Positions 1 to 64,000 of a stretch of DNA of 64,000 nucleotides are shown piece by piece. The stretch comes from Rhizomicrobium electricum. Its GTDB lineage: Bacteria; Pseudomonadota; Alphaproteobacteria; Micropepsales; Micropepsaceae. The notes beneath the pieces were generated by a model, which made no database searches, was not told the origin of the DNA, and saw only the letters and a list, made by a program, of their open reading frames with translations. A program made the position numbers and the translations under genes. Positions within the stretch are counted from its first letter, which is position 1. Every line of letters starts with the position of its first letter. Location of the stretch: positions 211,868 to 275,867 of the forward strand of contig NZ_JAASQS010000001.1 in the NCBI RefSeq assembly GCF_011762045.1, read 5' to 3'.

Positions 1-523
1 GCAGCGGAGGCTGCCGCGACGAAGCCCGCAGGGCGAAGTCGGGCTGGACCTCGGATAGCGCGCTCATACGCTGCCGCTATTCGCCGGCTCGGCAAGCCCC
101 TCTTACCTCCGACGATTTTGCTATCTCGACCTACGCTGCGCAGCAGCGGAGGCTGCCGCGACGAAGCCCGCAGGGCGAAGTCGGGCTGGACCTCGGATAG
201 CGCGCTCATACGCTGCCGCTATTCGCCGGCTCGGCAAGCCCCCTCACCTTCAACGATTTTCTGCTCTCGCGTTACGCTGCGCAGCAGCGGAGGTTGCCGC
301 GACGAAGCCCCTTCAGCGAAGTCGGGCCGGACCTCGGATAGCGCGCTCATACGCTGGCGCTATTCGCCGGCTCGGCAAGCCCCCCTCACCTCCGACGATT
401 TTGCTATCTAGCTCCACGCTGCGCAGCAGCGGAGGCTGCCGCGACGAAGCCCGAAGGGCGAAGTCGGGCCGAACCTCGGATAGCGCGCTCATACGCTGGC
501 GCTATTCGCCGCCCCCTCACCTC
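1..523. repeat. 142-bp tandem repeat array (four copies, first cut by window edge)
   Basis: Four head-to-tail copies begin at about 1, 143, 284 and 426 (the same GCAGCGGAGG word), so the period is 141-142 bp; the fourth copy ends early near 523. Copies are about 90% alike. Each holds a short hairpin (GCAGC-GGAG-GCTGC) and a longer inverted repeat, ATAGCG...CGCTAT, which is 7 bp (ATAGCGC/GCGCTAT) in copies 3 and 4 and 6 bp in copies 1 and 2. Three copies also hold a GCCC-GNA-GGGC hairpin. The array probably continues to the left of the window. Open frames across it show no protein-like conservation, so I regard it as non-coding. Confidence 0.85.
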
Positions 524-609
524 ATCCGATCCCACACCTCGCACAACTAGATCGCAGCTAGTACCGCTTAGGTTTATTCTGCTGTCTGAATCCGGCCGGG
601 GGGCGAGCG

Positions 610-849
610 ATGAAGTATGTCTACATCCTTCGCAGTTTGGGTGCAGATGAGCGTTTCTACGTTGGGCTCACCGATGATCTTCGTGAACGGCTGAGAAAAC
701 ATAACGCAGGCGAAGTCCCACATACTTCGAAATTCCGCCCGTGGGCCGTCAAAACCTATCTCGGATTCGATAATCCCGATCGGGCTGTCGCGTTCGAGCG
801 CTATCTGAAATCGCCTTCAGGTCGTGCCTTCGCGCGCAAGCGGCTATGA
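610..849 (+). CDS. GIY-YIG nuclease superfamily mini-protein
   Basis: 79 residues, a stand-alone GIY-YIG (URI) domain. The N-terminal strand YVYIL (residues 3-7) stands for the GIY half, FYVGLTDDL carries the YVG half, RERLRKHN supplies the conserved arginine and helix, and AFERYLKS carries the conserved glutamate. Family members of this size (YhbQ-like) are common; they are structure-specific nucleases or of unknown role. The start ATG follows a G-rich stretch (GGGGGGCGAG). It stands alone just after the repeat array. Confidence 0.85.
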   Translation: MKYVYILRSLGADERFYVGLTDDLRERLRKHNAGEVPHTSKFRPWAVKTYLGFDNPDRAVAFERYLKSPSGRAFARKRL

Positions 850-935
850 CGGCATTTCTTCGCCGTAATCCCCAAGCACGATCCCGTTCACGCGGCGCGT
901 GTATCGTGTTGCGCGTCGCATCGGGGAACTGAACC

Positions 936-1535
936 ATGAAATGGTTCGTGCGCGTGGCCGTTACCGGCATTGCCGTCTGTGGGATGGTGGCGCCCTCCTG
1001 CGCTTCGCCGGTTGCGGAAAAGTTCGTTGCGGCGGCCGTCGCGTTGCAGAATCCGGGGGTGATCTACGATCCGTCCTACCGGCGCATCGCTTATCCGAAT
1101 GGCGACGTGCCCTCCTCGACCGGGGTCTGCGCAGACGTTGTCGTTCGCGCCTATCGCGGGATCGGCATCGACCTGCAGAAGCGCGTGCACGAGGACATGG
1201 CCAAGCACTTCGCGCTCTATCCCAAGACCTGGCACCGCACCAAGCCCGACAGCAACATCGATCACCGCCGGGTGCTCAATCTGGCGACGTTCTTCGGCCG
1301 AAACGGCAAAACCCTGAAGATCACGCCCAACCCAAAGGACTATGCGCCGGGCGATATCGTCACCTGGAATCTCAATCCGCGCGGCGCGCTGCCTCACATC
1401 GGCATCGTCACCGACCGTCGCAGCGCCGATGGCACCCGCCCGCTGATGATGCACAACGTCGGCGGCGGCCAAGTCCTGGAGGATGTGCTGTTCGGCTATC
1501 AGATCACCGGCCATTTCCGCTATGGTCTCGACTGA
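936..1535 (+). CDS. DUF1287 exported protein, NlpC/P60-like fold
   Basis: 199 residues with a cleavable-looking signal peptide (basic MKWFVR start, hydrophobic core, ASP-VAEK region). The body matches the DUF1287 pattern: a PNGDVPSSTGVCADVV motif with Cys65 and a PHIGIVTD motif with His154, the spacing of a cysteine/histidine pair in NlpC/P60-like papain folds. DUF1287 proteins have no established substrate; a cell-wall amidase or peptidase role is inferred from the fold only. The ATG has a GGGGAAC ribosome site six bases upstream. The next gene starts 18 bases after its stop. Confidence 0.8.
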   Translation: MKWFVRVAVTGIAVCGMVAPSCASPVAEKFVAAAVALQNPGVIYDPSYRRIAYPNGDVPSSTGVCADVVVRAYRGIGIDLQKRVHEDMAKHFALYPKTWHRTKPDSNIDHRRVLNLATFFGRNGKTLKITPNPKDYAPGDIVTWNLNPRGALPHIGIVTDRRSADGTRPLMMHNVGGGQVLEDVLFGYQITGHFRYGLD

Positions 1536-1553
1536 GATTCCGAGAGCCCGACT

Positions 1554-1955
1554 TTGCTGCAACGGAAAAAGCCCCTCACCCGCAAGAAGCCGCTGCGCGC
1601 CAAGGCGCCGATGCGGGCGCAGAAGAAAGTCGCGGGCGGCGACAGCGCCGCTGACCAGCGCGCCGATGAGGTTTCCGATGCCGCCGCGCGCAAGCTGTGG
1701 CCGCTTCTGGCGGCGCGCAGCGGACCGCCGTTCGTTCAGCACGAGCGCATCGGGCCGTACCGGGCCGATTTTGCCTGCCTGCCGGCGCGGCTCGTCGTTC
1801 TGATCGCGAACCAAGACGATCCGGAGCGGCAAGACTGGTTCGAATCCCAGAACTGGCGCGTGCTGCCGTTTGCCGCCGAGACCATCCTCGCCGACACCGA
1901 CCGCGTGCTCGACGCCGTTGCGGCGGCGTTCACATTGCGCATCGTCAGGCGTTGA
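1554..1955 (+). CDS. DUF559-like protein with eroded nuclease motif
   Basis: 133 residues, probable TTG start, with a lysine/arginine-rich first 30 residues (LTRKKPLRAK). The C-terminal 85 residues follow the DUF559 layout: ARKLWPLLAAR, then IGPYRADFACL, RLVVLIA, and NWRVLPF at the end. DUF559 belongs to the Vsr/restriction-endonuclease-like group and normally has D...ExDG metal-binding residues. The first Asp (ADF) remains, but the position of ExDG reads LIANQDD, so catalysis is doubtful. The basic tail could bind nucleic acid. Start choice is uncertain because no clear ribosome site is visible. Confidence 0.6.
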   Translation: MLQRKKPLTRKKPLRAKAPMRAQKKVAGGDSAADQRADEVSDAAARKLWPLLAARSGPPFVQHERIGPYRADFACLPARLVVLIANQDDPERQDWFESQNWRVLPFAAETILADTDRVLDAVAAAFTLRIVRR

Positions 1956-2110
1956 CGGCAGCCCTGCCGGCACGGCGGTGCACAGCGAAAAAAGCTGCCG
2001 CGCGCGCAGGTTACATCTCGGGCAAGACTTCGCGACGAACGGCCGCTAATCTTCGAATCGGCAGTGGCTGTTGTCGGCGCGCTCCGGCTTGATTTCGAAA
2101 GGCTGACATC

Positions 2111-3610
2111 GTGGGTGCATTCATCGACGCCCGGACCGTTCCGTCGGGCACCGTCGTCCATGCGGACTTGGCGATCGTCGGCGGCGGCCCCGCCGGCATT
2201 TCCCTTGCGCTCGCCCTCGCCAACACGAAGCTGAAAGTCGTGCTGCTCGAAAGCGGCGGCATGGCCTTCGACGCCAAAACCCAGTCGCTTTACGACGGCT
2301 CCAAGGTCGGCGCCCCTTACGTCACGCTGGAAGCATCGCGCCTGCGCTATCTCGGCGGCAGTTCCAACCATTGGGGCGGCTGGTGCCGTCCGCTCGACGC
2401 CGTCGATTTCGAGGAACGCGCCTGGATGCCCTATTCCGGGTGGCCGATCACCAAGGCCGACCTCGATCGCCATTTCGTCAAGGCGCACGAGCTCTGCGAG
2501 GCCGGCACGCTCTACTACGACGGCGCCGCAAAAATCACCGGCAGCATCGGCCAACCGCTGGCGCTCGGGACGGGCGGGCTCATGACCCGCTGGTTCCAGT
2601 TCTCCAAGATGCGCAGTTCGGTGCTGCCCACCCACTTCGGCGAGCGCTATGCATCCGACCTGAAGAAGGTTTCTCGGCTCGCCGTCTATCTGTGGGCCAA
2701 TGTCACGCGCTTGGGGCTGAACCCGTCCGGCACGTACGTCCGCCAACTCGATGTCGCGACTCTCGACGGCAAGAAATTCAAGGTCAGGGCGAAAGCCTGC
2801 GTGCTAGCCGCGGGAGGCATCGAAGTGGCGCGCCTGCTGCTGGCGTCGAACGACGTCATCAAAACCGGGGCCGGCAACAGCCACGACATGGTCGGACGCT
2901 TTTTCGCCGATCATCCGGTTCCCCGCGATAACGCCGTACTGGTGCTGTTCGGCGGCGAACCGGCGCCGTTCTATCTCGGCAATCAGACCACCCACGGCGC
3001 CATTTTGCGCGCGGGCCTGTTCCCGTCCGAGCACTTCCGCCGCGAGCACGAAGTCATGGCCTCCTCGATCACCGTCGAAGGCAAGGTCGAACTCGACGCC
3101 CTGGGCAAGGCGGCGGTGGCGACCACTGCGAACGCGCTCGGCGTCGATGCCTCTAGTGCATCGTTTCACTCGCTCGGCTGCGGCATGGAGATCACGCCCG
3201 ATCCCGACCGTCGTCTGACCCTGACCAACGAACGCGACGCGCTCGGCATGCCGAAGCTCAAGCTGCACATGCGCCTCGCCGATCAGGACTTCGCCAAATA
3301 CCGGCTGACGCTGAAGGAACTCGGGCGCCAGCTCCTGGAATCGCGCATCGGCATGTTGAAGCTGAACCTGCGCACCCGCGACGAATGGTATGCCAGTCTC
3401 GACTGGGGTAATCACCACATGGGCACCACGCGCATGAGCGTCGATCCCAAGAAGGGTGTGGTAGACGCCAACCTCAAAGTGCACGGCGTCGCCAATCTCT
3501 ATGTCGCGGGCAGCAGCGTGTTTCCGACCTACGGCGCCGCCAATCCGACGGTGAACCTGCTCGCGTTGGTGCTGCGGCTGGCCGACCACCTCAAGGAAGA
3601 GCTGCCATGA
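2111..3610 (+). CDS. GMC-family FAD oxidoreductase
   Basis: 499 residues, GTG start. The N-terminal dinucleotide-binding motif GGGPAGISLALALAN (about residues 20-34) and the GGSSNHWGGWCRPLD segment bind FAD. The C-terminal half has HHMGTTRMS and YVAGSSVFPTYGAANPT, the usual GMC signature with its conserved histidine. GMC enzymes oxidise alcohols or sugars; the substrate cannot be told here. The stop overlaps the start of the next gene (ATGA), and that gene encodes a Tat-signal protein, an arrangement like the catalytic and small subunits of gluconate 2-dehydrogenase or FAD-glucose dehydrogenase, where the cytosol-folded large subunit is exported with the small one. No own signal peptide is seen, which fits this. 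Confidence 0.85.
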   Translation: MGAFIDARTVPSGTVVHADLAIVGGGPAGISLALALANTKLKVVLLESGGMAFDAKTQSLYDGSKVGAPYVTLEASRLRYLGGSSNHWGGWCRPLDAVDFEERAWMPYSGWPITKADLDRHFVKAHELCEAGTLYYDGAAKITGSIGQPLALGTGGLMTRWFQFSKMRSSVLPTHFGERYASDLKKVSRLAVYLWANVTRLGLNPSGTYVRQLDVATLDGKKFKVRAKACVLAAGGIEVARLLLASNDVIKTGAGNSHDMVGRFFADHPVPRDNAVLVLFGGEPAPFYLGNQTTHGAILRAGLFPSEHFRREHEVMASSITVEGKVELDALGKAAVATTANALGVDASSASFHSLGCGMEITPDPDRRLTLTNERDALGMPKLKLHMRLADQDFAKYRLTLKELGRQLLESRIGMLKLNLRTRDEWYASLDWGNHHMGTTRMSVDPKKGVVDANLKVHGVANLYVAGSSVFPTYGAANPTVNLLALVLRLADHLKEELP

Positions 3611-3972
3611 AAACCGTGTCGCGGCGACAAACGCTTTGGCTCGGCGGCAGCGCCGCGGTGCTCGTGGCGGGCGGCGTCGGCGGTCGGCTGCTGCTGCGCA
3701 AGCGCTACGCGCCCACCCCCTACGACGACCTCATTGCCTTGGCGCACGATCGCGACGCCGCTGCCCAGATCGGCGAGACCGTTCTGGCCGAAGTGGACGA
3801 TTTCGAGCCGATCGCGATGGCCGTGCGCCTGCGCGCCCGCATCGCCGGCCGCCCGCTCGCAACCGCGCTGACCGACGACGTCGCCAAAGGACACTTGGTG
3901 GAAGGCGGCGGCTGGGTCCTGCCCGAAATGCTGGGTCTTATCTGCGCTCTGGCGGCGAAGGCGGCGGGGTAA
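3607..3972 (+). CDS. Tat-signal small subunit for the GMC oxidoreductase
   Basis: 121 residues. The N-terminus reads VSRRQTLWLGGS followed by a hydrophobic Ala/Val/Gly core, a good twin-arginine signal. The mature part is about 85 residues, with no obvious cofactor motif and a single cysteine. It is translationally coupled to the oxidoreductase by ATGA overlap. By analogy with gamma subunits of membrane sugar dehydrogenases (gluconate 2-dehydrogenase subunit 3 family) it probably escorts the flavoprotein to the periplasm. The 3' end overlaps the convergent pabB-pabC gene by 35 bases. Confidence 0.65.
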   Translation: MKTVSRRQTLWLGGSAAVLVAGGVGGRLLLRKRYAPTPYDDLIALAHDRDAAAQIGETVLAEVDDFEPIAMAVRLRARIAGRPLATALTDDVAKGHLVEGGGWVLPEMLGLICALAAKAAG

Positions 3973-5716
3973 CCATCGAACCTCGCACCAATCCCCTCAG
4001 CGAATTGCCGAGGTAGAATTCTTCGGCGAGATCGGCGGGCAGCAGCGGCGCTTCGACGGCGCGGCCTTCGGCGAGGAGCTCGCGACGCAGAACGCCATCC
4101 AGGCACCCCGCAGACAAAGGCGGCGTGACCAGCATGCCATCGCGAACAACAAAGACGTTGGTGCGGGCACCCTCCACCACTTCGCCGCGCTCGTTGAGAA
4201 AGACGAGTTCGTCGATGCCGGGCGGCGGCGCGATATCGTATGCCTCGCGCCAGTTGATCTTGTGGCGCGCCAGCAGGTCGGTGGATGACAGGCGGCGCTC
4301 CGCGAACGCGACAGTCCAAACGTCTTTTGCGGGAGCAAGACGCGCGGTGGTGCAAGCGATCTCGCCGGTTTCGTCGAGCGTCAGGCGCAACCGATGGGCA
4401 CAGCGGTCCTGCGACGGCAAAGCGAGCGCGTAGGTCGCCTCGTCCAGCACATCCAGCGCGCGGGCGCGATCAAACGACAGGCCGAAAACAGCGGCGGATT
4501 TTTCCATGCGGTCGAAATGCAGATCGCGCCGCACGAAGCCCTCGTCCGCCGACCAGCGCAAGGTCTCGATCAATTCGAGCGGACGGCGGGCGGTTTCGAA
4601 ATAACGGGCCTTGAGCAAGGCCTCGGCGTACTCGTCGGCGCATTCGGAATCCTGCACGATACCGCCGCCGATGCCGAGTTCGCCGCGCCCGCCTGCAAGG
4701 GTGAGGGTGCGGATCGCGACATTGAACCGGGCAGAACCATCGGGCGCGAACCAGCCGATGGCACCGCAATATGTCCCGCGCGGCGAGCCTTCCAGTTCGG
4801 CAATCGTCTCCATGGCGCGGATTTTCGGCGCGCCGGTAATCGAGCCGCAGGGAAACAGCGCGCGGACGATGGCGGGGATATCGATTCCCGGCTTCAAGCG
4901 GGCGGAAACGGTCGACACCATTTGATGCACGGTCGGATAGGTCTCCACGGTAAAAAGCTCGGGCACCGACACGCTGCCGAGTTCGGCGATGCGGCCGAGA
5001 TCGTTGCGCAGCAGGTCCACGATCATCAGGTTCTCGGCCCTGTTCTTGGCGCTTGCGGCAAGAGCCTCTCGGGCCAAACGATCGGCTTCGGGATCGGCGG
5101 CGCGGGCGGCGGTGCCTTTCATCGGCTTGGCCGCGATAGTGCCGTTCGAGATTTCAAAAAACAGCTCGGGCGACAGCGACAGAATCTGCTGCATGCCGGT
5201 ATCGAGGTAGGCGCCGTAGCGGGCGCCGGAAGCCGGACGCAGCTTGGCGTAGAGTGCCAGCGGATCGCCGGCGAAGGAAAATTGCGCCCGGAAGGTCAGA
5301 TTGGCCTGATAGAAGTCGCCTGCGGCGATCAGCGCCTTCACCCGCTCGAAACGGACGGCGTAGGCCGCCTCGTCCCATTCCAGCTGCAGGGGACCGGCGT
5401 ACGCCCTGCCCTCGATCCAGCCGTCCAGCGCAGCGGCAGAGGCTGTGAGGGGCGGGCTGAACACGCCGAACCACAGGAGCGGCCCATGGCGGTCGGGGGG
5501 CTCCAGCGGTGCCAAGCGGGGCTCCAGCGCATAGCCCGCCTCGTAGGCCAGATATCCCGCAATAAAGTTGCCAGCGGCGCGTTCGGCCTCAAGAATCTCC
5601 AGCGCCGGAGCGACATCCTGCGGCCGGTCAGCCCGGATTACCTTCCGCGGATCCGCGAAAATGGTTAATCCACCGCTGGAACCACCATCAAAAAAGACCG
5701 TCGGCCGACCGCGCAA
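3938..5716 (-). CDS. pabBC: Fused aminodeoxychorismate synthase component I and aminodeoxychorismate lyase
   Basis: 592 residues. The N-terminal two thirds is the chorismate-binding enzyme PabB (KPMKGTAAR, CGSITGAPKIRAME, GIGGGIVQDS motifs); the C-terminal third is the class IV aminotransferase-fold lyase PabC (HKINWREAYD with the likely pyridoxal-phosphate lysine, FLNERGEVVEGARTNVF, LSAGCLDGVLRREL). Together they make 4-aminobenzoate for folate. I place the start at TTG 5716, since GGAGGT lies four bases upstream, RGRPTVFFDG then begins the protein, and the longer open frame would run through the heat-shock promoter at 5771-5799. Such fusions are known in several proteobacteria. Confidence 0.9.
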   Translation of the reverse strand: MRGRPTVFFDGGSSGGLTIFADPRKVIRADRPQDVAPALEILEAERAAGNFIAGYLAYEAGYALEPRLAPLEPPDRHGPLLWFGVFSPPLTASAAALDGWIEGRAYAGPLQLEWDEAAYAVRFERVKALIAAGDFYQANLTFRAQFSFAGDPLALYAKLRPASGARYGAYLDTGMQQILSLSPELFFEISNGTIAAKPMKGTAARAADPEADRLAREALAASAKNRAENLMIVDLLRNDLGRIAELGSVSVPELFTVETYPTVHQMVSTVSARLKPGIDIPAIVRALFPCGSITGAPKIRAMETIAELEGSPRGTYCGAIGWFAPDGSARFNVAIRTLTLAGGRGELGIGGGIVQDSECADEYAEALLKARYFETARRPLELIETLRWSADEGFVRRDLHFDRMEKSAAVFGLSFDRARALDVLDEATYALALPSQDRCAHRLRLTLDETGEIACTTARLAPAKDVWTVAFAERRLSSTDLLARHKINWREAYDIAPPPGIDELVFLNERGEVVEGARTNVFVVRDGMLVTPPLSAGCLDGVLRRELLAEGRAVEAPLLPADLAEEFYLGNSLRGLVRGSMVTPPPSPPERR

Positions 5717-5770
5717 GAATACCTCCGGAACCAGGGTGCAACACTCCGTTGAGGAAGGAGCAACACCCAC

Positions 5771-5799
5771 CTTGAATGACGGTGGATTCACCCCACATT
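5771..5799 (+). promoter_or_regulatory. RpoH (sigma-32) heat-shock promoter
   Basis: CTTGAA (5771-5776), 14 bases, then CCCCACATT (5791-5799). The heat-shock consensus is CTTGAA, 13-15 bases, CCCCATNT. It lies 64 bases before the hsp20 start codon, just where it should be to drive a small heat-shock gene. Confidence 0.8.
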
Positions 5800-5816
5800 G
5801 TAGCCATGCGGTGCCG

Positions 5817-5858
5817 CTTCCTGGGCCGCACGCTTACGAAGCCGCTTAAGGAGGGCTT
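5817..5858 (+). promoter_or_regulatory. Possible RNA thermometer over the hsp20 ribosome site
   Basis: The leader between the heat-shock promoter and hsp20 is about 55 bases. CUUCCU (5817-5822) can pair with AGGAGG (5849-5854) of the strong AAGGAGG ribosome site; a competing hairpin AAGCC/GGCUU (5839-5843 with 5854-5858) places the same site in its loop. Small heat-shock genes of alphaproteobacteria are often controlled by ROSE thermometers. The sequence does not carry a textbook ROSE element, so this is only a structural candidate. Confidence 0.3.
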
Positions 5859-5862
5859 TGTC

Positions 5863-6315
5863 ATGAACCGTACCGTCTATTTCAATAGCCCGTTCCTTTT
5901 GGGTTTCGAGCGACTGGAACAACTCCTCGAGCGTACCGCCAAGAGCGGTGGCGACGGGTATCCCCCCTATAACATTGAACAATCCAGCGACGACAAGTTG
6001 CGTATCACGCTCGCGGTGGCCGGTTTCTGCCGCGAAGAGCTGAATGTGACGGTCGAAGACCGTCAACTTGTCATCCGCGGCAAGCAATCCGATGCCGGCG
6101 ATCGCAATTTCCTGCACCGCGGTATTGCAGCCAGACAGTTCCAACGCGCGTTTGTATTGGCAGAAGGCATCGAGGTAACCGGCGCAAGTCTGGAAAACGG
6201 ACTTTTGAGCATCGACCTCGAACGCCCCAAGAGCGCCACGATCGTGCGTACCATAGAGATCGAGGCGGGACATCCGGAGGGAATGAAGGCAAAGCCGGAA
6301 AGGACGTTGCCATGA
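5863..6315 (+). CDS. Small heat-shock protein, Hsp20/IbpA type
   Basis: 150 residues, an alpha-crystallin-domain chaperone that holds unfolding proteins in the cytosol. The start MNRTVYFNSPFLLGFERLEQ is typical of IbpA/HspA, followed by PPYNIEQSSDDKLRITLAVAGF, the EELNVTVEDRQLVIRG strand pair and an ASLENGLLSIDLER region, with IEI near the end. A perfect AAGGAGG sits eight bases before ATG. It is driven by the RpoH promoter at 5771-5799 and coupled to the DUF1150 gene by ATGA overlap. Confidence 0.95.
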   Translation: MNRTVYFNSPFLLGFERLEQLLERTAKSGGDGYPPYNIEQSSDDKLRITLAVAGFCREELNVTVEDRQLVIRGKQSDAGDRNFLHRGIAARQFQRAFVLAEGIEVTGASLENGLLSIDLERPKSATIVRTIEIEAGHPEGMKAKPERTLP

Positions 6316-6551
6316 ACGAGATCGACATCGAATTCACCCCGGAAGAAGAGCGGGTCGCATACATCAAACCGACCGGCAGTGCCGAAGCGCATCGCCTTGG
6401 CCTCATTCCTCCCGGAATCGAATTGCCGCCCGGCGGCAAACTCTATGTGCTGCATGCCGAAGACGGCAGCGTGATCGGCGTCACCGACGATTACGAAAGC
6501 GCCTGGGGCGCCGCGGTTCAAAACGAATTCACGCCGGTGTCGCTGCACTGA
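6312..6551 (+). CDS. DUF1150 family small protein
   Basis: 79 residues, acidic, no membrane segment. The pattern EERVAYIKPTGSAEA, PGGKLYVLHAEDGS and VTDDYESAWGAA matches DUF1150, a family found almost only in alphaproteobacteria and usually placed directly after an hsp20 gene. No biochemical role is established. The ATGA overlap with hsp20 implies it is made together with the chaperone under heat stress. A strong terminator follows 25 bases after its stop. Confidence 0.85.
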   Translation: MNEIDIEFTPEEERVAYIKPTGSAEAHRLGLIPPGIELPPGGKLYVLHAEDGSVIGVTDDYESAWGAAVQNEFTPVSLH

Positions 6552-6575
6552 TCGTGTAGAAAGCCGGTATTCCAG

Positions 6576-6613
6576 AAGCCGGAGGGTCCCCTCTCCCCTC
6601 CGGCTTTTCGTTT
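6576..6613 (+). terminator. Rho-independent terminator of the hsp20 operon
   Basis: AAGCCGGAGGG (6576-6586) pairs perfectly with CCCTCCGGCTT (6596-6606) around a nine-base loop, followed by TTCGTTT. It is one of the few clear intrinsic terminators in the window. Confidence 0.85.
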
Positions 6614-6698
6614 GCGCGTTTTACGCGTGATCTGAGTTAATCCGCGCTCTTGTTCGCCGATGATTTTTGGGTCCATGTACCTTCGTAAGAGGTACACC

Positions 6699-7466
6699 AT
6701 GACCAATCCCGTCTGGACCCAACACTTCGACGTCAACACCATCGTTCTCGATCATCAAAAGCAGCTCAGCTTGGTCGGATTGCTGAACCTGCTGCAGGAC
6801 ACCGCCTGGATCCACGCCGAACAACTCGGCTGGGGTTACGACGCGCTGGTCGAGAAAGGCACCATCTGGGTGCTGTCGCGCCAGAAGGTGGTGATGAAGG
6901 AATGGCCGATGTGGCAGGACAAGGTGACCATCCGCACCTGGCCGCGCCGCTCGGGCGCCCTGATGGCGCTGCGCGAATTCGAAATCGTCGCGGAGAACAA
7001 GAGCGGCGAAACGCGACGCATCGGCGAATGCTCGACCAGCTGGCTGGTGCTCGACTGGAACACGCGCAAGGTCCAGAAGCTCGACAAGATCATGTTCGGC
7101 GTCCCCTCGCTCAGCGAAGGCGTGCTCGATATCTCTGCCGAACGCGTGCCGCCGCGCAGCGATCTTGGCGAGATCGCACGCTTCGAAGTGCGCAACAGCG
7201 ATCTCGACGTCAACGGCCACGTCAACAACACCCGCTACGCCCAATGGGTGACCGACACGCTGTCGCTCGACGAAATGAAACGTTACGCCATCGACGAATA
7301 CGAAGTGAATTTCCTCGCCGAGACGCTGGTCGGCGACACGGTCGTGATCGAAAGCGAGACCGGCACGCCGGACGCCGACGGCACGCTCCTGCGCCACTAC
7401 CAGGGCCGCAAGACGACCGAAGAAAAGCCCGCCTTCACCGCCCGCCTGAAGCTGCGGCCGCGCTAA
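6699..7466 (+). CDS. Acyl-ACP thioesterase
   Basis: 255 residues with two hot-dog domains, the acyl-ACP thioesterase family (FatA/FatB-like). The first domain has LVGLLNLLQDTAWIHAEQLGWG; the second has the active-site region FEVRNSDLDVNGHVNNTRYAQW, where the Asn/His of the NGHVNN motif are expected to be catalytic. The enzyme releases fatty acids from acyl carrier protein in the cytosol. ATG 6699 is preferred over an upstream in-frame ATG because AGAGGT lies six bases before it. Its stop codon overlaps the stop of the convergent protease gene (shared CTAA). Confidence 0.85.
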   Translation: MTNPVWTQHFDVNTIVLDHQKQLSLVGLLNLLQDTAWIHAEQLGWGYDALVEKGTIWVLSRQKVVMKEWPMWQDKVTIRTWPRRSGALMALREFEIVAENKSGETRRIGECSTSWLVLDWNTRKVQKLDKIMFGVPSLSEGVLDISAERVPPRSDLGEIARFEVRNSDLDVNGHVNNTRYAQWVTDTLSLDEMKRYAIDEYEVNFLAETLVGDTVVIESETGTPDADGTLLRHYQGRKTTEEKPAFTARLKLRPR

Positions 7467-8368
7467 TACTGGGTGGCGGGCGTCACGTAGAGCAATTGGT
7501 GCTTGAAATCGATGTAGAGATGCAGGCGCCGTAGCACGCCCATCCCCACGATCATGTTTCTATCCCAACGGCCGCCGCCCAAAACGGCGGCTTCACGGCC
7601 AGGCACAAGCTCGATCGCCGGGTTGGAAACACTGACGTCTCCAAACGACAGGGTCTTGAACGGATAGTGGCGCGACCGATCGAGCGCCTTCTTGTCGAGA
7701 TCGAAGACCTTCGCTGCCCGTTCCAGACTCATGACGCTGTCGGCTGCGCCGGTATCCAGGATGGCGTTGATGTCTTCGCCATCGAGCTTCATCTTCACCA
7801 CGATATGGTTGCGACCGACCACGAACGGCACGACCCCATAATGGGATGAGGTCCAGTAGGTTTTGTATTCACAATCGTTCGGCGCAATCAGTTTCAGCGA
7901 GGCGTTGGCGAAATCGAGTTCGAGATCGAAATTTCTGAGAACGTCCGTTCCCAACAGACCGGCGGAATCGAAATCATCGCTCCTGACGAAAAGCGGGACA
8001 TCGCGGCCCTTCATCTCGCCGATCGCGAACTCCGAAATCGTCACTTGCTGGTCGTCGAACCTTCCACCAAAGCGTTTCATTCCGGCGCCATACGGCGCAG
8101 CCTTCGTCTTCAAGCCCAACGCCTCGACGGTCTGGTGGGCAATCATCGTTTGCGCCGCCCCGGTATCCAGCATGATCCGCTGCGGCGTGCCGTTGAGTGC
8201 AATCGGCACGGTGATACGGCCCGTGTTGTCCATCTCCATATCGAGAGCCGCATACAAATGAAGTTTGCACACCGACGGCGGCACCGCAGACGGTGCCGGG
8301 TCGGCCGCGACGGCCGCAACGGTCGCCATCATTGCCAGAGCCAAGCAACCGGCCGTACGTTTGAGCAT
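7463..8368 (-). CDS. Exported two-domain retropepsin-like aspartyl protease, cassette copy A
   Basis: 301 residues with a signal peptide ending near VAAVAADPA. Two retropepsin-like halves each carry a catalytic motif: LDTGAAQTM (Asp68) and LDTGAADSVM (Asp205). Each half also has the later hydrophobic-Gly element (AGLLGTDVL; MIVGMGVLRRL). Single-domain retropepsins must pair; two halves in one chain suggest a pepsin-like one-chain active site. It ends in YVTPATQY, identical in the two paralogues at 9327 and 11224. It lies five bases downstream of its helical-repeat partner. The periplasmic substrate is unknown. It is the most diverged of the three copies (no GWGG in the first half, KRFGG instead). 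Confidence 0.8.
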   Translation of the reverse strand: MLKRTAGCLALAMMATVAAVAADPAPSAVPPSVCKLHLYAALDMEMDNTGRITVPIALNGTPQRIMLDTGAAQTMIAHQTVEALGLKTKAAPYGAGMKRFGGRFDDQQVTISEFAIGEMKGRDVPLFVRSDDFDSAGLLGTDVLRNFDLELDFANASLKLIAPNDCEYKTYWTSSHYGVVPFVVGRNHIVVKMKLDGEDINAILDTGAADSVMSLERAAKVFDLDKKALDRSRHYPFKTLSFGDVSVSNPAIELVPGREAAVLGGGRWDRNMIVGMGVLRRLHLYIDFKHQLLYVTPATQY

Positions 8369-8373
8369 CTCGT

Positions 8374-9231
8374 CTACTCCTTCGTGACCGGAACGCCGAG
8401 CCGCTTTAATTCCGCTTTGGCGGCGTCATATTCGATGAAGCCGAGCGGACAACTGCGCATGGCTTCAAGCAGCAGCGGCGTCGCCTGGGGCGTATCGTTC
8501 CGCCCAAGATGCCATTCTGCGATGTAGAAATCGGCTTCGCAGCGCCGGTCCTTGGCTACTCGCACCCGCAAGCTCTCGGCGTCGCTCTCGACGCTCGCCG
8601 GCGTGGCGTGTCCGAGATAGAGATCGACCAACGGCTTCGGCCAGCCGCTGTCGATGGCAGCAAGACCGGCCGCGATCTCGGCTGCATCGAGCTTTCCCGC
8701 ACGATGGGCGACCATGGCCTGCCAAAGCAGCACATAAGGCGCGAGGTCGGAATCCTTTTCGTACTTCTTGAAGGCTTCACGGCTGCTCGCTACGGCCTCG
8801 TCATAGAGGCCATAGCGCCACTCCAGCCGCGCGAATTTCCACCAATCGTGGGCCGATATTTTGCCCTTGGCGAGGCTGTCGAGTTCCTTGCGTGCGCCGG
8901 CAGTATCGGAGAGGCAAAGATTCACCCATAGGCGCAAACGGATCGCGGGCCGGTCGCCGGTTTTCAAGCCGTCGTGGGTATCGAGGTCCTGCTTGGCCTT
9001 GTCGCATTGATCGAGATTGAGATAGGCCTCGGCCCGGCCGCGATAGGCTGCCGATTTGTAGGCCGGCACCAGATCGGGCGCCGCCAGCGCGACGGTAAAC
9101 GCCGTCACGGCGGCCGCGTAGTCCTCGCGCAGATTCGCGGTCATCCCGCTGGTGAAATCGTCATAGCCGGCCGCGAATGCCGTGCCGCTCGCGGCCAGCA
9201 GTGCGGCGAACGCCGCCCCCATTCCCTTCAC
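8374..9231 (-). CDS. Exported TPR-like helical-repeat protein, cassette copy A
   Basis: 285 residues. GTG 9231 is chosen as start because GGGGGAG lies six bases upstream and the signal peptide then begins VKGMGAAFAALLA. After the signal come GYDDF and a series of amphipathic helix pairs of TPR size (for example DYAAAVTAFTVALAAPDLVPAYKSAAYRG is spaced like one repeat). A CEADFYIAEWH motif and a final GFIEYDAAKAELKRLG are shared with the paralogues at 10202 and 12096. No known enzyme motif is visible. Always placed directly upstream of an aspartyl protease gene, it may be an adaptor, chaperone or inhibitor for it; this is inference. Confidence 0.65.
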   Translation of the reverse strand: MKGMGAAFAALLAASGTAFAAGYDDFTSGMTANLREDYAAAVTAFTVALAAPDLVPAYKSAAYRGRAEAYLNLDQCDKAKQDLDTHDGLKTGDRPAIRLRLWVNLCLSDTAGARKELDSLAKGKISAHDWWKFARLEWRYGLYDEAVASSREAFKKYEKDSDLAPYVLLWQAMVAHRAGKLDAAEIAAGLAAIDSGWPKPLVDLYLGHATPASVESDAESLRVRVAKDRRCEADFYIAEWHLGRNDTPQATPLLLEAMRSCPLGFIEYDAAKAELKRLGVPVTKE

Positions 9232-9249
9232 GAACAACTCCCCCCAGCC

Positions 9250-9326
9250 CGCAAGTCGCAACTCTAGGGGGAGATTTGGCCGGATGGCAATGCGACGTCT
9301 ACTTCGCTTCCACCGGGGCTGCCGCC
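9250..9326. pseudogene. Duplicated fragment with decayed 3' end of the UPF0182 gene
   Basis: The stretch CTCTAGGGGGAG-nn-TTGGCCGGATnGCAATG...CGTCTACTTCGCT repeats the DNA found at about 12998-13043, where the CTA is the stop codon of the UPF0182 gene (read on the minus strand). Here the copied stop and the last few codons are followed at once by the end of the next protease gene. It is a leftover of tandem duplication of the whole cassette. Confidence 0.75.
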
Positions 9327-10205
9327 CTAATACTGCGTCGCGGGCGTGACGTAGATCATCTCTTCCTTGTAGCTGATATAGAGATGGAGGCGGCGCAGGA
9401 TGCCCATGCCGAGCAGCAACCGCGGTCCGCCCCAGTTCAGCATCTTGCTCTTCTTTTCCGAGACCAGCGTGATGTCGGGATTGCTTACCGAGACGGAGCC
9501 GAACGACATCGTCTTGAAGGGATAATGCCCTTTGTGCTCGGTCAGGCTCTTCTCGTCGATGTCGAAAAGGTCTTCAGCCTTTTCCAGGCTCATCACCGTA
9601 TCGGACGCGCCGGTATCGAGGACGGCCCTGACTTCCTTGCCGTCGATCTGAACCGTCAACTGGATGCTGCGATCCTTGTAATCGAAGGGCACCAGACCGA
9701 CATCACCTTTGGTCCAATACAAAACCTTGCCCTTGCAGTGGTTGGGCGAGATGAGGTTGAGCGTCGCTTTGGCGAAGTCGAAATCGAGATCGAAATAGTA
9801 GAGGAAATCCGCTCCCAGCAGCCCGTCGAACGTTGCGGTATCGGTATTCATCACCATGAACTGGGTGCGCTCGCGCGCCAGCCGCCCGAACCCGAACTGG
9901 TCGAGATTGACAAAGTGATCGATCACCGCCCCGCCCCAGCCCCTGAGCTCGAAATTGCCGGATCGCTCCATTTTGACGCCGAGAATCTTGGCGGTGCGAT
10001 CGGTGACGACGGAATAATAGTCGCCTGTATCGACAAGCAGACGGAACGGCGTGTGGTTCAGCGTAACCGGCACCGTCATCACGCCGGCGGGTTCGATGTC
10101 CATCGGCAGTTTCGAGACGATCACCAGGTCACAATCTTCAGCAGCCTGCGCCGCAGCGCCGGTCGCAAGCAGCGAGACAATCGCAAGGGCCGTTCGGCGG
10201 ATCAT
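9327..10205 (-). CDS. Exported two-domain retropepsin-like aspartyl protease, cassette copy B
   Basis: 292 residues with signal peptide (RRTALAIVSLLATGAAAQA). The two active-site motifs are VDTGDYYSVV (Asp59) and LDTGASDTVM (Asp197); an LRGWGG element lies in the first half, and GMGILRRLHLYISYKEE and YVTPATQY close the protein. ATG 10205 is used because it overlaps the stop of the upstream helical-repeat gene (ATGA) and a GGAGG site precedes it; a longer open frame upstream only reads through that gene. It resembles copy C more than copy A. Likely periplasmic; target unknown. Confidence 0.8.
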   Translation of the reverse strand: MIRRTALAIVSLLATGAAAQAAEDCDLVIVSKLPMDIEPAGVMTVPVTLNHTPFRLLVDTGDYYSVVTDRTAKILGVKMERSGNFELRGWGGAVIDHFVNLDQFGFGRLARERTQFMVMNTDTATFDGLLGADFLYYFDLDFDFAKATLNLISPNHCKGKVLYWTKGDVGLVPFDYKDRSIQLTVQIDGKEVRAVLDTGASDTVMSLEKAEDLFDIDEKSLTEHKGHYPFKTMSFGSVSVSNPDITLVSEKKSKMLNWGGPRLLLGMGILRRLHLYISYKEEMIYVTPATQY

Positions 10206-11071
10206 TTCGCGCCCTCCTTCATACCCAGGCGTTCCGCCTCGGCCTTGGCACCGTAAAGCTCGATGAAGCCCGCCGGACAGCCGGACAGCGCCGATCCGAT
10301 CAAAGGCTTGGCCGCCGCCGCATCGCCGCGCGCGACTTGCCATTCCGCCAGATAGAAGTCGGCTTCGCATTTCTGGCCGGGGATGGCGTCGCTGTCGCCG
10401 CGGGCCGCCTTGGCAACGACTTCTTCGACCTTGCGCTTGCCGAGATAGAAGTCGAGCAGCGGCCTGGGCCAATCGCTGCTGTCGAGAAAATCGACCAGCG
10501 TCTCCAGCTTGGTGCGATCGAGAGAACCAATGCGATCCGCCGTGATCGCGTACCACAGCACCAGATAGCGGGCGTGCGGCGTCCGGTCCTTGTCCGCCAC
10601 CATCGCATCGACCGCCTTGTCGAGAACGCTGCGGGCGCCCCGGAAATCGCCGTACTGCCATTGCATCCGTGCAAAGGCGAAGGCGCGGTCATGGCTGAGG
10701 ATCGGACCGTTGCCCGCCTCAAAATCCTGCTGGGCTCCGGCAAAGTCTTTGAGACACAGCTTGATGTCTGCGCGCAGGTAATAGCCGGAGCGGTCCAGCG
10801 GCCGGACGGCGACGGACGCATTCAGATCCGTCAACGCGTCGCTGCAGCGGCTTTTCTCCCGATAGGCTGCCGCCCGGCCCTGATGGGCCGCAACGACATA
10901 GGCCGGAACCAGATCGCCGGCCGCCAGTGCCGCCGTGAATCCCTTGATCGCACCATCCGGATCGTCCCGGATGTTTGCCGTCACCGCCTGAGCAAAATCG
11001 TCGTAACTCGTAGCCCCCGCGCCGCCGGCACACAGTGCGAATGTCACTGCGGCCATCACTCCACGCTTCAC
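10202..11071 (-). CDS. Exported TPR-like helical-repeat protein, cassette copy B
   Basis: 289 residues, GTG start after GGGGGGAG with six-base spacing, and a signal peptide ending around GAGATS. It shows the same layout as its paralogues: SYDDF after the signal, about five helix pairs, CEADFYLAEWQ near residue 230, and GFIELYGAKAEAERLG at the end. It overlaps the protease gene by four bases, so the pair is coupled in translation. Helical-repeat nature is inferred from residue pattern; no domain was confirmed by search. Confidence 0.65.
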   Translation of the reverse strand: MKRGVMAAVTFALCAGGAGATSYDDFAQAVTANIRDDPDGAIKGFTAALAAGDLVPAYVVAAHQGRAAAYREKSRCSDALTDLNASVAVRPLDRSGYYLRADIKLCLKDFAGAQQDFEAGNGPILSHDRAFAFARMQWQYGDFRGARSVLDKAVDAMVADKDRTPHARYLVLWYAITADRIGSLDRTKLETLVDFLDSSDWPRPLLDFYLGKRKVEEVVAKAARGDSDAIPGQKCEADFYLAEWQVARGDAAAAKPLIGSALSGCPAGFIELYGAKAEAERLGMKEGAK

Positions 11072-11120
11072 GGCAATCTCCCCCCGAAGCCCGCGGGAAG
11101 ATCATATCGTCATGCACGCC

Positions 11121-11223
11121 GGACTAGCAATCTCCCGGCGCGCTACATTGCTGCCGTGGGGTTCGCCTTGTTCTAGTCCCTATGATGGCGAGCCAGCGCC
11201 AAAGCGGCCTCCCGGGTGCCGCC
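11121..11223. pseudogene. Second duplicated fragment of the UPF0182 3' end
   Basis: GCCGGACTAGCAAT at 11119-11132 and GCTACATTGCTGCCGTGGGG followed by TTCGCCTTGTTC (about 11142-11173) align with 13015-13065, the downstream flank and last dozen codons of the UPF0182 gene, with scattered substitutions. The likeness is lost soon after TTGTTC, and the last 50 bases before the protease stop show nothing recognisable. It marks the second cassette junction. Confidence 0.75.
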
Positions 11224-12099
11224 CTAATACTGCGTTGCGGGCGTGACGTAGAGCGTCTCTTCCTTGTAACTGATGTAGAGGTGGAGACGGCGCATGATAT
11301 CCATACCGAGGATCATCTGAGGCCCTGCACCGCCCATAGATTTGCTGTGCTTGTCCGAAACGAGCTTGATCTGAGGATTGTTCACGGTAACGGCTCCAAA
11401 GGACATTGTCTTGAACTTGTCCTTCGACCAGCCTTCGACCGGTTTGCTTCCTCCGAACAAGCCGTTTGCTTCTTCCAGACTCATAACCGTTACGTTCGAT
11501 CCCGTGTCGAGAACGGCGTTGACCGGTTTGCCGTCGAGCATGATCCTCAGGTTGATGTCGTGGTGCTGATACTTGAACGGAACCTTGCCATAGGCGCCTT
11601 GCGTCCAGTAGACGGCCTTGCCTTCGCAACGATCCGGAGAAATAAGATTCAGTTGGGCCTTGGCGAAATCGAAATCGAGGTCGAAATAATAGAGATAGTC
11701 CGCCCCGATCACACCGTCGATGGTTTCCGGCAAACTGTACGCAACCATCAAGTTGGTTCTGTCGCGTCCCATCCGGCCAATAGAGAACTGCTTGGCCTCG
11801 ATGAAAAACGAAGTCATCCATCCACCCCAACCGATCAGAACAAGATCGAGCGTCGGTTGTATCTTCGACTTGAGTGCATCCGCGGTGTAGCCGGAAACGA
11901 TAGTCGCATAAGCGCCGGTATCGATGATCATCTTGAACGGTCGGCGATCCACCAGAACCGGGACCCGAACCAATCCGTCGTCACCCAGGTCCATCCGGAA
12001 TGCAGACTTGATCGTCAACGAACAATCCGGGCTTTCCGCGTGAACCGGAGCGGCAACCACTGCTGCCAGCGCCGCAGACAACACCATCCGCCGCATCAT
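11224..12099 (-). CDS. Exported two-domain retropepsin-like aspartyl protease, cassette copy C
   Basis: 291 residues with a short signal peptide ending near VHAES. Catalytic motifs are IDTGAYATIV (Asp60) and LDTGSNVTVM (Asp198). LIGWGGW lies in the first half; ILGMDIMRRLHLYISYKEE and YVTPATQY end the chain. ATG 12099 overlaps the helical-repeat stop (ATGA). This cassette is nearest to the UPF0182 gene, whose 3' end was carried into the other junctions, so it probably holds the original position. Confidence 0.8.
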   Translation of the reverse strand: MMRRMVLSAALAAVVAAPVHAESPDCSLTIKSAFRMDLGDDGLVRVPVLVDRRPFKMIIDTGAYATIVSGYTADALKSKIQPTLDLVLIGWGGWMTSFFIEAKQFSIGRMGRDRTNLMVAYSLPETIDGVIGADYLYYFDLDFDFAKAQLNLISPDRCEGKAVYWTQGAYGKVPFKYQHHDINLRIMLDGKPVNAVLDTGSNVTVMSLEEANGLFGGSKPVEGWSKDKFKTMSFGAVTVNNPQIKLVSDKHSKSMGGAGPQMILGMDIMRRLHLYISYKEETLYVTPATQY

Positions 12100-12965
12100 T
12101 GGTCGTCATCCTTATCGGCAACTTCGGGCAACCCGAGCCGGGCTGCCTCCGCCTTGGCTGCCGAATATTCGATAAAGCCTTTCGGACATTTCGCCACTGC
12201 GTCGGCGATCAGCGGCTTTGCGGCATCACCATTGCCATGCGCTATGTGCCATTCGGCGATGTAGAAATGGGCTTCACAGGTCTGACCGGCAGACTTGGCG
12301 CCCCACGTCACGGGGCGAACCTGCTCCGGCTTGATTTTGCCGAGATACAGATCCATCAGCGGTCCCGGCCAATCCTCCCGCGCCGCAGTCGCAGCATAAG
12401 CAGCGAGTTTTTCCCGGTCGAGACGACCAAGGCGAGCCTCCGTCATGGCGTACCAAAGCAGGGCATAGCTGTCGCTTTGGTCCTTGTTGTTCTGCGAAAT
12501 CTCCAGCAACGTCTGAAAGCTGCTGCTGGCTTCCTGAAATACACCCTCTCGCCACAGAAGCATGCCTAGCTCCTTGTAGGGATAGACGTCGGACGCATTC
12601 GTTTTCATCGCCTCGTAGTCCCGACGCACCCCCGCAAAGTCCTTCGCACAGAGATTGGCGGCAGCGTGCAGCCGACGGACCGACCGGTCCGATGGGATCA
12701 GCGCAATAGCTGCATCGGCATCCGCCAACGCCTGCTGACAGTTTTTCTCGGCCAGCCAGATACGCGTACGAACGCGATAGATCGTGGTCTTGTAGGCTGG
12801 GGCCAAATCCGGAGCCGCCAACGCGCCCGTCAACGCAGCAATCGCCGCGTCATGATCCCCGCGCACTGCCGCCGCCATGCCTTTAGAAAAATCATCGTAG
12901 CCGCTAGCAACGGCGGCACTCGCGGAAGCCGCCAATATGATGGCGACCGCAATCATACGCTTCAC
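12096..12965 (-). CDS. Exported TPR-like helical-repeat protein, cassette copy C
   Basis: 289 residues from GTG 12965, which follows GGGGGGAG; this gives the same length as copy B. The signal peptide is VKRMIAVAIILAASASAAVA, then GYDDF. CEAHFYIAEWH and GFIEYSAAKAEAARLG match the paralogues. The start lies 69 bases after the UPF0182 stop in the same direction, so readthrough from that gene is possible; the upstream flank also contains the CTCTAGGGGGAG block that is repeated before copy A. Confidence 0.65.
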   Translation of the reverse strand: MKRMIAVAIILAASASAAVASGYDDFSKGMAAAVRGDHDAAIAALTGALAAPDLAPAYKTTIYRVRTRIWLAEKNCQQALADADAAIALIPSDRSVRRLHAAANLCAKDFAGVRRDYEAMKTNASDVYPYKELGMLLWREGVFQEASSSFQTLLEISQNNKDQSDSYALLWYAMTEARLGRLDREKLAAYAATAAREDWPGPLMDLYLGKIKPEQVRPVTWGAKSAGQTCEAHFYIAEWHIAHGNGDAAKPLIADAVAKCPKGFIEYSAAKAEAARLGLPEVADKDDDQ

Positions 12966-13034
12966 GCCAACTCCCCCCTCGAAGCCCGCGAGTCGCACTC
13001 TAGGGGGAGCCTTGGCCGGATAGCAATGTGGCGT

Positions 13035-15827
13035 CTACTTCGCTGCCGCGGGCTTCGCCTTGTTCAAATCCTCAAGCAGCGGCTTCATGGCATCGAGTTC
13101 GGCGCCGAAGCCGGCCCAGTCGCCAGCCTTCAACTTGGCGATGGCTTTGTTGTAGTGCTCGAGCGCGGCTTTGGCAGAGCCGGCCGGCACGGCGGCCAGA
13201 ACCGCTCCCGCCGCGGCTTGCGCCGGCCCGGTCTCGGCCGCAGACGGAGGACGGTCGATATCGAGCGAGCCTTCGGGGGCCCGGAACAGCTTGGCGAGCG
13301 TCTGCCCCAGCGTCTCCTCCATCACAACCTTATTGTTGTAGACGGCGATGACCCGCTTCAATTCGGGCAGCTGCCCCGACGCGGCGCGCAGGTACAGCGG
13401 CATGACGTAAAGCACCGAATTGTCGATCGGCACCACCAGAAGATTGCCGTGGATGACGCGGCTGCCCGACTGGTTCCACAGCGTGATCTGCTGCGACACC
13501 TCGGTGTTCTGGCTGATGAGCGCGTTGATCTGGAACGGGCCGTAGATCAGCTTGTCCTTCGGGAACGTGTAGACGATCAGCTTGCCGTAATGCTCGGGAT
13601 CGCAGCGCGCGGCGAGCCACGCGATCATGTTCTCCTTCTGGCGCGGCACCATCGGCAGCATCAGCACGAACTCGGTGTCCTTCGCCCCCGGCAGCCGCAT
13701 ATTGATGAAATACGGCTCCATCTTGGATTCCCCGGTGTCGTCGTCGGCCGAGGGTTTCCGGGGGAACTGCCACTGGTCTTCGCGGCTGAAGAACACTTCC
13801 GGCGAATCCATGTGGTAGGAGGCATACATCTGCGCCTGGACGGCGAAGAAATCCTCGGGATAGCGGATGTGGCGCTTCAGATCGGAGGGCATCGCCGCGA
13901 GCGGCTGGAACAGACCCGGATAGATGCGGGCATAGGTCTTGACCAGCGGATCGCGCGCGTCGGCGAGATAGTACGTCACCGTGCCTTCATAGGCGTCGAC
14001 CACCACCTTGACCGAGTTGCGGACGTAATTGCCCATGCCGCTGTCGGCCGGCTTCGAATAGGGGAAGACATCCGACGTCGTGTAGGCGTCCTGCATCCAA
14101 TAGAGCTTGCCGCCCGACACGACGATGTAGGGATCGTGGTCGAGTGTCAGGAACGGCGCAATCTCGGTGATGCGCTGCTGGATATTGCGGCGGAAGACCA
14201 GACGGCTTTCCGGCGTCACGTATTTCGACAAGAGAATGTTGATGTCGCCGAAATACCAGGAGAACAGAAGCCGGTTGCCGAGACCGCCGATCGCAACGCC
14301 GTCACGCCCCCTGTAGGCGGCATAGACGTTGTTGTCGCCCTTGGGATAATCGAATTCCGGCGTCGAGCTCTTCACGAGGATATAGTTGTCGGTAGCTTCG
14401 CCGAAATAGATACGCGGCTCGGTGATCTTGGGGCCGCCGTCCGAAACCGGCGGAATATCCTTCACGTACAATGCCGGCAGGCCGCCGACCTCGGTCTTGG
14501 TCACCGGGCTCATCACCACGCCGTTGCCGTGGGTGTAGAGCACATGCAGGTTGACCCAGGTTTGGGCGCTCTGCGGCAACTGGCTGGAATCGAACTCGCG
14601 TGCCGTGGTCATCACCTGCTGGTACTTGCCGTCCAGCATGTAGCGGTCGACGTCGGCATCGCTGAATTTGTAGTAGGTGCGGATTTCCTGAAGCTGGGAA
14701 TAACTCGCGAGCAGCGGCTTGACGTCCCAAAGCCGGATGTTGTCGATCGTCGGCCGGTTTGCGGAGATAGCCGCGGCGGTCAAATTCTCGTCGGCGACGA
14801 ACGGCTTTTCCTGGATATTGTTGAGGCCGTAAGCCTCGCGCGTCATCGCGATGTTCCGCGCGATATAGGGCGCCTCGAACTGAAGCTGGTTCGGCTTGAC
14901 GTAAACGCGCTCGTAAAGCCCGGTCATCAGGGGAGCCACCACGACCGATACCGCCATCAGCGCGACCGCCACCAGAGCGGGGTTCTTGAGCGAGTGGCCG
15001 CGGAGATTGGCGAACGATACCACCGCACCGGCGATGGCCAGGATCGTCAGCGCCCACAGGATCGGAATCTGCAGGTGCACGTCGGTATAGCTGGCGCCGA
15101 CCACGGCGCCGTTGTCGCCGTAGACCACCTGAAAGCGCTGCAGCCAGTAGTCCCCAGCCTTGACCAGGAGCCAGGCCCCGAGCAGCACCGAGCCGTGCGC
15201 CACCGCGACCGGCGCGATGTAGCGGCGCTGCTGATCGAACAGGATTGCCCCGTGCACCCAGTACAGCACCGCCGCCATGATGCCGCCGACGGTGATGGTG
15301 AAAAGCAGCCAGTTCTTGAGCGCGACATAAGCGGGCAGCGAGAACAGGTAGAAGCCGATGTCCATCCCGAACAGCGGATCGGTCTGACCGTAGGGCACCT
15401 GATAGATGTAACGCAGCGCCACGCTCCAGTTGCCGAGTTCGGAGGCGGCGATCAGAAGCGCCACGACCAGCGAGACCACGACTATCAGGATGCGCCACGG
15501 GAACGACCGGTACAGCCGCTCCAGCAAAACCGGCGGCGTCAACCCTTCGATCGAATTCCACGGCGAGGACACCGCGTGCAAGTTCGGCCGGAACCCGGAG
15601 AGGCGCTGCGCGATCGCGGCGTTGGCATAGAGGATCGCCGCCGTCGGCACGAACGCCGCCAGGAAAACCACGATCTTGGCGTTCACGGTCGTCCAGAACA
15701 CGCCGGCAAAGCCCAGCGAGGCGAACCAGGCCCAATCCACCAGGAAACTGGCGGCAAGGCGCAAGAGGATGAGCGCGAGGAAGATCGCGCCGACGACGAT
15801 CGCAAGGATTCGGTTTCTGGGGGTCAC
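13035..15827 (-). CDS. UPF0182 family large membrane protein
   Basis: About 930 residues from GTG 15827 (AGGACC just upstream; an earlier in-frame start is poor). The N-terminal third has about seven membrane segments (for example ILAIVVGAIFLALILL, WLLFTITVGGIMAAVLYW). The remaining 600 residues are soluble, probably outside the cytosol, with Ala/Lys-rich end KPAAAK. Order and motifs (DWAWFASLGFAGVFWT, YIARNIAMTREAYGL, YTHGNGVVMSP, YFGEATDNYILV) match UPF0182/COG1615, a conserved family of unknown function. It is co-directional with the three protease cassettes. Confidence 0.9.
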   Translation of the reverse strand: MTPRNRILAIVVGAIFLALILLRLAASFLVDWAWFASLGFAGVFWTTVNAKIVVFLAAFVPTAAILYANAAIAQRLSGFRPNLHAVSSPWNSIEGLTPPVLLERLYRSFPWRILIVVVSLVVALLIAASELGNWSVALRYIYQVPYGQTDPLFGMDIGFYLFSLPAYVALKNWLLFTITVGGIMAAVLYWVHGAILFDQQRRYIAPVAVAHGSVLLGAWLLVKAGDYWLQRFQVVYGDNGAVVGASYTDVHLQIPILWALTILAIAGAVVSFANLRGHSLKNPALVAVALMAVSVVVAPLMTGLYERVYVKPNQLQFEAPYIARNIAMTREAYGLNNIQEKPFVADENLTAAAISANRPTIDNIRLWDVKPLLASYSQLQEIRTYYKFSDADVDRYMLDGKYQQVMTTAREFDSSQLPQSAQTWVNLHVLYTHGNGVVMSPVTKTEVGGLPALYVKDIPPVSDGGPKITEPRIYFGEATDNYILVKSSTPEFDYPKGDNNVYAAYRGRDGVAIGGLGNRLLFSWYFGDINILLSKYVTPESRLVFRRNIQQRITEIAPFLTLDHDPYIVVSGGKLYWMQDAYTTSDVFPYSKPADSGMGNYVRNSVKVVVDAYEGTVTYYLADARDPLVKTYARIYPGLFQPLAAMPSDLKRHIRYPEDFFAVQAQMYASYHMDSPEVFFSREDQWQFPRKPSADDDTGESKMEPYFINMRLPGAKDTEFVLMLPMVPRQKENMIAWLAARCDPEHYGKLIVYTFPKDKLIYGPFQINALISQNTEVSQQITLWNQSGSRVIHGNLLVVPIDNSVLYVMPLYLRAASGQLPELKRVIAVYNNKVVMEETLGQTLAKLFRAPEGSLDIDRPPSAAETGPAQAAAGAVLAAVPAGSAKAALEHYNKAIAKLKAGDWAGFGAELDAMKPLLEDLNKAKPAAAK

Positions 15828-15918
15828 GGTGGTCCTGCCTGAGAATCGCGGACGTGGGAACGGCGCAAAGTACACCGCGGGCGGGAACCGGGGCAAGCGA
15901 AGCCGGCCGCGCGCCCCG

Positions 15919-17130
15919 CTATGCCGCTTCCGAATCTTTCAGAAGTTTCACCTTGGGCAGGTGCTTCAACGGTCCGGCATCGCCAACGGCCGGCACCACG
16001 GATGATCCCCACAACCAGCGCACCCCGCGGGCAAGACAGGATTGCAGCGCCGCCGAAGAATCGACGTGGTCGGCAAATGATACCAACCCCGAGCGACGGG
16101 TCTCGGACATCAGCGCTGCGACCTCGGTTTCGCAGGCCGACGGCGAAAGTCCTCTGAGCGAGACCCCCAGCGCCTTGATACCGGCATTGCGGAATGCAGG
16201 CAGCGACACCGCGGCCGGACGCGGCGCGCGCGCCAGTACCGCCCCGCAGAACGTCTGCAAGATCGTAACGACCTCGGCGACGCGCGATTGCGGAATGCCG
16301 GACGGAAGGTCCTTGATCTCGTAGGCGAGATAGGGCCGCAAGGCGGCGTCCAGCAAGCGGCAGCCGGCCAGGAACTGCATGCGCACCATCGGCACGGACA
16401 GGATCACGGCCGATACCGGGACGGTCAGGATGTAGCGTTCGCCGCGGGCGAGATGGCGCTGCAGATCGCGCGTGCCGCGCCGCACCAGGTCCAGCGTTAT
16501 CGCGGTGATGGCGCGAAGGCGTTCCGGAGAACTCTCCGGGCCATGGCTTTGCCAGCCGTTCGCAGGCTGACAGCGATAGGCGCGGATGACCTGCACTTCG
16601 GCATCCCAGACCGGCTGATAGAGGATCTCGAATTCGCCGGGCTGCGGCAGGGCGGCTTCGCAGAGTCCGTTGGCTTGCGACGGTGCGAGTTCCAGACCGG
16701 CCTTACCCGTCAGCGCCGTCAGCTCGTCGGGCTCGAACGCCTCCACCTCGATGATGCTGTCGCCGATCGCCTCTGCGGGCGCGACCGTCAAATTGTCGAG
16801 AGCACAGGTGCCGAGCAGGCCTTTGGTCAAGTCGTAAGCGATGCGCACGCAGATGACCTCGCCGTCGGCCCGCGCCGCCGCGGGCATGATGACGAGGCGG
16901 TTCATGTCGTCGAGCGGCAGGAAACAATCGGCCGGCCCAAGCTGCTCGCGCAGCAACTGGTCGAGACGGGCGGCTGCGATATCGCGCAGCTTCGGCCACC
17001 GTTCGCCGACCGCCTTGCGGATGCCGTCGAGGCTGATGACCGTGGCGCTGCCGCCGCCCTTCACCAAGCGGGCAGACGAAGTGACCCAGCTAGCGCTGCG
17101 GTCGACGGGTTCGGTGGTTTCGACGCGCAT
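15919..17130 (-). CDS. Cytosolic protein with degenerate EAL-like domain
   Basis: 403 residues, no membrane segment. An EAL-like region starts at about residue 170 (FEILYQPVWDAEVQVIRAYRC): the YQP start of EAL domains is recognisable, but the EAL/ExLxR signature is replaced by RAYR, so cyclic-di-GMP hydrolysis is unlikely. Later segments (IPQSRVAEVVTIL; GIKALGVSLRG; LVSFADHVDS) follow the strand order of an EAL barrel. The first 150 residues could be a decayed GGDEF-like or sensory part, but no GGDEF motif is seen. It may bind nucleotide or protein without catalysis. Family assignment is tentative. Confidence 0.5.
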   Translation of the reverse strand: MRVETTEPVDRSASWVTSSARLVKGGGSATVISLDGIRKAVGERWPKLRDIAAARLDQLLREQLGPADCFLPLDDMNRLVIMPAAARADGEVICVRIAYDLTKGLLGTCALDNLTVAPAEAIGDSIIEVEAFEPDELTALTGKAGLELAPSQANGLCEAALPQPGEFEILYQPVWDAEVQVIRAYRCQPANGWQSHGPESSPERLRAITAITLDLVRRGTRDLQRHLARGERYILTVPVSAVILSVPMVRMQFLAGCRLLDAALRPYLAYEIKDLPSGIPQSRVAEVVTILQTFCGAVLARAPRPAAVSLPAFRNAGIKALGVSLRGLSPSACETEVAALMSETRRSGLVSFADHVDSSAALQSCLARGVRWLWGSSVVPAVGDAGPLKHLPKVKLLKDSEAA

Positions 17131-17294
17131 GACGGGAAAAAGCTACGCGCTGGTGGTTGCCGGGCTCTTAAGTGATGCCCGTGCGATGCAGCGAAAAGCG
17201 TTACCCGCGCACCAGTACAAAATGCGGTACGGCCGGGAAATTATCGTTACCAAAATCGCGCGTAGGGAGAATTACTTATGCAAACCCGACCGTA

Positions 17295-17768
17295 TCAGGC
17301 CGCAACCGAACTGGCGCCGCCGACCGGTTCCGTCAGAATTGCATACAATGCTTCGGCGGTCGTCGCCTTGCGCAGCTTCTCGCAAGCCGCCTGATTGCGC
17401 AGGAGCCGCGACACGCGCGCCAGCGCCTTCAAATGATCGGCCCCCGAGCCTTCCGGCGCGAGCAGCATGAACACCAGCTCGACCGGCTGATTGTCCACCG
17501 CTTCGTATTCGATCGGCGTATCAAGCTTGGCGAAGATTCCGGAGATCTTCTTGATTTCGGAAAGGCGGCCGTGCGGGATGGCGATGCCCTGCCCCACGCC
17601 GGTGGTGCCGAGCCGCTCGCGTTCGACCAGGGTCTCGAGAATGCGCGCCTGCGGCACGCGCGTGATCTGCGCGGCCTTTTCGGCGAGATGATGCAGAAGC
17701 TGCTTCTTGTCTTTGGCTTTCAGAGACGGAAGCACACCCTCAGGACTGAGCAAGTCGGAGATTTGCAT
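17295..17768 (-). CDS. ptsN: PTS IIA-Ntr regulatory protein
   Basis: 157 residues from ATG 17768 (MQISDLLSPEGV). The phosphorylation site is His66 in GIAIPHGR. LDTPIEYEAVDNQPVELVFMLLAPE and HLKALARVSRLL are typical of PtsN. It receives phosphate from the PEP-PTS-Ntr relay and adjusts potassium transport, kinases and nitrogen or envelope stress responses. It follows rpoN in the usual order, but the hibernation-factor gene (hpf/raiA) normally found between them is absent; the 198-bp gap holds no gene. Confidence 0.93.
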   Translation of the reverse strand: MQISDLLSPEGVLPSLKAKDKKQLLHHLAEKAAQITRVPQARILETLVERERLGTTGVGQGIAIPHGRLSEIKKISGIFAKLDTPIEYEAVDNQPVELVFMLLAPEGSGADHLKALARVSRLLRNQAACEKLRKATTAEALYAILTEPVGGASSVAA

Positions 17769-17966
17769 GACGGCCCTACGGTAACCTTCTCTGCGACGAA
17801 GAAGCGGGAAAACACCTATTCGAACGCGTACCCCGAACGCTTGTTGCCAAACTGTCTTATCTGTTTCTCCGGGCCGGTCCCGGCGATTTTCCTTAACCCT
17901 ACGAGGGGTGTCGTTCGGAAGGCGCGGACCATTAGTCCGGAGGTTTTTTAAAGTCAACGCTTGAAA

Positions 17967-19490
17967 TCAGCGGAGCCCGGAATTCAAGGATTCTCCCGCT
18001 TTCAGACGCCGCCGTTCGACCGAAGACGGAATGCGCATCGATTCGCGGTACTTCGCCACGGTGCGGCGCGCGATGTGCACCCCATCGGCAGTCAGCAGTG
18101 CAACGATACGATCGTCGGACAGGATTTCGCGCGGCTCTTCGCGCTCGATCATTTCGCGAATGCGATCGCGCACCGCTTCGGCCGAATGGGATTCGGAGCC
18201 GTCGAGCGACTGGATGGCGGCCGTGAAGAAGTATTTCAATTCGAAGAGGCCGCGCGGCGTGGCGACGTACTTGTTCGAGGTGACGCGGCTGACCGTCGAT
18301 TCGTGCATGCCGATGGCGTCGGCGATGGTCCTCAGATTGAGCGGCCTAAGATGGCGCACGCCGTAGGCGAGAAAGCCGTCCTGCTGGCGCACGATCTCGC
18401 TGGCGACCTTGAGGATGGTGCGGGCGCGCTGGTCCAGGCTCTTCACCAGCCAGTTGGCGTTGTTGAGGCACTCGGTCAGATAGGTCTTCGATTCCTTGTC
18501 GCGCGCATGCGCCGACACCCGCGCGAAATAGCGGGCGTTGACCAAGAGGCGCGGCAAAGTCTCGGAATTCAGCTCCACCAGCCAGCCGCCGTCGGGGCCC
18601 TCGCGCACGATCACGTCCGGAACCACCGGCTGCACCGGCTCGGTCGTGAACTTCAGACCCGGCTTGGGGCTGAGGGCGCGGATCTCGGCCAGCATGTCGG
18701 CGATGTCGGCGGAATCGACGCCGCAAATCTGGGCCAGTTGGGACATGTCGCGGCGCGCCACCAGATCGAGATGGGCGACCATCGCGGCCATCGCCGGATC
18801 GAAGCGGTCTTTTTCCTTGAGCTGCAGCGCGAGGCATTCGGCGAGATCGCGCGCGGCCACGCCCACCGGATCGAAGCCCTGCAAGACGGCGAGGGTTTCT
18901 TCGATCAGCGTCTTCTCGCACCCGAGACGGGCGGCCATCTCGTCGAGATCGGCGCGCAGGTATCCCGCCTCGTCCACGGCGTCGATCAGGGCGACACAGA
19001 TGAACCGTTTGTCCGCGTCGAAGGCGGCGATGGCGAGCTGCTCGAGCAGATGATCCTTCAGCGTGCCGCCTTCGGCGACAGTGGATTCGAGAAGGTCCTC
19101 CTCGCCCTCGTAGCGCTGGGCGCTGCCGCGCACCGTCGACCAGTCGGCCAGCGGCGCATTCTCGGCACTGGTCGCGCCGCGCTCCTCGCCGTCGGAATAG
19201 CGGTCTTCCCCGGTCGCATCCATGTCGGCGCATTTGGAGAAGTCTTCGCGCGCCAGTTCTTTGTCGAGGGCTTCCGCCGGAACGGCCTCGGCTGGGGGCG
19301 GTTCGCGTTCGGCTTCGAGCGCCGGCGTGCTGTCGTCGCGCTCCAAAAGGGGGTTCTTCTCCAGCTCCTGCTCGCAAAACTCCGCCAGCTCGATGTTCGA
19401 CAGTTGCAGCAGCTTGATGGCTTGCTGCAATTGCGGAGTCATCACCAGGGACTGGCCCTGCCGGAGTTCGAGGCGCTGGGAGACAGCCAT
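17967..19490 (-). CDS. rpoN: RNA polymerase sigma-54 factor
   Basis: 507 residues. The glutamine/leucine-rich activator-interaction start MAVSQRLELRQGQSLVMTP is followed by an acidic linker and the core- and DNA-binding regions; the RpoN box ARRTVAKYRE is near the end. It directs RNA polymerase to -24/-12 promoters and needs an AAA+ activator; the window also encodes one, PrsR at 46408. It lies 41 bases after lptB on the same strand. Confidence 0.97.
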   Translation of the reverse strand: MAVSQRLELRQGQSLVMTPQLQQAIKLLQLSNIELAEFCEQELEKNPLLERDDSTPALEAEREPPPAEAVPAEALDKELAREDFSKCADMDATGEDRYSDGEERGATSAENAPLADWSTVRGSAQRYEGEEDLLESTVAEGGTLKDHLLEQLAIAAFDADKRFICVALIDAVDEAGYLRADLDEMAARLGCEKTLIEETLAVLQGFDPVGVAARDLAECLALQLKEKDRFDPAMAAMVAHLDLVARRDMSQLAQICGVDSADIADMLAEIRALSPKPGLKFTTEPVQPVVPDVIVREGPDGGWLVELNSETLPRLLVNARYFARVSAHARDKESKTYLTECLNNANWLVKSLDQRARTILKVASEIVRQQDGFLAYGVRHLRPLNLRTIADAIGMHESTVSRVTSNKYVATPRGLFELKYFFTAAIQSLDGSESHSAEAVRDRIREMIEREEPREILSDDRIVALLTADGVHIARRTVAKYRESMRIPSSVERRRLKAGESLNSGLR

Positions 19491-19531
19491 CTAGGTTTCC
19501 CCCTCCCGTACGCAACGCGGACGCATCGTCG

Positions 19532-20311
19532 TCATAGCGAGAACCGCTCTCCCAAATAGACACGCCGCACATCGCGATCCTCGACGATCTCGCCCGGCGT
19601 GCCTTCCTTCATTACGACGCCATCGTGAAGGATGTAGGCGCGGTCGATGATATCGAGCGCATCGCGCACATTATGATCGGTAATGAGCACGCCGACGCCG
19701 CGATCCTTGAGGTGCTTTACCAAGGTGCGGATTTCGCCGACGGCGATCGGGTCGATGCCGGCGAGCGGTTCGTCGAGCAGGATGTAGGACGGATGGGTGG
19801 CCAGCGCGCGGGCGATCTCCACCCGACGGCGTTCGCCGCCCGACAGCGCGATCGACGGCGTGTTGCGCACGTGGGTGACGCCGAATTCGGCCAGCAGCTC
19901 TTCGACGGCCGCTTCCAGAAGGCCCGGCTCGGGCTCGACCAGTTCGGCCGTGGCGCGGATGTTCTCTTCGGCGGTCAGACCGCGGAAAATCGAGGCTTCC
20001 TGCGGCAGGTAGCCGATGCCCATGCGGGCGCGCCGGTACATCGGCAGACGCGTCACATCATAGCCGTCGACCTCGATGGTCCCGGCATCGACCGGGATCA
20101 GGCCGGTAATCATGTAGAAGCAGGTCGTCTTGCCGGCGCCGTTGGGGCCGAGCAAACCCACCACTTCGCCACGCTTCACCGAGAGACTGACGGAGCGGAC
20201 GACAGGACGCTGCTTGAAACTCTTGGCAATGCGCGTCGCAATCAGACCCTTGCCACCCTCGATCACGCGGGGGCGCTGGCCATCGGTTGCGGTTTCAGAA
20301 GTCGGGTCCAT
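19532..20311 (-). CDS. lptB: LPS export ABC transporter ATPase LptB
   Basis: 259 residues. Walker A GPNGAGKTT, signature LSGGERRR, Walker B YILLDEPLAGID and the H-loop ITDHNVRD are all present. It powers extraction of lipopolysaccharide from the inner membrane with LptF/LptG (not in this window). A 20-residue extension precedes the usual LptB start. The gene lies 40 bases after lptA in the same operon. Confidence 0.96.
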   Translation of the reverse strand: MDPTSETATDGQRPRVIEGGKGLIATRIAKSFKQRPVVRSVSLSVKRGEVVGLLGPNGAGKTTCFYMITGLIPVDAGTIEVDGYDVTRLPMYRRARMGIGYLPQEASIFRGLTAEENIRATAELVEPEPGLLEAAVEELLAEFGVTHVRNTPSIALSGGERRRVEIARALATHPSYILLDEPLAGIDPIAVGEIRTLVKHLKDRGVGVLITDHNVRDALDIIDRAYILHDGVVMKEGTPGEIVEDRDVRRVYLGERFSL

Positions 20312-20351
20312 GCGAGAACTGTGCCTGTTTGTGCTTAAGGATCTCTAAAAT

Positions 20352-20861
20352 TTAGGGTTTTTGCGTACCGTCTTCGTTTTTCGGGGTAAACAAAGCCTGT
20401 ACTCTGCCGGCCTTGCCCTGACCGCCGTCAAGCGTGGCCTGACCGGTGATGAGGTTCACCACCAGCTTCTGGCCGCGCAGCACGTTTTTGTCCTTGGTGA
20501 GGACGACGTTGCCGGTCAGCGTGATGAGCCGCGGCTCGACGTCGTAGACGCCGCTATTGCCGGTTGCGATCCCGCTCGGCGCGTCGATCACCACCCTGCC
20601 GTCGGCATAGATGTGGCTGGGATTATTCTTGTCCAGCTTGGCCCGCATTTTGTCGGCGCGCAGCTTCACCTCGCCCTGCTTGACGATGACGTTGCCGGTG
20701 TAGACCACCATGCCGGTGTTCTGGTCGGCGAACATGTCGTTGGCCGACAGGTCGATCGGCGCGTTGGGATTGGACATGCCCTTGGTGACCGTCATCTGCT
20801 GCGCCAGCGCGGCGCCCATCAGGACGCCTCCGGCCAGCAGGATCGCGATTGATCGCCTCAT
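20352..20861 (-). CDS. lptA: LPS transport periplasmic bridge protein LptA
   Basis: 169 residues with signal peptide (RRSIAILLAGGVLMGAALAQQ). The OstA/LptA beta-jellyroll pattern is clear: PIDLSANDMFADQNTGMVVY, GNVIVKQGEVKLRADKM, ITLTGNVVLTKDKNVLRG. It forms the bridge that carries lipopolysaccharide across the periplasm. It overlaps lptC by four bases (ATGA). Confidence 0.93.
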   Translation of the reverse strand: MRRSIAILLAGGVLMGAALAQQMTVTKGMSNPNAPIDLSANDMFADQNTGMVVYTGNVIVKQGEVKLRADKMRAKLDKNNPSHIYADGRVVIDAPSGIATGNSGVYDVEPRLITLTGNVVLTKDKNVLRGQKLVVNLITGQATLDGGQGKAGRVQALFTPKNEDGTQKP

Positions 20862-21550
20862 CGTTTGTTCGCTTTCTTCGGATACAGCGTCATGTGGACG
20901 TGCCCCGACAGCCTTAGCTGTTTCTTGGCCCGGTCGAAATGGAAGCGGTCGGCACTGAACTGACCGGTCGGGCCCTGGCCCTTCACGCCTTCGGTGCCTT
21001 CCAGAATGTTAGCCTTGATCTGGGCGGTGGCGCTCTTGGTCTGCAGCTGGTAGCCGCTGTCGGTGAACACCGAGATGCCGCCGTCGAGTTTCAGGATGCC
21101 GCTGTCGCCGTCGATCCAGCCGTGCGCCGCAGTGGCGTTGATCCAACTTTCGTTGCCGAACTGCATGTCGGCGTCGATCTGCTTCAGCTCGGCGCGCATG
21201 GACTTGGCTTTGGGGTCCTGGATCACTTCGCCGGCGGTGATCTTGAAAGGATTGCCCTTCTCGTCGGTGCCGGTGAAGCTCGACTTGGTCATAGTCAGAT
21301 CGCGGGCGAGATTGCCGCTCTGCTTGATGGCCATCATGCGGTTGTTGTGGCGCGGCAGCACCGAATAGGCCACCACCGACGCCATCAACAGGGCGGCGCT
21401 GATCGGCAGGATCTTCTTCATCACACTGACGAAGCGCGAATAGCGCAAGGCGTCGGTCGCCCTCAGACGCTGGCGGGCGGACCAGTCGCGCGGCGGCTGC
21501 GGCGGCAGCTGCTGCGCAACGGCGCTGTTGATTTGCTCGCGCCGCGTCAT
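20858..21550 (-). CDS. lptC: LPS export protein LptC
   Basis: 230 residues from ATG 21550, which overlaps the kdsD stop (ATGA). A cytosolic segment of about 45 residues rich in Gln, Pro and Arg precedes one membrane segment (ILPISAALLMASVVAYSVL); the periplasmic part has the LptC jellyroll repeats (FTGTDEKGNPFKITAG, GDSGILKLDGGISVFTDSGY). The N-terminal extension is longer than in the enterobacterial protein, as seen in other alphaproteobacteria. Confidence 0.88.
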   Translation of the reverse strand: MTRREQINSAVAQQLPPQPPRDWSARQRLRATDALRYSRFVSVMKKILPISAALLMASVVAYSVLPRHNNRMMAIKQSGNLARDLTMTKSSFTGTDEKGNPFKITAGEVIQDPKAKSMRAELKQIDADMQFGNESWINATAAHGWIDGDSGILKLDGGISVFTDSGYQLQTKSATAQIKANILEGTEGVKGQGPTGQFSADRFHFDRAKKQLRLSGHVHMTLYPKKANKR

Positions 21551-22545
21551 CTGAGACCGGCCCGCAGGCAATCGTGGATGTGCAGGATGCCGACCGGCTT
21601 CGCGACTTTCGCCTTGGGATCGAGCACGAAAAGCTGGGTGATCTGCTTGTCGTTCATCAGGGCGACCGCCTCGGCGGCGAGCTGGTCGGTGCGCACGATC
21701 TTGGGCGACTTCGTCATCACGTCGGAGGCCTTGGCATCCTTCAGGTTCTGATCGAAGCGGCGGCGCAGATCGCCGTCGGTGACGATGCCGACCAGCGCCC
21801 CATCCGCACCGGTGATCCCGATGCAGCCGAAATTGTGTTTCTCCATCACCGCAATGGCTTCGCGCAGCGGCGTCGCTTCGGCCGCCAGCGGCAATTCGGC
21901 AGGGCCGTGCATCAGATCCTGCACCCGGATCAAGGCGCGGCCGAGCGATCCGCCGGGATGAAGATTGCGGTATTCGTCGACCGAAAAATCGCGCCGTTCC
22001 ATCAGCGCCATCGCGAGCGCATCGCCGAGCACGATCATCAAGGTGGTTGAGGTCGTCGGCGCCAGACCGTGCGGACAGGCCTCGCTCACATGCGGCAGCA
22101 CCAGCGCCACGTCGGCGGCCTTGAGCAAAGTCGAGTCCGCGTTCCACGCCATGCCGATCAGCGGAATGCGGAAGCGCTTGGCATAGACGATGAGGTCCGA
22201 GAGTTCCCGCGTCTCGCCGCGCCACGACAATACCAGCAGCGCATCGTTGCGGGTGATCTCGCCGAGGTCGCCGTGACTTGCTTCGGAAGGATGCACGAAA
22301 TGCGCCGGCGTGCCGGTCGAGGCCATGGTCGCCGCGATCTTGCGGGCGATATGGCCAGACTTGCCGATGCCGCTGACGATCACCCGCCCCTTGGCGGCGA
22401 GCAGAATGTCGACGGCTTTCGTGAACTCAGGCCCCAGGCTGTCGCCCAGAAGCCGGACTGCCTCTCCCGCCACCTCGATCACGCGGTGGGCGACAGCGAG
22501 ATCACCTGCGGCAGGCGCAACATCGTCTAGAACGGCGGACCCCAT
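21547..22545 (-). CDS. kdsD: Arabinose-5-phosphate isomerase (KdsD/KpsF)
   Basis: 332 residues. An N-terminal SIS domain (VIVSGIGKSGHIARKIAATM; HPSEASHGDLGEI; LVLPHVSEACPHGLAPTTST) is followed by two CBS domains. It converts ribulose 5-phosphate to arabinose 5-phosphate, the first step of Kdo synthesis for lipopolysaccharide, which fits the downstream lpt genes. It starts the kdsD-lptC-lptA-lptB-rpoN-ptsN run. Confidence 0.93.
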   Translation of the reverse strand: MGSAVLDDVAPAAGDLAVAHRVIEVAGEAVRLLGDSLGPEFTKAVDILLAAKGRVIVSGIGKSGHIARKIAATMASTGTPAHFVHPSEASHGDLGEITRNDALLVLSWRGETRELSDLIVYAKRFRIPLIGMAWNADSTLLKAADVALVLPHVSEACPHGLAPTTSTTLMIVLGDALAMALMERRDFSVDEYRNLHPGGSLGRALIRVQDLMHGPAELPLAAEATPLREAIAVMEKHNFGCIGITGADGALVGIVTDGDLRRRFDQNLKDAKASDVMTKSPKIVRTDQLAAEAVALMNDKQITQLFVLDPKAKVAKPVGILHIHDCLRAGLR

Positions 22546-22766
22546 TCAACCACCCATGACGGCCTCCCGCCGCGAAGTACTCGCGCGGCCGGGAACCTTG
22601 TGTTGTCGTCAAGCGCCATTCGCAAACGGCGCCCAGATAAGCGGACGGCACCGGGGGGCGACGCCCTAAAGCGAAATTCGTGCCAAATGTGGCCAAATCC
22701 AAGCCGCGGTTCAAGGCGGCACCCTTGCATGGCAGTAAATACCTGAACCGCATACTTAAATTTGTT

Positions 22767-23402
22767 TCAGTGGGCGAAGATATCGACCTCCGGCCAGCCC
22801 TTCAGGTCGAGTTCCACCCTGGTCGGCAGGAAATCGAAGCAAGCCTGGGCCAGCTCGGTACGGTGCTCTCTCGCCAGCATGGCGTCGAGCGCGTCCTTCA
22901 GCCGGTGGAGAAACGCGACGTCGTTGGCGGCGTACGCGAGCTGACGTTCCGTCAATTCCGCGGCACCCCAGTCCGAGCTCTGCTGCTCTTTATTGAGATC
23001 GACGCCGAGGAGTTCGCGCACGAGGTCTTTGAGGCCGTGCTTGTCGGTATAGGTCCGCACCAGCTTGGAGGCCAGCTTGGTGCAATAGACCGGCGCCGTC
23101 ACCACACCCAGTTCCTGGCGAAACTTGGCCATATCGAAACGGGCGAAATGGAACAGCTTGAGGGTCTTGGGGTCGGTCAGCATCCGCTTGAGATTCGGGG
23201 CCGCGTACGCCCCCGGTTCGAACTGCACCGCATGGCAGACCCCGTCGCCGGACGACATCTGCGCCAGGCACAGCCGGTCACGATAGGGGTTGAGACCCAT
23301 GGTTTCCGTGTCGATGGCGACGATGGGACCGAGATTGAGACCGTCGGGCAAATCGTTCTTATGGAGTTTGATTTTCAAATTGACACCTGTGTTGCGCACC
23401 AA
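22767..23402 (-). CDS. rnd: Ribonuclease D-like 3'-5' exonuclease
   Basis: About 203-211 residues; only the DEDDy exonuclease domain, without HRDC domains, as in the short alphaproteobacterial RNase D. Motifs: VAIDTETMGLNPYRDRL (ExoI), LFHFARFDMAKF (ExoII), LAYAANDVAFL (ExoIII with tyrosine). Possible starts are TTG 23402, GTG 23399 with GAGGGAAGG upstream, or TTG 23378 with AGGTG upstream; the last gives the usual LKIKLHKNDLPDG beginning. It acts on tRNA or other RNA 3' ends. Confidence 0.88.
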   Translation of the reverse strand: MVRNTGVNLKIKLHKNDLPDGLNLGPIVAIDTETMGLNPYRDRLCLAQMSSGDGVCHAVQFEPGAYAAPNLKRMLTDPKTLKLFHFARFDMAKFRQELGVVTAPVYCTKLASKLVRTYTDKHGLKDLVRELLGVDLNKEQQSSDWGAAELTERQLAYAANDVAFLHRLKDALDAMLAREHRTELAQACFDFLPTRVELDLKGWPEVDIFAH

Positions 23403-23610
23403 TGCGCCTTCCCTCGGGAGTCATAACCCCAAGCAATCGTTCGGACAAATCGGCGAAGCGGCTCTCGCGGCAGGCAACCGGGGATAAACAGCGGCTGTAA
23501 AGAGGTTTGACGGACGCCCACACCCAAATGATGCAAGGGCTTGAAAGCGCTGTGACAATTTTGCGGCATGGGGATTGCGAGAGAGGGAACCTTGGTTTCC
23601 GAGGGGTGGG

Positions 23611-24192
23611 ATGCAAGCAACGACAATCCGGAAGAACGCGCTGGGACTGGCGGTCATTTTCCTGCTCGGAGGCGTGATCGGGAATCTGATCTATAGCGCG
23701 ATGCAGAAAAACCAAGTCAGCGCCGCACCAGCCCAAACGGCAGGAAAACCGCCGGGTGACGGCAGTTCAAACGCTTGGTGGACGGTGAGTGGCAAGAAGC
23801 TGTCGAGCGGAATCTCGCAAGTTACCCGCCGCGCTGCGGCGCCGCTGAGACACGCGGCCGAGACGACGCTGGCGGCCGTCGATTCGAACGTGGTGCGCGC
23901 CGGGACAGGCGGCAGCAGCTCGTTCCATCAGAATACGGTGGTGATCGTGCCGGGCGGACCGACCACGGTGATCGGCGGCGGTGGCTCGGGGGGCGGCGGG
24001 TCCGGCGGAGGGGGTGGCGGTGGAGGCGGCGGAGGCGGAGGATCCAACAACGGCGGCGGCGGCTCGCACAACGTTCCCGAAAGCGATACCGCCCTACTCT
24101 TCGGACCCGCCCTCATCTGGGCGCTACGCCGCCGGTTCCGGCAAACGAAGACTGCGGCCGTGGCGCTCCAGGAAACCGTTGAACATCCATAA
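23611..24192 (+). CDS. Probable PEP-CTERM (exosortase) substrate with poly-glycine linker
   Basis: 193 residues from ATG 23611 after GAGGGG. An N-terminal hydrophobic helix (residues 10-28) looks like a signal peptide or anchor. Residues 119-151 are almost all glycine and serine. The C-terminus has VPES at 155-158, a hydrophobic stretch TALLFGPALIWAL, then RRRFR: the three-part PEP-CTERM tag recognised by exosortases, with PES replacing PEP. Unlike standard tags, a 15-residue tail follows the arginines. The exosortase gene lies 2 kb away. The last 69 bases overlap the convergent amidotransferase gene. The body has no recognised domain. Confidence 0.6.
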   Translation: MQATTIRKNALGLAVIFLLGGVIGNLIYSAMQKNQVSAAPAQTAGKPPGDGSSNAWWTVSGKKLSSGISQVTRRAAAPLRHAAETTLAAVDSNVVRAGTGGSSSFHQNTVVIVPGGPTTVIGGGGSGGGGSGGGGGGGGGGGGGSNNGGGGSHNVPESDTALLFGPALIWALRRRFRQTKTAAVALQETVEHP

Positions 24193-26037
24193 GAGCCATA
24201 ACGTGCGGCTGTTGTCGGACCAGCCCTGGCGATGCGCCTCGGCCAGCTTGCGAACCGTCGCCATGTCGAAATGCTCGGCCAGCGGCGTAGCCTTGCCCAG
24301 CTTGGCGGCGAACGCGTCGCCGAACGAGCCGCGGAACCAGCGCGCCAGCGGCACCGAAAAACCCTGCTTCTTGCGATAGAGCAGATCGTTGGGCACCAGC
24401 GGCTCCAGAGCCCGCTTCAAGACCACCTTGCCCTCGCCGCCCGACAGCTTGAGCGGCCGCGGCAGTCCCATCGCCCATTCGACGAAGGTGGGATCGAGCA
24501 TCGGCACGCGCACTTCCAGACTGTTCGCCATCGCGGTGCGATCGACCTTGGTGAGAATATCGCCGACCAGCCAGGTCTTGAGGTCGACATATTGCGCGGC
24601 ACTGACCGGGTCCTTCGACGGCGCCTTGGCCATATGCTCGGCAATCAGGTCGGCCGGACGATAGCCGGAGGTGGCACGCTTCAGATCGGGCGAAAACAGC
24701 GCGGCGCGCTGCTCGTCGGACAAGACCGCCACGTTATGGAAATAGCCTTCCGCCGCCGATACCGACAATTCCCGGAAGGTCTGGCGGGCACGCATGAACT
24801 GCGGCGCCCAATCGAGTTTCGGATAAAGCCGTCCGAGGGTTCCGAACACCGAGCGGCGCACGGGCGCAGGCAACAGACCGCGCAAGGACTCTTCGCGGCC
24901 GTGGAACAGATAACGGCGATAGCCCGCGAACAACTCGTCGCCGCCGTCGCCCGACAGCGCCACGGTGACATGGCGGCGCGCGAGTTTGGCCAGGCGATAG
25001 GTCGGCAGCGCCGAGGAATCGCCGAACGGCTCGTCGAACATGCCGGGCAAGGCTTCGACGGTTTCCATGTCGTCGGGCGAAACGACTTCGACGTGATGAC
25101 GGATGTCGTAGCGCGCGGCGACTTCCTCGGCGTAACGGCGCTCGTCGAACTTGGGATCGTCGAAACCAATAGTGAAGCAGGACAGCGCCTGCGGCACGGC
25201 TTGCGCCATCAGCGCGGTAATAGCGCTGGAATCGACGCCGCCGGAAAGAAACGCGCCCACCGGCACATCGGCGACAAGCTGGGACCGCACGGCGCCGGAC
25301 AGCCGGTCGCGCAAGATATCGGCGGCATGATCGAGGTCGCGCTCGCTCACATTGGCCGGATGCGGTTCCCAATAGGTGCGGATTCGCGGAGACTGGCCGC
25401 GCTGCAACAGCATGCACTGGCCGGCGCCGAGTTTTCGCACGCCGGCATAGATGGTACGCGGATCGGTGACATAACCGAACGCAAAAAAGTCCTCGACCGC
25501 GAGCGGATCGATGACGCGCGGCAGGGCCGGATCGGCCATCAGCGCCTTCAGTTCCGACGCGAACAGGAAGGTGCGGTCGGGCAGGATGGAATAATACAGC
25601 GGCTTCTCGCCGAGGCGGTCGCGCGCCAGAAACAAAGTCTGCTCGCTGCGGTCCCAGAGCGCGAAGGCGAACTGACCGTGGATCTGATCGACCACGTCGG
25701 GGCCCCACTCCACCCAGCCGCGCAGGATCACTTCGGTGTCGGAGCGGGTGCGGAAGGTATGGCCGCGCCGTTCGAGCACGCGCCTGAGATCGCGGTAGTT
25801 GAAGATTTCGCCGTTGAAGACGATGCCGATGCGGCCCGCTTCGGTGAACATCGGCTGCTCGCCGGTGGCGAGATCGATGATCGCGAGGCGCCGGTGCCCG
25901 AGCGCCAGACCGGGCTCGAAATGGAACCCTTCGCCGTCCGGACCGCGATGGGCGATGGCGTCGTTCATCGCCTTGGCCAAACGCCGATCCGGGGACCTCA
26001 GTCCCGCCATGTCAAACCAACCGCTGATGCCGCACAT
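24124..26037 (-). CDS. XrtA-associated asparagine synthetase-like amidotransferase
   Basis: 637 residues. MCGISGWFD supplies the N-terminal Cys2 of a glutamine amidotransferase; the PP-loop synthetase half has FLSGGVDSSAITALM, LSGDGGDELFAGYRRYL and LEVRVPMLD. Length and position match the exosortase A system-associated amidotransferase family (TIGR03108 type), thought to amidate a sugar acid or another exopolysaccharide precursor rather than make asparagine. GGAG lies upstream, and the xrtA stop is four bases before the start. Confidence 0.9.
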   Translation of the reverse strand: MCGISGWFDMAGLRSPDRRLAKAMNDAIAHRGPDGEGFHFEPGLALGHRRLAIIDLATGEQPMFTEAGRIGIVFNGEIFNYRDLRRVLERRGHTFRTRSDTEVILRGWVEWGPDVVDQIHGQFAFALWDRSEQTLFLARDRLGEKPLYYSILPDRTFLFASELKALMADPALPRVIDPLAVEDFFAFGYVTDPRTIYAGVRKLGAGQCMLLQRGQSPRIRTYWEPHPANVSERDLDHAADILRDRLSGAVRSQLVADVPVGAFLSGGVDSSAITALMAQAVPQALSCFTIGFDDPKFDERRYAEEVAARYDIRHHVEVVSPDDMETVEALPGMFDEPFGDSSALPTYRLAKLARRHVTVALSGDGGDELFAGYRRYLFHGREESLRGLLPAPVRRSVFGTLGRLYPKLDWAPQFMRARQTFRELSVSAAEGYFHNVAVLSDEQRAALFSPDLKRATSGYRPADLIAEHMAKAPSKDPVSAAQYVDLKTWLVGDILTKVDRTAMANSLEVRVPMLDPTFVEWAMGLPRPLKLSGGEGKVVLKRALEPLVPNDLLYRKKQGFSVPLARWFRGSFGDAFAAKLGKATPLAEHFDMATVRKLAEAHRQGWSDNSRTLWLLWMFNGFLERHGRSLRLPEPAA

Positions 26038-26040
26038 GCC

Positions 26041-27570
26041 CTACTCCATCCTGGCGAGGCGGTCCTTGACCGGCTGAAGCGCCGCCGCCGCTTCCCGCAA
26101 ACGCGCGCGGGCCGTTTCGGTTTCGCCGTCAACCGGCGTCGACAAGGCCAGCAGGGCCGCGCCGCGTCCGCCGGCGAACGCCGACTTCACGTGATCGAGC
26201 TTGACCGCAAGGCCGCTTTGGGTGAACGCACCGCCGCTGACATAGGTCCACCAGACAAGGCGCGTGAGGCCGGCCGATCCGATCTGCAATTCATGAAAGT
26301 TGACCGGCACCGCACCGACTTTTGCAGTGGCCTGCCTTTCGGCAATCGGATGCCAGACGTCTTCGTCCCAGAATTTGTTGGCGGACGAGATCAGATTGTG
26401 GCCCCCGCCGCCGTAATAGTCGACGAACACGTCCACGGCAGCGCCGTCTTCCGTTGCATTGGCACGGCGCATGGCGAATTCGAGCTTGGCATCGGGCGCC
26501 TGGAAGCCGGGGGCCCAATCGCGCGACACGGACTCCGTCGAGAAGCCCTGCACCTCCGGAACGACCGCGAACGCGCTCGCATCGACCGGCCTGCCGGTCG
26601 CGTGCCATGCGGCGAACGCCGGCACGGCGGAAACGGACAGCAGCGCCAGCAACACCGTCAGCGGCAACAGATGCGCGCGGATCGGTTGCGGCGCCGGTGC
26701 GACGGCCGGCTCGGACGGAAAATCGTCGGCAAATTTCGAACCGACGAACATCAGCACCGCCAGGATCGCGACCGAGAAGCCCCAGCCGTACACGAGATGA
26801 TCGGCGCCGACAGCAATCCGGTTATCGGAGAAGTGCGCCAGGAGAACAATGCCGAGCGCGCGAAAACCGTTGCCGATGATCGGCACGATCACGCATGCCA
26901 GCATGAACAGCGCGATCTTGTTCCATTTGCGATAGGTGAGATGCGCGAACAGCGCACCGACCGCGATGGTCGCGATCAGGAAGCGCAACCCGGCACACGC
27001 CTCGGCGACCTGGAAGCGGCCGTTGGCAAGCTCGACGATGTTGCCTTCCGTGAAGTGCAGGATACCGAGCACGGTCAGTCCCTGGTCGATGAACCACGTG
27101 GTGAAGTGCTGCAGCGGCCCAATGAGATATTCCCCCATCGGGACCAGGAAGAACAAGTATAGCGCCGGAAACAGGATGACGCGATAAATCTTGGGACCGA
27201 GCAATGCCAGCGCCAGCACTTGCACAAAGGCGATCAGCGCGAGCTGTTCGATCTCGTTGATCGAGGCGAGTGCTCCGACGAACGCTGCGGCCATCACCGG
27301 CAGCGCCAGCAACAGCGCGCGGGGACAGGCGACCGGAGTCAGGCGCGCCAGCGCGCGGCGCTTGCCCCAGATGAGATACGCCACCACCGGAATGATGAGG
27401 AAGCAATGCGAAAACGTCGGCGAAACCCACCACACCGTGACGGCCGCGGCGACCGTACGCGCGTACAGGAGGCCGAGCAGAACGATCAGCCCCGCCAGCG
27501 CGGCCAAATGGATGGTCCAGGTGGAAACGCTGAGCGCTTGCGGACGGCCGGCACGATCGAGGCTGCTCAT
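26041..27570 (-). CDS. xrtA: Exosortase A with fused EpsI domain
   Basis: 509 residues from ATG 27570 (ATGA overlap with the glycosyltransferase). The first 300 residues form about eight membrane helices with the exosortase triad: Cys192 in EACAGLRFLIA, Arg237 in NGFRALGIVLLAHFS, His258 in DHLVYGWGF. The last 200 residues form the periplasmic EpsI (DUF3485) domain (FWDEDVWHPIAERQA). Exosortases cleave PEP-CTERM tags at the inner membrane and help move the protein outward, with links to exopolysaccharide. The likely substrate in the window is the protein at 23611. Confidence 0.95.
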   Translation of the reverse strand: MSSLDRAGRPQALSVSTWTIHLAALAGLIVLLGLLYARTVAAAVTVWWVSPTFSHCFLIIPVVAYLIWGKRRALARLTPVACPRALLLALPVMAAAFVGALASINEIEQLALIAFVQVLALALLGPKIYRVILFPALYLFFLVPMGEYLIGPLQHFTTWFIDQGLTVLGILHFTEGNIVELANGRFQVAEACAGLRFLIATIAVGALFAHLTYRKWNKIALFMLACVIVPIIGNGFRALGIVLLAHFSDNRIAVGADHLVYGWGFSVAILAVLMFVGSKFADDFPSEPAVAPAPQPIRAHLLPLTVLLALLSVSAVPAFAAWHATGRPVDASAFAVVPEVQGFSTESVSRDWAPGFQAPDAKLEFAMRRANATEDGAAVDVFVDYYGGGGHNLISSANKFWDEDVWHPIAERQATAKVGAVPVNFHELQIGSAGLTRLVWWTYVSGGAFTQSGLAVKLDHVKSAFAGGRGAALLALSTPVDGETETARARLREAAAALQPVKDRLARME

Positions 27571-28814
27571 TCCGTTTCCCCCACCAGCGCTTCGCTCCAC
27601 ACCGCGGCTTTGCGCACGGCCGGAGGAACGCCGTCCAGAATGCGATCAAGAACGCCAAGCGTAATGTCCCAGCCGTATTCGCGTTCGACCAAAGCGCGGC
27701 CGTTGGCGGCAACGCGGTCGCGATCCGGACCGGTGGCGGCGGCGATCACGGCGTCGGCAAACGCCTGCGGATCATCGACCACCCAGAGATCGCGGCCGGG
27801 CACGACATCGAGACCGCGCGTCGCGGCAACGGTGGCGACGACGGGCCTTTGATGCGCCAGACCTTCCAGCACCTTGTTCTGCACGCCCCGCGCCAGACGC
27901 AGCGGCGCCACCACGGCAGCGGCGTGAGCGACATAAGGAGCAACCTCGGCCACTCTGCCGGTGACCGTCACGCCGTCGCGCGGCTTCTGCAACGCCGGCG
28001 CGGGCTTGGCGCCGACGATATAGAAGTGCGCCCGCGGCAGAACCTTGCGCACGCGCGGCAGAACCTCGTCCGCGAACCAGATCGCACCCTCGACGTTCGG
28101 CCAGTAATCCATGGTGCCGACCATCGCGAGCGGAATTTCATCGGCTGCATAAGGACTGGCTGAGGGCGGCGCCGGTGTCAGATCGACACCGTTGGCGACG
28201 CTGTGGATGCGTCCGTGTGCGTCCGGCGCCAGATCGGCAAACGTCCGCGCCTCGAACGGCGATACCAGCAGCGTGGCGCCGAACGCCGTCGCGGCGCGGC
28301 GCTCCAGATCGAGCAGCGTCTTCGCTTCGCGGGCATAGACCCACTTCATCGGCACGCCGGCAGTGCCTGCGTATTGCCGCCATTTGTCGGAATCGACGTC
28401 GACCATGTCGAGCACGACCTTGGCCGGATCGAAGTCGCGGCGCTTGAGCAGAAACGGCGCCATCGCCGAACTGAACAACACGACACGATCGATGGCGCGG
28501 CGCTTCAGAACCTCGCCAATCCAGCGGTCGAGCTTGGCCGAGGCGAAATAGGACGTGGTCAACGGCGTGCCGGCCAGAAGCGCCAGCGCCATGCGCGCCC
28601 GCGTGACAACACGGGACAGCGGCACCAGCAGCATCTCGCCCTTGACGTATTTGCGCAGGGCTTCGATATGGGCGAGATCGGCGGCATCGTCGACAAAGGC
28701 CGCCAGATGCACGGTGTGGCGGGCGGCGAGATGCTTCAGAATGTGAAAGGCGCGGATCTTTTCGCCCTTGTCCGGCGGATAGGGAATGCGGTGGCAGAGG
28801 AACAGGACGTTCAT
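27567..28814 (-). CDS. XrtA-associated sugar transferase (TIGR03087 type)
   Basis: 415 residues from ATG 28814. The start MNVLFLCHRIPYPPDKGEKIRAF is cut to its hallmark FLCHRIPYPPDKG, and FSSAMAPFL, VLDMVDVDSDKW and VSPFEA, then GTMDYWPNVEGAIWFADEVLP, are all typical of the PEP-CTERM/EpsH1-associated glycosyltransferase family, a GT4-like branch. It adds a sugar to the lipid-linked repeat unit in the cytosol. Overlaps of four bases on both sides show tight coupling with the deacetylase and xrtA. Confidence 0.9.
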   Translation of the reverse strand: MNVLFLCHRIPYPPDKGEKIRAFHILKHLAARHTVHLAAFVDDAADLAHIEALRKYVKGEMLLVPLSRVVTRARMALALLAGTPLTTSYFASAKLDRWIGEVLKRRAIDRVVLFSSAMAPFLLKRRDFDPAKVVLDMVDVDSDKWRQYAGTAGVPMKWVYAREAKTLLDLERRAATAFGATLLVSPFEARTFADLAPDAHGRIHSVANGVDLTPAPPSASPYAADEIPLAMVGTMDYWPNVEGAIWFADEVLPRVRKVLPRAHFYIVGAKPAPALQKPRDGVTVTGRVAEVAPYVAHAAAVVAPLRLARGVQNKVLEGLAHQRPVVATVAATRGLDVVPGRDLWVVDDPQAFADAVIAAATGPDRDRVAANGRALVEREYGWDITLGVLDRILDGVPPAVRKAAVWSEALVGETE

Positions 28815-29725
28815 GGGCCACCCAGGAAGATTTCGTCCATCCGTCCCCAGCGAAAATCCTTCAAGAGGCGGACGAGCTTTCCCTCCATGGCGCCGAGATT
28901 GACGTAATGGCGCATGCGGGACTTGAGCGCGGCGCCCGCAATCTGTGGCTGGCCGGGATCGACTTCCCAGGGATGGAAATAGAACACGAGCGGCTGGCGG
29001 TCGCGGCGCTTGACGGTATCCAGCGCGAGATGGCTGACGCCGTACGGCAGCAGGCGAAAGTAACCGCCGCCGCCACAAGGCCAATTGCGGTTCATCCAGC
29101 GGACCGAACTGACCGGAATCTCAAGAAAGCTGCCGCCCAGCGGATGAAACGCGAACCGCGGCGCTTCGGGGATGCCATACGTGTCGTGCGCGATCGGATA
29201 GAGGCTGGAGGAATAGCAGTACCCGGCCCGCGCGAGGGTCTCGTGCGCCCACAGACTGGTGCGTGTGAGCGAAAAACTCGGCGCGCGATAGCCCTTCACC
29301 GCCACCCCGGCAATATCCTCGAGCACATACTTGGCGTGCAGCACGTCGCCATAGAACGCCTCGGGCGATTGACGATCGATGCGGCGGTGCTCGGAGCCGT
29401 GCGAGGCCAGTTCGTGACCGGCCTTGACGATGTCGTGTACCAGCCGCGGATAGCGTTCGGCGATCCAGGCGAGCGTGAAGAAGGTGCCGCGCGCCCCCGC
29501 TGCCGCGAACAGGTCGAGAATGCGGTGCACGTTGGCTTCGATGCGGCATTCGCGCGAGGACCACGACGCCGGGTCGATCACACGGGAAAACGCTTCGACC
29601 TGGAAATAGTCTTCGACGTCGACCGTGAGCGCGTTCAGCGACGACACCGCTTTCTCTGCGGGCGAGGCCTGCCACGCCGCGATGACGGTAGCGGGATCGG
29701 GGCGTTCGAGGAGGCCGGCATCCAT
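28811..29725 (-). CDS. XrtA-associated polysaccharide deacetylase
   Basis: 304 residues, NodB-fold deacetylase. TVDVEDYFQVEAF carries the metal/catalytic Asp pair, HELASHGSEHRRI the two metal-binding histidines, and GYRAPSFSLT and FYFHPWEVD the later motifs. The layout is that of the PEP-CTERM-associated deacetylase (TIGR03006 type), expected to remove N- or O-acetyl groups from the exopolysaccharide. No signal peptide is seen, so it may act on cytosolic or lipid-linked intermediates. A predicted N-terminal tail of 30 residues precedes the domain; a later start is possible. Confidence 0.9.
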   Translation of the reverse strand: MDAGLLERPDPATVIAAWQASPAEKAVSSLNALTVDVEDYFQVEAFSRVIDPASWSSRECRIEANVHRILDLFAAAGARGTFFTLAWIAERYPRLVHDIVKAGHELASHGSEHRRIDRQSPEAFYGDVLHAKYVLEDIAGVAVKGYRAPSFSLTRTSLWAHETLARAGYCYSSSLYPIAHDTYGIPEAPRFAFHPLGGSFLEIPVSSVRWMNRNWPCGGGGYFRLLPYGVSHLALDTVKRRDRQPLVFYFHPWEVDPGQPQIAGAALKSRMRHYVNLGAMEGKLVRLLKDFRWGRMDEIFLGGP

Positions 29726-29729
29726 GCGT

Positions 29730-30728
29730 CTACCCGCGAACCGGGCGCACGGGATCGATCATGTCGGCGAGCCCCACCGCCAACCGGCGCAGCGACTGCT
29801 CCTGATGATTGACGCGGGTTTCGAGCGTATCGACGCGAGCCGCCAACTGCTGCTTGTCCATGCGCGTGAGATAAGTTTCGTCCATGTTGTTGGCGACGGG
29901 CGTGAGCGAGCGGCCGCAGTATTCCTCGCGCAGATCCGCCGCGACGCGCTCGACATCGGCTGCGGAGAAAGCGTGCATATTGTCGAGGAAACCGAGCAGC
30001 AGCAGGCGCGAACACAGCGTATTGATCTGGCGCGGCACGCCGCCGGTCGCGGTATAGACCGCTTCCACCGCACCGTCGTCGAACTGCGGATCGCCGGTCC
30101 AGCCCGCGTGCTTCAGCCGGTGCGCCAGATAGAGCGCGACTTCGTCATGGCTCATCGGACCCAGATGATAGGATGCGATGATGCGCTGGCGAAGCTGCTC
30201 CAGGTTCGGATGCGACAGCGTCTCGCGGAACTGCGGCTGCCCGACCAGGAAGATCTGGCACGGTGCCGAGGTGCCGACCTGGAAATTCGACAGCATGCGC
30301 AACTCTTCCAGCGCGCTGGCGGACAGGTTCTGTGCCTCGTCGACGATGAGCAGCGCCTTGCGCCCCGCGCGTTCGAGGGATTCGAAATAGTCCTGCAAGC
30401 AAAGCAGCACGGCGTCCTTCTTCTCGGGCACGTCGCGCATCTTGAACGCGGAGCACACCATGCGCAGAAGTTCGGCGCCGGACAGCAGCGTCGTCACGAC
30501 ATGCGCAGCGACGACCTGCTCGCGATCGACGGTGGCGCAAAGGCGCTGCACAATGGTGGTCTTGCCGGCACCGACCTCGCCGGTGATGACGATGAAGCCC
30601 TCACCGCGCGACAGTCCGTACAACAGATGTGCCATCGCCTGCTCGTGGACCTGGCTTTCGTAATAAAAGCGATGGTCCGGCGTGAGCAGGAAGGGTTCGA
30701 CTTTGAGTCCGTAGAACTCGGTGTACAT
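29730..30728 (-). CDS. XrtA-associated AAA ATPase (ExeA-like)
   Basis: 332 residues from ATG 30728 (MYTEFYGLKVEPFLLTPDH). Walker A GEVGAGKTT, Walker B ALLIVDEAQNL, sensor and arginine elements (LSNFQVGTSAPCQIFLVGQP, GGVPRQINTLCSRLLL) follow the ExeA/TniB-like pattern of the PEP-CTERM-associated ATPase (TIGR03015 type). The C-terminal 60 residues are coiled-coil-like (LAARVDTLETRVNHQEQ). It probably energises or controls assembly of the export apparatus. It starts five bases after the tyrosine kinase stop. Confidence 0.9.
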   Translation of the reverse strand: MYTEFYGLKVEPFLLTPDHRFYYESQVHEQAMAHLLYGLSRGEGFIVITGEVGAGKTTIVQRLCATVDREQVVAAHVVTTLLSGAELLRMVCSAFKMRDVPEKKDAVLLCLQDYFESLERAGRKALLIVDEAQNLSASALEELRMLSNFQVGTSAPCQIFLVGQPQFRETLSHPNLEQLRQRIIASYHLGPMSHDEVALYLAHRLKHAGWTGDPQFDDGAVEAVYTATGGVPRQINTLCSRLLLLGFLDNMHAFSAADVERVAADLREEYCGRSLTPVANNMDETYLTRMDKQQLAARVDTLETRVNHQEQSLRRLAVGLADMIDPVRPVRG

Positions 30729-30733
30729 CGTTT

Positions 30734-31693
30734 TCAGCCGGTCTTCTCGCCGTAACTGTAGTAGTAGGAATAAGGCGTCGACCGCTGCCATTCGGGCGCC
30801 TTGTTGAAGATGAGACTGATCGACGGGCACGCCACCACGCCGGCCAGAGCCTCCTCGACCTGATGGCGGGCCGACTGCCCCGCCGCCACCACCATCAACA
30901 GATGATGGACATGCATAGCGAGTGCGGAGGGTTCGGCAGTGGCCAGAACCGGCGGCGCGTCGATCACGACCACGCATTCGCGGAAACGCCGGGACAGCGC
31001 CGAACACACCTCGGCCATGCGCTGGCTGGCGAGAAGTTCGGGCGAGGAATCGTCGCGCCGGCCGGAAAACAGGATGTGCAGATTGGGAATGTCGGCGCAG
31101 CGGGTCAGCACTTCGTCGATGTTCTGGCGGCGGCCGGTGAGAAGATCGAGAAGACCTTCGGTCGGCGCGCCTTCGAAGTATTGCGCAACCGAAGCACGCA
31201 CCACGTCGCCGTCGACCAGGATGACGTCGAGATTGCGCTCGGCCGCGAGGCAGATGGCGAGGTTTATCGCCGTATAGGTTTTGCCCTCGCCCGCCAGCGC
31301 GGAGGTGATCATCACGATGTTCTTGGTCGTCGCCCGCGTCTCGGGATCGCGCGTCAGCGGCAACAGCTTGCGTTTGATCGAACGGAACTCGTTGTAGGTC
31401 ACCGAGGCGCGATTGTCGGGCGTCACCATGCGGCCTTCGCGCAGCCGGCCCATGTTGAGAGCGACAGTGTTCGGCCCATGAGGTGTTGCAGCCGGAGTGA
31501 CGGACGCGCCGTTGGCCGGCTTATATTCCGGCGCCCGCACGGGTTCGGCCGGAGCAGGCGCCTTGGCGACCGGGGCCTCGAGCACGGGCTCGGCGACAGG
31601 TTCGCGACGGGGCGGCGCAAAGGCTTCCGCAGTGGGCGCCTTGGCCATCGCGCGCTGAATCAAATTGAGGCGCGGTGGAGTCGGTTCGTTCAT
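30734..31693 (-). CDS. XrtA-associated tyrosine autokinase (BY-kinase)
   Basis: 319 residues. A Pro/Ala/Glu-rich first 90 residues precede the CpsD/CapB-like kinase domain: Walker A SALAGEGKTYTAINLA, Walker A' VILVDGDVVRA, Walker B VVVIDAPPVLA. The C-terminus holds a tyrosine cluster, PYSYYYSYGEKTG, the expected autophosphorylation site. With the chain-length protein (overlap ATGA) it forms the split Wzc-type pair that times polymer growth and export. Confidence 0.92.
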   Translation of the reverse strand: MNEPTPPRLNLIQRAMAKAPTAEAFAPPRREPVAEPVLEAPVAKAPAPAEPVRAPEYKPANGASVTPAATPHGPNTVALNMGRLREGRMVTPDNRASVTYNEFRSIKRKLLPLTRDPETRATTKNIVMITSALAGEGKTYTAINLAICLAAERNLDVILVDGDVVRASVAQYFEGAPTEGLLDLLTGRRQNIDEVLTRCADIPNLHILFSGRRDDSSPELLASQRMAEVCSALSRRFRECVVVIDAPPVLATAEPSALAMHVHHLLMVVAAGQSARHQVEEALAGVVACPSISLIFNKAPEWQRSTPYSYYYSYGEKTG

Positions 31694-33234
31694 ATCAGGC
31701 TCCCGCCCGTAACGGTGGTATGGAAGAAGACAAGGACGACCATATAGCCGGCCACCAATGCTCCCGCCCCGGCGGCGAAGAACGAAGCGGACCTCCGCAT
31801 ACGGACCATGTCGGCTGCGGTACGCGCGATGGTGACGGCGCCGAGCACCGGCAGCGCAAAGGCCTGACCGAGCTGCTCCATGGTGAGGAAGCGCCCCGAC
31901 ACCGCGCCCAGCGCGATCGCCGCCGCGCCGCCTGCTCCCATCCCGGCAAACAGCACCAGGAGATTGAGCACGATGCGGTTCGGCGAGGCCGGGCGGTTCG
32001 CCACGCTCGGCGGCTCGACAACGCGGAAGACCATGTTCGACTGCTGGTCGCCGGCAGCCTGAGAGATATTGGCCGACTCGCGGCGTTCCACCAGCGCTTC
32101 GAAGTTCTTCTTCAGCGCCTGATAATCGCGGTCGAGATTGGCGTACTGCTGGCGTATCGCCAGCGACGAACCGACGTTCTTGCCGGCATCGTCGAGCCGC
32201 TTCTGCGCCGCCGCCAGCCGGTCGCGTGCCACCGCCAGATTGACCTCTTCGTCCGCCAGCTTGGTCCGCAGCATCAGATGCGTGGGATTGGCGACGGATT
32301 GCAGGCTGGGATCTTCGCTGGGAGAGGTTTTCTCGTTGATCTGCTTCTTGAGCCGCTCGACCAACTGCTTCTGCGCGACGACATCGGGATAGTCCTCGGT
32401 GTAGGTCGCCCGCAGTTCGTCGAGTTTGGCGCGCGCCTGCCCCAGCGCCTGGCGCTTGTTGTCAACGGTGCCGGCACCACCGACCTGGATCGGCGCGGGC
32501 CCGTTGATGTCGAGCGTCGCCGGTGTCGAACCAAGCTGGGCGCGCAGAGAATTGCGACGGGCGGTAACCTCGTCCACCGTCTGCTGCGCCTTGACGATAT
32601 CGCCCTTGGCTTCGTCGATATCGTTGCCGCCGAAGAAGACGTCGAGATGGGCGGCGCGGAAATCGGCCTTGCGCTTGTCGGCGTCCTGGATCTTCTTCTC
32701 GTACACCGCGATCTGCTGGTCGAGGAACGAACGCGCGTCGTCGGATTCGCGGCGCTGGTCGCCGACGTTGGAGTCGACCATCACCGACAGCAGGGTCTGC
32801 GCCACCGATTGGGCGTAAGCCGGATCGGGGTCGGTGAAGCCGATCTGATAAAGGTTCTTGGTGCCGAGCGCCTTGAGCTTGACGTTGCTGGTGAGCTCCG
32901 CCACCGCATCCTGCATCTTGGCCGCGCCCCAGCTTGCCGACTTCGGATTGGTGGCACGCACCACCCGCTCCATGTTGGGCGCGGTGAGCAGGGTACGCAG
33001 CATGACGTCGATTTCCTGCTGCGTGTCGGTCGACACCACGATGCCGCGCAAGAGAGGCCGCATCAGCGTATCGGTGTCGATGTAGACCTTGGCGGATGAT
33101 TGATACGCATCGGGGATCAGCGCGACGACCACCCAGCCGACGAGGCAGAGCACCCACGCAATACCCAATCCGATCCAACGAAACTGCCAACCGCCCCCCA
33201 GGAGGCCGAGCAGCTGAAGCTTCCAGCTCTGCAT
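31690..33234 (-). CDS. XrtA-associated polysaccharide chain-length determinant (Wzz-like)
   Basis: 514 residues. A membrane helix near the start (WIGLGIAWVLCLVGWVVVALI), a long periplasmic coiled-coil region (residues about 150-400; repeated Ala/Lys/Asp/Gln heptads), and a second pair of helices near the C-terminus (LNLLVLFAGMGAGGAAAIALG; SASFFAAGAGALVAGYMVVLVF) fit the Wzz/GNVR family, PEP-CTERM branch (TIGR03007 type). AAGGA stands five bases before ATG. It is the first gene of a seven-gene operon reaching to 24124 with overlaps or gaps of at most five bases. Confidence 0.92.
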   Translation of the reverse strand: MQSWKLQLLGLLGGGWQFRWIGLGIAWVLCLVGWVVVALIPDAYQSSAKVYIDTDTLMRPLLRGIVVSTDTQQEIDVMLRTLLTAPNMERVVRATNPKSASWGAAKMQDAVAELTSNVKLKALGTKNLYQIGFTDPDPAYAQSVAQTLLSVMVDSNVGDQRRESDDARSFLDQQIAVYEKKIQDADKRKADFRAAHLDVFFGGNDIDEAKGDIVKAQQTVDEVTARRNSLRAQLGSTPATLDINGPAPIQVGGAGTVDNKRQALGQARAKLDELRATYTEDYPDVVAQKQLVERLKKQINEKTSPSEDPSLQSVANPTHLMLRTKLADEEVNLAVARDRLAAAQKRLDDAGKNVGSSLAIRQQYANLDRDYQALKKNFEALVERRESANISQAAGDQQSNMVFRVVEPPSVANRPASPNRIVLNLLVLFAGMGAGGAAAIALGAVSGRFLTMEQLGQAFALPVLGAVTIARTAADMVRMRRSASFFAAGAGALVAGYMVVLVFFHTTVTGGSLI

Positions 33235-33613
33235 TTCGTTCCTTGTGTTCCGTGTGCCGCAGTCCGCCCCGCCAGCCCGAAAGGGTCCACCAATTCTGTG
33301 GCAAAGCGCGAGTGATCCTTATACTAGTTACAGATAACCCTCAAGGCGCGGCACCCCTCGCGTCGCCGCGGAAGAGATGCAAATGCGTTCGCGTATCATA
33401 CGGAAAACACCGGAGTTTCACCGGCTACCGTATCGTCATGCACATAACTGCAAAGCTTCGAACCCCAACTTTGTCTTTCGCTCTGTTACGAAATTGACAC
33501 TGGCTGTCGATGGTTATGGGCCGCATGCAGACGGACCCGCCGGCAACGCAAACAGCTTCCGCTGCCGTCACAGACACGTTTCTAAATCGCGCGACTGACG
33601 CGCTGGGAGAACC
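33235..33613. promoter_or_regulatory. Divergent intergenic control region (chain-length operon / flippase)
   Basis: 379 bp without a gene between two divergent start codons. It contains a nested symmetric element at 33398-33433: ATACGG and CCGTAT at the ends, and two direct CACCGG copies 11 bp apart inside, a plausible operator. A TTGACA at 33495-33500 could be a -35 box toward the flippase, but a matching -10 is not convincing. I found no acceptable -24/-12 (sigma-54) site. Confidence 0.45.
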
Positions 33614-35140
33614 ATGACAACGAACTCCGCGAAGCCTCAAGGCATGGGTGCGCACATGCTGCGCGGGTCTGCCTGGATGATAGGCTTACGTTGGGCAATG
33701 CGGCTGATAGGCGTTGTCAGTACCATTATCCTGGCCCGTCTGCTGACCCCGCAGGACTTCGGCGTCGTCGCGGTGGCGATGATCCTGGTCGGCCTGTTCG
33801 AGATGCTTAATCTCACCGGCCAATCGGCGGCGATCGTGCGCCACGACGCCCCCACCCGCGAGCACTACGACAGCGCCTGGACCGTTACGCTGTTGATCGG
33901 GATCGCCATCGCGGTGGCCATTCTGATCGCTGCACCGTTTACCGAACTCTATTTCCACGAACCCCGCGCGATCCCGGTGATGCAGTGCCTGGCCTTCCGC
34001 GCGGTGCTGGGCGGCCTCGAAAATATCGGCACGGTGGATTTCTCGCGCGAGCTGCGCTTCGACCGCTTCTTCATCTACAACGTCCTCACCAAGATCCTGC
34101 AGTTCGTGCTGACCGTGGTGCTGGCCATCATGCTGCACAGCTACTGGGCGCTGGTGATAGGCATCCTCGCCGGACAAGTTTCGCGCACCATTCTCTCCTA
34201 TGTGATGAGCCCGTTCCGGCCCCGCCTTTCGTTCGCACGGACCCGTGAAATATGGGGCTTTTCGATCTGGACCTTCGCCCGGTCGGTGGCGATGTACCTG
34301 CAGACCCAGGTCGACAACATCGCCATCGGCGGCATCGCCGGGTCGGCAATGATGGGCCGCTATACGGTGGCCAAGGATATCGCCGCCAGTCCGACCCAGG
34401 AGATCATGAATCCGATGGTCGCCGCGCTGTTCCCGGTGATGAGCAAATGCCGCCAGAACCCCGTCGAACTCCGGCAGCTTTACCTGCGGATGCTGGGGTG
34501 GTCGGCGATCGTCTGCCTGTCGACCGGCGTCGGCGTGGCGATGGTGGCGCAAGATCTGGTGGCGGTGGTGCTGGGCCCGAAATGGACCGATGCCACGCCG
34601 CTCGTGGTATGGATGGCGCTCAACGCCGCCACCGCTGCCGTGCTTTCAGGCACTCCGACGCTGCTTGACGTCAAGGGAATGCCGGCCATGGGCGCCCGCA
34701 TTCAATGGTCGCGTTTTGCCGTGTTCACCGCAGTGGTCTTCATCGTCGCCTGGACGACGCGCAGCGTAATGGCGGTGGTCGAAACCCGGCTGATCGTATC
34801 GGCGCTGTTCATCCCGTCGGTTATTTTCGCGGTGCAACGCGCGACCGGCGTGCCGGCACGCGATTACTGGACGGCGATGTGGCGGCCGTGCGCCGCTGCC
34901 GCCGCCATGGCACTGGCGATATTCGCCTTGAACGCCGTCCTGCCGTTTACCGGTGCCGGACGCATGGTGCTCGACATCCTGGTCGGCGCGGCGACCTACG
35001 CCGGTGCGGTCTTGGCGCTGTGGCATCTCAGCGGCCGGCCGGAAGGCGCGGAAGCCGACATCCTCACGCTGTGCCGGCGCGTGCACGTCCGGCTGATGGC
35101 TTTGCGCCTACCCCAGACCGCGGATGAGAAACGGGCCTAG
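33614..35140 (+). CDS. Polysaccharide flippase, Wzx/WzxC-like
   Basis: 508 residues, about 12-14 membrane helices, MOP-superfamily polysaccharide transporter (WzxC/Polysacc_synt_3 type). The start LRGSAWMIGLRWAMRLIGVV with ILARLLTPQDFGVVAVAMI is characteristic. It should flip undecaprenyl-linked repeat units to the periplasm for polymerisation. GGGAG precedes ATG by four bases. The last 33 bases overlap the convergent FemAB-like gene. Confidence 0.9.
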   Translation: MTTNSAKPQGMGAHMLRGSAWMIGLRWAMRLIGVVSTIILARLLTPQDFGVVAVAMILVGLFEMLNLTGQSAAIVRHDAPTREHYDSAWTVTLLIGIAIAVAILIAAPFTELYFHEPRAIPVMQCLAFRAVLGGLENIGTVDFSRELRFDRFFIYNVLTKILQFVLTVVLAIMLHSYWALVIGILAGQVSRTILSYVMSPFRPRLSFARTREIWGFSIWTFARSVAMYLQTQVDNIAIGGIAGSAMMGRYTVAKDIAASPTQEIMNPMVAALFPVMSKCRQNPVELRQLYLRMLGWSAIVCLSTGVGVAMVAQDLVAVVLGPKWTDATPLVVWMALNAATAAVLSGTPTLLDVKGMPAMGARIQWSRFAVFTAVVFIVAWTTRSVMAVVETRLIVSALFIPSVIFAVQRATGVPARDYWTAMWRPCAAAAAMALAIFALNAVLPFTGAGRMVLDILVGAATYAGAVLALWHLSGRPEGAEADILTLCRRVHVRLMALRLPQTADEKRA

Positions 35141-36184
35141 GAAGTTCGCCACCGGTAACGGCAGCTTCTTCCAGGCCGCGATGAACATCGCGTATTTGGG
35201 GTTGTTGGGATTTTTCTGGGGGAGTTCGGAGCCGGGCGACAGGTAGTACTCGTACTCCAGCCATTCCGGCTCGAAGCCCCAGTTCTTCTTGTAGGCGAAC
35301 GCGCCGGTATCGGCCTTGCTGCGGCCGAAATCGAAAGCCGTACAGCCGCGGCGGGCGGCATGGCGCATCGTTTCCCAATAGACAAGATCGTTGGCGCCGG
35401 ATTTGCGCGCCGCCAGAGTGCCGCCGCCGTAGTACGGAAGCACTGTGCCGTTATGGTAGAAATTCATCACCGCACTGACGGGCACGCCGCCGTCACGGAT
35501 CACCATCACATCGCAATCGCTGCCGAAGGCGGCGCGCAACGCGGAAAACCAGCGCTTGGGGAATACCGGCGTGCCGAGATTGCGCACGCTTTCGGAATAG
35601 ACCCGGAAGAGCGCGTCAACGCCCTCTTCCGCCGCAGCGGTCAACGATCCGGAAATGGCCTTGCGCACCACGGCGCGCTGTTTGCGCGGAATGGCCTTCA
35701 GATTGGCATCGTCGTCGGCCGCCAGCGGGCGGACGAAGCAGGCATAGAGACCGGTCTTGGCGATCCAGCCCGGACGGGTGGCCTTGCGGCAGCGGAATTC
35801 GACGAAGGGCGCACGCAACTGGGCCATCAGCGCCAGCGCCGCGGAATCGAGCGCTTTGACGGCGGCGGCGTCACCGATCGGCCCGCCTTCCACCACGAAC
35901 GGCGCCGCAATCAATCCGTCGCCGAACAGCCGGCTCTTCTGATGGACCAGCGGCAGCACGCCGGCGATCTCGCCGTTGCGCTCGGCCACCAGATAGCGCG
36001 GCGAGAGCGCAAACACGTCGCGGAACAGATCGTGCCAGGCGAAACGATGGAAGAAGCTGCCTTCCGGATGGGCAAGAACGAAAGCATCCCAGGCGGCGCG
36101 ATCGCCGTCCGTTGCCGTCCGCACGAAGACACGAGTGTCCGCGCGGAGAAAGTCCCCTTCCTCCACCATTCCCTTGTCCGCCAT
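35108..36184 (-). CDS. XrtA-associated FemAB-like acyltransferase
   Basis: 358 residues with two GNAT-like halves. FRCRKATRPGWIAKT, IPRKQRAVVRKAI, the YYGGGTLAARKSGANDLVYW segment and FDFGRSKADTGAFAYKKNWGFEP are diagnostic of the PEP-CTERM-associated FemAB-related family (TIGR03019 type). Family members transfer acyl or aminoacyl groups; the acceptor here may be a sugar of the exopolysaccharide or a sorted protein. AAGGA stands five bases before ATG. Confidence 0.9.
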   Translation of the reverse strand: MADKGMVEEGDFLRADTRVFVRTATDGDRAAWDAFVLAHPEGSFFHRFAWHDLFRDVFALSPRYLVAERNGEIAGVLPLVHQKSRLFGDGLIAAPFVVEGGPIGDAAAVKALDSAALALMAQLRAPFVEFRCRKATRPGWIAKTGLYACFVRPLAADDDANLKAIPRKQRAVVRKAISGSLTAAAEEGVDALFRVYSESVRNLGTPVFPKRWFSALRAAFGSDCDVMVIRDGGVPVSAVMNFYHNGTVLPYYGGGTLAARKSGANDLVYWETMRHAARRGCTAFDFGRSKADTGAFAYKKNWGFEPEWLEYEYYLSPGSELPQKNPNNPKYAMFIAAWKKLPLPVANFLGPFLIRGLG

Positions 36185-36241
36185 TACAGTCCTTCGAGTT
36201 GGTCGCGCTTCCCGGCCGACAACCGGTGATCGGGAAGCGCG

Positions 36242-37855
36242 TTAAATCCTGGCCCGCAAGCCGATCAGCACCTGGTCTTCCGTCATATTCCCGGTCGACA
36301 CACCGACGAGACCGACGGCATCGCGATGCAAGACATGGTTGGAGAGGAACACATCGAGGTGCTCCGACAGATGGTAGTTCACCCGCATGTCGGCAGAATA
36401 GATATCGTCCCGCCCGCCGAATTCGTTGCTGCGCGACCAGCCGGCCGAAAGATCGGCGTTCATATCGACATTCAAGGTGCGCGAGACGTCGGCGCGGACG
36501 CCATAGACCGATGTGCGCGGCAGAACCGGCGTGCCCGGAGCCACGTCGAGGCGGTCGCGCTCCGATGCAAACACCGAAAGGGTGTAACGCATGCGGTCGT
36601 CGGTGTGGACGAACGAACCGTTGATCGAACGGGTGCGATTGATCGAGTTGTCGAGCGCCAGTCCGCCCGGTCCGATCGGCGAATAGCCGCCGTAACCGCC
36701 GGAGCCGAGCGAGGTTCCGAGATCGCCGAACGAGCCGTACCCTGTCGCGCCCATGTTGCCGAGACGGCCGAGGATATCGCCCTGCGGCGTCGAGATTCCA
36801 TCGGTGGCATTGACCACGAACTGCGTTCTCGGCGACAGCGACCAGCGCACCGACCCCATATAGGTCGGGAAATTATGCTGCGTGCCGGCTTGGAAAGTGA
36901 AGACGAGATCGGGCGTGGGATTGTAGGTGAAGCCGCCCATCGCAGTCGGGCCGCTGACATCGCGCGCCAGGACCGTCGAGGACTTGAACTCGCTGTAGCC
37001 GCCGACGACGAACACCTTGAGCTCGCGCGAAAGCGCGTAGTTCAGGTTTGCAATGCCTTCGGTCTGGCGCTGGGTCCGCACGCTCTGGGAAGACTGCGCA
37101 TAGCTGCCGACCACGCTCCATTGGAGCCGATCGAACCAGGTTCCGCTCGAAAACTCCTGGCTGATCGTGGTGGAAAGCGAATTGCGCGCCGGATCGACCG
37201 GCGGCACGCTTCCGCTGTTGTCCGTCGACGGACGCACGAAGAACACGCCGCCGTGCGAAGCCGAGGTCGACGAAGTGACATAATCCTTGAAGCGCAGCAA
37301 AAGCTGCGGTGACACCGAATATCCGTACGTGTCGCGCGAATTGTAGCGCGAGGTCGCGTCGCCGCCGGCCGAGATGTCGCCGACGCGGGAGAGATTGGTC
37401 GGCGTCGCAAACGCATTGGCGCGAATGAACAGCATCTCCGGGATTGCCGTCAGTTGCGAAGTCAGATTGAGCCGCTGCGAAAGATGATTGAGCCCGTGGT
37501 ACTTCGACCAATACTGGCCCGAGAGGGAATAGGACGCATCGGCGTTGAGCCGCGGGTGGTTGTAGTGAAGCGCCCCGCCGATATTGCCGCGCGTGAAGGT
37601 ATCATCGTGGCCGCTGCCGCGGGCGCTGGACGAATAGCCTTCGGCGATTTCAGCAAACACATTCCAGGTCATCGGCGGCAGAGCCGCCAGCGCGGAATCG
37701 GCCCACGCCGTGTCGGTGGGAATTTCCGCGGGAGCGGCGGGCTCAGCCGCCTCCGCGGATATTCCACACATCAGAGCCGCGGCCAAACACCAGCCGCACC
37801 TCGCGATTGTCCACGCCGAATGATCCGTCACGCTTACGTCCGTTGCGTTCGCCAC
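36242..37855 (-). CDS. XrtA-associated outer-membrane beta-barrel protein (TIGR03016-like)
   Basis: 537 residues from GTG 37855; a longer frame would run into the export gene. A signal peptide (WCLAAALMCGISAEAAE) is followed by many alternating polar/hydrophobic strands of about ten residues, with Tyr and Trp at strand ends, typical of an outer-membrane barrel, ending in QVLIGLRARI. A Gly-rich loop (SLGSGGYGGYSPIGPGG) lies at about two thirds. Position beside the export lipoprotein matches the PEP-CTERM-associated outer-membrane protein; it may be the exit channel or its partner. Confidence 0.75.
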   Translation of the reverse strand: MANATDVSVTDHSAWTIARCGWCLAAALMCGISAEAAEPAAPAEIPTDTAWADSALAALPPMTWNVFAEIAEGYSSSARGSGHDDTFTRGNIGGALHYNHPRLNADASYSLSGQYWSKYHGLNHLSQRLNLTSQLTAIPEMLFIRANAFATPTNLSRVGDISAGGDATSRYNSRDTYGYSVSPQLLLRFKDYVTSSTSASHGGVFFVRPSTDNSGSVPPVDPARNSLSTTISQEFSSGTWFDRLQWSVVGSYAQSSQSVRTQRQTEGIANLNYALSRELKVFVVGGYSEFKSSTVLARDVSGPTAMGGFTYNPTPDLVFTFQAGTQHNFPTYMGSVRWSLSPRTQFVVNATDGISTPQGDILGRLGNMGATGYGSFGDLGTSLGSGGYGGYSPIGPGGLALDNSINRTRSINGSFVHTDDRMRYTLSVFASERDRLDVAPGTPVLPRTSVYGVRADVSRTLNVDMNADLSAGWSRSNEFGGRDDIYSADMRVNYHLSEHLDVFLSNHVLHRDAVGLVGVSTGNMTEDQVLIGLRARI

Positions 37856-37883
37856 TTCACCCCGTCCCCCGCGCCACCCCGCT

Positions 37884-38510
37884 TCAGAAGTAGCTTTGCG
37901 GAATAATGATGACATCCCCCGGCGCAAGCGGCGCATTCGCCGACATGTCGCCATCCTTGATCAGATCGTCGAGGCGCAACCCGTAGCTGACTTGTTTGCC
38001 GGACACGCTCCGCACCAATGTGGCGCGGTCACCGGCGGCGAGAGGGGTCAATCCACCGACCGCAATCAAGGCATCGAGAACCGTCATCCGGTCGCGATAG
38101 GCCAAGGACTGCGGTTTCTGAGCTTCACCCACAACGCGGACCTGCTGCGAATAGGGCCCTACGAACGAGTGGACGATAACCGTAACCAACGGGTTGTTCA
38201 CGAATTTCTTTAACTGATCCTGGATATCATTCGAGAGTTCTGTGGGCGTTTTGCCCGCAGCAACGATGTCGTTGACCAGGGGCAGCGAAATCTTGCCGTC
38301 CGGCCGCACCGGGACTTCGGTCGACAATTCCTTGTTCTGCCAAACAAAAATCCCGATGGAATCACCAGCGCCGATGCGATAGGCGGTGGGGTTTTCCGGT
38401 ACTGGCGGCGGTGGCGGCAAATTGCTGGCGCAGCCCGCTGCGAGCACACTCAACGCGAGGATCACAAAAGCTATAGGACGCGATAAGCCCGCACGTGCGA
38501 ATCCGATCAT
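37884..38510 (-). CDS. Polysaccharide export lipoprotein, Wza-like
   Basis: 208 residues. The lipobox LAAGC places a lipidated cysteine near residue 27. The PES domain (YRIGAGDSIGIFVWQNKELS, VRPDGKISLPLVNDI) and an SLBB domain (VRVVGEAQKPQSLAYRD, MTVLDALIAVGGL) follow. It is the short PEP-CTERM-type exporter (TIGR03027 type), lacking the C-terminal helix of E. coli Wza, so the neighbouring beta-barrel may form the outer pore. It lies 28 bases before that barrel gene. Confidence 0.92.
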   Translation of the reverse strand: MIGFARAGLSRPIAFVILALSVLAAGCASNLPPPPPVPENPTAYRIGAGDSIGIFVWQNKELSTEVPVRPDGKISLPLVNDIVAAGKTPTELSNDIQDQLKKFVNNPLVTVIVHSFVGPYSQQVRVVGEAQKPQSLAYRDRMTVLDALIAVGGLTPLAAGDRATLVRSVSGKQVSYGLRLDDLIKDGDMSANAPLAPGDVIIIPQSYF

Positions 38511-38870
38511 GGAGAATGCCCCTGGATGTGTTCGAGGGAATCAACTTAGCGGTTAACCTGGAACTTTTCCAATACCACTTTGCATTTAACTGCGGGAACG
38601 TGTGTCTTCTCTGCATCTCCCTCGAAACCCCGTGCGGCACGCCGGGAACAGGCTTCGCCCGATTTCGTTGAGCCGGTTAATCCGATGTTCGGAAAACCCT
38701 AATTGCCACTACACCGCCTTCGTTAACCTAGTCTCTCGGGGTGCGATAGAGTCTTAAATGCATTAGCTGCCCTTACTGTTGTTCTCTCCATGTCACAATC
38801 ATTCTTATTAAAAGGTACTTTTTATAAACATTCGAATTCGTTATGGATGGGCCAGCAACCGGTGGGAAGA
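38511..38870. promoter_or_regulatory. Divergent intergenic control region (export lipoprotein / initiating transferase)
   Basis: About 360 bp between divergent starts. The right part (38790-38860) is clearly AT-rich (ATTCTTATTAAAAGG, TTTTTATAAACATTCG) against a GC-rich background, typical of a promoter. At 38634-38652 a good -24-like CGGCACG is present, but the GC of the -12 box is missing at the right distance, so a sigma-54 promoter is not supported. GGTTAA occurs at 38549, and again at 38675 (as CCGGTTAATCC). Confidence 0.4.
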
Positions 38871-40418
38871 ATGACAATGAGAAACGTTCTCGAAAGTTAC
38901 AATTCTCAGCCGACAACTAGTGCGTTCAGTCCCACGTCTTGGCACGTTCCGGTTCGCTCCTCGCGCAATGTCGAACTGCCCAGCAGCTCGGCGGCGAACT
39001 CGACAATGCGCAAGCGCTTCGTCCCCGGCTCCCGCACCACCCTCGTCGCGCTCGACGTCCTCTTCATGCTCGGGTCGATGGTTGCTCTGATTGCGGCCGT
39101 GCACGACCGGCTCGGCCTCTTCACCCTCGCCGAAACATCGCTGGTCATCGCCACCTTGGCCGTGAGCTCGATCGCGTTCGCCTACGCCTCCGGCTGCTAT
39201 CGCCACGATGCGCTGGTGAACTTCTCGACCTCCATCACCCGACTGGTGGTAGCCCTGGGCGTCGGCGCAGCACTTTCGCTCGCCCTGATCCATTTCGGTT
39301 TCAGCCAGCTGTTCGAGACGCTGGCGTTCCGCAGTGCGAGCCGCGGTCTCACCATCGTACTGGTCGGAACCAGCGCCGAGTTGTTCGGCGGCATGATTGC
39401 CCGCCCGTTGTTCCTCGCGATGGCGCGGCGCCATTGGTTTCGCCGCCACATCCTCGTCATCGGTACCGGCATTCGCGCGCATTATCTGCGCGACCTGTTC
39501 CGCCGCTCCGACCGGCGGCTGGCGGAGCTGAATTTCGTCTCCGAGGAATATCTCGGCGGCGTACCGGCGACGAACCTGCCGGGCGAACCGATCGTACCGC
39601 TGCCGAAAGTGCAATCGGTCGAGGAATTGGAAGCCAAGCTCCACATCGACCAGGTCGTCGTTGCGGTCGACGACCCCGCAGACCTGCACTTCGATCACCT
39701 GCTGCCGTGGAAAGCCAACGGCGTGCCGGTATTCGACTTCAACACCTTCATCGAACGCGAAACCGGCCGTGTCGATCTCAAATGGACGGAGTCGCACTGG
39801 CTGCTCTATTCGGAAGGATTCCGCTTCGGCTGGCTCGACCGCGCCATCAAGCGCCTGCTCGACATCGCCGCCTCGGCCTCGCTGCTGCTTTTGACCTTGC
39901 CGACGCTGGCGGTGATCGCCGTCGCCATCGTGTTCGAGGACTTCGGGCCGGTATTCTATCGCCAGGAGCGCGTAAGCCGCGGCGGGCGCACGTTCAAGAT
40001 CATCAAATTCCGCACCATGCGCGTGGATGCGGAGAAATTCGGCGCCCAATGGGCCAGCGAAAACGACCCGCGCGTGACCCGCGTCGGCCGCATTCTCCGG
40101 CGTACCCGCATCGACGAAATCCCGCAGCTCATCAACGTTCTGACCGGCGAAATGTCGATGGTCGGCCCGCGCCCGGAACGCCCGGTGTTCGTCAACCAAC
40201 TGTCGGAACAGATCCGGCTCTATCACCTGCGCCACTGCGTCAAGGCCGGCGTCACCGGCTGGGCGCAGATCAACTATCCCTACGGCGCCTCGGTGGAAGA
40301 TGCGATGCGCAAGCTCGAATACGATCTGTTCTACCTGAAGCACTTCTCGGTGCTGCGCGATCTTTCGATCATGCTGCAGACGTTCCGTGTGCTGGTATTC
40401 GCGCAGGGCTCGCGCTGA
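38871..40418 (+). CDS. XrtA-associated initiating sugar-phosphate transferase (EpsB-like)
   Basis: 515 residues from ATG 38871 (38877 is also possible, with GGGAAG upstream). Five membrane helices precede a Rossmann-like central domain, and the C-terminal bacterial sugar transferase domain has FYRQERVSRGGRTFKIIKFRTM, RIDEIPQLINVLTGEMSMVGPRPERP and KAGVTGWAQINYPYG (shortened here), matching the EpsB_2 family (TIGR03013 type). It links the first sugar phosphate to undecaprenyl phosphate and so starts the repeat unit. The 3' end overlaps the convergent gene by 50 bases. Confidence 0.92.
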   Translation: MTMRNVLESYNSQPTTSAFSPTSWHVPVRSSRNVELPSSSAANSTMRKRFVPGSRTTLVALDVLFMLGSMVALIAAVHDRLGLFTLAETSLVIATLAVSSIAFAYASGCYRHDALVNFSTSITRLVVALGVGAALSLALIHFGFSQLFETLAFRSASRGLTIVLVGTSAELFGGMIARPLFLAMARRHWFRRHILVIGTGIRAHYLRDLFRRSDRRLAELNFVSEEYLGGVPATNLPGEPIVPLPKVQSVEELEAKLHIDQVVVAVDDPADLHFDHLLPWKANGVPVFDFNTFIERETGRVDLKWTESHWLLYSEGFRFGWLDRAIKRLLDIAASASLLLLTLPTLAVIAVAIVFEDFGPVFYRQERVSRGGRTFKIIKFRTMRVDAEKFGAQWASENDPRVTRVGRILRRTRIDEIPQLINVLTGEMSMVGPRPERPVFVNQLSEQIRLYHLRHCVKAGVTGWAQINYPYGASVEDAMRKLEYDLFYLKHFSVLRDLSIMLQTFRVLVFAQGSR

Positions 40419-41622
40419 GCCCTTTCGTTTCCATCGCGGCGACGCATATCGTCTCGAACACCAGCCCGACGCTGCGCGCGGAACAGTTTTTCTCGACCAT
40501 CGCCCGCGCCTCGTCCGCAAGACGGCGGCGTGTCGGCGCATCCACCGCCAGACGCACGGCGGCGGCGGCAAAAGCCTCTTCGGTATCGGCCTTGAGGAAG
40601 TGCCGCTCGGGCTCGACCGCAAGGCCTTCGATGCCGACCGAGGTCGACACCGTCGGCAAGCCGAACGCCATCGCCTCGTAAGCCTTGATCCGCGTGCCGC
40701 CGCCGACCCGAAGCGGGATGACATACGCCGCCGCCCCTTCGAGATGCGGCCGTACGTCGTCCACGGTACCGGTGAAAATCCAGTTGAGCCTGCGCCGCGC
40801 CGCTTCCGCGACAAGACCTGCATCCGGCCTGCGCCCGATCACGCGCATTTCGGCGTCCGGCAATGCGGCGACAATCAACGGCCAGACCTTGTCCATGAAC
40901 CAGCGCACGCCGTCGATATTGGCGAGCGAATCCATCGACGCCGTAAAAGCGAACACCGGACGCACGTCATCGGGCACGGCCCGGAACGAGAAATAGTCGA
41001 GGTCGACACCGGTCGGGATGACCGACGCCAGCACACCATAATCGCGGCGGAATGCATCGCGGTCGCGCTCCGAAACCGCCACCACCGAATCGAACGCCTT
41101 GAGCGTCGCCGCCTCGAACGCGCGCATCTTGCGCAACTGGTCCTGCCAGACGAGGCGCTTCACGCCATGGGCGATTTCGCAGTGGCGTGCGAAAATCTCG
41201 GTTTCGACATTATGGGTGAACAGCACCGACACCATTTCGCGGTGCGACGGCACCAGCACGGCGGAATGCAGAAAGTCGGCGACCAGCACGTCCGCACCGG
41301 CCAAGGTCTTTTGCACGACTTTCCTTGCGGCCGCAGAACGGTCCGTCGCGACGGGAACCGGCAGCGGCGAAAACAGGTGCCGGAGCCGCGTCACGCCGAA
41401 CAGCGGACCCCGCACCGGCTCCGGCCAAGCGACAAACGCATCGCACATCGCGGCAAGTTCGGCCGCCTGGTCGGGCGGGATATCGCGCGGCGACGGCGAA
41501 ACCAGCGTGACGTGAAAACGCCCGCCCTTCAGGCCCTTCAGCACATGTGCGGTGCGGATCTTGCCGCCCATATCGGCCGGCAGCAGATATCGCGGCGAAA
41601 CGAAAACGAGGCGTGGCTTCAC
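40369..41622 (-). CDS. GT4-family glycosyltransferase
   Basis: 417 residues. LVFVSPRYLLPADMGGKIRTAH opens a GT-B donor/acceptor fold similar to the TIGR03087 group; LFTHNVETEIF, VAVSERDRDAF, VIPTGVDLDYF, FTASMDSLANIDGVRWF and VIPLRVGGGTRIKAYEAMAFGLPTV follow in order. It is coupled by ATGA to the GDP-mannose dehydrogenase upstream, so it may transfer mannuronate from GDP-ManA; that is inference. The C-terminal 20 residues, overlapping the convergent gene, lack conservation. Confidence 0.87.
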   Translation of the reverse strand: MKPRLVFVSPRYLLPADMGGKIRTAHVLKGLKGGRFHVTLVSPSPRDIPPDQAAELAAMCDAFVAWPEPVRGPLFGVTRLRHLFSPLPVPVATDRSAAARKVVQKTLAGADVLVADFLHSAVLVPSHREMVSVLFTHNVETEIFARHCEIAHGVKRLVWQDQLRKMRAFEAATLKAFDSVVAVSERDRDAFRRDYGVLASVIPTGVDLDYFSFRAVPDDVRPVFAFTASMDSLANIDGVRWFMDKVWPLIVAALPDAEMRVIGRRPDAGLVAEAARRRLNWIFTGTVDDVRPHLEGAAAYVIPLRVGGGTRIKAYEAMAFGLPTVSTSVGIEGLAVEPERHFLKADTEEAFAAAAVRLAVDAPTRRRLADEARAMVEKNCSARSVGLVFETICVAAMETKGLSASPARIPAHGTSAA

Positions 41623-42932
41623 CAGCAGATGCCTTGATAATCGGCGCCTGCCTGTTCGAGTTCGGCGACGCCCTGCAGATCGACGATGGTGCGGCCGGCG
41701 TGTTGCGCCGCAATCGCCGCGCGTTCCGCTTTGCCGACATGCCCGATCACGATGACGCCCGCCCCATCCAAGGTCTCTTCGACGGTCTGTTTCAGGAGCT
41801 TCCCGAGATGGGGGATTTCATGCTCGATGAATGCTTTGTTGGCGCCGGTGAGACGGGCCAGTTCGACGTCGCGGTCGTAGATCGCCAGCTCGTAACCCTT
41901 GCCGATCAGCTTTTCCGCCAAGGTCACCAATGGCGACTCGCGCATGTCGTCGGTGCCCGGCTTGAACGACAGACCGAAGAACGCGATCCGCCGCCGCCCG
42001 CCCTTCACGATCATGTCGAAGGCGCGGTCGACGTGACGCGCATTCGCAGTCAGCAGACTGCCGAGGAACGGGGTTTCGACATGCTCGCCGGCCGCCAGCG
42101 CGAGAAAGCCGCGCAAGTCCTTCGGCAGGCACGATCCGCCGAAGGCGAAACCCGGCTTGAGATAGACCGGGGAGATGTTCAACACATGATCCTGGCAGAA
42201 CACGTCCAGCGCGGTGCGCGCGTCGATGCCGAGGCTTTTCAGCACCGCCCCCGCCTCGTTGGCAAATCCGATCTTCACGGCGTGGAAGATGTTGCAGAGA
42301 TACTTGATGCTCTCCGCCGTACGCTCGTCGGTGGTTATGAACGGCGCATCGATGCCGTCGTAAAGCTCGCGGGCGACCGCAACAGCCTTGTCGCTCGACG
42401 CGCCGATCAGCGTGAACGGCGGCTTCTCGAAATCGGCGACCGCGCGGCCTTCGCGCAGGAATTCGGGGTTGTCGAGCAACTCCAGCCCGTCGCCAAGTTT
42501 CCGGCCCGAAGCGCGCACCAGCGCGGGCGCGATACGGTCCTTCACCGTTCCGGGCGGCACCGTGGAACGGATCACCACCGTATGGGGTGAATTTTTCCGC
42601 GCGATGGCCTCGCCGATCTGCACCGCGACATGGTCGATGGCATCCAGCGACGGCGCACCGGTCTTGCTGCTCGGCGTACCGACCGAGACCATCGAGACAT
42701 CGCTTTCCGCAACGGCAGCATAAGCATCGGTCGTCGCGGTACACCGGCGCGCCGCCACGAGTTCGGCGAGAAGTTCGGGAATGCCCGGCTCCACGATGGG
42801 CGATTGCCCGGAATTGATGAGCGCCACCTTGTCGGGATTGACGTCGACGCCGACGACCGTGTGGCCATGCTTGGCGAGGCACGCTGCGGAAACTACGCCG
42901 ACATATCCCATGCCGAAGATGGACACCTTCAT
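41619..42932 (-). CDS. algD: GDP-mannose 6-dehydrogenase (AlgD-like)
   Basis: 437 residues from ATG 42932, within one residue of Pseudomonas AlgD (436). IFGMGYVGVVSAACLAKHGH, SVGTPSSKTG and TVVIRSTVPPGTV lead to FAFGGSCLPKDLRGF with the catalytic Cys at 268, the same number as in AlgD. LLGSLLTAN-like and FFGLSFKPGTDDMRESPLV motifs, and IYDRDVELARLTGANKAFIE, also favour AlgD over UDP-glucose dehydrogenase. The product GDP-mannuronate would give an acidic exopolysaccharide. GGAG stands six bases before ATG. Confidence 0.85.
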   Translation of the reverse strand: MKVSIFGMGYVGVVSAACLAKHGHTVVGVDVNPDKVALINSGQSPIVEPGIPELLAELVAARRCTATTDAYAAVAESDVSMVSVGTPSSKTGAPSLDAIDHVAVQIGEAIARKNSPHTVVIRSTVPPGTVKDRIAPALVRASGRKLGDGLELLDNPEFLREGRAVADFEKPPFTLIGASSDKAVAVARELYDGIDAPFITTDERTAESIKYLCNIFHAVKIGFANEAGAVLKSLGIDARTALDVFCQDHVLNISPVYLKPGFAFGGSCLPKDLRGFLALAAGEHVETPFLGSLLTANARHVDRAFDMIVKGGRRRIAFFGLSFKPGTDDMRESPLVTLAEKLIGKGYELAIYDRDVELARLTGANKAFIEHEIPHLGKLLKQTVEETLDGAGVIVIGHVGKAERAAIAAQHAGRTIVDLQGVAELEQAGADYQGICW

Positions 42933-43054
42933 CGATTGCTCCGCACACAAAGTTTCATTCCACACCTTGCAGAAGGATGGTGCACAGACAAGCAAAAAGG
43001 AACCGTCAAAAAATGAATTGATTGCACCCACAAACCGATGCGAGAAGGGCCCGC

Positions 43055-44284
43055 ATGCTCTCCATCTTGACGGCAACCACACTCTTCCCCAACGACGCCA
43101 AACCCACCCAAGGCGCATTCGTCGCGACACGGCTCGCGAAGTTGTGCGAGAGCGGCGAAGTTTCCGCAGAGGTACTTGCGCCGGTGCCGTGGCTTCCTCC
43201 GTTCGTGCGCTATCGCGATGCCGGACGGCTCGATCTCGTCCCGCGCCATACGCAACGCGGCCCCTGGAACGTGTGGCATCCGCGCTATCTGGTGATCCCC
43301 AAGATCGGCATGACGGTCACGCCGCATACGCTGTATCTGACGATGCGGAACGCCTTGCGCCGTATGATCGCCGAAGGCCGCCGCTTCGATCTTATCGATG
43401 CGCACTATTTCTACCCCGACGGGGTTGCGGCGGTGCGGCTGGCGCGCGAATTCGGCTTGCCTGTGGTCGTGACCGCGCGCGGCACCGACATCAATCTGAT
43501 TCCGGAGTTTCCAACGCCACGGCGAATGATCTTAAATGCCGCGCGGCAAGCCGACGGGCTCATTACGGTGTGCCAGGCCTTGAAGGATCGCATGATCGAA
43601 CTCGGCGTAGCGGCGGAGCGGATCACGGTTTTGCGCAATGGCGTCGACCTCTCCTTGTTTCACCCCGAAGGGCGCGATGGCGCGCGCCGGCAGCTCGGTT
43701 TCCAGCGCCGAACCATTGGTTCGGTCGGCTGGCTCATCGAGCGCAAGGGCCATCACCATGTCATTGCGGCACTGGCGAAGCTGCCCGATACCGATCTCGT
43801 CATCGCCGGCGAAGGCCCCGAACGCGCCCGGCTCGAACGGCTTGCCGTATCGCTGGGGGTCGCCGACCGCGTCCGTTTCATGGGCTCGCTCGATCAGCGC
43901 CAGCTCGCGGAGGTTTACCGCGCGCTCGACGCCCTGGTGCTCGCCTCCAGTCGCGAAGGCTGGGCCAATGTTCTGCTCGAAGCGATGGCATGCGGCACGC
44001 CGGTGGTCGCCTCTTCCGTGTGGGGAACGCCGGAAGTCGTCGCCGAACCCGCTGCGGGCGTGTTGATGCGCAGCCTCGATGCCGACGGCGTTGCGGAAGG
44101 TGTCGCCGCGCTGTTTTCAAAACTTCCCGATCGCGCCGCAACCCGTGCGTATGCGGAACAGTTTTCGTGGGATGCCACCACCCAAGGGCAGCTTCGGATG
44201 TTCAAGCGCATCGTAGCGGAGCGGCAGGCCCGTCAACATCACATTGCTACCGTTGCGGCACGTGCAACAAGCCCACATCTGTAA
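43055..44284 (+). CDS. GT4-family glycosyltransferase
   Basis: 409 residues from ATG 43055 (GAGAAGGG upstream). SILTATTLFPNDAKPTQGAFV, LIDAHYFYPDGVAAVRLA, VVTARGTDINLIPEF, VLRNGVDLSLFHPEG and LASSREGWANVLLEAMACGTPVV are standard for this GT4 branch, which is regular in exosortase A loci. The role is addition of a sugar to the lipid-linked unit. It diverges from the GDP-mannose dehydrogenase across 122 bp. Confidence 0.9.
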   Translation: MLSILTATTLFPNDAKPTQGAFVATRLAKLCESGEVSAEVLAPVPWLPPFVRYRDAGRLDLVPRHTQRGPWNVWHPRYLVIPKIGMTVTPHTLYLTMRNALRRMIAEGRRFDLIDAHYFYPDGVAAVRLAREFGLPVVVTARGTDINLIPEFPTPRRMILNAARQADGLITVCQALKDRMIELGVAAERITVLRNGVDLSLFHPEGRDGARRQLGFQRRTIGSVGWLIERKGHHHVIAALAKLPDTDLVIAGEGPERARLERLAVSLGVADRVRFMGSLDQRQLAEVYRALDALVLASSREGWANVLLEAMACGTPVVASSVWGTPEVVAEPAAGVLMRSLDADGVAEGVAALFSKLPDRAATRAYAEQFSWDATTQGQLRMFKRIVAERQARQHHIATVAARATSPHL

Positions 44285-44374
44285 CTATTTTATACGATCC
44301 GCGCCGTCGCTTGATTGTGAGTGACGCGTGTTATTGCTACTTGTTCAATCTCATTCCTAGTATGAAGAACAAGA

Positions 44375-46411
44375 ATGGGACTGGGCATTTCGCTTTTTGC
44401 TGGCCTCGTCGCGGCACTGGCGTACTCCGCCTTCGCTGCGATCCTGCCGGCTTGGGGCAAGCGATCCCGGCTCAACATGACGTTCGCCTTCGCGAGCGCG
44501 GCAACGGCGCTGTGGGCGCTTGCCGGTGCGTTCGACGATGCCGGATGGGTGGAACCCTGGACCGTGCGATGCGCCGCCGCCTTGCGCGAAGGCGCGTGGT
44601 TCACGCTGCTGATTGCCATTCTGCGCCAGGATGCCGTTCACCATCCGCTGTGGCGCCGGCTTGCCATCGCAGCCGCCGCTCTCGCCGCCGCCAATTTTGT
44701 CTTTGCCGCCACCTCCGCGACCATCGACACCGGATTGGGCGTGCGGCTCAACCAGCCCCTGATCGCTTTCGCGGTGGCGGTGATGGGATTGATCCTGGCC
44801 GAAAACCTCGCGCGAAACGTCGTCAATGCCCGGCTATGGTCGGCCAAACTGATGCTGATCGCGCTGACGGCGTTGTACGTCTACCACATCCTCGAATACA
44901 TCCCGGAAATCCTCGCCAGCCAGACGCCGGAGGCGTTCGCGGTCGCCGAGCCGTTGCTGTACCTCCTGGCGCTGCCGCTGTTCGTCGTGACCGCGGTGCG
45001 CAGCGATTCCCTCCGGCTGAAGGTGCATTCCTCGCGCCGGGTCGTATTCCACTCCGCCACCTTGATCGTCACCGGCGTGGTCCTCCAGGGTATCGCAGCC
45101 GCCGCGCTGTATGTGCGCCATTTCGGCGGCACGCCCGCTGTCGTGCTCACCATCGTGCTCGGCTTCGGCAGCCTCGTCGCCTTGATCGTGGCCCTGTCGA
45201 CCGCATCGGTGCGCTCGCAAATCCGCACCTTCATCAACGAGAACTTCTACAGCTACAAGTACGATTACCGGCTCGAATGGACCAAGTTCAATCAGGCGCT
45301 GTCGCGCTATGAAGACCGCGGCGGCCCGGAGCGCGTGCTGCTGACCTTGTCCGATCTGCTCGACAGCCCCGGCGGCGTCCTGTTCGTGCGGCGTTCGGGT
45401 TGGAAACAATACGCGCGGCTCGCCTATTCCCAATTCGGCGAAACCCTGGGGCCGATCCAGGAGACCGATCCGGTCCTCGCCAGCCTTGCCGACGAGCGGA
45501 TTGCGTTTCTCGAGCTCCGTGACGACGACACGTTATGGAAGCCGCGCGCCCCCGAAACCTGGCTGGTGGTGCCGCTGCGGTTTCGCAACGAACTGATCGG
45601 ATTCTCGCTGCTCCATAAACCGCGAGCGCCCAAGAAGCTCGACTGGGAAGACCGCAACCTCGTTGCGTTGATCGCCTCGCAGCTTGCCGGTTATCTGGTG
45701 CACGAGCAGACGGCACAGGCACTGGCCGATTCCCAGCAACTCGCGGAATTCAACAATCGCGTCACCTTTGCGTTGCACGATCTGAAGAACACGGCGGGAC
45801 AACTCAGCCTTTTGGTCCAGAACGCGGAAAAGTTCGGCGACAATGCCGCCTTCCGCGCCGACATGATGGAAACCATCCGGCACGCCGTGGACAATCTGCA
45901 AGGACTGATCGGCAAGCTCCGCGACGGATCGAAGCCGGCGCAGCCTGCCGCCCCTGCGCGCGTCAATGTCGCCGACATCGTCGCCCGGTTCGCGCTCAAG
46001 AAAGCCGCCGCCGGCGTGGTGTTCGCGCGCGACCGCGGCGAAACGCTCGCGTTCGCCGATATCGCCCAGCCCGCGGCGTTCGAGAATGCGCTGGAGCACA
46101 TCGTCACCAACGCCATCGAGGCCAGCCCCGAGCCGGGCAGCGTCGAACTCAGCGTCGCAGCCGCGAGCGGACGCATCCGCGTGGCCGTGCGCGACCGCGG
46201 TCCCGGCATGAGCGCGGACTTCATCGCGCGCGAGTTGTTCCGCCCCTTGCGAACGACCAAGAACAAAGGCCTCGGCATCGGCGCCTATCAGGCCCGCGCC
46301 ATGATGCGCGACCTGGGCGGCGATATCGAGGTGGAAAGCACAGTCGGCAGCGGGACCACCGTGACCCTGGTCCTGCCCGGCGAAGACGTAAAACTCAAGG
46401 AAGCCTCATGA
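44375..46411 (+). CDS. prsK: XrtA-associated histidine kinase PrsK
   Basis: 678 residues. About eight membrane helices in the first 290 residues, a GAF domain at about 320-450, then the dimerisation helix with His468 in LHDLKNTAGQLSLL and an HATPase domain (HIVTNAIEASPE, RDRGPGMS, TTKNKGLGIGAYQARAM). The architecture is that of PrsK (TIGR02916). It should phosphorylate PrsR, with which it overlaps by ATGA. The signal sensed is unknown; the 90-bp upstream region contains no clear promoter. Confidence 0.93.
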   Translation: MGLGISLFAGLVAALAYSAFAAILPAWGKRSRLNMTFAFASAATALWALAGAFDDAGWVEPWTVRCAAALREGAWFTLLIAILRQDAVHHPLWRRLAIAAAALAAANFVFAATSATIDTGLGVRLNQPLIAFAVAVMGLILAENLARNVVNARLWSAKLMLIALTALYVYHILEYIPEILASQTPEAFAVAEPLLYLLALPLFVVTAVRSDSLRLKVHSSRRVVFHSATLIVTGVVLQGIAAAALYVRHFGGTPAVVLTIVLGFGSLVALIVALSTASVRSQIRTFINENFYSYKYDYRLEWTKFNQALSRYEDRGGPERVLLTLSDLLDSPGGVLFVRRSGWKQYARLAYSQFGETLGPIQETDPVLASLADERIAFLELRDDDTLWKPRAPETWLVVPLRFRNELIGFSLLHKPRAPKKLDWEDRNLVALIASQLAGYLVHEQTAQALADSQQLAEFNNRVTFALHDLKNTAGQLSLLVQNAEKFGDNAAFRADMMETIRHAVDNLQGLIGKLRDGSKPAQPAAPARVNVADIVARFALKKAAAGVVFARDRGETLAFADIAQPAAFENALEHIVTNAIEASPEPGSVELSVAAASGRIRVAVRDRGPGMSADFIARELFRPLRTTKNKGLGIGAYQARAMMRDLGGDIEVESTVGSGTTVTLVLPGEDVKLKEAS

Positions 46412-47775
46412 CGCGTACGGATAACAAGAAAGACGGCGCGAAGCGCATATTGCTGGTGGAAGACGACGTCGGATTGCAGCGCCAGATGCAATGGACGCTC
46501 GATCCCCATCCCATGATCGCCGCCGGAACGCGTGCCGAGGCGCTGCGCGCCTTCGAAGACGGCGACATTCGCATCGTGATCCTCGACCTCGGCCTGCCCC
46601 CCGATCCCGACGGCGCCACGGAAGGTTTGCGCGTTCTCGATGCCATTCTCTCGCGCGCGCCGCAGACCAAGGTCATCATCCTGTCGGGCAATGCCGACCA
46701 CGAAGTGGCGGTCAACGCCGTCGGGCGCGGCGCCTTCGATTTCATTTCCAAGCCGATCGACGGCGAGATCCTGAAGCTGATCGTGCAGCGCGCCGAGCGC
46801 ATGTACGACCTGGAAGAGGAAAACCGCGCCCTCAGGGCCACGACCGACAAGCGCATGCCCGGCTTCGTGTTCGGCTCCTCGCAGATGCAGCAGATCGCCC
46901 AGACCATCGAGCGGGTGGCGCGGACCGATGCCAGCGTACTGGTGCTGGGCGAGAGCGGAACCGGCAAGGAGCTGATCGCGCGGGCCCTGCACGAGTCCTC
47001 GCCGCGCGCCAACGCCAAGCTGGTGGCCATCAACTGCGCCTCGATCCCGGAGAACCTTCTCGAAAGCGAGCTGTTCGGCCACGAACGCGGCGCCTTCACC
47101 GGGGCTATCAAACAGACGCTCGGAAAGTTCGAAATCGCCGACAAAGGCACGCTGTTCCTCGACGAAATCGGCGACATGCCGGTGGCGCTGCAAGCCAAAC
47201 TGCTGCGCTTCCTGCAATCCAGGCAGTTCGAGCGGGTCGGCGGACGCCAGGTGCTCAGCGTCAATGTGCGGGTGATCTCGGCCACCAATCAGCCCTTGCA
47301 GCAGTTGGTGCAGGAAGGCCGCTTCCGCGAGGATCTCTATTACCGCCTCAACGAAATCCGCGTCGAACTTCCGCCGCTGCGCGATCGCGACGGCGACGCC
47401 GTCGTCCTGGCCCAGCATTTCCGCAACCTCTACAACCGCGAGCATTCGCGAAACTTGCGCGGCTTCACCAAAGAGGCGCTGCTCGCCCTGCAATCGCATA
47501 GATGGCCGGGCAACGTGCGCGAACTCGAGAACCGCATCAAGCGCGCCGTCATCATGTCGGACGGGCCGCTGATCACCGCCGACGACCTCGAACTCGTCTG
47601 CGAGGGCAAACCGCGAAATCTGAACCTGCGCGACCACATGCGCGAGCTGGAGGGTGCCCTTTTGCGCGAAGCGCTGGCGGTCTCCGACGGCAACGTCTCC
47701 AAGGCTGCCAAGCTGATGGGGATCAGCCGGCCGCAAGTCTACAACCTTATGGGCGCCCACAAACGGCACGCCTGA
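46408..47775 (+). CDS. prsR: XrtA-associated sigma-54 response regulator PrsR
   Basis: 455 residues: receiver domain ([14 protein letters not shown], phospho-acceptor Asp60), AAA+ domain with Walker A GESGTGKE (181-188), GAFTGA sigma-54 loop (228-233) and [13 protein letters not shown], and a Fis-type helix-turn-helix at the end ([20 protein letters not shown]). Family TIGR02915. It should switch on -24/-12 promoters of PEP-CTERM and exopolysaccharide genes using RpoN, which is encoded at 17967 in this window. Confidence 0.95.
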
Positions 47776-47791
47776 TCCGGGAGAAACACTC

Positions 47792-50593
47792 ATGACGAAC
47801 ATCCGCCGAGCTCTGACGATCGCTGCCGCCGTCGGCGCCCTTGCCGGGGTTCCTGCTGCAGCCGCGATCCCCAACGCCGCATCGAGCAATTCGAACAATC
47901 CTTCCGGTCTCGGCGATCTTTTGCGCCAGGCGCATCAGGCGATGAGCCAGGGCCATCCCAACGTCGCCGTGATCTATTTGAAAAACGCCGCGGCGCTGGC
48001 GCCCAAGAATGCCAACGTGAAGATCGAGCTCGGCTACGCGTACTTACAGTCGGGCGATGCGGCTTCTGCGGTACGCGAGCTTCGGGCCGCGCGCCAAGCC
48101 GGGGCGCCGGACGCCCGCGTCCTGCCGCTCCTGTTCGACGCCATGCTGGCTCGCAGTGAAGGCCAGGCGCTGCTGGATCAGTTCCCCGCGCCAGCCGCTG
48201 GCGACCGCTCGCCGCTGGCCGCCACCACCTTGCGCGCCCGCGCGCTGGCGCTCGCCACCACCGGACATCCCGACGACGCCATCGCCAGCATCGATTCCGC
48301 CCTGGCGATCAACCGCGACGCACCGAGCCTGGTGGTGCGCGCGCGCCTTGCCAAGGACAAAAAGGACATGGCGACCGCGCTGAAACTCAGCGAGGAAGCC
48401 TATGCCAAGGCCTCCGGCGACCTGAACGTCCAGCTGCTCCGCATTTCGCTGCTGCAGGCATCGGATCACGCCGATCAGGCGCTGGGCATCGCCGACAACA
48501 TGGTCAAGCGCTATCCCGATAATCCGGTGTCGTATCTGTCGCGAGCCGGCGTTCTGATCCAACTGAAGCAGGACGGACGGGCCAAAGCCGACATCGACAC
48601 GGTGCTGAAGCGCTGGAAGAACCTGCCGCAGGCGCAATACTTCCAGGCGTTGCTGTTCGAGCGGGCGAAAAATACCAAGGCCGCCTGGGCCGCGGCACAG
48701 GCGCTGCCGCCGGAGTTCATCAACGGGCGGCCGGAAATCGCCGTCATGGTGGCGCAAATCGCCGCCGCCGACGGACACAGCGACGTTGCCATCACCGTGC
48801 TCAACGGCGCCGTGGCACGCAACCCCGGCCTGGTCGAGCCGCGCGTCATCCTGGCGGCGCATTACCTTAAGGCCAACAATACGCAGCGGGCGCTCGATAT
48901 CCTGCTGCCGTTGAAGGATTCCGGCGAGCCGCGGGTGATGGCTCTACTCGGACAGACCTACGCCATGCGCAAGGATACCGCGAAGTCGACCGAGTATTTC
49001 GACAAAGCCAGCTCCGGCGGCTTCGGCGGCGATCTGTTGAAGCAGCGCCTGGCCGCTTCGAACATCCAGCAGGGCAACTACGACGACGCCGTCAAGCAGC
49101 TGCGCGAGCTCGTCGCCAAGCAGCCGGGCGATGCGATCAACGTCGGTATGCTGGTTGCGGCGCAGATGCGCGCCGGCGACATTGCCGGCGCCAGTACTAC
49201 CGCCGACAAATTCGTTGCCGCCGCGCCCAAGAGTCCCTACGGGCCTCTGTATCAGGGCCAGATTCTGCTCGCCAAACAGAACCTCGACGGGGCCATTGCC
49301 GCATTCGGCCGCTCGCTGGCGCTCGATCCGAAATTCGTCCTCGGCCTTTATAATCGCGCCGTGGCCAAGGCGGCCCGCGGCGACGTCAATGGTGCCAACG
49401 GCGATCTCACCGCGCTTCTGGCTGCCGATCCCAAGAACGTGATGGCAATGATCCGCAGCGCCGAACTGCAGATCCGCATGGGCCAGCAGGAGAAAGCCGA
49501 GGACCTGCTCAAGCGCGCCGTCGCGACCGATCCGAAAAATCCGACGCCCAATCTGGCGCTGTCGACCTTCTATATTACGCGCAGCCGTCTGAAGGAGGCC
49601 GGCGGCGTGATCGGAAGCTATTTGAAGACGTCGCCGAACGACATCAACGCGCAGATGGTCCAGGCCGAAATCCAGCTTGCCAGCGGGCAGAACGATCCCG
49701 CGCTTGCGACCTTCCGCAAGCTGGCGGCGCAGCGGCCGGATTCGCCGCAGGTCCAACTGATGCTGGCGAGCGCACTCGTCGCCAAGAAAGACAGCAACGG
49801 CGCGATGGCGGCCTACAAAAAGGCGCTGCAACTGGCGCCGAAGTTCACGCTCGCCCGCACCGCGTTGGTCCGTTATGCCATTGCCCTCAACAAGCCCGAT
49901 GTGGCGCTGGCCGCGGCGGAAGACGGCATCAAGCAGGACCCGAGCACGAATTCCGATCTGCTCTATGCCTCGACGCTGACCACTCTCAAGCGCAACGACC
50001 AGGCGATGGCCGTACTGAAGAAGAGCCAGGCGCAGCGCCCGAGCGAAAACGGCGCCATCATGCTGAGCCAGCTCCTGCGGCAGACGAAAAAAGCCAAAGA
50101 AGCCGATCAGGTGCTGACGTCATGGTCCGCCAAGCATCCCGGCGATGTCGGCGCCCGACTGGAATTGGCGCAGCAAGTGATGATGAGCCAGCCCGATACG
50201 GCCGAACGCGAGTTCCGCGCCGTGCTGAAGACGCAGCCGCAAAACATGGTCGCGCTCAACAACCTCTCCTGGCTGCTGCAGAAGAAGGACACCAAGCAGG
50301 CACTCGTTTACGCCGAACAGGCAGCCAAGCTGGCGCCGAACTCCGCACCGGTGCTCGATACGCTGGGTTGGGTGAAGTGGCAGGCCAAGGATGCGCAGGG
50401 CGCGTTTGCCATTCTGCAGAAGGCCCACGCCCTCGATGCCAACAACGCCGAGATCGCCTATCACCTCGCGGTCGTACAGAACGCAACCGGGCGCCGCGCC
50501 GAGGCGAAGAAAACGCTCGCGGCGGTGATCGCCTCGAGCCAGGATTTCTCCGAACGGAAGGATGCGATGGCGCTGAACGGGGCGCTGCGCTAA
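47792..50593 (+). CDS. prsT: XrtA-associated TPR protein PrsT
   Basis: 933 residues with a signal peptide (RRALTIAAAVGALAGVPAAAA) followed by about 22 TPR units that fill the chain (repeating patterns such as GNYDDAVKQLRELVAKQPGD and GQNDPALATFRKLAAQRPDS). It matches the PrsT family (TIGR02917), a large periplasmic TPR protein that follows PrsK and PrsR. Family members are described as lipoproteins, but no lipobox cysteine is visible here, so it is probably soluble or peripheral. GGGAG stands seven bases before ATG. Confidence 0.9.
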   Translation: MTNIRRALTIAAAVGALAGVPAAAAIPNAASSNSNNPSGLGDLLRQAHQAMSQGHPNVAVIYLKNAAALAPKNANVKIELGYAYLQSGDAASAVRELRAARQAGAPDARVLPLLFDAMLARSEGQALLDQFPAPAAGDRSPLAATTLRARALALATTGHPDDAIASIDSALAINRDAPSLVVRARLAKDKKDMATALKLSEEAYAKASGDLNVQLLRISLLQASDHADQALGIADNMVKRYPDNPVSYLSRAGVLIQLKQDGRAKADIDTVLKRWKNLPQAQYFQALLFERAKNTKAAWAAAQALPPEFINGRPEIAVMVAQIAAADGHSDVAITVLNGAVARNPGLVEPRVILAAHYLKANNTQRALDILLPLKDSGEPRVMALLGQTYAMRKDTAKSTEYFDKASSGGFGGDLLKQRLAASNIQQGNYDDAVKQLRELVAKQPGDAINVGMLVAAQMRAGDIAGASTTADKFVAAAPKSPYGPLYQGQILLAKQNLDGAIAAFGRSLALDPKFVLGLYNRAVAKAARGDVNGANGDLTALLAADPKNVMAMIRSAELQIRMGQQEKAEDLLKRAVATDPKNPTPNLALSTFYITRSRLKEAGGVIGSYLKTSPNDINAQMVQAEIQLASGQNDPALATFRKLAAQRPDSPQVQLMLASALVAKKDSNGAMAAYKKALQLAPKFTLARTALVRYAIALNKPDVALAAAEDGIKQDPSTNSDLLYASTLTTLKRNDQAMAVLKKSQAQRPSENGAIMLSQLLRQTKKAKEADQVLTSWSAKHPGDVGARLELAQQVMMSQPDTAEREFRAVLKTQPQNMVALNNLSWLLQKKDTKQALVYAEQAAKLAPNSAPVLDTLGWVKWQAKDAQGAFAILQKAHALDANNAEIAYHLAVVQNATGRRAEAKKTLAAVIASSQDFSERKDAMALNGALR

Positions 50594-50603
50594 CGGGGCT
50601 CTG

Positions 50604-51230
50604 TCAGCCGGATTGTCCTGCGACCTTGGCGGGCTCCTCGCCCATCAGGTCGCGGGCATCCATGCTGATACGGACCAGCGCTTCCCACGCATTGCGGCAG
50701 GTGTCGGTTTCACGCACGCCTTTGAGAGCCGCCAGTTTGCTCTTCAGTGCCTCGAAACGCGCGATCTGAGCCCGGCCGGCACTGGCCGGCGGTTCGCCCA
50801 GCGGGAAGTCCGCGATGCCGCGGCAATCGTCCAGCCGCTCGGCGCTGAGAACTTCATCCGTACACGGCATGCGCCCCAAGGTGTTGCGGATCTGCTCGCG
50901 CAGCGAGAACAGGCGGTCGGCCAGTTCCGGCGCCTGCGGCGAAGGCGTCTTCACGATGGGTTCGGCGCCGGCGGCCAGTGGTGTCGGAACGACGATAGGC
51001 TCGGCCGCGGGGCGGCGACTCTCGGCCGGAGGCACCTTGGCGCGTGCCGTGATGCGAGCCGCGCGGATCACCGAGCGCCCCCAGATCCGCGCCGCGATCA
51101 GCGCCAGCACACCGCAGATCAGGATCTGCCAGTCGTAGAGCCAGTGCAGCAGTTCGCCGAACGCCACGGGAAGTACGGTGAAGAAAAAGAAGTTGAGTCC
51201 GGATGCGGACATGGTTGCAGATACCATCAT
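50604..51230 (-). CDS. Membrane-anchored protein of unknown function
   Basis: 208 residues. One or two N-terminal membrane segments (LNFFFFTVLPVAFGELLHWLYDW and QILICGVLALIAARIWG, quoted in parts), a Pro/Ala-rich linker, then a helical domain with two cysteines (RMPCTDEV; DTCRNAWEALV). It matches no family I know. The start ATG overlaps the upstream acyltransferase stop (TGATG), so the two are co-translated. The gene is ten bases from the convergent prsT. Confidence 0.7.
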   Translation of the reverse strand: MMVSATMSASGLNFFFFTVLPVAFGELLHWLYDWQILICGVLALIAARIWGRSVIRAARITARAKVPPAESRRPAAEPIVVPTPLAAGAEPIVKTPSPQAPELADRLFSLREQIRNTLGRMPCTDEVLSAERLDDCRGIADFPLGEPPASAGRAQIARFEALKSKLAALKGVRETDTCRNAWEALVRISMDARDLMGEEPAKVAGQSG

Positions 51231-52312
51231 CAAAACGCCTCAGCCGCGGCCACTCTGCCCTGATCGCGCGTGCCTTCCAATGCATCGCCTTCAGGTGTCG
51301 CAACGGAACCGGCGCGATTGGGGCCGAAGTGTCGCCGCCATGCACGTCCCGCCAGCGTCGGCAGAACATCCGCCGCAAGCGTACGGAGGCCGTTGCCGTA
51401 CCGCCAATCGGCCGCGATCACGCCGATACGCGTGGTGCACACACCCATCCAATCGCGCTTGTAGGTGTCGTCGCCGCGACCGAAATCGAGCATCGATACA
51501 CCCTCCTCGCGAAGACAGGTCTCGATCATGCGATGGGTCAGCAGCGTTCCCGGCGACAACGCGGCGGCATCCTCGCGGTGCACCAGCTTGAAAATCGTCG
51601 CGCGGCCGCCATGCACCAGCCAGATCTGGGCCGCGACCATCCGCCCTTCGATCTCCAACAGCCCCATGCGGACGGCAGGCGCAAGCCGTTGCACCATCGT
51701 TGCAAGAAATGCGGGATGCGGTTCCGGCCCTTTCCACGAGGCGCGCTGAATAGCCTCGTAGTGCGCCAGCGCGGGACCGAAGCCGTCGCGCAAGTATGTG
51801 AAGGTCGCGGCCGTCGCAGCCGATTTGCGCCGGACCGTCGTTCGCAATCGCGACGGCCGCCGCGCCCAGTAACCGGCGAAGTCGGCAACCGGCTCCGACC
51901 AGTTGACGAAGCCCTGATAAGAAGCAGTGGCGAAGTTCTCGCCCAAACCTTTCAGGAACGCCGCCATCCCTGGATCGGACCGGTCGATGGCATCGAGCCG
52001 TACTGCCCCGCCCGCAGCCCCGCGCATCTGCCGGCCCATTTCGTACGCGCTATCAACGTCCGGTAGTGCGGGCGCATAACGTGTGGTGTACGGAGCGGTC
52101 AGGCCGCGAATGCCGGAGGGACCGATCGCCACCGGTAACGCCGCTTTCGGCGCCCCACCTGCTCGGCTCACGACGATGGCCGCCCGCTCTCCCGCGTCGA
52201 GTGTCGTCTCGGCAAGCGCCTCAAACCAGCCCGGCATCCCTTCCGCTTGGGAACTTTTTGCGAGGAGCGATTCCACGCGCGACAACTCGGACCAAGCGAT
52301 GGTATCAATCAT
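51230..52312 (-). CDS. GNAT-fold acyltransferase, CelD/BcsL-like
   Basis: 360 residues. The C-terminal half has the Acetyltransf_6 pattern: FATASYQGFVNW, IQRASWKGPEPHPAFLA, EIEGRMVAAQIWLVHGGRATIFKLVH, LDFGRGDDTYKRDWMGV. Members are found in polysaccharide clusters and are thought to acylate sugars. It is the second of three acyltransferase-fold proteins in the window (others at 35108 and 56813). Confidence 0.8.
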   Translation of the reverse strand: MIDTIAWSELSRVESLLAKSSQAEGMPGWFEALAETTLDAGERAAIVVSRAGGAPKAALPVAIGPSGIRGLTAPYTTRYAPALPDVDSAYEMGRQMRGAAGGAVRLDAIDRSDPGMAAFLKGLGENFATASYQGFVNWSEPVADFAGYWARRPSRLRTTVRRKSAATAATFTYLRDGFGPALAHYEAIQRASWKGPEPHPAFLATMVQRLAPAVRMGLLEIEGRMVAAQIWLVHGGRATIFKLVHREDAAALSPGTLLTHRMIETCLREEGVSMLDFGRGDDTYKRDWMGVCTTRIGVIAADWRYGNGLRTLAADVLPTLAGRAWRRHFGPNRAGSVATPEGDALEGTRDQGRVAAAEAF

Positions 52313-52376
52313 TTGTTTTACGCATTTTTAAGCCGAGCGCCCGCACCTTGGCGCTGCGTGCACTGGAGCGGCGGGA

Positions 52377-52526
52377 ATGGGCTTTCTTGAGTGGTTTCTG
52401 ATCGGCTGGGTTGCCATTTCCGTGATGGCGACGCCGATCGTCGCCCGTCTGGTGGCGAACCGCGTCGGCGAGCCGGAACCCGACGAAAGCCTCGCGCCGG
52501 AATGGAGCCAGATCGCGCACGACTAG
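52377..52526 (+). CDS. 49-residue single-helix membrane protein
   Basis: A small frame, ATG to TAG: MGFLEWFLIGWVAISVMATP, then IVARLVANRVGEPEPDESLAPEWSQIAHD in part. The first 25 residues form one membrane helix, and the tail is acidic. GGAG stands eight bases before ATG. It diverges from the acyltransferase gene and overlaps the convergent ligase stop by four bases. Codon use looks normal for the region. No family is known to me. Confidence 0.5.
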   Translation: MGFLEWFLIGWVAISVMATPIVARLVANRVGEPEPDESLAPEWSQIAHD

Positions 52527-53803
52527 CCCGTCGCCCCAATGGGAACCGCGCGCCATGCGGGTTGCGTGCGCTTCGGACGCACCATTTCCCACAGCGGCAG
52601 CATCAGGCAGATGTCGATCACGAACAAATCGTAATAGGCCAAGCTGAGCGCCGCGCCCGAGACGCAGAACACGATCAGGCTCGCCTGTAGCGCCACCCCA
52701 AGCTCCGCGACCCAGCGCTGCTCGCCCACGCGGCGGGCCGCCCGGATAATGCGCGACACGCGGAAGAACGATGCCGCGATCAGCAGCAGATAAATCCCGA
52801 GACCGATGAAGCCGTGCTCGCCCAGCACCTGGAAATAGATGCTGTGCGCGGCATGGTTCTTCTCGTTGGGAAAGTAGGAATGGAACAAGGGCGCCAACTG
52901 CGGGCCATAGAAGCCGGCCCCAAACGGGAAACGGTCCTTGGCGGCATTGAAGGCGACCTTCCAGGCGACGATACGGCCGTGGAAGGACTGGTCCTCCTGC
53001 ACCGACGCTACCGAATTCATCGTGCTCATGCGGTCGAAATACTGGGCCGGCATGAAATGCGCCGTGAAGGCGATCAGAACCGACGCGACGGCGATATAGG
53101 TCAGCCGCCGCTTCATCCGGAGAAGACCGAGAAAACCGAGCGTGGCAAGGCCGATCAAGGCGCCGCGCGAATAGGTTCCGATCACCGCAATCACGGTGAG
53201 TATGATGCCGCTCAAAAGACCCAGCCGGACCCACTTGTCGAGCGACTGGCCGCGCAGATAGTTCGCCAGCGGCAAGGTCATCAGCATGGCCACGGCGAGC
53301 TGGTTGTTGTCGTTGATCATGGTCCCGGACGGACCTAGCACATGGTTGTGGCCGCCCGTGACGATCGTGAACAACCCGCCTTTGACGCCGTAATAGAACA
53401 GCGAAATCACCGCCACCCAGATCACCGCCTGCACCCGCACGCGATTGGTGACCGTTGCGGCCAAGAGAATGCCGAGCGCGAAAGTCTTCCAGGTCCGGTC
53501 CCAATAGCCGAAGGACCACTCGGGATCGTACGCGAAGAAGGTGCCGATCGTCGTCCACACAATGAAGATGATGACGCCCCACAGGATGAAGCCGTTGGGC
53601 GGAGCCTTGCGCTCCTTCGACATCGCCCACGCCACCAGGGTCACCAGTGCGATCACCATGTTGGCGGAGCCGACGAAACCGTAGGTTTCGCGATGCGGGT
53701 TCTGCAGCGTGAACCATTCCCAGATCAGCACGCCGACGAACGGCCAGCGCAAGGTCATGCCGAGCCCGGCGAGGATCGCAATGACAAGCAGGATTTCGCG
53801 CAA
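52523..53803 (-). CDS. XrtA-associated O-antigen ligase-like protein
   Basis: 426 residues, about 11 membrane helices with one large periplasmic loop. NPHRETYGFV near the start, GPSGTMINDNNQLAVAML and the loop GAGFYGPQLAPLFHSYFPNEKNHAAHSIYFQVLGEHG (quoted by parts) are typical of the exosortase A-associated O-glycosylation ligase family (TIGR03097 type). It may polymerise the repeat unit or transfer glycan to PEP-CTERM proteins. Confidence 0.9.
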   Translation of the reverse strand: MREILLVIAILAGLGMTLRWPFVGVLIWEWFTLQNPHRETYGFVGSANMVIALVTLVAWAMSKERKAPPNGFILWGVIIFIVWTTIGTFFAYDPEWSFGYWDRTWKTFALGILLAATVTNRVRVQAVIWVAVISLFYYGVKGGLFTIVTGGHNHVLGPSGTMINDNNQLAVAMLMTLPLANYLRGQSLDKWVRLGLLSGIILTVIAVIGTYSRGALIGLATLGFLGLLRMKRRLTYIAVASVLIAFTAHFMPAQYFDRMSTMNSVASVQEDQSFHGRIVAWKVAFNAAKDRFPFGAGFYGPQLAPLFHSYFPNEKNHAAHSIYFQVLGEHGFIGLGIYLLLIAASFFRVSRIIRAARRVGEQRWVAELGVALQASLIVFCVSGAALSLAYYDLFVIDICLMLPLWEMVRPKRTQPAWRAVPIGATG

Positions 53804-53812
53804 CCGTTCCTC

Positions 53813-54691
53813 CTAGCTTGCCTGCCGGCGCAGCGCGGCTGGTGCTGTCCATGTCGACGGCCGGTATCCCGCGAACAAAGCCCGCGAGAAGAATACGCCG
53901 GCGCGCGCGATATCGCCGTTGGCCAAGGCGATATGGCCGGCGTTGGCGTACCGCTCGGCGAGAATCGCCCGGATTTCCCTGCGCGCGAGGCGATGGCGCA
54001 ACCGTTCGATGTGATGCCGAATCATCGGCAGCACGTACCGGCCTTGATCCGATGCGCGGTATCGCGACAGCGATTCCGGCTGCACGTAAACTTCGGCCAG
54101 CGTCTCCGGCACATAGGCGAGCGCGCCTTCGAGCCCCAGCCGGATCCACATGTCCTGATCCTCACCCACCGGCATGTCTTCGTCGAAGCGAAGCCGCGCC
54201 AGCAGCGCCCGCGGCGCCATCACAGTCGGCGTCGCCACGAAATTGCGCCGCAACAGATCCTTCCAGGCATTTGCCCCCGTTTTCACGTCGCGGCCGCGGA
54301 ACGTGTCTCCGAGCGGCCGACTGTCGCGACCGAACTCTTGCGACGCACAGAACACGAGGCTGACACCCTCGCGCGCTTCGGCGAGCTGCTTTTCGAGCTT
54401 CTGCGGCCGCCAGACGTCGTCGGCGTCGAGGAATGCGATCCATGCGCCTTTTGCGGCCGCGATTCCGGCATTGCGCGCCGCTGCAGCCCCTCGCCGTTCC
54501 GCCAGCCGCACAATCCTTACGTTGGGAAATGAAAGCGCCACAACGGACGTCGCATCGCCGCTGGCATCGTCGACAACCAGGACTTCGTCGGCCGGAAGAG
54601 TTTGCGCGAGCACCGACGCGAGCGCGCGTTTGATCGTCCCGGCCGCATTATGGGCCGGAATGACCACGCTCACGCTCGGAGTTGACGCCAT
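53813..54691 (-). CDS. GT2-family glycosyltransferase
   Basis: 292 residues from ATG 54691. SVVIPAHNAAGTIKRALASV, VVDDASGDAT, GAAAARNAGIAAAKGAWIAFLDADDVW give the GT-A donor site with DAD as the metal-binding motif; EDMPVGEDQDMWIRL follows. The C-terminal 60 residues are helical. It lies ten bases upstream of the ligase gene. Confidence 0.9.
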   Translation of the reverse strand: MASTPSVSVVIPAHNAAGTIKRALASVLAQTLPADEVLVVDDASGDATSVVALSFPNVRIVRLAERRGAAAARNAGIAAAKGAWIAFLDADDVWRPQKLEKQLAEAREGVSLVFCASQEFGRDSRPLGDTFRGRDVKTGANAWKDLLRRNFVATPTVMAPRALLARLRFDEDMPVGEDQDMWIRLGLEGALAYVPETLAEVYVQPESLSRYRASDQGRYVLPMIRHHIERLRHRLARREIRAILAERYANAGHIALANGDIARAGVFFSRALFAGYRPSTWTAPAALRRQAS

Positions 54692-54739
54692 GTGTATTCT
54701 CTTTCGCGGGCAGCATCCGATGTCCGCCGCGCGCGCACA

Positions 54740-54763
54740 ATACAAACGCCCGCCGTTTTGTAT
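54740..54763. promoter_or_regulatory. Inverted repeat between divergent glycosyltransferase genes, possible operator
   Basis: ATACAAA (54740-54746), ten GC-rich bases, TTTGTAT (54757-54763): a perfect 7-bp inverted repeat, AT-rich arms in a GC-rich setting, within the 248-bp divergent region between 54691 and 54940. Arm centres are 17 bp apart, a little under two helical turns. Confidence 0.35.
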
Positions 54764-54939
54764 AGATCGCGCACGTTCTGTTGCGCCCTGTGGCGCCGCC
54801 GACGCTTCCGCAACGTGAGCGTTCGGCGTGCTTCTGCTGTCACAAACCGTGTAAAAGCCGTGGCCGCTCGCAGATGCTCGTAGTACTGCAACATGTCGGC
54901 GGTATAGATGACGATGCAAACGCACCCTCCGAAGGACGC

Positions 54940-55914
54940 ATGACACCCGACGTATCCGTCGTGATCGCCACCCGCGACCGCCATGAAGCGCTGGCCCGTC
55001 TTCTCGCCTGCGTGAAGTCTCAGGACCTGACCAATTTCGAGTGCATTGTGGTGGACGACGCCTCCAACGACGAAGGCGCCTACGATCGCATCTGGCAGAG
55101 CCTCGATGAACGATTCCGTCTGCTGCGCTCGCCGACATCGCTGGCCGAGGGCCCTTCCCGCGCCCGCAACCGCGGCATCGCGGCGGCCACGGCCCCTTTG
55201 ATCGCGTTCTGCGACGACGACGACCGCTGGGTCCGCACCGACCACCTCAGCACCGCCGTCGATGCGATGCGCCGCTACGATGCCGACCTCTATTTCGCCA
55301 ACATGCAGACCTCACGCGGCGGCGACATCCTGGGCGCCGACTTCTACGGCGTCATCCGCCCGTTCTTGACGCGACGTCCGCTCGGCAACGCCCTGCACGA
55401 GGTCGCGCCCGCCGACCGGGCGGCCGCCATGAAACACATCTTCCTGCACTGCGACAGCCTGGTCGCCTCTGCGGCACTGCTGCGCGATGCCGGACTGTTC
55501 TGGGAAAAGCTATCGATGGCCGAGGATCGCGACCTCGCCTTACGTCTGCTCGACCGGGCCAAACGGGTCGTCTATCGCGACGTCGTAACCGCCGACTACG
55601 ACCGCACGGCGCATACCGGCCTCTGCAAGGCCTACACCGAGGATGAAATCCGCCAGTTCGTAGTGATCGCCATGCTGCATGCGGAAACGTCGATGCGCAG
55701 CCCATCGCTGCGCCGGGTGGCGCGCGGCTATCGCGCCTGGATGCTGTACGAGTTGGCGCAAAGCGCTCGCAGCGACGGCCGGATGCGGGCGGCGCGCGAA
55801 CTGGTCCTGCAATCGCTGCTGCTGCGTCCGACCGTGGCCGCATGCCGTTTTTTTCTGGACGGCCGGGCGACGGAGCCGCTGAGCCAACTCAAAAGCCGCC
55901 CGGAGGCGCAGTAG
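54940..55914 (+). CDS. GT2-family glycosyltransferase, tandem copy 1
   Basis: 324 residues from ATG 54940 (GAAGGA upstream). SVVIATRDRHEALARLLACV, VVDDASNDEG, PSRARNRGIAAATAPLIAF and CDDDDRWVRTDHLSTAV hold the donor-binding aspartates. WEKLSMAEDRDLALRLLDRAKRVVYRD is shared in pattern with the next gene. The two genes are tandem paralogues separated by two bases. Confidence 0.88.
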   Translation: MTPDVSVVIATRDRHEALARLLACVKSQDLTNFECIVVDDASNDEGAYDRIWQSLDERFRLLRSPTSLAEGPSRARNRGIAAATAPLIAFCDDDDRWVRTDHLSTAVDAMRRYDADLYFANMQTSRGGDILGADFYGVIRPFLTRRPLGNALHEVAPADRAAAMKHIFLHCDSLVASAALLRDAGLFWEKLSMAEDRDLALRLLDRAKRVVYRDVVTADYDRTAHTGLCKAYTEDEIRQFVVIAMLHAETSMRSPSLRRVARGYRAWMLYELAQSARSDGRMRAARELVLQSLLLRPTVAACRFFLDGRATEPLSQLKSRPEAQ

Positions 55915-55916
55915 GC

Positions 55917-56852
55917 ATGCGCCCCACCATCTCCGTCGTGATCGCCACCAAGAACCGCGCCCCCGCGCTCAAGCGCCTTCTCGCGTGCATCCGCGATCAG
56001 GATATGGCCGACCTCGAGTGCATCGTCGTGGACGACGGCTCGTCGCCCGATACGCTGGCGGCGTATAACCAGATCTGGATCGGACTGGACGAACGCTTTC
56101 AGCTTCATCTTCGTCAGGATCGCCAGCCCGGCGGACCGTCACGGATGCGCAACCGTGGCATTGCGCTGGCGCGCGGGAAATATATCGCCTTTTGCGACGA
56201 CGACGACCGCTGGATTCGCAACGACCATCTCTCCACCGCCGTGCGCGTCCTGGAAGCCAATGGCGGCGACCTCTTCTTTGCCGCCATGCAGACCGCCGCG
56301 CTCGGCGAAGTGAAGGACCCCGATCTCTATGCGCCGGCGCGCGCCGGCCTGCAGCGCAACCCCATCGCCGGCGAAACCGGGATCTTCCAGGTTCCGGTCG
56401 AGGGCATGATCGGGCTCATTCGCCATCGCACGCTGCATACCGACACGCTGGTCGCCGCGCGGACCTTGCTGCACGAGGCCGGGCTCTATTGGGAAAAAAC
56501 AAGCCTCGCGGAGGATCGCGACTTTTCCTTCCGGCTGGTCGACCGCGCCAAAAGGATCCTGTTCCGCGCCGACACCGTGGGCGAACTCGATGTTTCCCAC
56601 CACGTCAGCCTTTACCGGACCTTCGCGCACGAGGAAAAAGCGCTGTTCGCCTATCTCGCGACACTGCACAGCGAGTTCGAGGTGCGCAATCCGAAGCTGC
56701 GGCGGCTGGCGCGCGCCAATCGCGCCTGGGACCTGCTCGATCTCACGCGCGCCGCGCTCGCCGATGGACGGCGGCAGCAAGCGCGCCAGTTTGCGCTGGA
56801 ATCGCTGCTGCTTCACCCGTCCTTCAGCGCCTTGCGACTGCTCGCCGCTTGA
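55917..56852 (+). CDS. GT2-family glycosyltransferase, tandem copy 2
   Basis: 311 residues from ATG 55917, with CGGAGG ten bases upstream in the end of copy 1. SVVIATKNRAPALKRLLACI, VVDDGSSPDT, PSRMRNRGIALARGKYIAF and CDDDDRWIRNDHLSTAV parallel copy 1 closely. WEKTSLAEDRDFSFRLVDRAKRILFR is also paralogous. The pair may add two successive residues of the repeat unit. The 3' end overlaps the convergent gene by 40 bases. Confidence 0.88.
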   Translation: MRPTISVVIATKNRAPALKRLLACIRDQDMADLECIVVDDGSSPDTLAAYNQIWIGLDERFQLHLRQDRQPGGPSRMRNRGIALARGKYIAFCDDDDRWIRNDHLSTAVRVLEANGGDLFFAAMQTAALGEVKDPDLYAPARAGLQRNPIAGETGIFQVPVEGMIGLIRHRTLHTDTLVAARTLLHEAGLYWEKTSLAEDRDFSFRLVDRAKRILFRADTVGELDVSHHVSLYRTFAHEEKALFAYLATLHSEFEVRNPKLRRLARANRAWDLLDLTRAALADGRRQQARQFALESLLLHPSFSALRLLAA

Positions 56853-57910
56853 GCCAGCCCCGCCCGCAGCCGGCGTTCGAGGCGAAACCCCAGTGTCGGC
56901 CGCCGGTAGCGGCGCCAGCACATCTCATAGGTCTCGACGCCGAACGATTTTTTCAGGCGGTTGGTACCGGCAAGGAAGTCGTAGGTCGTCATGCCCGCTT
57001 GGGCGTAGAGCCCTATCGCCAGCGCATGGCAGACATAGCCCGGCCGCAGCGACGGATCGTCGTCCGAAAATCCGCTCTGATACGAATGCACCACGCCATT
57101 GCGTTTGAAATTGTAGAGATAGCCGAGAACCCGGTCGCCGCCGCTGATTTCCAGGAGGTCGACGCTTCCCTCCGCAATGCCGGTGGGGATCAAGGTGCGA
57201 TGGAAGGGCTCGAAAGCGGGATTATCGAACGCGTTGGTCCGGCCGCGGCGTGTCCAGGAGCGAACATGCAGGGCTTTCAACCGCTCGAAATAGCCGAGGG
57301 CCGTGGCCGCATCCGGCGCCACCGAGACCCGCAACTCGCCGCCGAAATCGCGCAGCGACCGGCGCAACTGCTGGCGCGCGTTCCGCGACAGGATCGGCGC
57401 AATGCCTTCGCCGCCCAGACCACCGAGCGGCGTTCGATAGGCCGTGCGGCTGTCGTCCAGTACGATCAAATCGTTCGAGAGGGACCGGCAATCGGTCATG
57501 CCCGGAACGATCAATTCGTCCGCATTCAATTCTCCGTCGGCGAACCACGAGATCAGATCATCCCACAGCGCCCGGTCATCGCCGCCGGGCAAGGCAAAAC
57601 CGTTATGCTCGATCATGACCCCATCAAGCGCCCGGTCGCCGCTCGCGTTGAACCAGGCCCGCCGCCAGCGCCGCTTGGCGCACAAGGCGAGCCCCGCCAA
57701 AGCGCCATCGCGCGTCGCCTTCAGAACATGCAGGCCGGGCGCGTACCGCAGCAGGACCGATGCCCAGGTCCAGCTCGCGAAGAACGAATGGGCTCCGGTG
57801 CGATCGAGCGCCCGCCACTGCCGCTCCAGGGCGGGACCGTCGCGAACGGGCTCGAGCGCGAACGCCGTCGTACCGCTTTTGCGTTCCAGGCCGTTTGGTA
57901 AGGCGTGCAC
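56813..57910 (-). CDS. GNAT-fold acyltransferase, CelD-like
   Basis: 365 residues, GTG start after GGGGAAA. The layout is that of Acetyltransf_6: FFASWTWASVLLRY near the start, LSRNARQQLRRSLRDFGGELR, RLKALHVRSWTRRGRTNAF, GYLYNFKRNGVVHSYQSGF and YDFLAGTNRLKKSFGVETY. It probably acylates sugar or peptide in the envelope pathway. Its C-terminal region overlaps the convergent GT2 gene. Confidence 0.8.
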   Translation of the reverse strand: MHALPNGLERKSGTTAFALEPVRDGPALERQWRALDRTGAHSFFASWTWASVLLRYAPGLHVLKATRDGALAGLALCAKRRWRRAWFNASGDRALDGVMIEHNGFALPGGDDRALWDDLISWFADGELNADELIVPGMTDCRSLSNDLIVLDDSRTAYRTPLGGLGGEGIAPILSRNARQQLRRSLRDFGGELRVSVAPDAATALGYFERLKALHVRSWTRRGRTNAFDNPAFEPFHRTLIPTGIAEGSVDLLEISGGDRVLGYLYNFKRNGVVHSYQSGFSDDDPSLRPGYVCHALAIGLYAQAGMTTYDFLAGTNRLKKSFGVETYEMCWRRYRRPTLGFRLERRLRAGLAQAASSRKALKDG

Positions 57911-58017
57911 ACTTTCCCCAGCGATAGCCGCACGGCGCCCTGTGCGCCCCGTTCGTTTCCCCGTAAGCTCGGCGGACGTTCCAAATGATAAGCTCCCACT
58001 TTGAGATTAGGTCAAGA

Positions 58018-59991
58018 ATGCGCCGCTTCAAATGCCGTATGCTGATGATTGCCTGTGTCCTGGCGGTGCCTGCTTCCGCCCTGCCGCGCGTCGTACTCGA
58101 CGGCAACGGACCGGCGACCTTCGGAATGGTGTTCGCGCCCGGAGCCGTGCCCGCGGGCACGTCCCTTGCCGCCACCGACAAGTCGGGAGCCGCGATCCCG
58201 CTGCAAGTGGATGTGAAGGCTAGAAACCGCGACGGCTCGCTGCGCCACGCCGTGCTGACCGTGCCGCGCACCGGAACCGTGCAGCTTGTCGGCGGCACAC
58301 CGGCGCAAGGCGCGCCGGTCGCCCTTTCCGCCCTGCCGTCCGATTTCGACACCGAGGTCACCCTCGATTTCGGCGACCGCAAGCTCACCGTCTCGGCACG
58401 CGATCTGTTGGCGCACGGCAAGCCGCAGACCTGGCTCGCGGGACCGCTGGTCAGCGAGTGGTGGATCGCCGGTCCGTTTCGCGATGCCTCCGGCAAGTCC
58501 GATCCGCATTTGAGCGCGCGCTTCGGCCTGCGCAGCTATGGTCCGGGGCGGCCGTTGCGGATCGAGGTGGACGTCGAAAACACCTGGACCTGGGCCGCCA
58601 ATCCCAGGAGCTATCAATACGCCGCTGAAATCCGCGCCCACGGCAAAACCGTGTTTTCGCAAGACAAGATCGTGCAGCAGTCGCATACCCGCTGGCGTCA
58701 GGTGTTCTGGTGGGATGAGCCTGCGGAGGCGTCCGCGCGTTACGACATCGCCGACTTCAAGGCGGCGCACGCAATCCCGAACTACAATGCCGACCGCGAT
58801 GCCGGTCTCGGGGCGCTCGATCGCGCCTACACGGGAAAAAAGCGCGGACCGATGCAAACCGGCATCATCTATCCTGCCATGCCCACGACCGGCCAGCGTC
58901 CCGATATCGGCCCCTTGCCGGGATGGACGGTGGCTTGGCTTCTATCGATGGATTCCAAGGCGTCGGAGATGATGCTGAATGCCGGCGATCTCGGCGGCAG
59001 CTTCCCGTCCCATTATCGCAACGAAAAAACCGGGCGGCCCGCGAGCACTGAAGAATTCCCCAAGATCAGCACGCACTACAACTTCGTCGGACGCGGCAAC
59101 GGCAACTTGCCGCTGGCCGATTTTGCGGGCTTGCCCAAGCCGTTCACGGCCGAAGCATCCCACGAACCTTCGCTCGCGTTCGTACCCTATCTCGTCACCG
59201 GCGACCGCTATTACCTCGAAGAAATGCAATTCTGGTCGCAATGGAATTCCTGGGGCACGGCGCCGGAATACCACGGCTTCGCCAAAGGCCTGATCGGCTG
59301 GGACCAGATCCGCGGTCAGGGCTGGTCGCTGCGGACACTGGCGCAGTCCGCCTGGGCGACGCCCGATGCCGACCCGATGAAAGCTACGCTGCTGCGCCAG
59401 ATGAAGGCCAATGCCGAGTGGTACGATTCGGCGTACACTAACAATCCGCAGGCCAACATCTTCCATGTCGCCCTGCGCGCCTCGGACAACGCGGACTCGG
59501 TGGCGCCGTGGATGGACGACTATCTCACCTGGGCGTCGCAATACGCCGTGCAGCTCGGCTTCGACGAGTTCCGGCCCTTTGCGCGGTGGAAGGGCGTGGC
59601 TCCGGTGCAGCGCATGACCAATCCGGACTACTGCTACGTCATGGCGACCAAATACTACATGAAGGTAATGGACCGCCCGCATCATTTCATAACGAACTGG
59701 GCCGATGCCTATGTCGCCAATCTGCCCAAGGATTCGCGCGAAGGTCCCAAAGTCGCCTGCGGTAGCGACGACATGGCCCGCATGTTCAAGCTGCACCAAG
59801 CCGGCGAAATGATGGGAGACTCGAATTCGCCTGGCGGCTACCCGGCGCAAATGCAGCCCGCGCTGGCGGCGGCGGTCGATGCCGGGGTTCCGGGCGCCAA
59901 CGAAGCGTGGAGCAAGTTCAAAAGCCGTCCGGTGCAACCCCGCGGCGGCGTCGAGCCCAAATGGGATATCGTGCCCTGGTCGGCTAGATGA
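58018..59991 (+). CDS. Exported protein resembling PcRGLX/YetA-type rhamnogalacturonan lyases
   Basis: 657 residues from ATG 58018 with signal peptide (CRMLMIACVLAVPASALP). The first 150 residues (TFGMVFAPGAVPAGTSLAA, AIPLQVDVKARNRDGSLRHA) resemble the N-terminal RIFT barrel of the PcRGLX/YetA family (exo-rhamnogalacturonan lyase relatives). The rest is Trp-rich and helical (EWWIAGPF, WSQWNSWGTAPEYHGFAKG, HFITNWADAYV), as in an alpha/alpha toroid. If so it cleaves or trims a polysaccharide outside the cell. It could be an enzyme that cuts this locus' own polymer; the match is from memory of patterns and needs a profile search. Confidence 0.5.
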   Translation: MRRFKCRMLMIACVLAVPASALPRVVLDGNGPATFGMVFAPGAVPAGTSLAATDKSGAAIPLQVDVKARNRDGSLRHAVLTVPRTGTVQLVGGTPAQGAPVALSALPSDFDTEVTLDFGDRKLTVSARDLLAHGKPQTWLAGPLVSEWWIAGPFRDASGKSDPHLSARFGLRSYGPGRPLRIEVDVENTWTWAANPRSYQYAAEIRAHGKTVFSQDKIVQQSHTRWRQVFWWDEPAEASARYDIADFKAAHAIPNYNADRDAGLGALDRAYTGKKRGPMQTGIIYPAMPTTGQRPDIGPLPGWTVAWLLSMDSKASEMMLNAGDLGGSFPSHYRNEKTGRPASTEEFPKISTHYNFVGRGNGNLPLADFAGLPKPFTAEASHEPSLAFVPYLVTGDRYYLEEMQFWSQWNSWGTAPEYHGFAKGLIGWDQIRGQGWSLRTLAQSAWATPDADPMKATLLRQMKANAEWYDSAYTNNPQANIFHVALRASDNADSVAPWMDDYLTWASQYAVQLGFDEFRPFARWKGVAPVQRMTNPDYCYVMATKYYMKVMDRPHHFITNWADAYVANLPKDSREGPKVACGSDDMARMFKLHQAGEMMGDSNSPGGYPAQMQPALAAAVDAGVPGANEAWSKFKSRPVQPRGGVEPKWDIVPWSAR

Positions 59992-60892
59992 GGTCCGACA
60001 GATCCAGCTGCGCGCAGGCGTCGCGAAGATCGAAGTGGCGTACCAGCTCCTCGCCCATATTGCGGCGGACATCGGAGCCGTTCGGTTCGCGCACGCCGAC
60101 GTAATCGGATTTGCCGATCTTGGTGAAATGGCCTTCCGCGAACTCGTCGGCGTCGAGGACGACACAATCGCCGCCGGCGTTGCGATGCCAGTAACGGATG
60201 CCGGCACCGTGATCCCAGTAATACCAGCGCCGAATAAACGCCCCGCGGTGCTGGTTGGGATGCGCCCACCACGCCATCCACCAGCCGCAACCCTTTTCGA
60301 ATTGATCGCGGCTGGCCGCGCGCGTGGTGCAGCCGACCAGCTCCCAATAGCGCTGCCGCCACGGCAGATGGCGATGGCGCAGGCCGGGATCGGCGTAGCA
60401 GGCTGCCGTCTGGCCGTCTTTCAGGGTACGGAACAACTCGGCTAGCGGCGCCAGCTTGGCGCGGCGGATCAACAGGTCGGAATGCCAGAACGCAATCCGG
60501 TCGGCGAACAGGAAGGCGAATTCGAGCGGGAAATGCGGATATAGCAGCGGCAGGCCGAGCGCCGCGTTGAAATCGAACACCACCGCTCCCGGCACTGCCT
60601 GCGGCGGCGGACCGATCCGCGGATCGAAGCCGACGAGCGGCGTCCAGCCCGCCTCGCGCACCAGCTTTTGCTGCACCAGGCACCAATCGCTGTCGACATT
60701 CCAACACAGCCAGGGCTTTTCGATCCCGCCGAGCGCACGTCCCCAGCCGGCGGCGATGTCCATCACATCGGCCAGCGAAATATCGAGCGCGCGAAAGGCG
60801 CCCCAGACGCCCTGCCCGACTTGCTCGAGTTCGATCGCGTAATCGGTGAACCGCGCAAACCGGGGATGAATAATACGGCCGGGAAGTCTCAT
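59984..60892 (-). CDS. Unrecognised exopolysaccharide-locus protein, possibly GT-A-like
   Basis: 302 residues from ATG 60892 (ATGA overlap with the YdcF gene). No membrane segment; very rich in Trp (GCGWWMAWWAHPNQHRG, RRWYYWDHGAGIRYWH). WNVDSDWCLVQQKLVREAGW, LFADRIAFWHSDLLIRR and CVVLDADEFAEGHF contain acidic clusters that could be a GT-A metal site, but the order is not one I recognise. It may be a sugar transferase of the locus. The 3' end overlaps the convergent lyase-like gene by eight bases. Confidence 0.6.
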   Translation of the reverse strand: MRLPGRIIHPRFARFTDYAIELEQVGQGVWGAFRALDISLADVMDIAAGWGRALGGIEKPWLCWNVDSDWCLVQQKLVREAGWTPLVGFDPRIGPPPQAVPGAVVFDFNAALGLPLLYPHFPLEFAFLFADRIAFWHSDLLIRRAKLAPLAELFRTLKDGQTAACYADPGLRHRHLPWRQRYWELVGCTTRAASRDQFEKGCGWWMAWWAHPNQHRGAFIRRWYYWDHGAGIRYWHRNAGGDCVVLDADEFAEGHFTKIGKSDYVGVREPNGSDVRRNMGEELVRHFDLRDACAQLDLSDLI

Positions 60893-61668
60893 GGGATCGG
60901 CCCCGGAAAAAGCGACGGCGTCCAGCCGCGCAGACGGTAGACGACAAGCCCGATCCATTCGTGTGCCGCCCAATCGGCTTCGCTCAATCCGGTCACGACA
61001 CCAGGAAAGAACCCGCTTCCATGCTGCAAGGTATGGAAATCCGCGGGATAGCCGAGCACCGCAAAGCCCGCGCCGCGAAACGACCCCACCGCGCGCGGTA
61101 AATCGGCTGCGGAGGTGACGAGCAGCCATGTCTCACCGGGCTTCGGCTGCATCATCCGCGCACTGAATACCGCGTTCTCGTGCGTGTTGCGGCTGCGATT
61201 TTCATATCGGAGGCTGCGAATCCCGAGCCCGTCAAAGAGAGTCCGTGCATAAGCCGCTTCGTTGTGGCCCTGATCGAAAGGATCGCCGCTGCCGCCGGTG
61301 AACAGCAGACGGGCCTGCGGATAGCGCCGCGCCAGCATTGCGAACGTGGTCATCCGCCCGGCCATGCCATTGAGTTCCGGCGTTCCGCGGTCGGCGCTGC
61401 GCGGCAGACTGATGGCTCCGCCGAGAACGACGATACCGTCCACCCTCTCCGGCCGCGGCACGGCGAAGCGCTGTTCCAGCGGACGCAGCATCCAGGTCGA
61501 CAACGGCAGAACCGCAAAAGCCGCGAGTCCGCCGATCCCTCCAATGAGAAACCAGCGCCCGGCACGGTGCCTACGTAGCGTCAGCACCAGTCCGACGACA
61601 CAGCATAGCAAGATCAGCATGCTTGGGCGCGCTACAACGTCCGCCATGCGCCCCAGGAAATACAGCAT
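60889..61668 (-). CDS. YdcF/ElyC/SanA family (DUF218) protein
   Basis: 259 residues. Two membrane helices (MLILLCCVVGLVLTL; FLIGGIGGLAAFAVLPLSTWML) followed by the DUF218 domain: GIVVLGGAI, RLLFTGGSGD, ENRSRNTHENAVFSARMM, TWLLVTSAADLPRAVGSFRGAG. This family is linked to cell-envelope integrity and undecaprenyl-phosphate use (ElyC), which would fit a polysaccharide locus; the reaction is unknown. Confidence 0.88.
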   Translation of the reverse strand: MLYFLGRMADVVARPSMLILLCCVVGLVLTLRRHRAGRWFLIGGIGGLAAFAVLPLSTWMLRPLEQRFAVPRPERVDGIVVLGGAISLPRSADRGTPELNGMAGRMTTFAMLARRYPQARLLFTGGSGDPFDQGHNEAAYARTLFDGLGIRSLRYENRSRNTHENAVFSARMMQPKPGETWLLVTSAADLPRAVGSFRGAGFAVLGYPADFHTLQHGSGFFPGVVTGLSEADWAAHEWIGLVVYRLRGWTPSLFPGPIP

Positions 61669-61737
61669 GTCACTCGCCCCGACCTGATGCGACGGTTAGA
61701 GTATGGGTCTTGTTCCCCGTCAAGCAGGAGCCTGCGA

Positions 61738-62649
61738 TTGAGATTCCCCAACGTCTGGATTTTTGCGTTCCTGATGCAAGGCGCGGCGGCCGCCACGTTG
61801 ACCGTAGGTCCGGGACAACCCTATGCGCTGCCCAGCCAAGCCATTGCCGCGGCAAAACCCGGCGATACGATCCATATCCTGCCCGGCACCTATCGCGACT
61901 GCGCGGCGTGGCGCACCGATAATCTCACCATCGAAGGCGAGGACGGCGCCGTTCTCAGCGAAGCGATCTGCCAAGGCGCCGGGATTCTGGTGGTCAACGC
62001 CCCGCGCGCCACCTTGCGCGGATTGACGTTCGAGGGCGCTTCGATCCCGGAAGGCAATGGATCGGGCGTGCGCGCCAACGGGCTATTCCTGACCGTCGAC
62101 CGCTGCACCTTCCGCAACAACCAGGACGGCATACTCGCCGCCAACAATCCCGACGCGACGCTTCTGGTACGCCGCTCCACGTTCGACGGCAACGGCGCCT
62201 GCCTGCCCGACAAAGGCTGCGCGCATGGCATTTACGCGGGTTTCGTCAACCTTTTCCGGGTGGAGAACTCGCGCTTCGTCAACACGCAGGTCGGTCATCA
62301 CATCAAATCGCGCGCCCGGCGGACGGAGATCATCGGCAACACGATTGAGGACGGCCCGCGCGGGACTTCGAGCTATCTCGTCGATCTGCCCAACGGCGGC
62401 AGCCTGACCATGACCGGAAACACGCTGGAAAAGAGCGCGCGCAGCCAGAACCCGACCGCGGCCGTGTCGATCGGCGAAGAAGGCGGCAAGCGGAAGCCGG
62501 GTGAAATCGTCATCTCGGGAAATACGTTCGTCAATCACGGCCGGCCGACCGTGTTCGTGCACAACGCCGGCAAAGATAGCGCCCGCCTGTCCGACAATGC
62601 GATCAAGGGACCGGTTCGTGCGCTCAATGGCCTCGGTTCGGCCGACTAG
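61738..62649 (+). CDS. Exported right-handed parallel beta-helix protein
   Basis: 303 residues from TTG 61738, chosen because AGGAG lies seven bases upstream and the signal peptide then begins LRFPNVWIFAFLMQGAAAA. The body repeats strand patterns of about 22 residues (LTIEGEDGAVLSEAI, ATLRGLTFEGASIP, LTVDRCTFRNNQDGILAAN, FRVENSRFVNTQVGHHIKS), as in NosD/pectate-lyase-like beta-helices. Such folds include epimerases, lyases and acetylases of polysaccharides. Catalytic residues cannot be named. Confidence 0.75.
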   Translation: MRFPNVWIFAFLMQGAAAATLTVGPGQPYALPSQAIAAAKPGDTIHILPGTYRDCAAWRTDNLTIEGEDGAVLSEAICQGAGILVVNAPRATLRGLTFEGASIPEGNGSGVRANGLFLTVDRCTFRNNQDGILAANNPDATLLVRRSTFDGNGACLPDKGCAHGIYAGFVNLFRVENSRFVNTQVGHHIKSRARRTEIIGNTIEDGPRGTSSYLVDLPNGGSLTMTGNTLEKSARSQNPTAAVSIGEEGGKRKPGEIVISGNTFVNHGRPTVFVHNAGKDSARLSDNAIKGPVRALNGLGSAD

Positions 62650-62842
62650 CGCTGCCCGCCTTGCGCATCGCGTCTTCGCGCGTCCAGCGCCGTGACGCCT
62701 TGGGCTTTTCCGCTTCGGGCAACGGCATTGCCAAGAGCCCGGTGGTCGGCTCGTTTTCGGGACGCCCGTCGTTTTCCTTGAACCAGTTGAGCACGACGAA
62801 GATCGCGATGATCGATGCCAAAAAGAAAAAACCGCCGATCAT
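62624..62842 (-). CDS. 72-residue single-helix membrane protein
   Basis: One N-terminal membrane helix (GGFFFLASIIAIFVVLNWF), then a charged tail (RRWTREDAMRKAG). Start ATG overlaps the glycosyltransferase stop (ATGA), so it is co-translated with it. The 3' end overlaps the convergent beta-helix gene by 26 bases. Family unknown. Confidence 0.65.
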   Translation of the reverse strand: MIGGFFFLASIIAIFVVLNWFKENDGRPENEPTTGLLAMPLPEAEKPKASRRWTREDAMRKAGSASRPNRGH

Positions 62843-63924
62843 GCCGTTCCTCCGTACAAGGCGTCGTAAGCCGCCACCATACGATCTTCGCCGTAATCGC
62901 GGCAGGCTTTGGTGCGATTGGCGGCGCCGATTTGGGACGCGGCGGCAGGATCGGACAACAGCCGGAAAAGCCCTGCCGCTAGTGCACTGGCATCACGCTG
63001 CGTAACGTAAGGCCCGTTCTCGGCGGAAACCATGCCCGTGACATCGCCGACATCGGTCGAAACCACCGGCAAACCGGCCGCCATCGCTTCCAGTACGGCC
63101 GTCGGCATCTGCTCGGTGTCGGATGACAGGGCCAGAACCGACAAGGCCGCATAGATCTTTTCGGTCTCGCGGATGTGTCCCGCAAAGCGGACATCGGAAC
63201 CGAGCCCCAAGGCGGCAGCATGCGCTTCCAGATGCGCCCGTTCGGGCCCGTCGCCCGCGATCAACAACCGGCAGGGCATTTGCGCCCGTACGATCCGGAA
63301 GGCATCCAGCAGCCGGACGATATTTTTCTCCGGACGCAACGCCGCAACCGTACCGACGACCGGCCCCTCACCCTCCCAGCGGTAAGGTTCGATATCGGAT
63401 GCTCCGAAGCGGGCGCAATCGACGCCGTTGGGCACATAGCGCAGCACCGACGGCTTGAGGCGCCAGACGTCCTTCGCGAGCGCATACAGCGTATGGGACG
63501 GCAGCACGACGGTGCTTCGCGACAACACGTACCGGCGCGTCAGCACACGGCGGGGCAATTGCCCGTTCGCTTCTTCCGGTCCAAAGCCGTCCTCGATGTG
63601 AACGTGTCCGGTCAAGCGCGGCCAATTGGCCATGGCGCACTCGATGCTGCCCCAGTTGTGGGTGACGAGCCGGTGCGGCCGCACGCCGGCCAGAAACGCA
63701 CGAAAACGCCGCCAATTGCCGAGCGTGTCGCGCGGGCGCAGATCCAGCTTCGCAAAACGGATATCGAGACCGGGCTCGAGCCGCTCGCGGCAGTCCTCAC
63801 GCCCGTCCATCGCGACCACGACGTGCCGGAAGCGGCGGCCGAGACGGTTGGCGACGACCGCGAACCGCGCTTGCGATCCGCCGACGGCAAAGGTCGGGAA
63901 AACGTGCAGAAGTGTGGGGCTCAT
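62839..63924 (-). CDS. GT4-family glycosyltransferase
   Basis: 361 residues. LLHVFPTFAVGGSQARFAVVAN (shortened), HVHIEDGFGPEEANGQ, YVPNGVDCARFG, VGTVAALRPEKNIVRLLDAF, LLIAGDGPERAHLE and LSSDTEQMPTAVLEAMAAGLPVV are the usual GT4 motifs. It probably adds a sugar in the locus pathway. A co-directional reading frame ends nine bases upstream. Confidence 0.9.
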   Translation of the reverse strand: MSPTLLHVFPTFAVGGSQARFAVVANRLGRRFRHVVVAMDGREDCRERLEPGLDIRFAKLDLRPRDTLGNWRRFRAFLAGVRPHRLVTHNWGSIECAMANWPRLTGHVHIEDGFGPEEANGQLPRRVLTRRYVLSRSTVVLPSHTLYALAKDVWRLKPSVLRYVPNGVDCARFGASDIEPYRWEGEGPVVGTVAALRPEKNIVRLLDAFRIVRAQMPCRLLIAGDGPERAHLEAHAAALGLGSDVRFAGHIRETEKIYAALSVLALSSDTEQMPTAVLEAMAAGLPVVSTDVGDVTGMVSAENGPYVTQRDASALAAGLFRLLSDPAAASQIGAANRTKACRDYGEDRMVAAYDALYGGTA

Positions 63925-63933
63925 GAACCGGTG

Positions 63934-64000
63934 CTAGCGCTGACGCAGCGCGAAGGCCTTCCCGGTGCCGACGGCCTCGTGACGCGTTCCGTCGGGCGCC
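63934..64000 (-). CDS. C-terminal end of an unidentified gene (cut by window edge)
   Basis: On the minus strand one frame is open from the window edge to a TAG at 63934-63936, ending GTGKAFALRQR. It lies just upstream of the GT4 start with a nine-base gap, fitting an operon partner. Too short to identify. Confidence 0.4.
   Translation of the reverse strand, partial: APDGTRHEAVGTGKAFALRQR

Follow-up and report, generated by a model that had tools for sequence, protein, structure and literature searches.

Tandem cassettes of an NlpI-like TPR protein and a bilobed aspartyl protease in Rhizomicrobium electricum: a candidate adaptor–protease system of the cell envelope

The Locus

The window considered here is a stretch of 64,000 nucleotides from Rhizomicrobium electricum. 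Between positions 7463 and 12965 its minus strand carries three tandem cassettes, transcribed in the order C, B, A, and in each of them one gene codes for an exported TPR protein and the other for an exported protease whose two lobes both have an intact DTG. The TPR gene is situated 5' of the protease gene in all three. The two genes overlap by 4 nt (ATGA) in cassettes B and C and are separated by a 5-nt gap in A. The array and its flanking genes are as follows.

13035..15896, minus strand: UPF0182 membrane-protein gene
12966..13034, minus strand: leader of cassette C, immediately behind the UPF0182 stop codon; copies precede A and, in part, B
12096..12965, minus strand: TPR gene of cassette C; exported NlpI-like protein, 289 aa
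11224..12099, minus strand: protease gene of cassette C; exported bilobed aspartyl protease, 291 aa; DTGA/DTGS; 4-nt overlap with the TPR gene
11143..11179, minus strand: leader of cassette B; matches the UPF0182 3' end (13035-13071) at 84% identity
10202..11071, minus strand: TPR gene of cassette B; exported NlpI-like protein, 289 aa
9327..10205, minus strand: protease gene of cassette B; exported bilobed aspartyl protease, 292 aa; DTGD/DTGA; 4-nt overlap with the TPR gene
9261..9316, minus strand: leader of cassette A; 86% identical to 12997-13052, a match that takes in the final UPF0182 codons and a promoter-like site
8374..9231, minus strand: TPR gene of cassette A; exported NlpI-like protein, 285 aa, GTG start
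7463..8368, minus strand: protease gene of cassette A, set 5 nt apart from the TPR gene; its 301-aa product is an exported clan-AA aspartyl protease with two lobes, each bearing DTGA
6660..7466, plus strand: acyl-ACP thioesterase gene, convergent with the array

All six open reading frames are present at these coordinates on the minus strand, and both partners have signal-like N termini. The sequence-only reading had described three tandem pairs of an exported TPR protein and an exported two-domain aspartyl protease, coupled by overlap or by five bases, and this description is confirmed in its coordinates, signals and DTG lobes. Protein identity among the copies is 41-52%. A fourth TPR–protease pair, unlinked to the array, is encoded in the same genome (contig C10:129078-130702). 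Upstream of the UPF0182 gene lies an ORF of 403 aa (15919-17130, minus strand), which gave no match in a Pfam search and is kept at the same place in L107.

The Proteases

PF13975/PF13650 matches are found in both lobes of proteases A, B, and C, and an alignment of 22 family proteases shows no variation in either DTG motif. The hydrophobic-hydrophobic-Gly element that follows DTG is present in lobe 2 of nearly all 22 and in both lobes of the window copies. The window proteases thus show, lobe by lobe, the features of clan AA retropepsin-like enzymes (DTG plus hydrophobic-hydrophobic-Gly, with PF13975/PF13650). Because the Pfam matches cover both halves and the DTG pair is invariant, these proteins are expected to be active, single-chain, pepsin-like enzymes made of two retropepsin lobes.

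By sequence, the best solved relative of the protease is 9iy9, a putative endopeptidase from Bacteroides fragilis (E 6.5e-11), which is also the top match of a structure model of a fused TPR–protease pair (L115, described below). Structure comparison of the same model indicates that the bilobed protease fold resembles that of pepsins. Both 9iy9 and bacterial pepsins such as shewasin (PMC4814920) are clan AA aspartyl proteases like those of the window; the window proteases differ from bacterial pepsins in that no copy matches the pepsin A1 profile (PF00026, Pfam Asp). The literature search found no text on 9iy9. We know of no TPR partner for 9iy9 or for bacterial pepsins such as shewasin.

The RloA retropepsins of Pseudomonas aeruginosa (PMC12239564) are likewise exported, bacterial and of the retropepsin type, occur in several copies per genome and are linked to envelope stress. 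However, they are single-lobe homodimers of the RimB family, one of which is encoded in an operon with RloB and RloC, and no TPR partner is described there. The marks of RloA/RimB proteins (single lobe, RimB-type sequence, rlo/rim operon) are not found in the window: its proteases have two lobes per chain, and the flanks hold the UPF0182 and acyl-ACP thioesterase genes, without ATP-grasp or transglutaminase genes.

The TPR Partner and Its Kinship with NlpI

TPR proteins A, B, and C score weakly against the Pfam TPR models. All 21 aligned TPR partners match the NCBIfam NlpI model, under its equivalog cut-off; the window proteins score 36-46 bits against the 250 bits set for NF008391. A profile of the TPR family spans residues 41-273 of the 276 of NlpI in one stretch (E 1e-23). 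A profile of the non-TPR C-terminal tail alone, searched against 177,635 PDB sequences, has NlpI as its sole match (E 1.3e-6; the next is at 0.95), and this search rules out a generic TPR repeat protein. When a single window TPR protein (P0006) is the query, the best PDB match is again NlpI (5e-8), mostly through the C-terminal half. The AlphaFold2 model of TPR B (pLDDT 94, pTM 0.88) has NlpI chains as all of its 12 best matches in the PDB, with TM scores of 0.57-0.61. The TPR partner is thus homologous to NlpI of E. coli, which serves the protease Prc as adaptor, across both the TPRs and the non-TPR C-terminal domain.

The cassettes resemble the NlpI–Prc system of E. coli (PMC5686067, PMC11211486) in their TPR protein, which is helical, periplasmic and ~290 residues long and shares the non-TPR C-terminal domain of NlpI, and in its link to an envelope protease. 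On the other hand, the window protease is a bilobed aspartyl enzyme whereas Prc is a PDZ serine protease, and the cassette genes are adjacent and often duplicated. The TPR protein also differs from NlpI in lacking a lipobox and three of the four acidic residues that dock Prc. No lipobox was found in the three window copies or in the TPR protein of the fourth pair, and it is lacking in 20 of the 21 aligned members, the one pattern match (L047) falling inside the signal stretch. The Prc-docking residues of NlpI in TPR2b (D113, E117, D120, E124) align to A/Q/E/G in B, A/K/D/K in A, and A/R/E/T in C, leaving just one acidic position of four in each copy. With these residues replaced, the partner protease, if it is bound, would be bound differently from Prc. 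Having no lipid anchor and lacking most of the docking patch, the window TPR protein is not NlpI in the strict sense.

Two motifs had been taken as private to the cassettes. YVTPATQY is indeed the specific one, and is seen in the clade of the window locus. CEA[DH]FY[IL]AEW, in contrast, is a wider signature of the C-terminal tail domain, common to NlpI and to unpaired TPR proteins of other bacteria. The tail of the cassette TPR proteins also contains a conserved Cys pair that E. coli NlpI lacks.

Pairing within the Genus and Beyond

A survey of the genus, in which 69 genomes/species were searched with both profiles and the neighbourhoods were then fetched, revealed 30 TPR–protease pairs in 24 of the 69 genomes, with up to four pairs per genome. 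Once contig-end fragments are set aside, a protease gene directly adjoins 30 of 35 complete TPR homologues on the same strand (G019:C416 included). The five unpaired homologues (L129, L130, L144, L145, G023/L034) are among the more divergent, and a few further half-pairs lie at contig ends (L021, L146, L175-L177). In G028 and G029 the order is reversed, with the protease first, and the pair is kept. Distances in the TPR and protease trees are correlated (r = 0.76, 29 pairs), a value reached in 0 of 10,000 permutations. The match between the trees argues that the two genes have been inherited and duplicated together. Such congruence speaks of co-inheritance and not of binding, since linked genes can show it even if their products never meet.

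The proteases present a different picture. Among 99 sampled protease ORFs, which do not include the three of the window, 26 have a TPR neighbour, 33 are in tandem protease arrays and 40 are solo (four of these at contig ends). Most of the 73 without a TPR neighbour belong to a separate clade, and none of the 50 members of one supported clade (SH-aLRT 98) has a TPR gene next to it, so the TPR partnership is confined to one part of a larger protease expansion. The count of neighbours by which the sequence-only reading proposed to judge its paired system therefore splits: TPR homologues are mostly paired, proteases mostly are not.

These distributions bear on the possibility that the TPR protein is an inhibitor, a prodomain-like chaperone or an immunity protein, keeping the protease folded or silent until it is needed. 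Such a role would suit a TPR gene that is translated first and coupled to the protease gene, and pairs that are specific and co-diverging. It is nevertheless very unlikely: close relatives of the protease exist without a TPR gene, one of them in the same genome (C11, L135), so that neither folding nor safety needs a neighbouring TPR gene; the gene order is reversed in G028/G029; and homology to NlpI favours recruitment or activation over inhibition (PMC5686067). Among the roles that had been proposed from the sequence, that of adaptor is favoured over that of inhibitor, because the TPR protein is homologous to a known protease adaptor.

Among 385 genomes of the class, 14 have the protease family and 23 have the NlpI-like tail, and both occur together only in the window's own genome; three other members of the genus within this sample have proteases only. 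A scan for the tail motif in 84,980 species recovered loci that are paired in alphaproteobacterial MAGs and unpaired in Rhizobiales, among other groups. Pairing seems to be confined to the genus. Literature searches found no account of NlpI with a retropepsin or an aspartic protease, nor of a retropepsin-like protein with a tetratricopeptide protein, and no prior description of the pair was found in the literature searched. The paired system of an NlpI-like TPR protein and an aspartyl protease is real and conserved, and apparently restricted to the genus. A bilobed retropepsin and a C-terminal TPR domain are joined in one ORF in the genus (L165:2504-3988) and in another family (L219:1141-2988, L220:59-1882). 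The TPR domains of these fusions are without the NlpI tail, implying that protease and TPR modules have probably been combined more than once.

Duplication History of the Array

The segments at 9261-9316 and 11143-11179, before A and B, are decayed copies of the UPF0182 3' end and mark tandem duplication. Their presence shows that the duplicated unit started inside the UPF0182 end and carried its own leader. The cassette leaders are better conserved than the coding bodies, and hence may be under selection.

In G033, the same locus, flanked by the UPF0182 and thioesterase genes, holds a B-type cassette only. In G019, an A-type TPR gene follows the same UPF0182 gene, and an A-type protease is situated at a contig start, beside the Hsp20 region that follows in the window. 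The A, B, and C proteases of the window form one clade with their G033 and G019 relatives in a tree of 102 protease rows (SH-aLRT 98). Together, these observations suggest that the locus shows the birth and loss of old cassettes. A recent duplication error is ruled out by the 41-52% identity and by the A- and B-type cassettes that stand alone in related species; the earlier view of the array as specialised pairs is upheld by these lone cassettes, by the adjacency in 30 of 35 cases and by the congruent trees. Between copy B and its G033 relative, dN/dS is 0.23 for the TPR gene and 0.13 for the protease gene, indicating purifying selection. Their dS, at 0.87-0.96, exceeds the 0.34-0.38 of the flanking genes more than twofold, so the two cassettes may be older paralogues, and their orthology is uncertain.

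The duplication footprints of the UPF0182 3' end before A and B could also be taken to mean that the neighbourhood is incidental, the product of a local duplication in a single lineage, with the genes functionally uncoupled. The probability of this is next to negligible. It is contradicted by the conserved pairing, with pairs at many unlinked loci in 24 genomes and beside 30 of 35 complete TPR homologues, and by purifying selection on both genes.

A Putative Adaptor for an Envelope Protease

From the homology to NlpI, the gene position and the co-inheritance, we infer that the TPR partner physically binds the protease and acts as its adaptor. The endopeptidase MepS of E. coli is recruited to Prc by NlpI, which promotes its degradation (PMC5686067). 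In P. aeruginosa, the TPR adaptor LbcA activates the envelope protease CtpA and recruits its substrates (PMC8764530), although LbcA is a larger lipoprotein with 11 TPRs and no sequence similarity to NlpI, and CtpA is a CTP-family serine protease whereas the window protease is an aspartyl enzyme. By analogy with NlpI–Prc and LbcA–CtpA, the TPR protein is probably a dedicated soluble adaptor, as substrate recruiter and/or activator, for a pepsin-like envelope protease. The cassette would then form a two-component envelope proteolysis system, its first gene supplying a soluble periplasmic NlpI-homologous TPR protein and its second a pepsin-like single-chain aspartyl protease of two retropepsin lobes. 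Like NlpI with Prc and LbcA with CtpA, the TPR protein would recruit substrates to the protease translated next or would activate that protease. Duplication of the whole cassette would have given rise to up to four pairs per genome, probably serving different envelope substrates; that these are peptidoglycan enzymes can be guessed from the analogy.

Besides its work as adaptor, NlpI is a scaffold for peptidoglycan hydrolases (PMC7049810), and homology to NlpI is therefore not proof of a protease-adaptor role. The two partners might serve the same process independently, the TPR protein scaffolding peptidoglycan enzymes, as NlpI does with several hydrolases (PMC7049810), and the protease cleaving other targets, with the operon providing co-regulation only. 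A natural in-frame pair (L115) was folded as one chain, with the intervening TGA read as a residue. Both domains are confident, but their relative placement is not (pTM 0.63) and shows no confident interface; with just two alignment rows paired, this is a weak test. This result and the unpaired majority of the protease family are compatible with independent action. We regard it as unlikely, since the pair outlasts duplication, relocation and reversal of order with matched divergence, and similar modules are fused in other proteins.

As a putative adaptor with its envelope protease, the cassette is of a kind already known and not categorically new. The chances are about even that it represents a third, independently evolved system of this kind, in which an NlpI-family TPR protein was re-coupled to a pepsin-like aspartyl protease and multiplied into parallel, substrate-specific pairs per genome. 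Of the TPR adaptors of envelope proteases, two are considered here, NlpI and LbcA, and each works with a CTP serine protease. If the adaptor role is correct, an NlpI-family protein working with an aspartyl protease would mean that the adaptor fold can be carried over from one protease class to another, unrelated one. It would also supply a testable partner and function for the bilobed bacterial retropepsins, which are abundant in the genomes of the genus and almost unstudied. The parallel pairs per genome would offer a natural experiment on how adaptor–protease specificity diverges after duplication.

Related Proteases without an Adjoining TPR Gene or an Intact DTG Pair

The solo bilobed protease of the same genome (G000:C11:50003-50905; L135, L007) is closely related to the TPR-paired clade, has no adjoining TPR gene and starts with a twin-arginine-like signal, SRRTFLGTG. 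Tandem arrays of 3-5 bilobed proteases without TPR genes are present in related genomes (L174, L198, L190, L189, L134), and at least one member of the L174 array is split over two frames or by a stop. A second protease is encoded behind a TPR–protease pair at L113:5872-6738 (also L137), in which DTR and DTS replace the two DTGs; this suggests an inactive paralogue.
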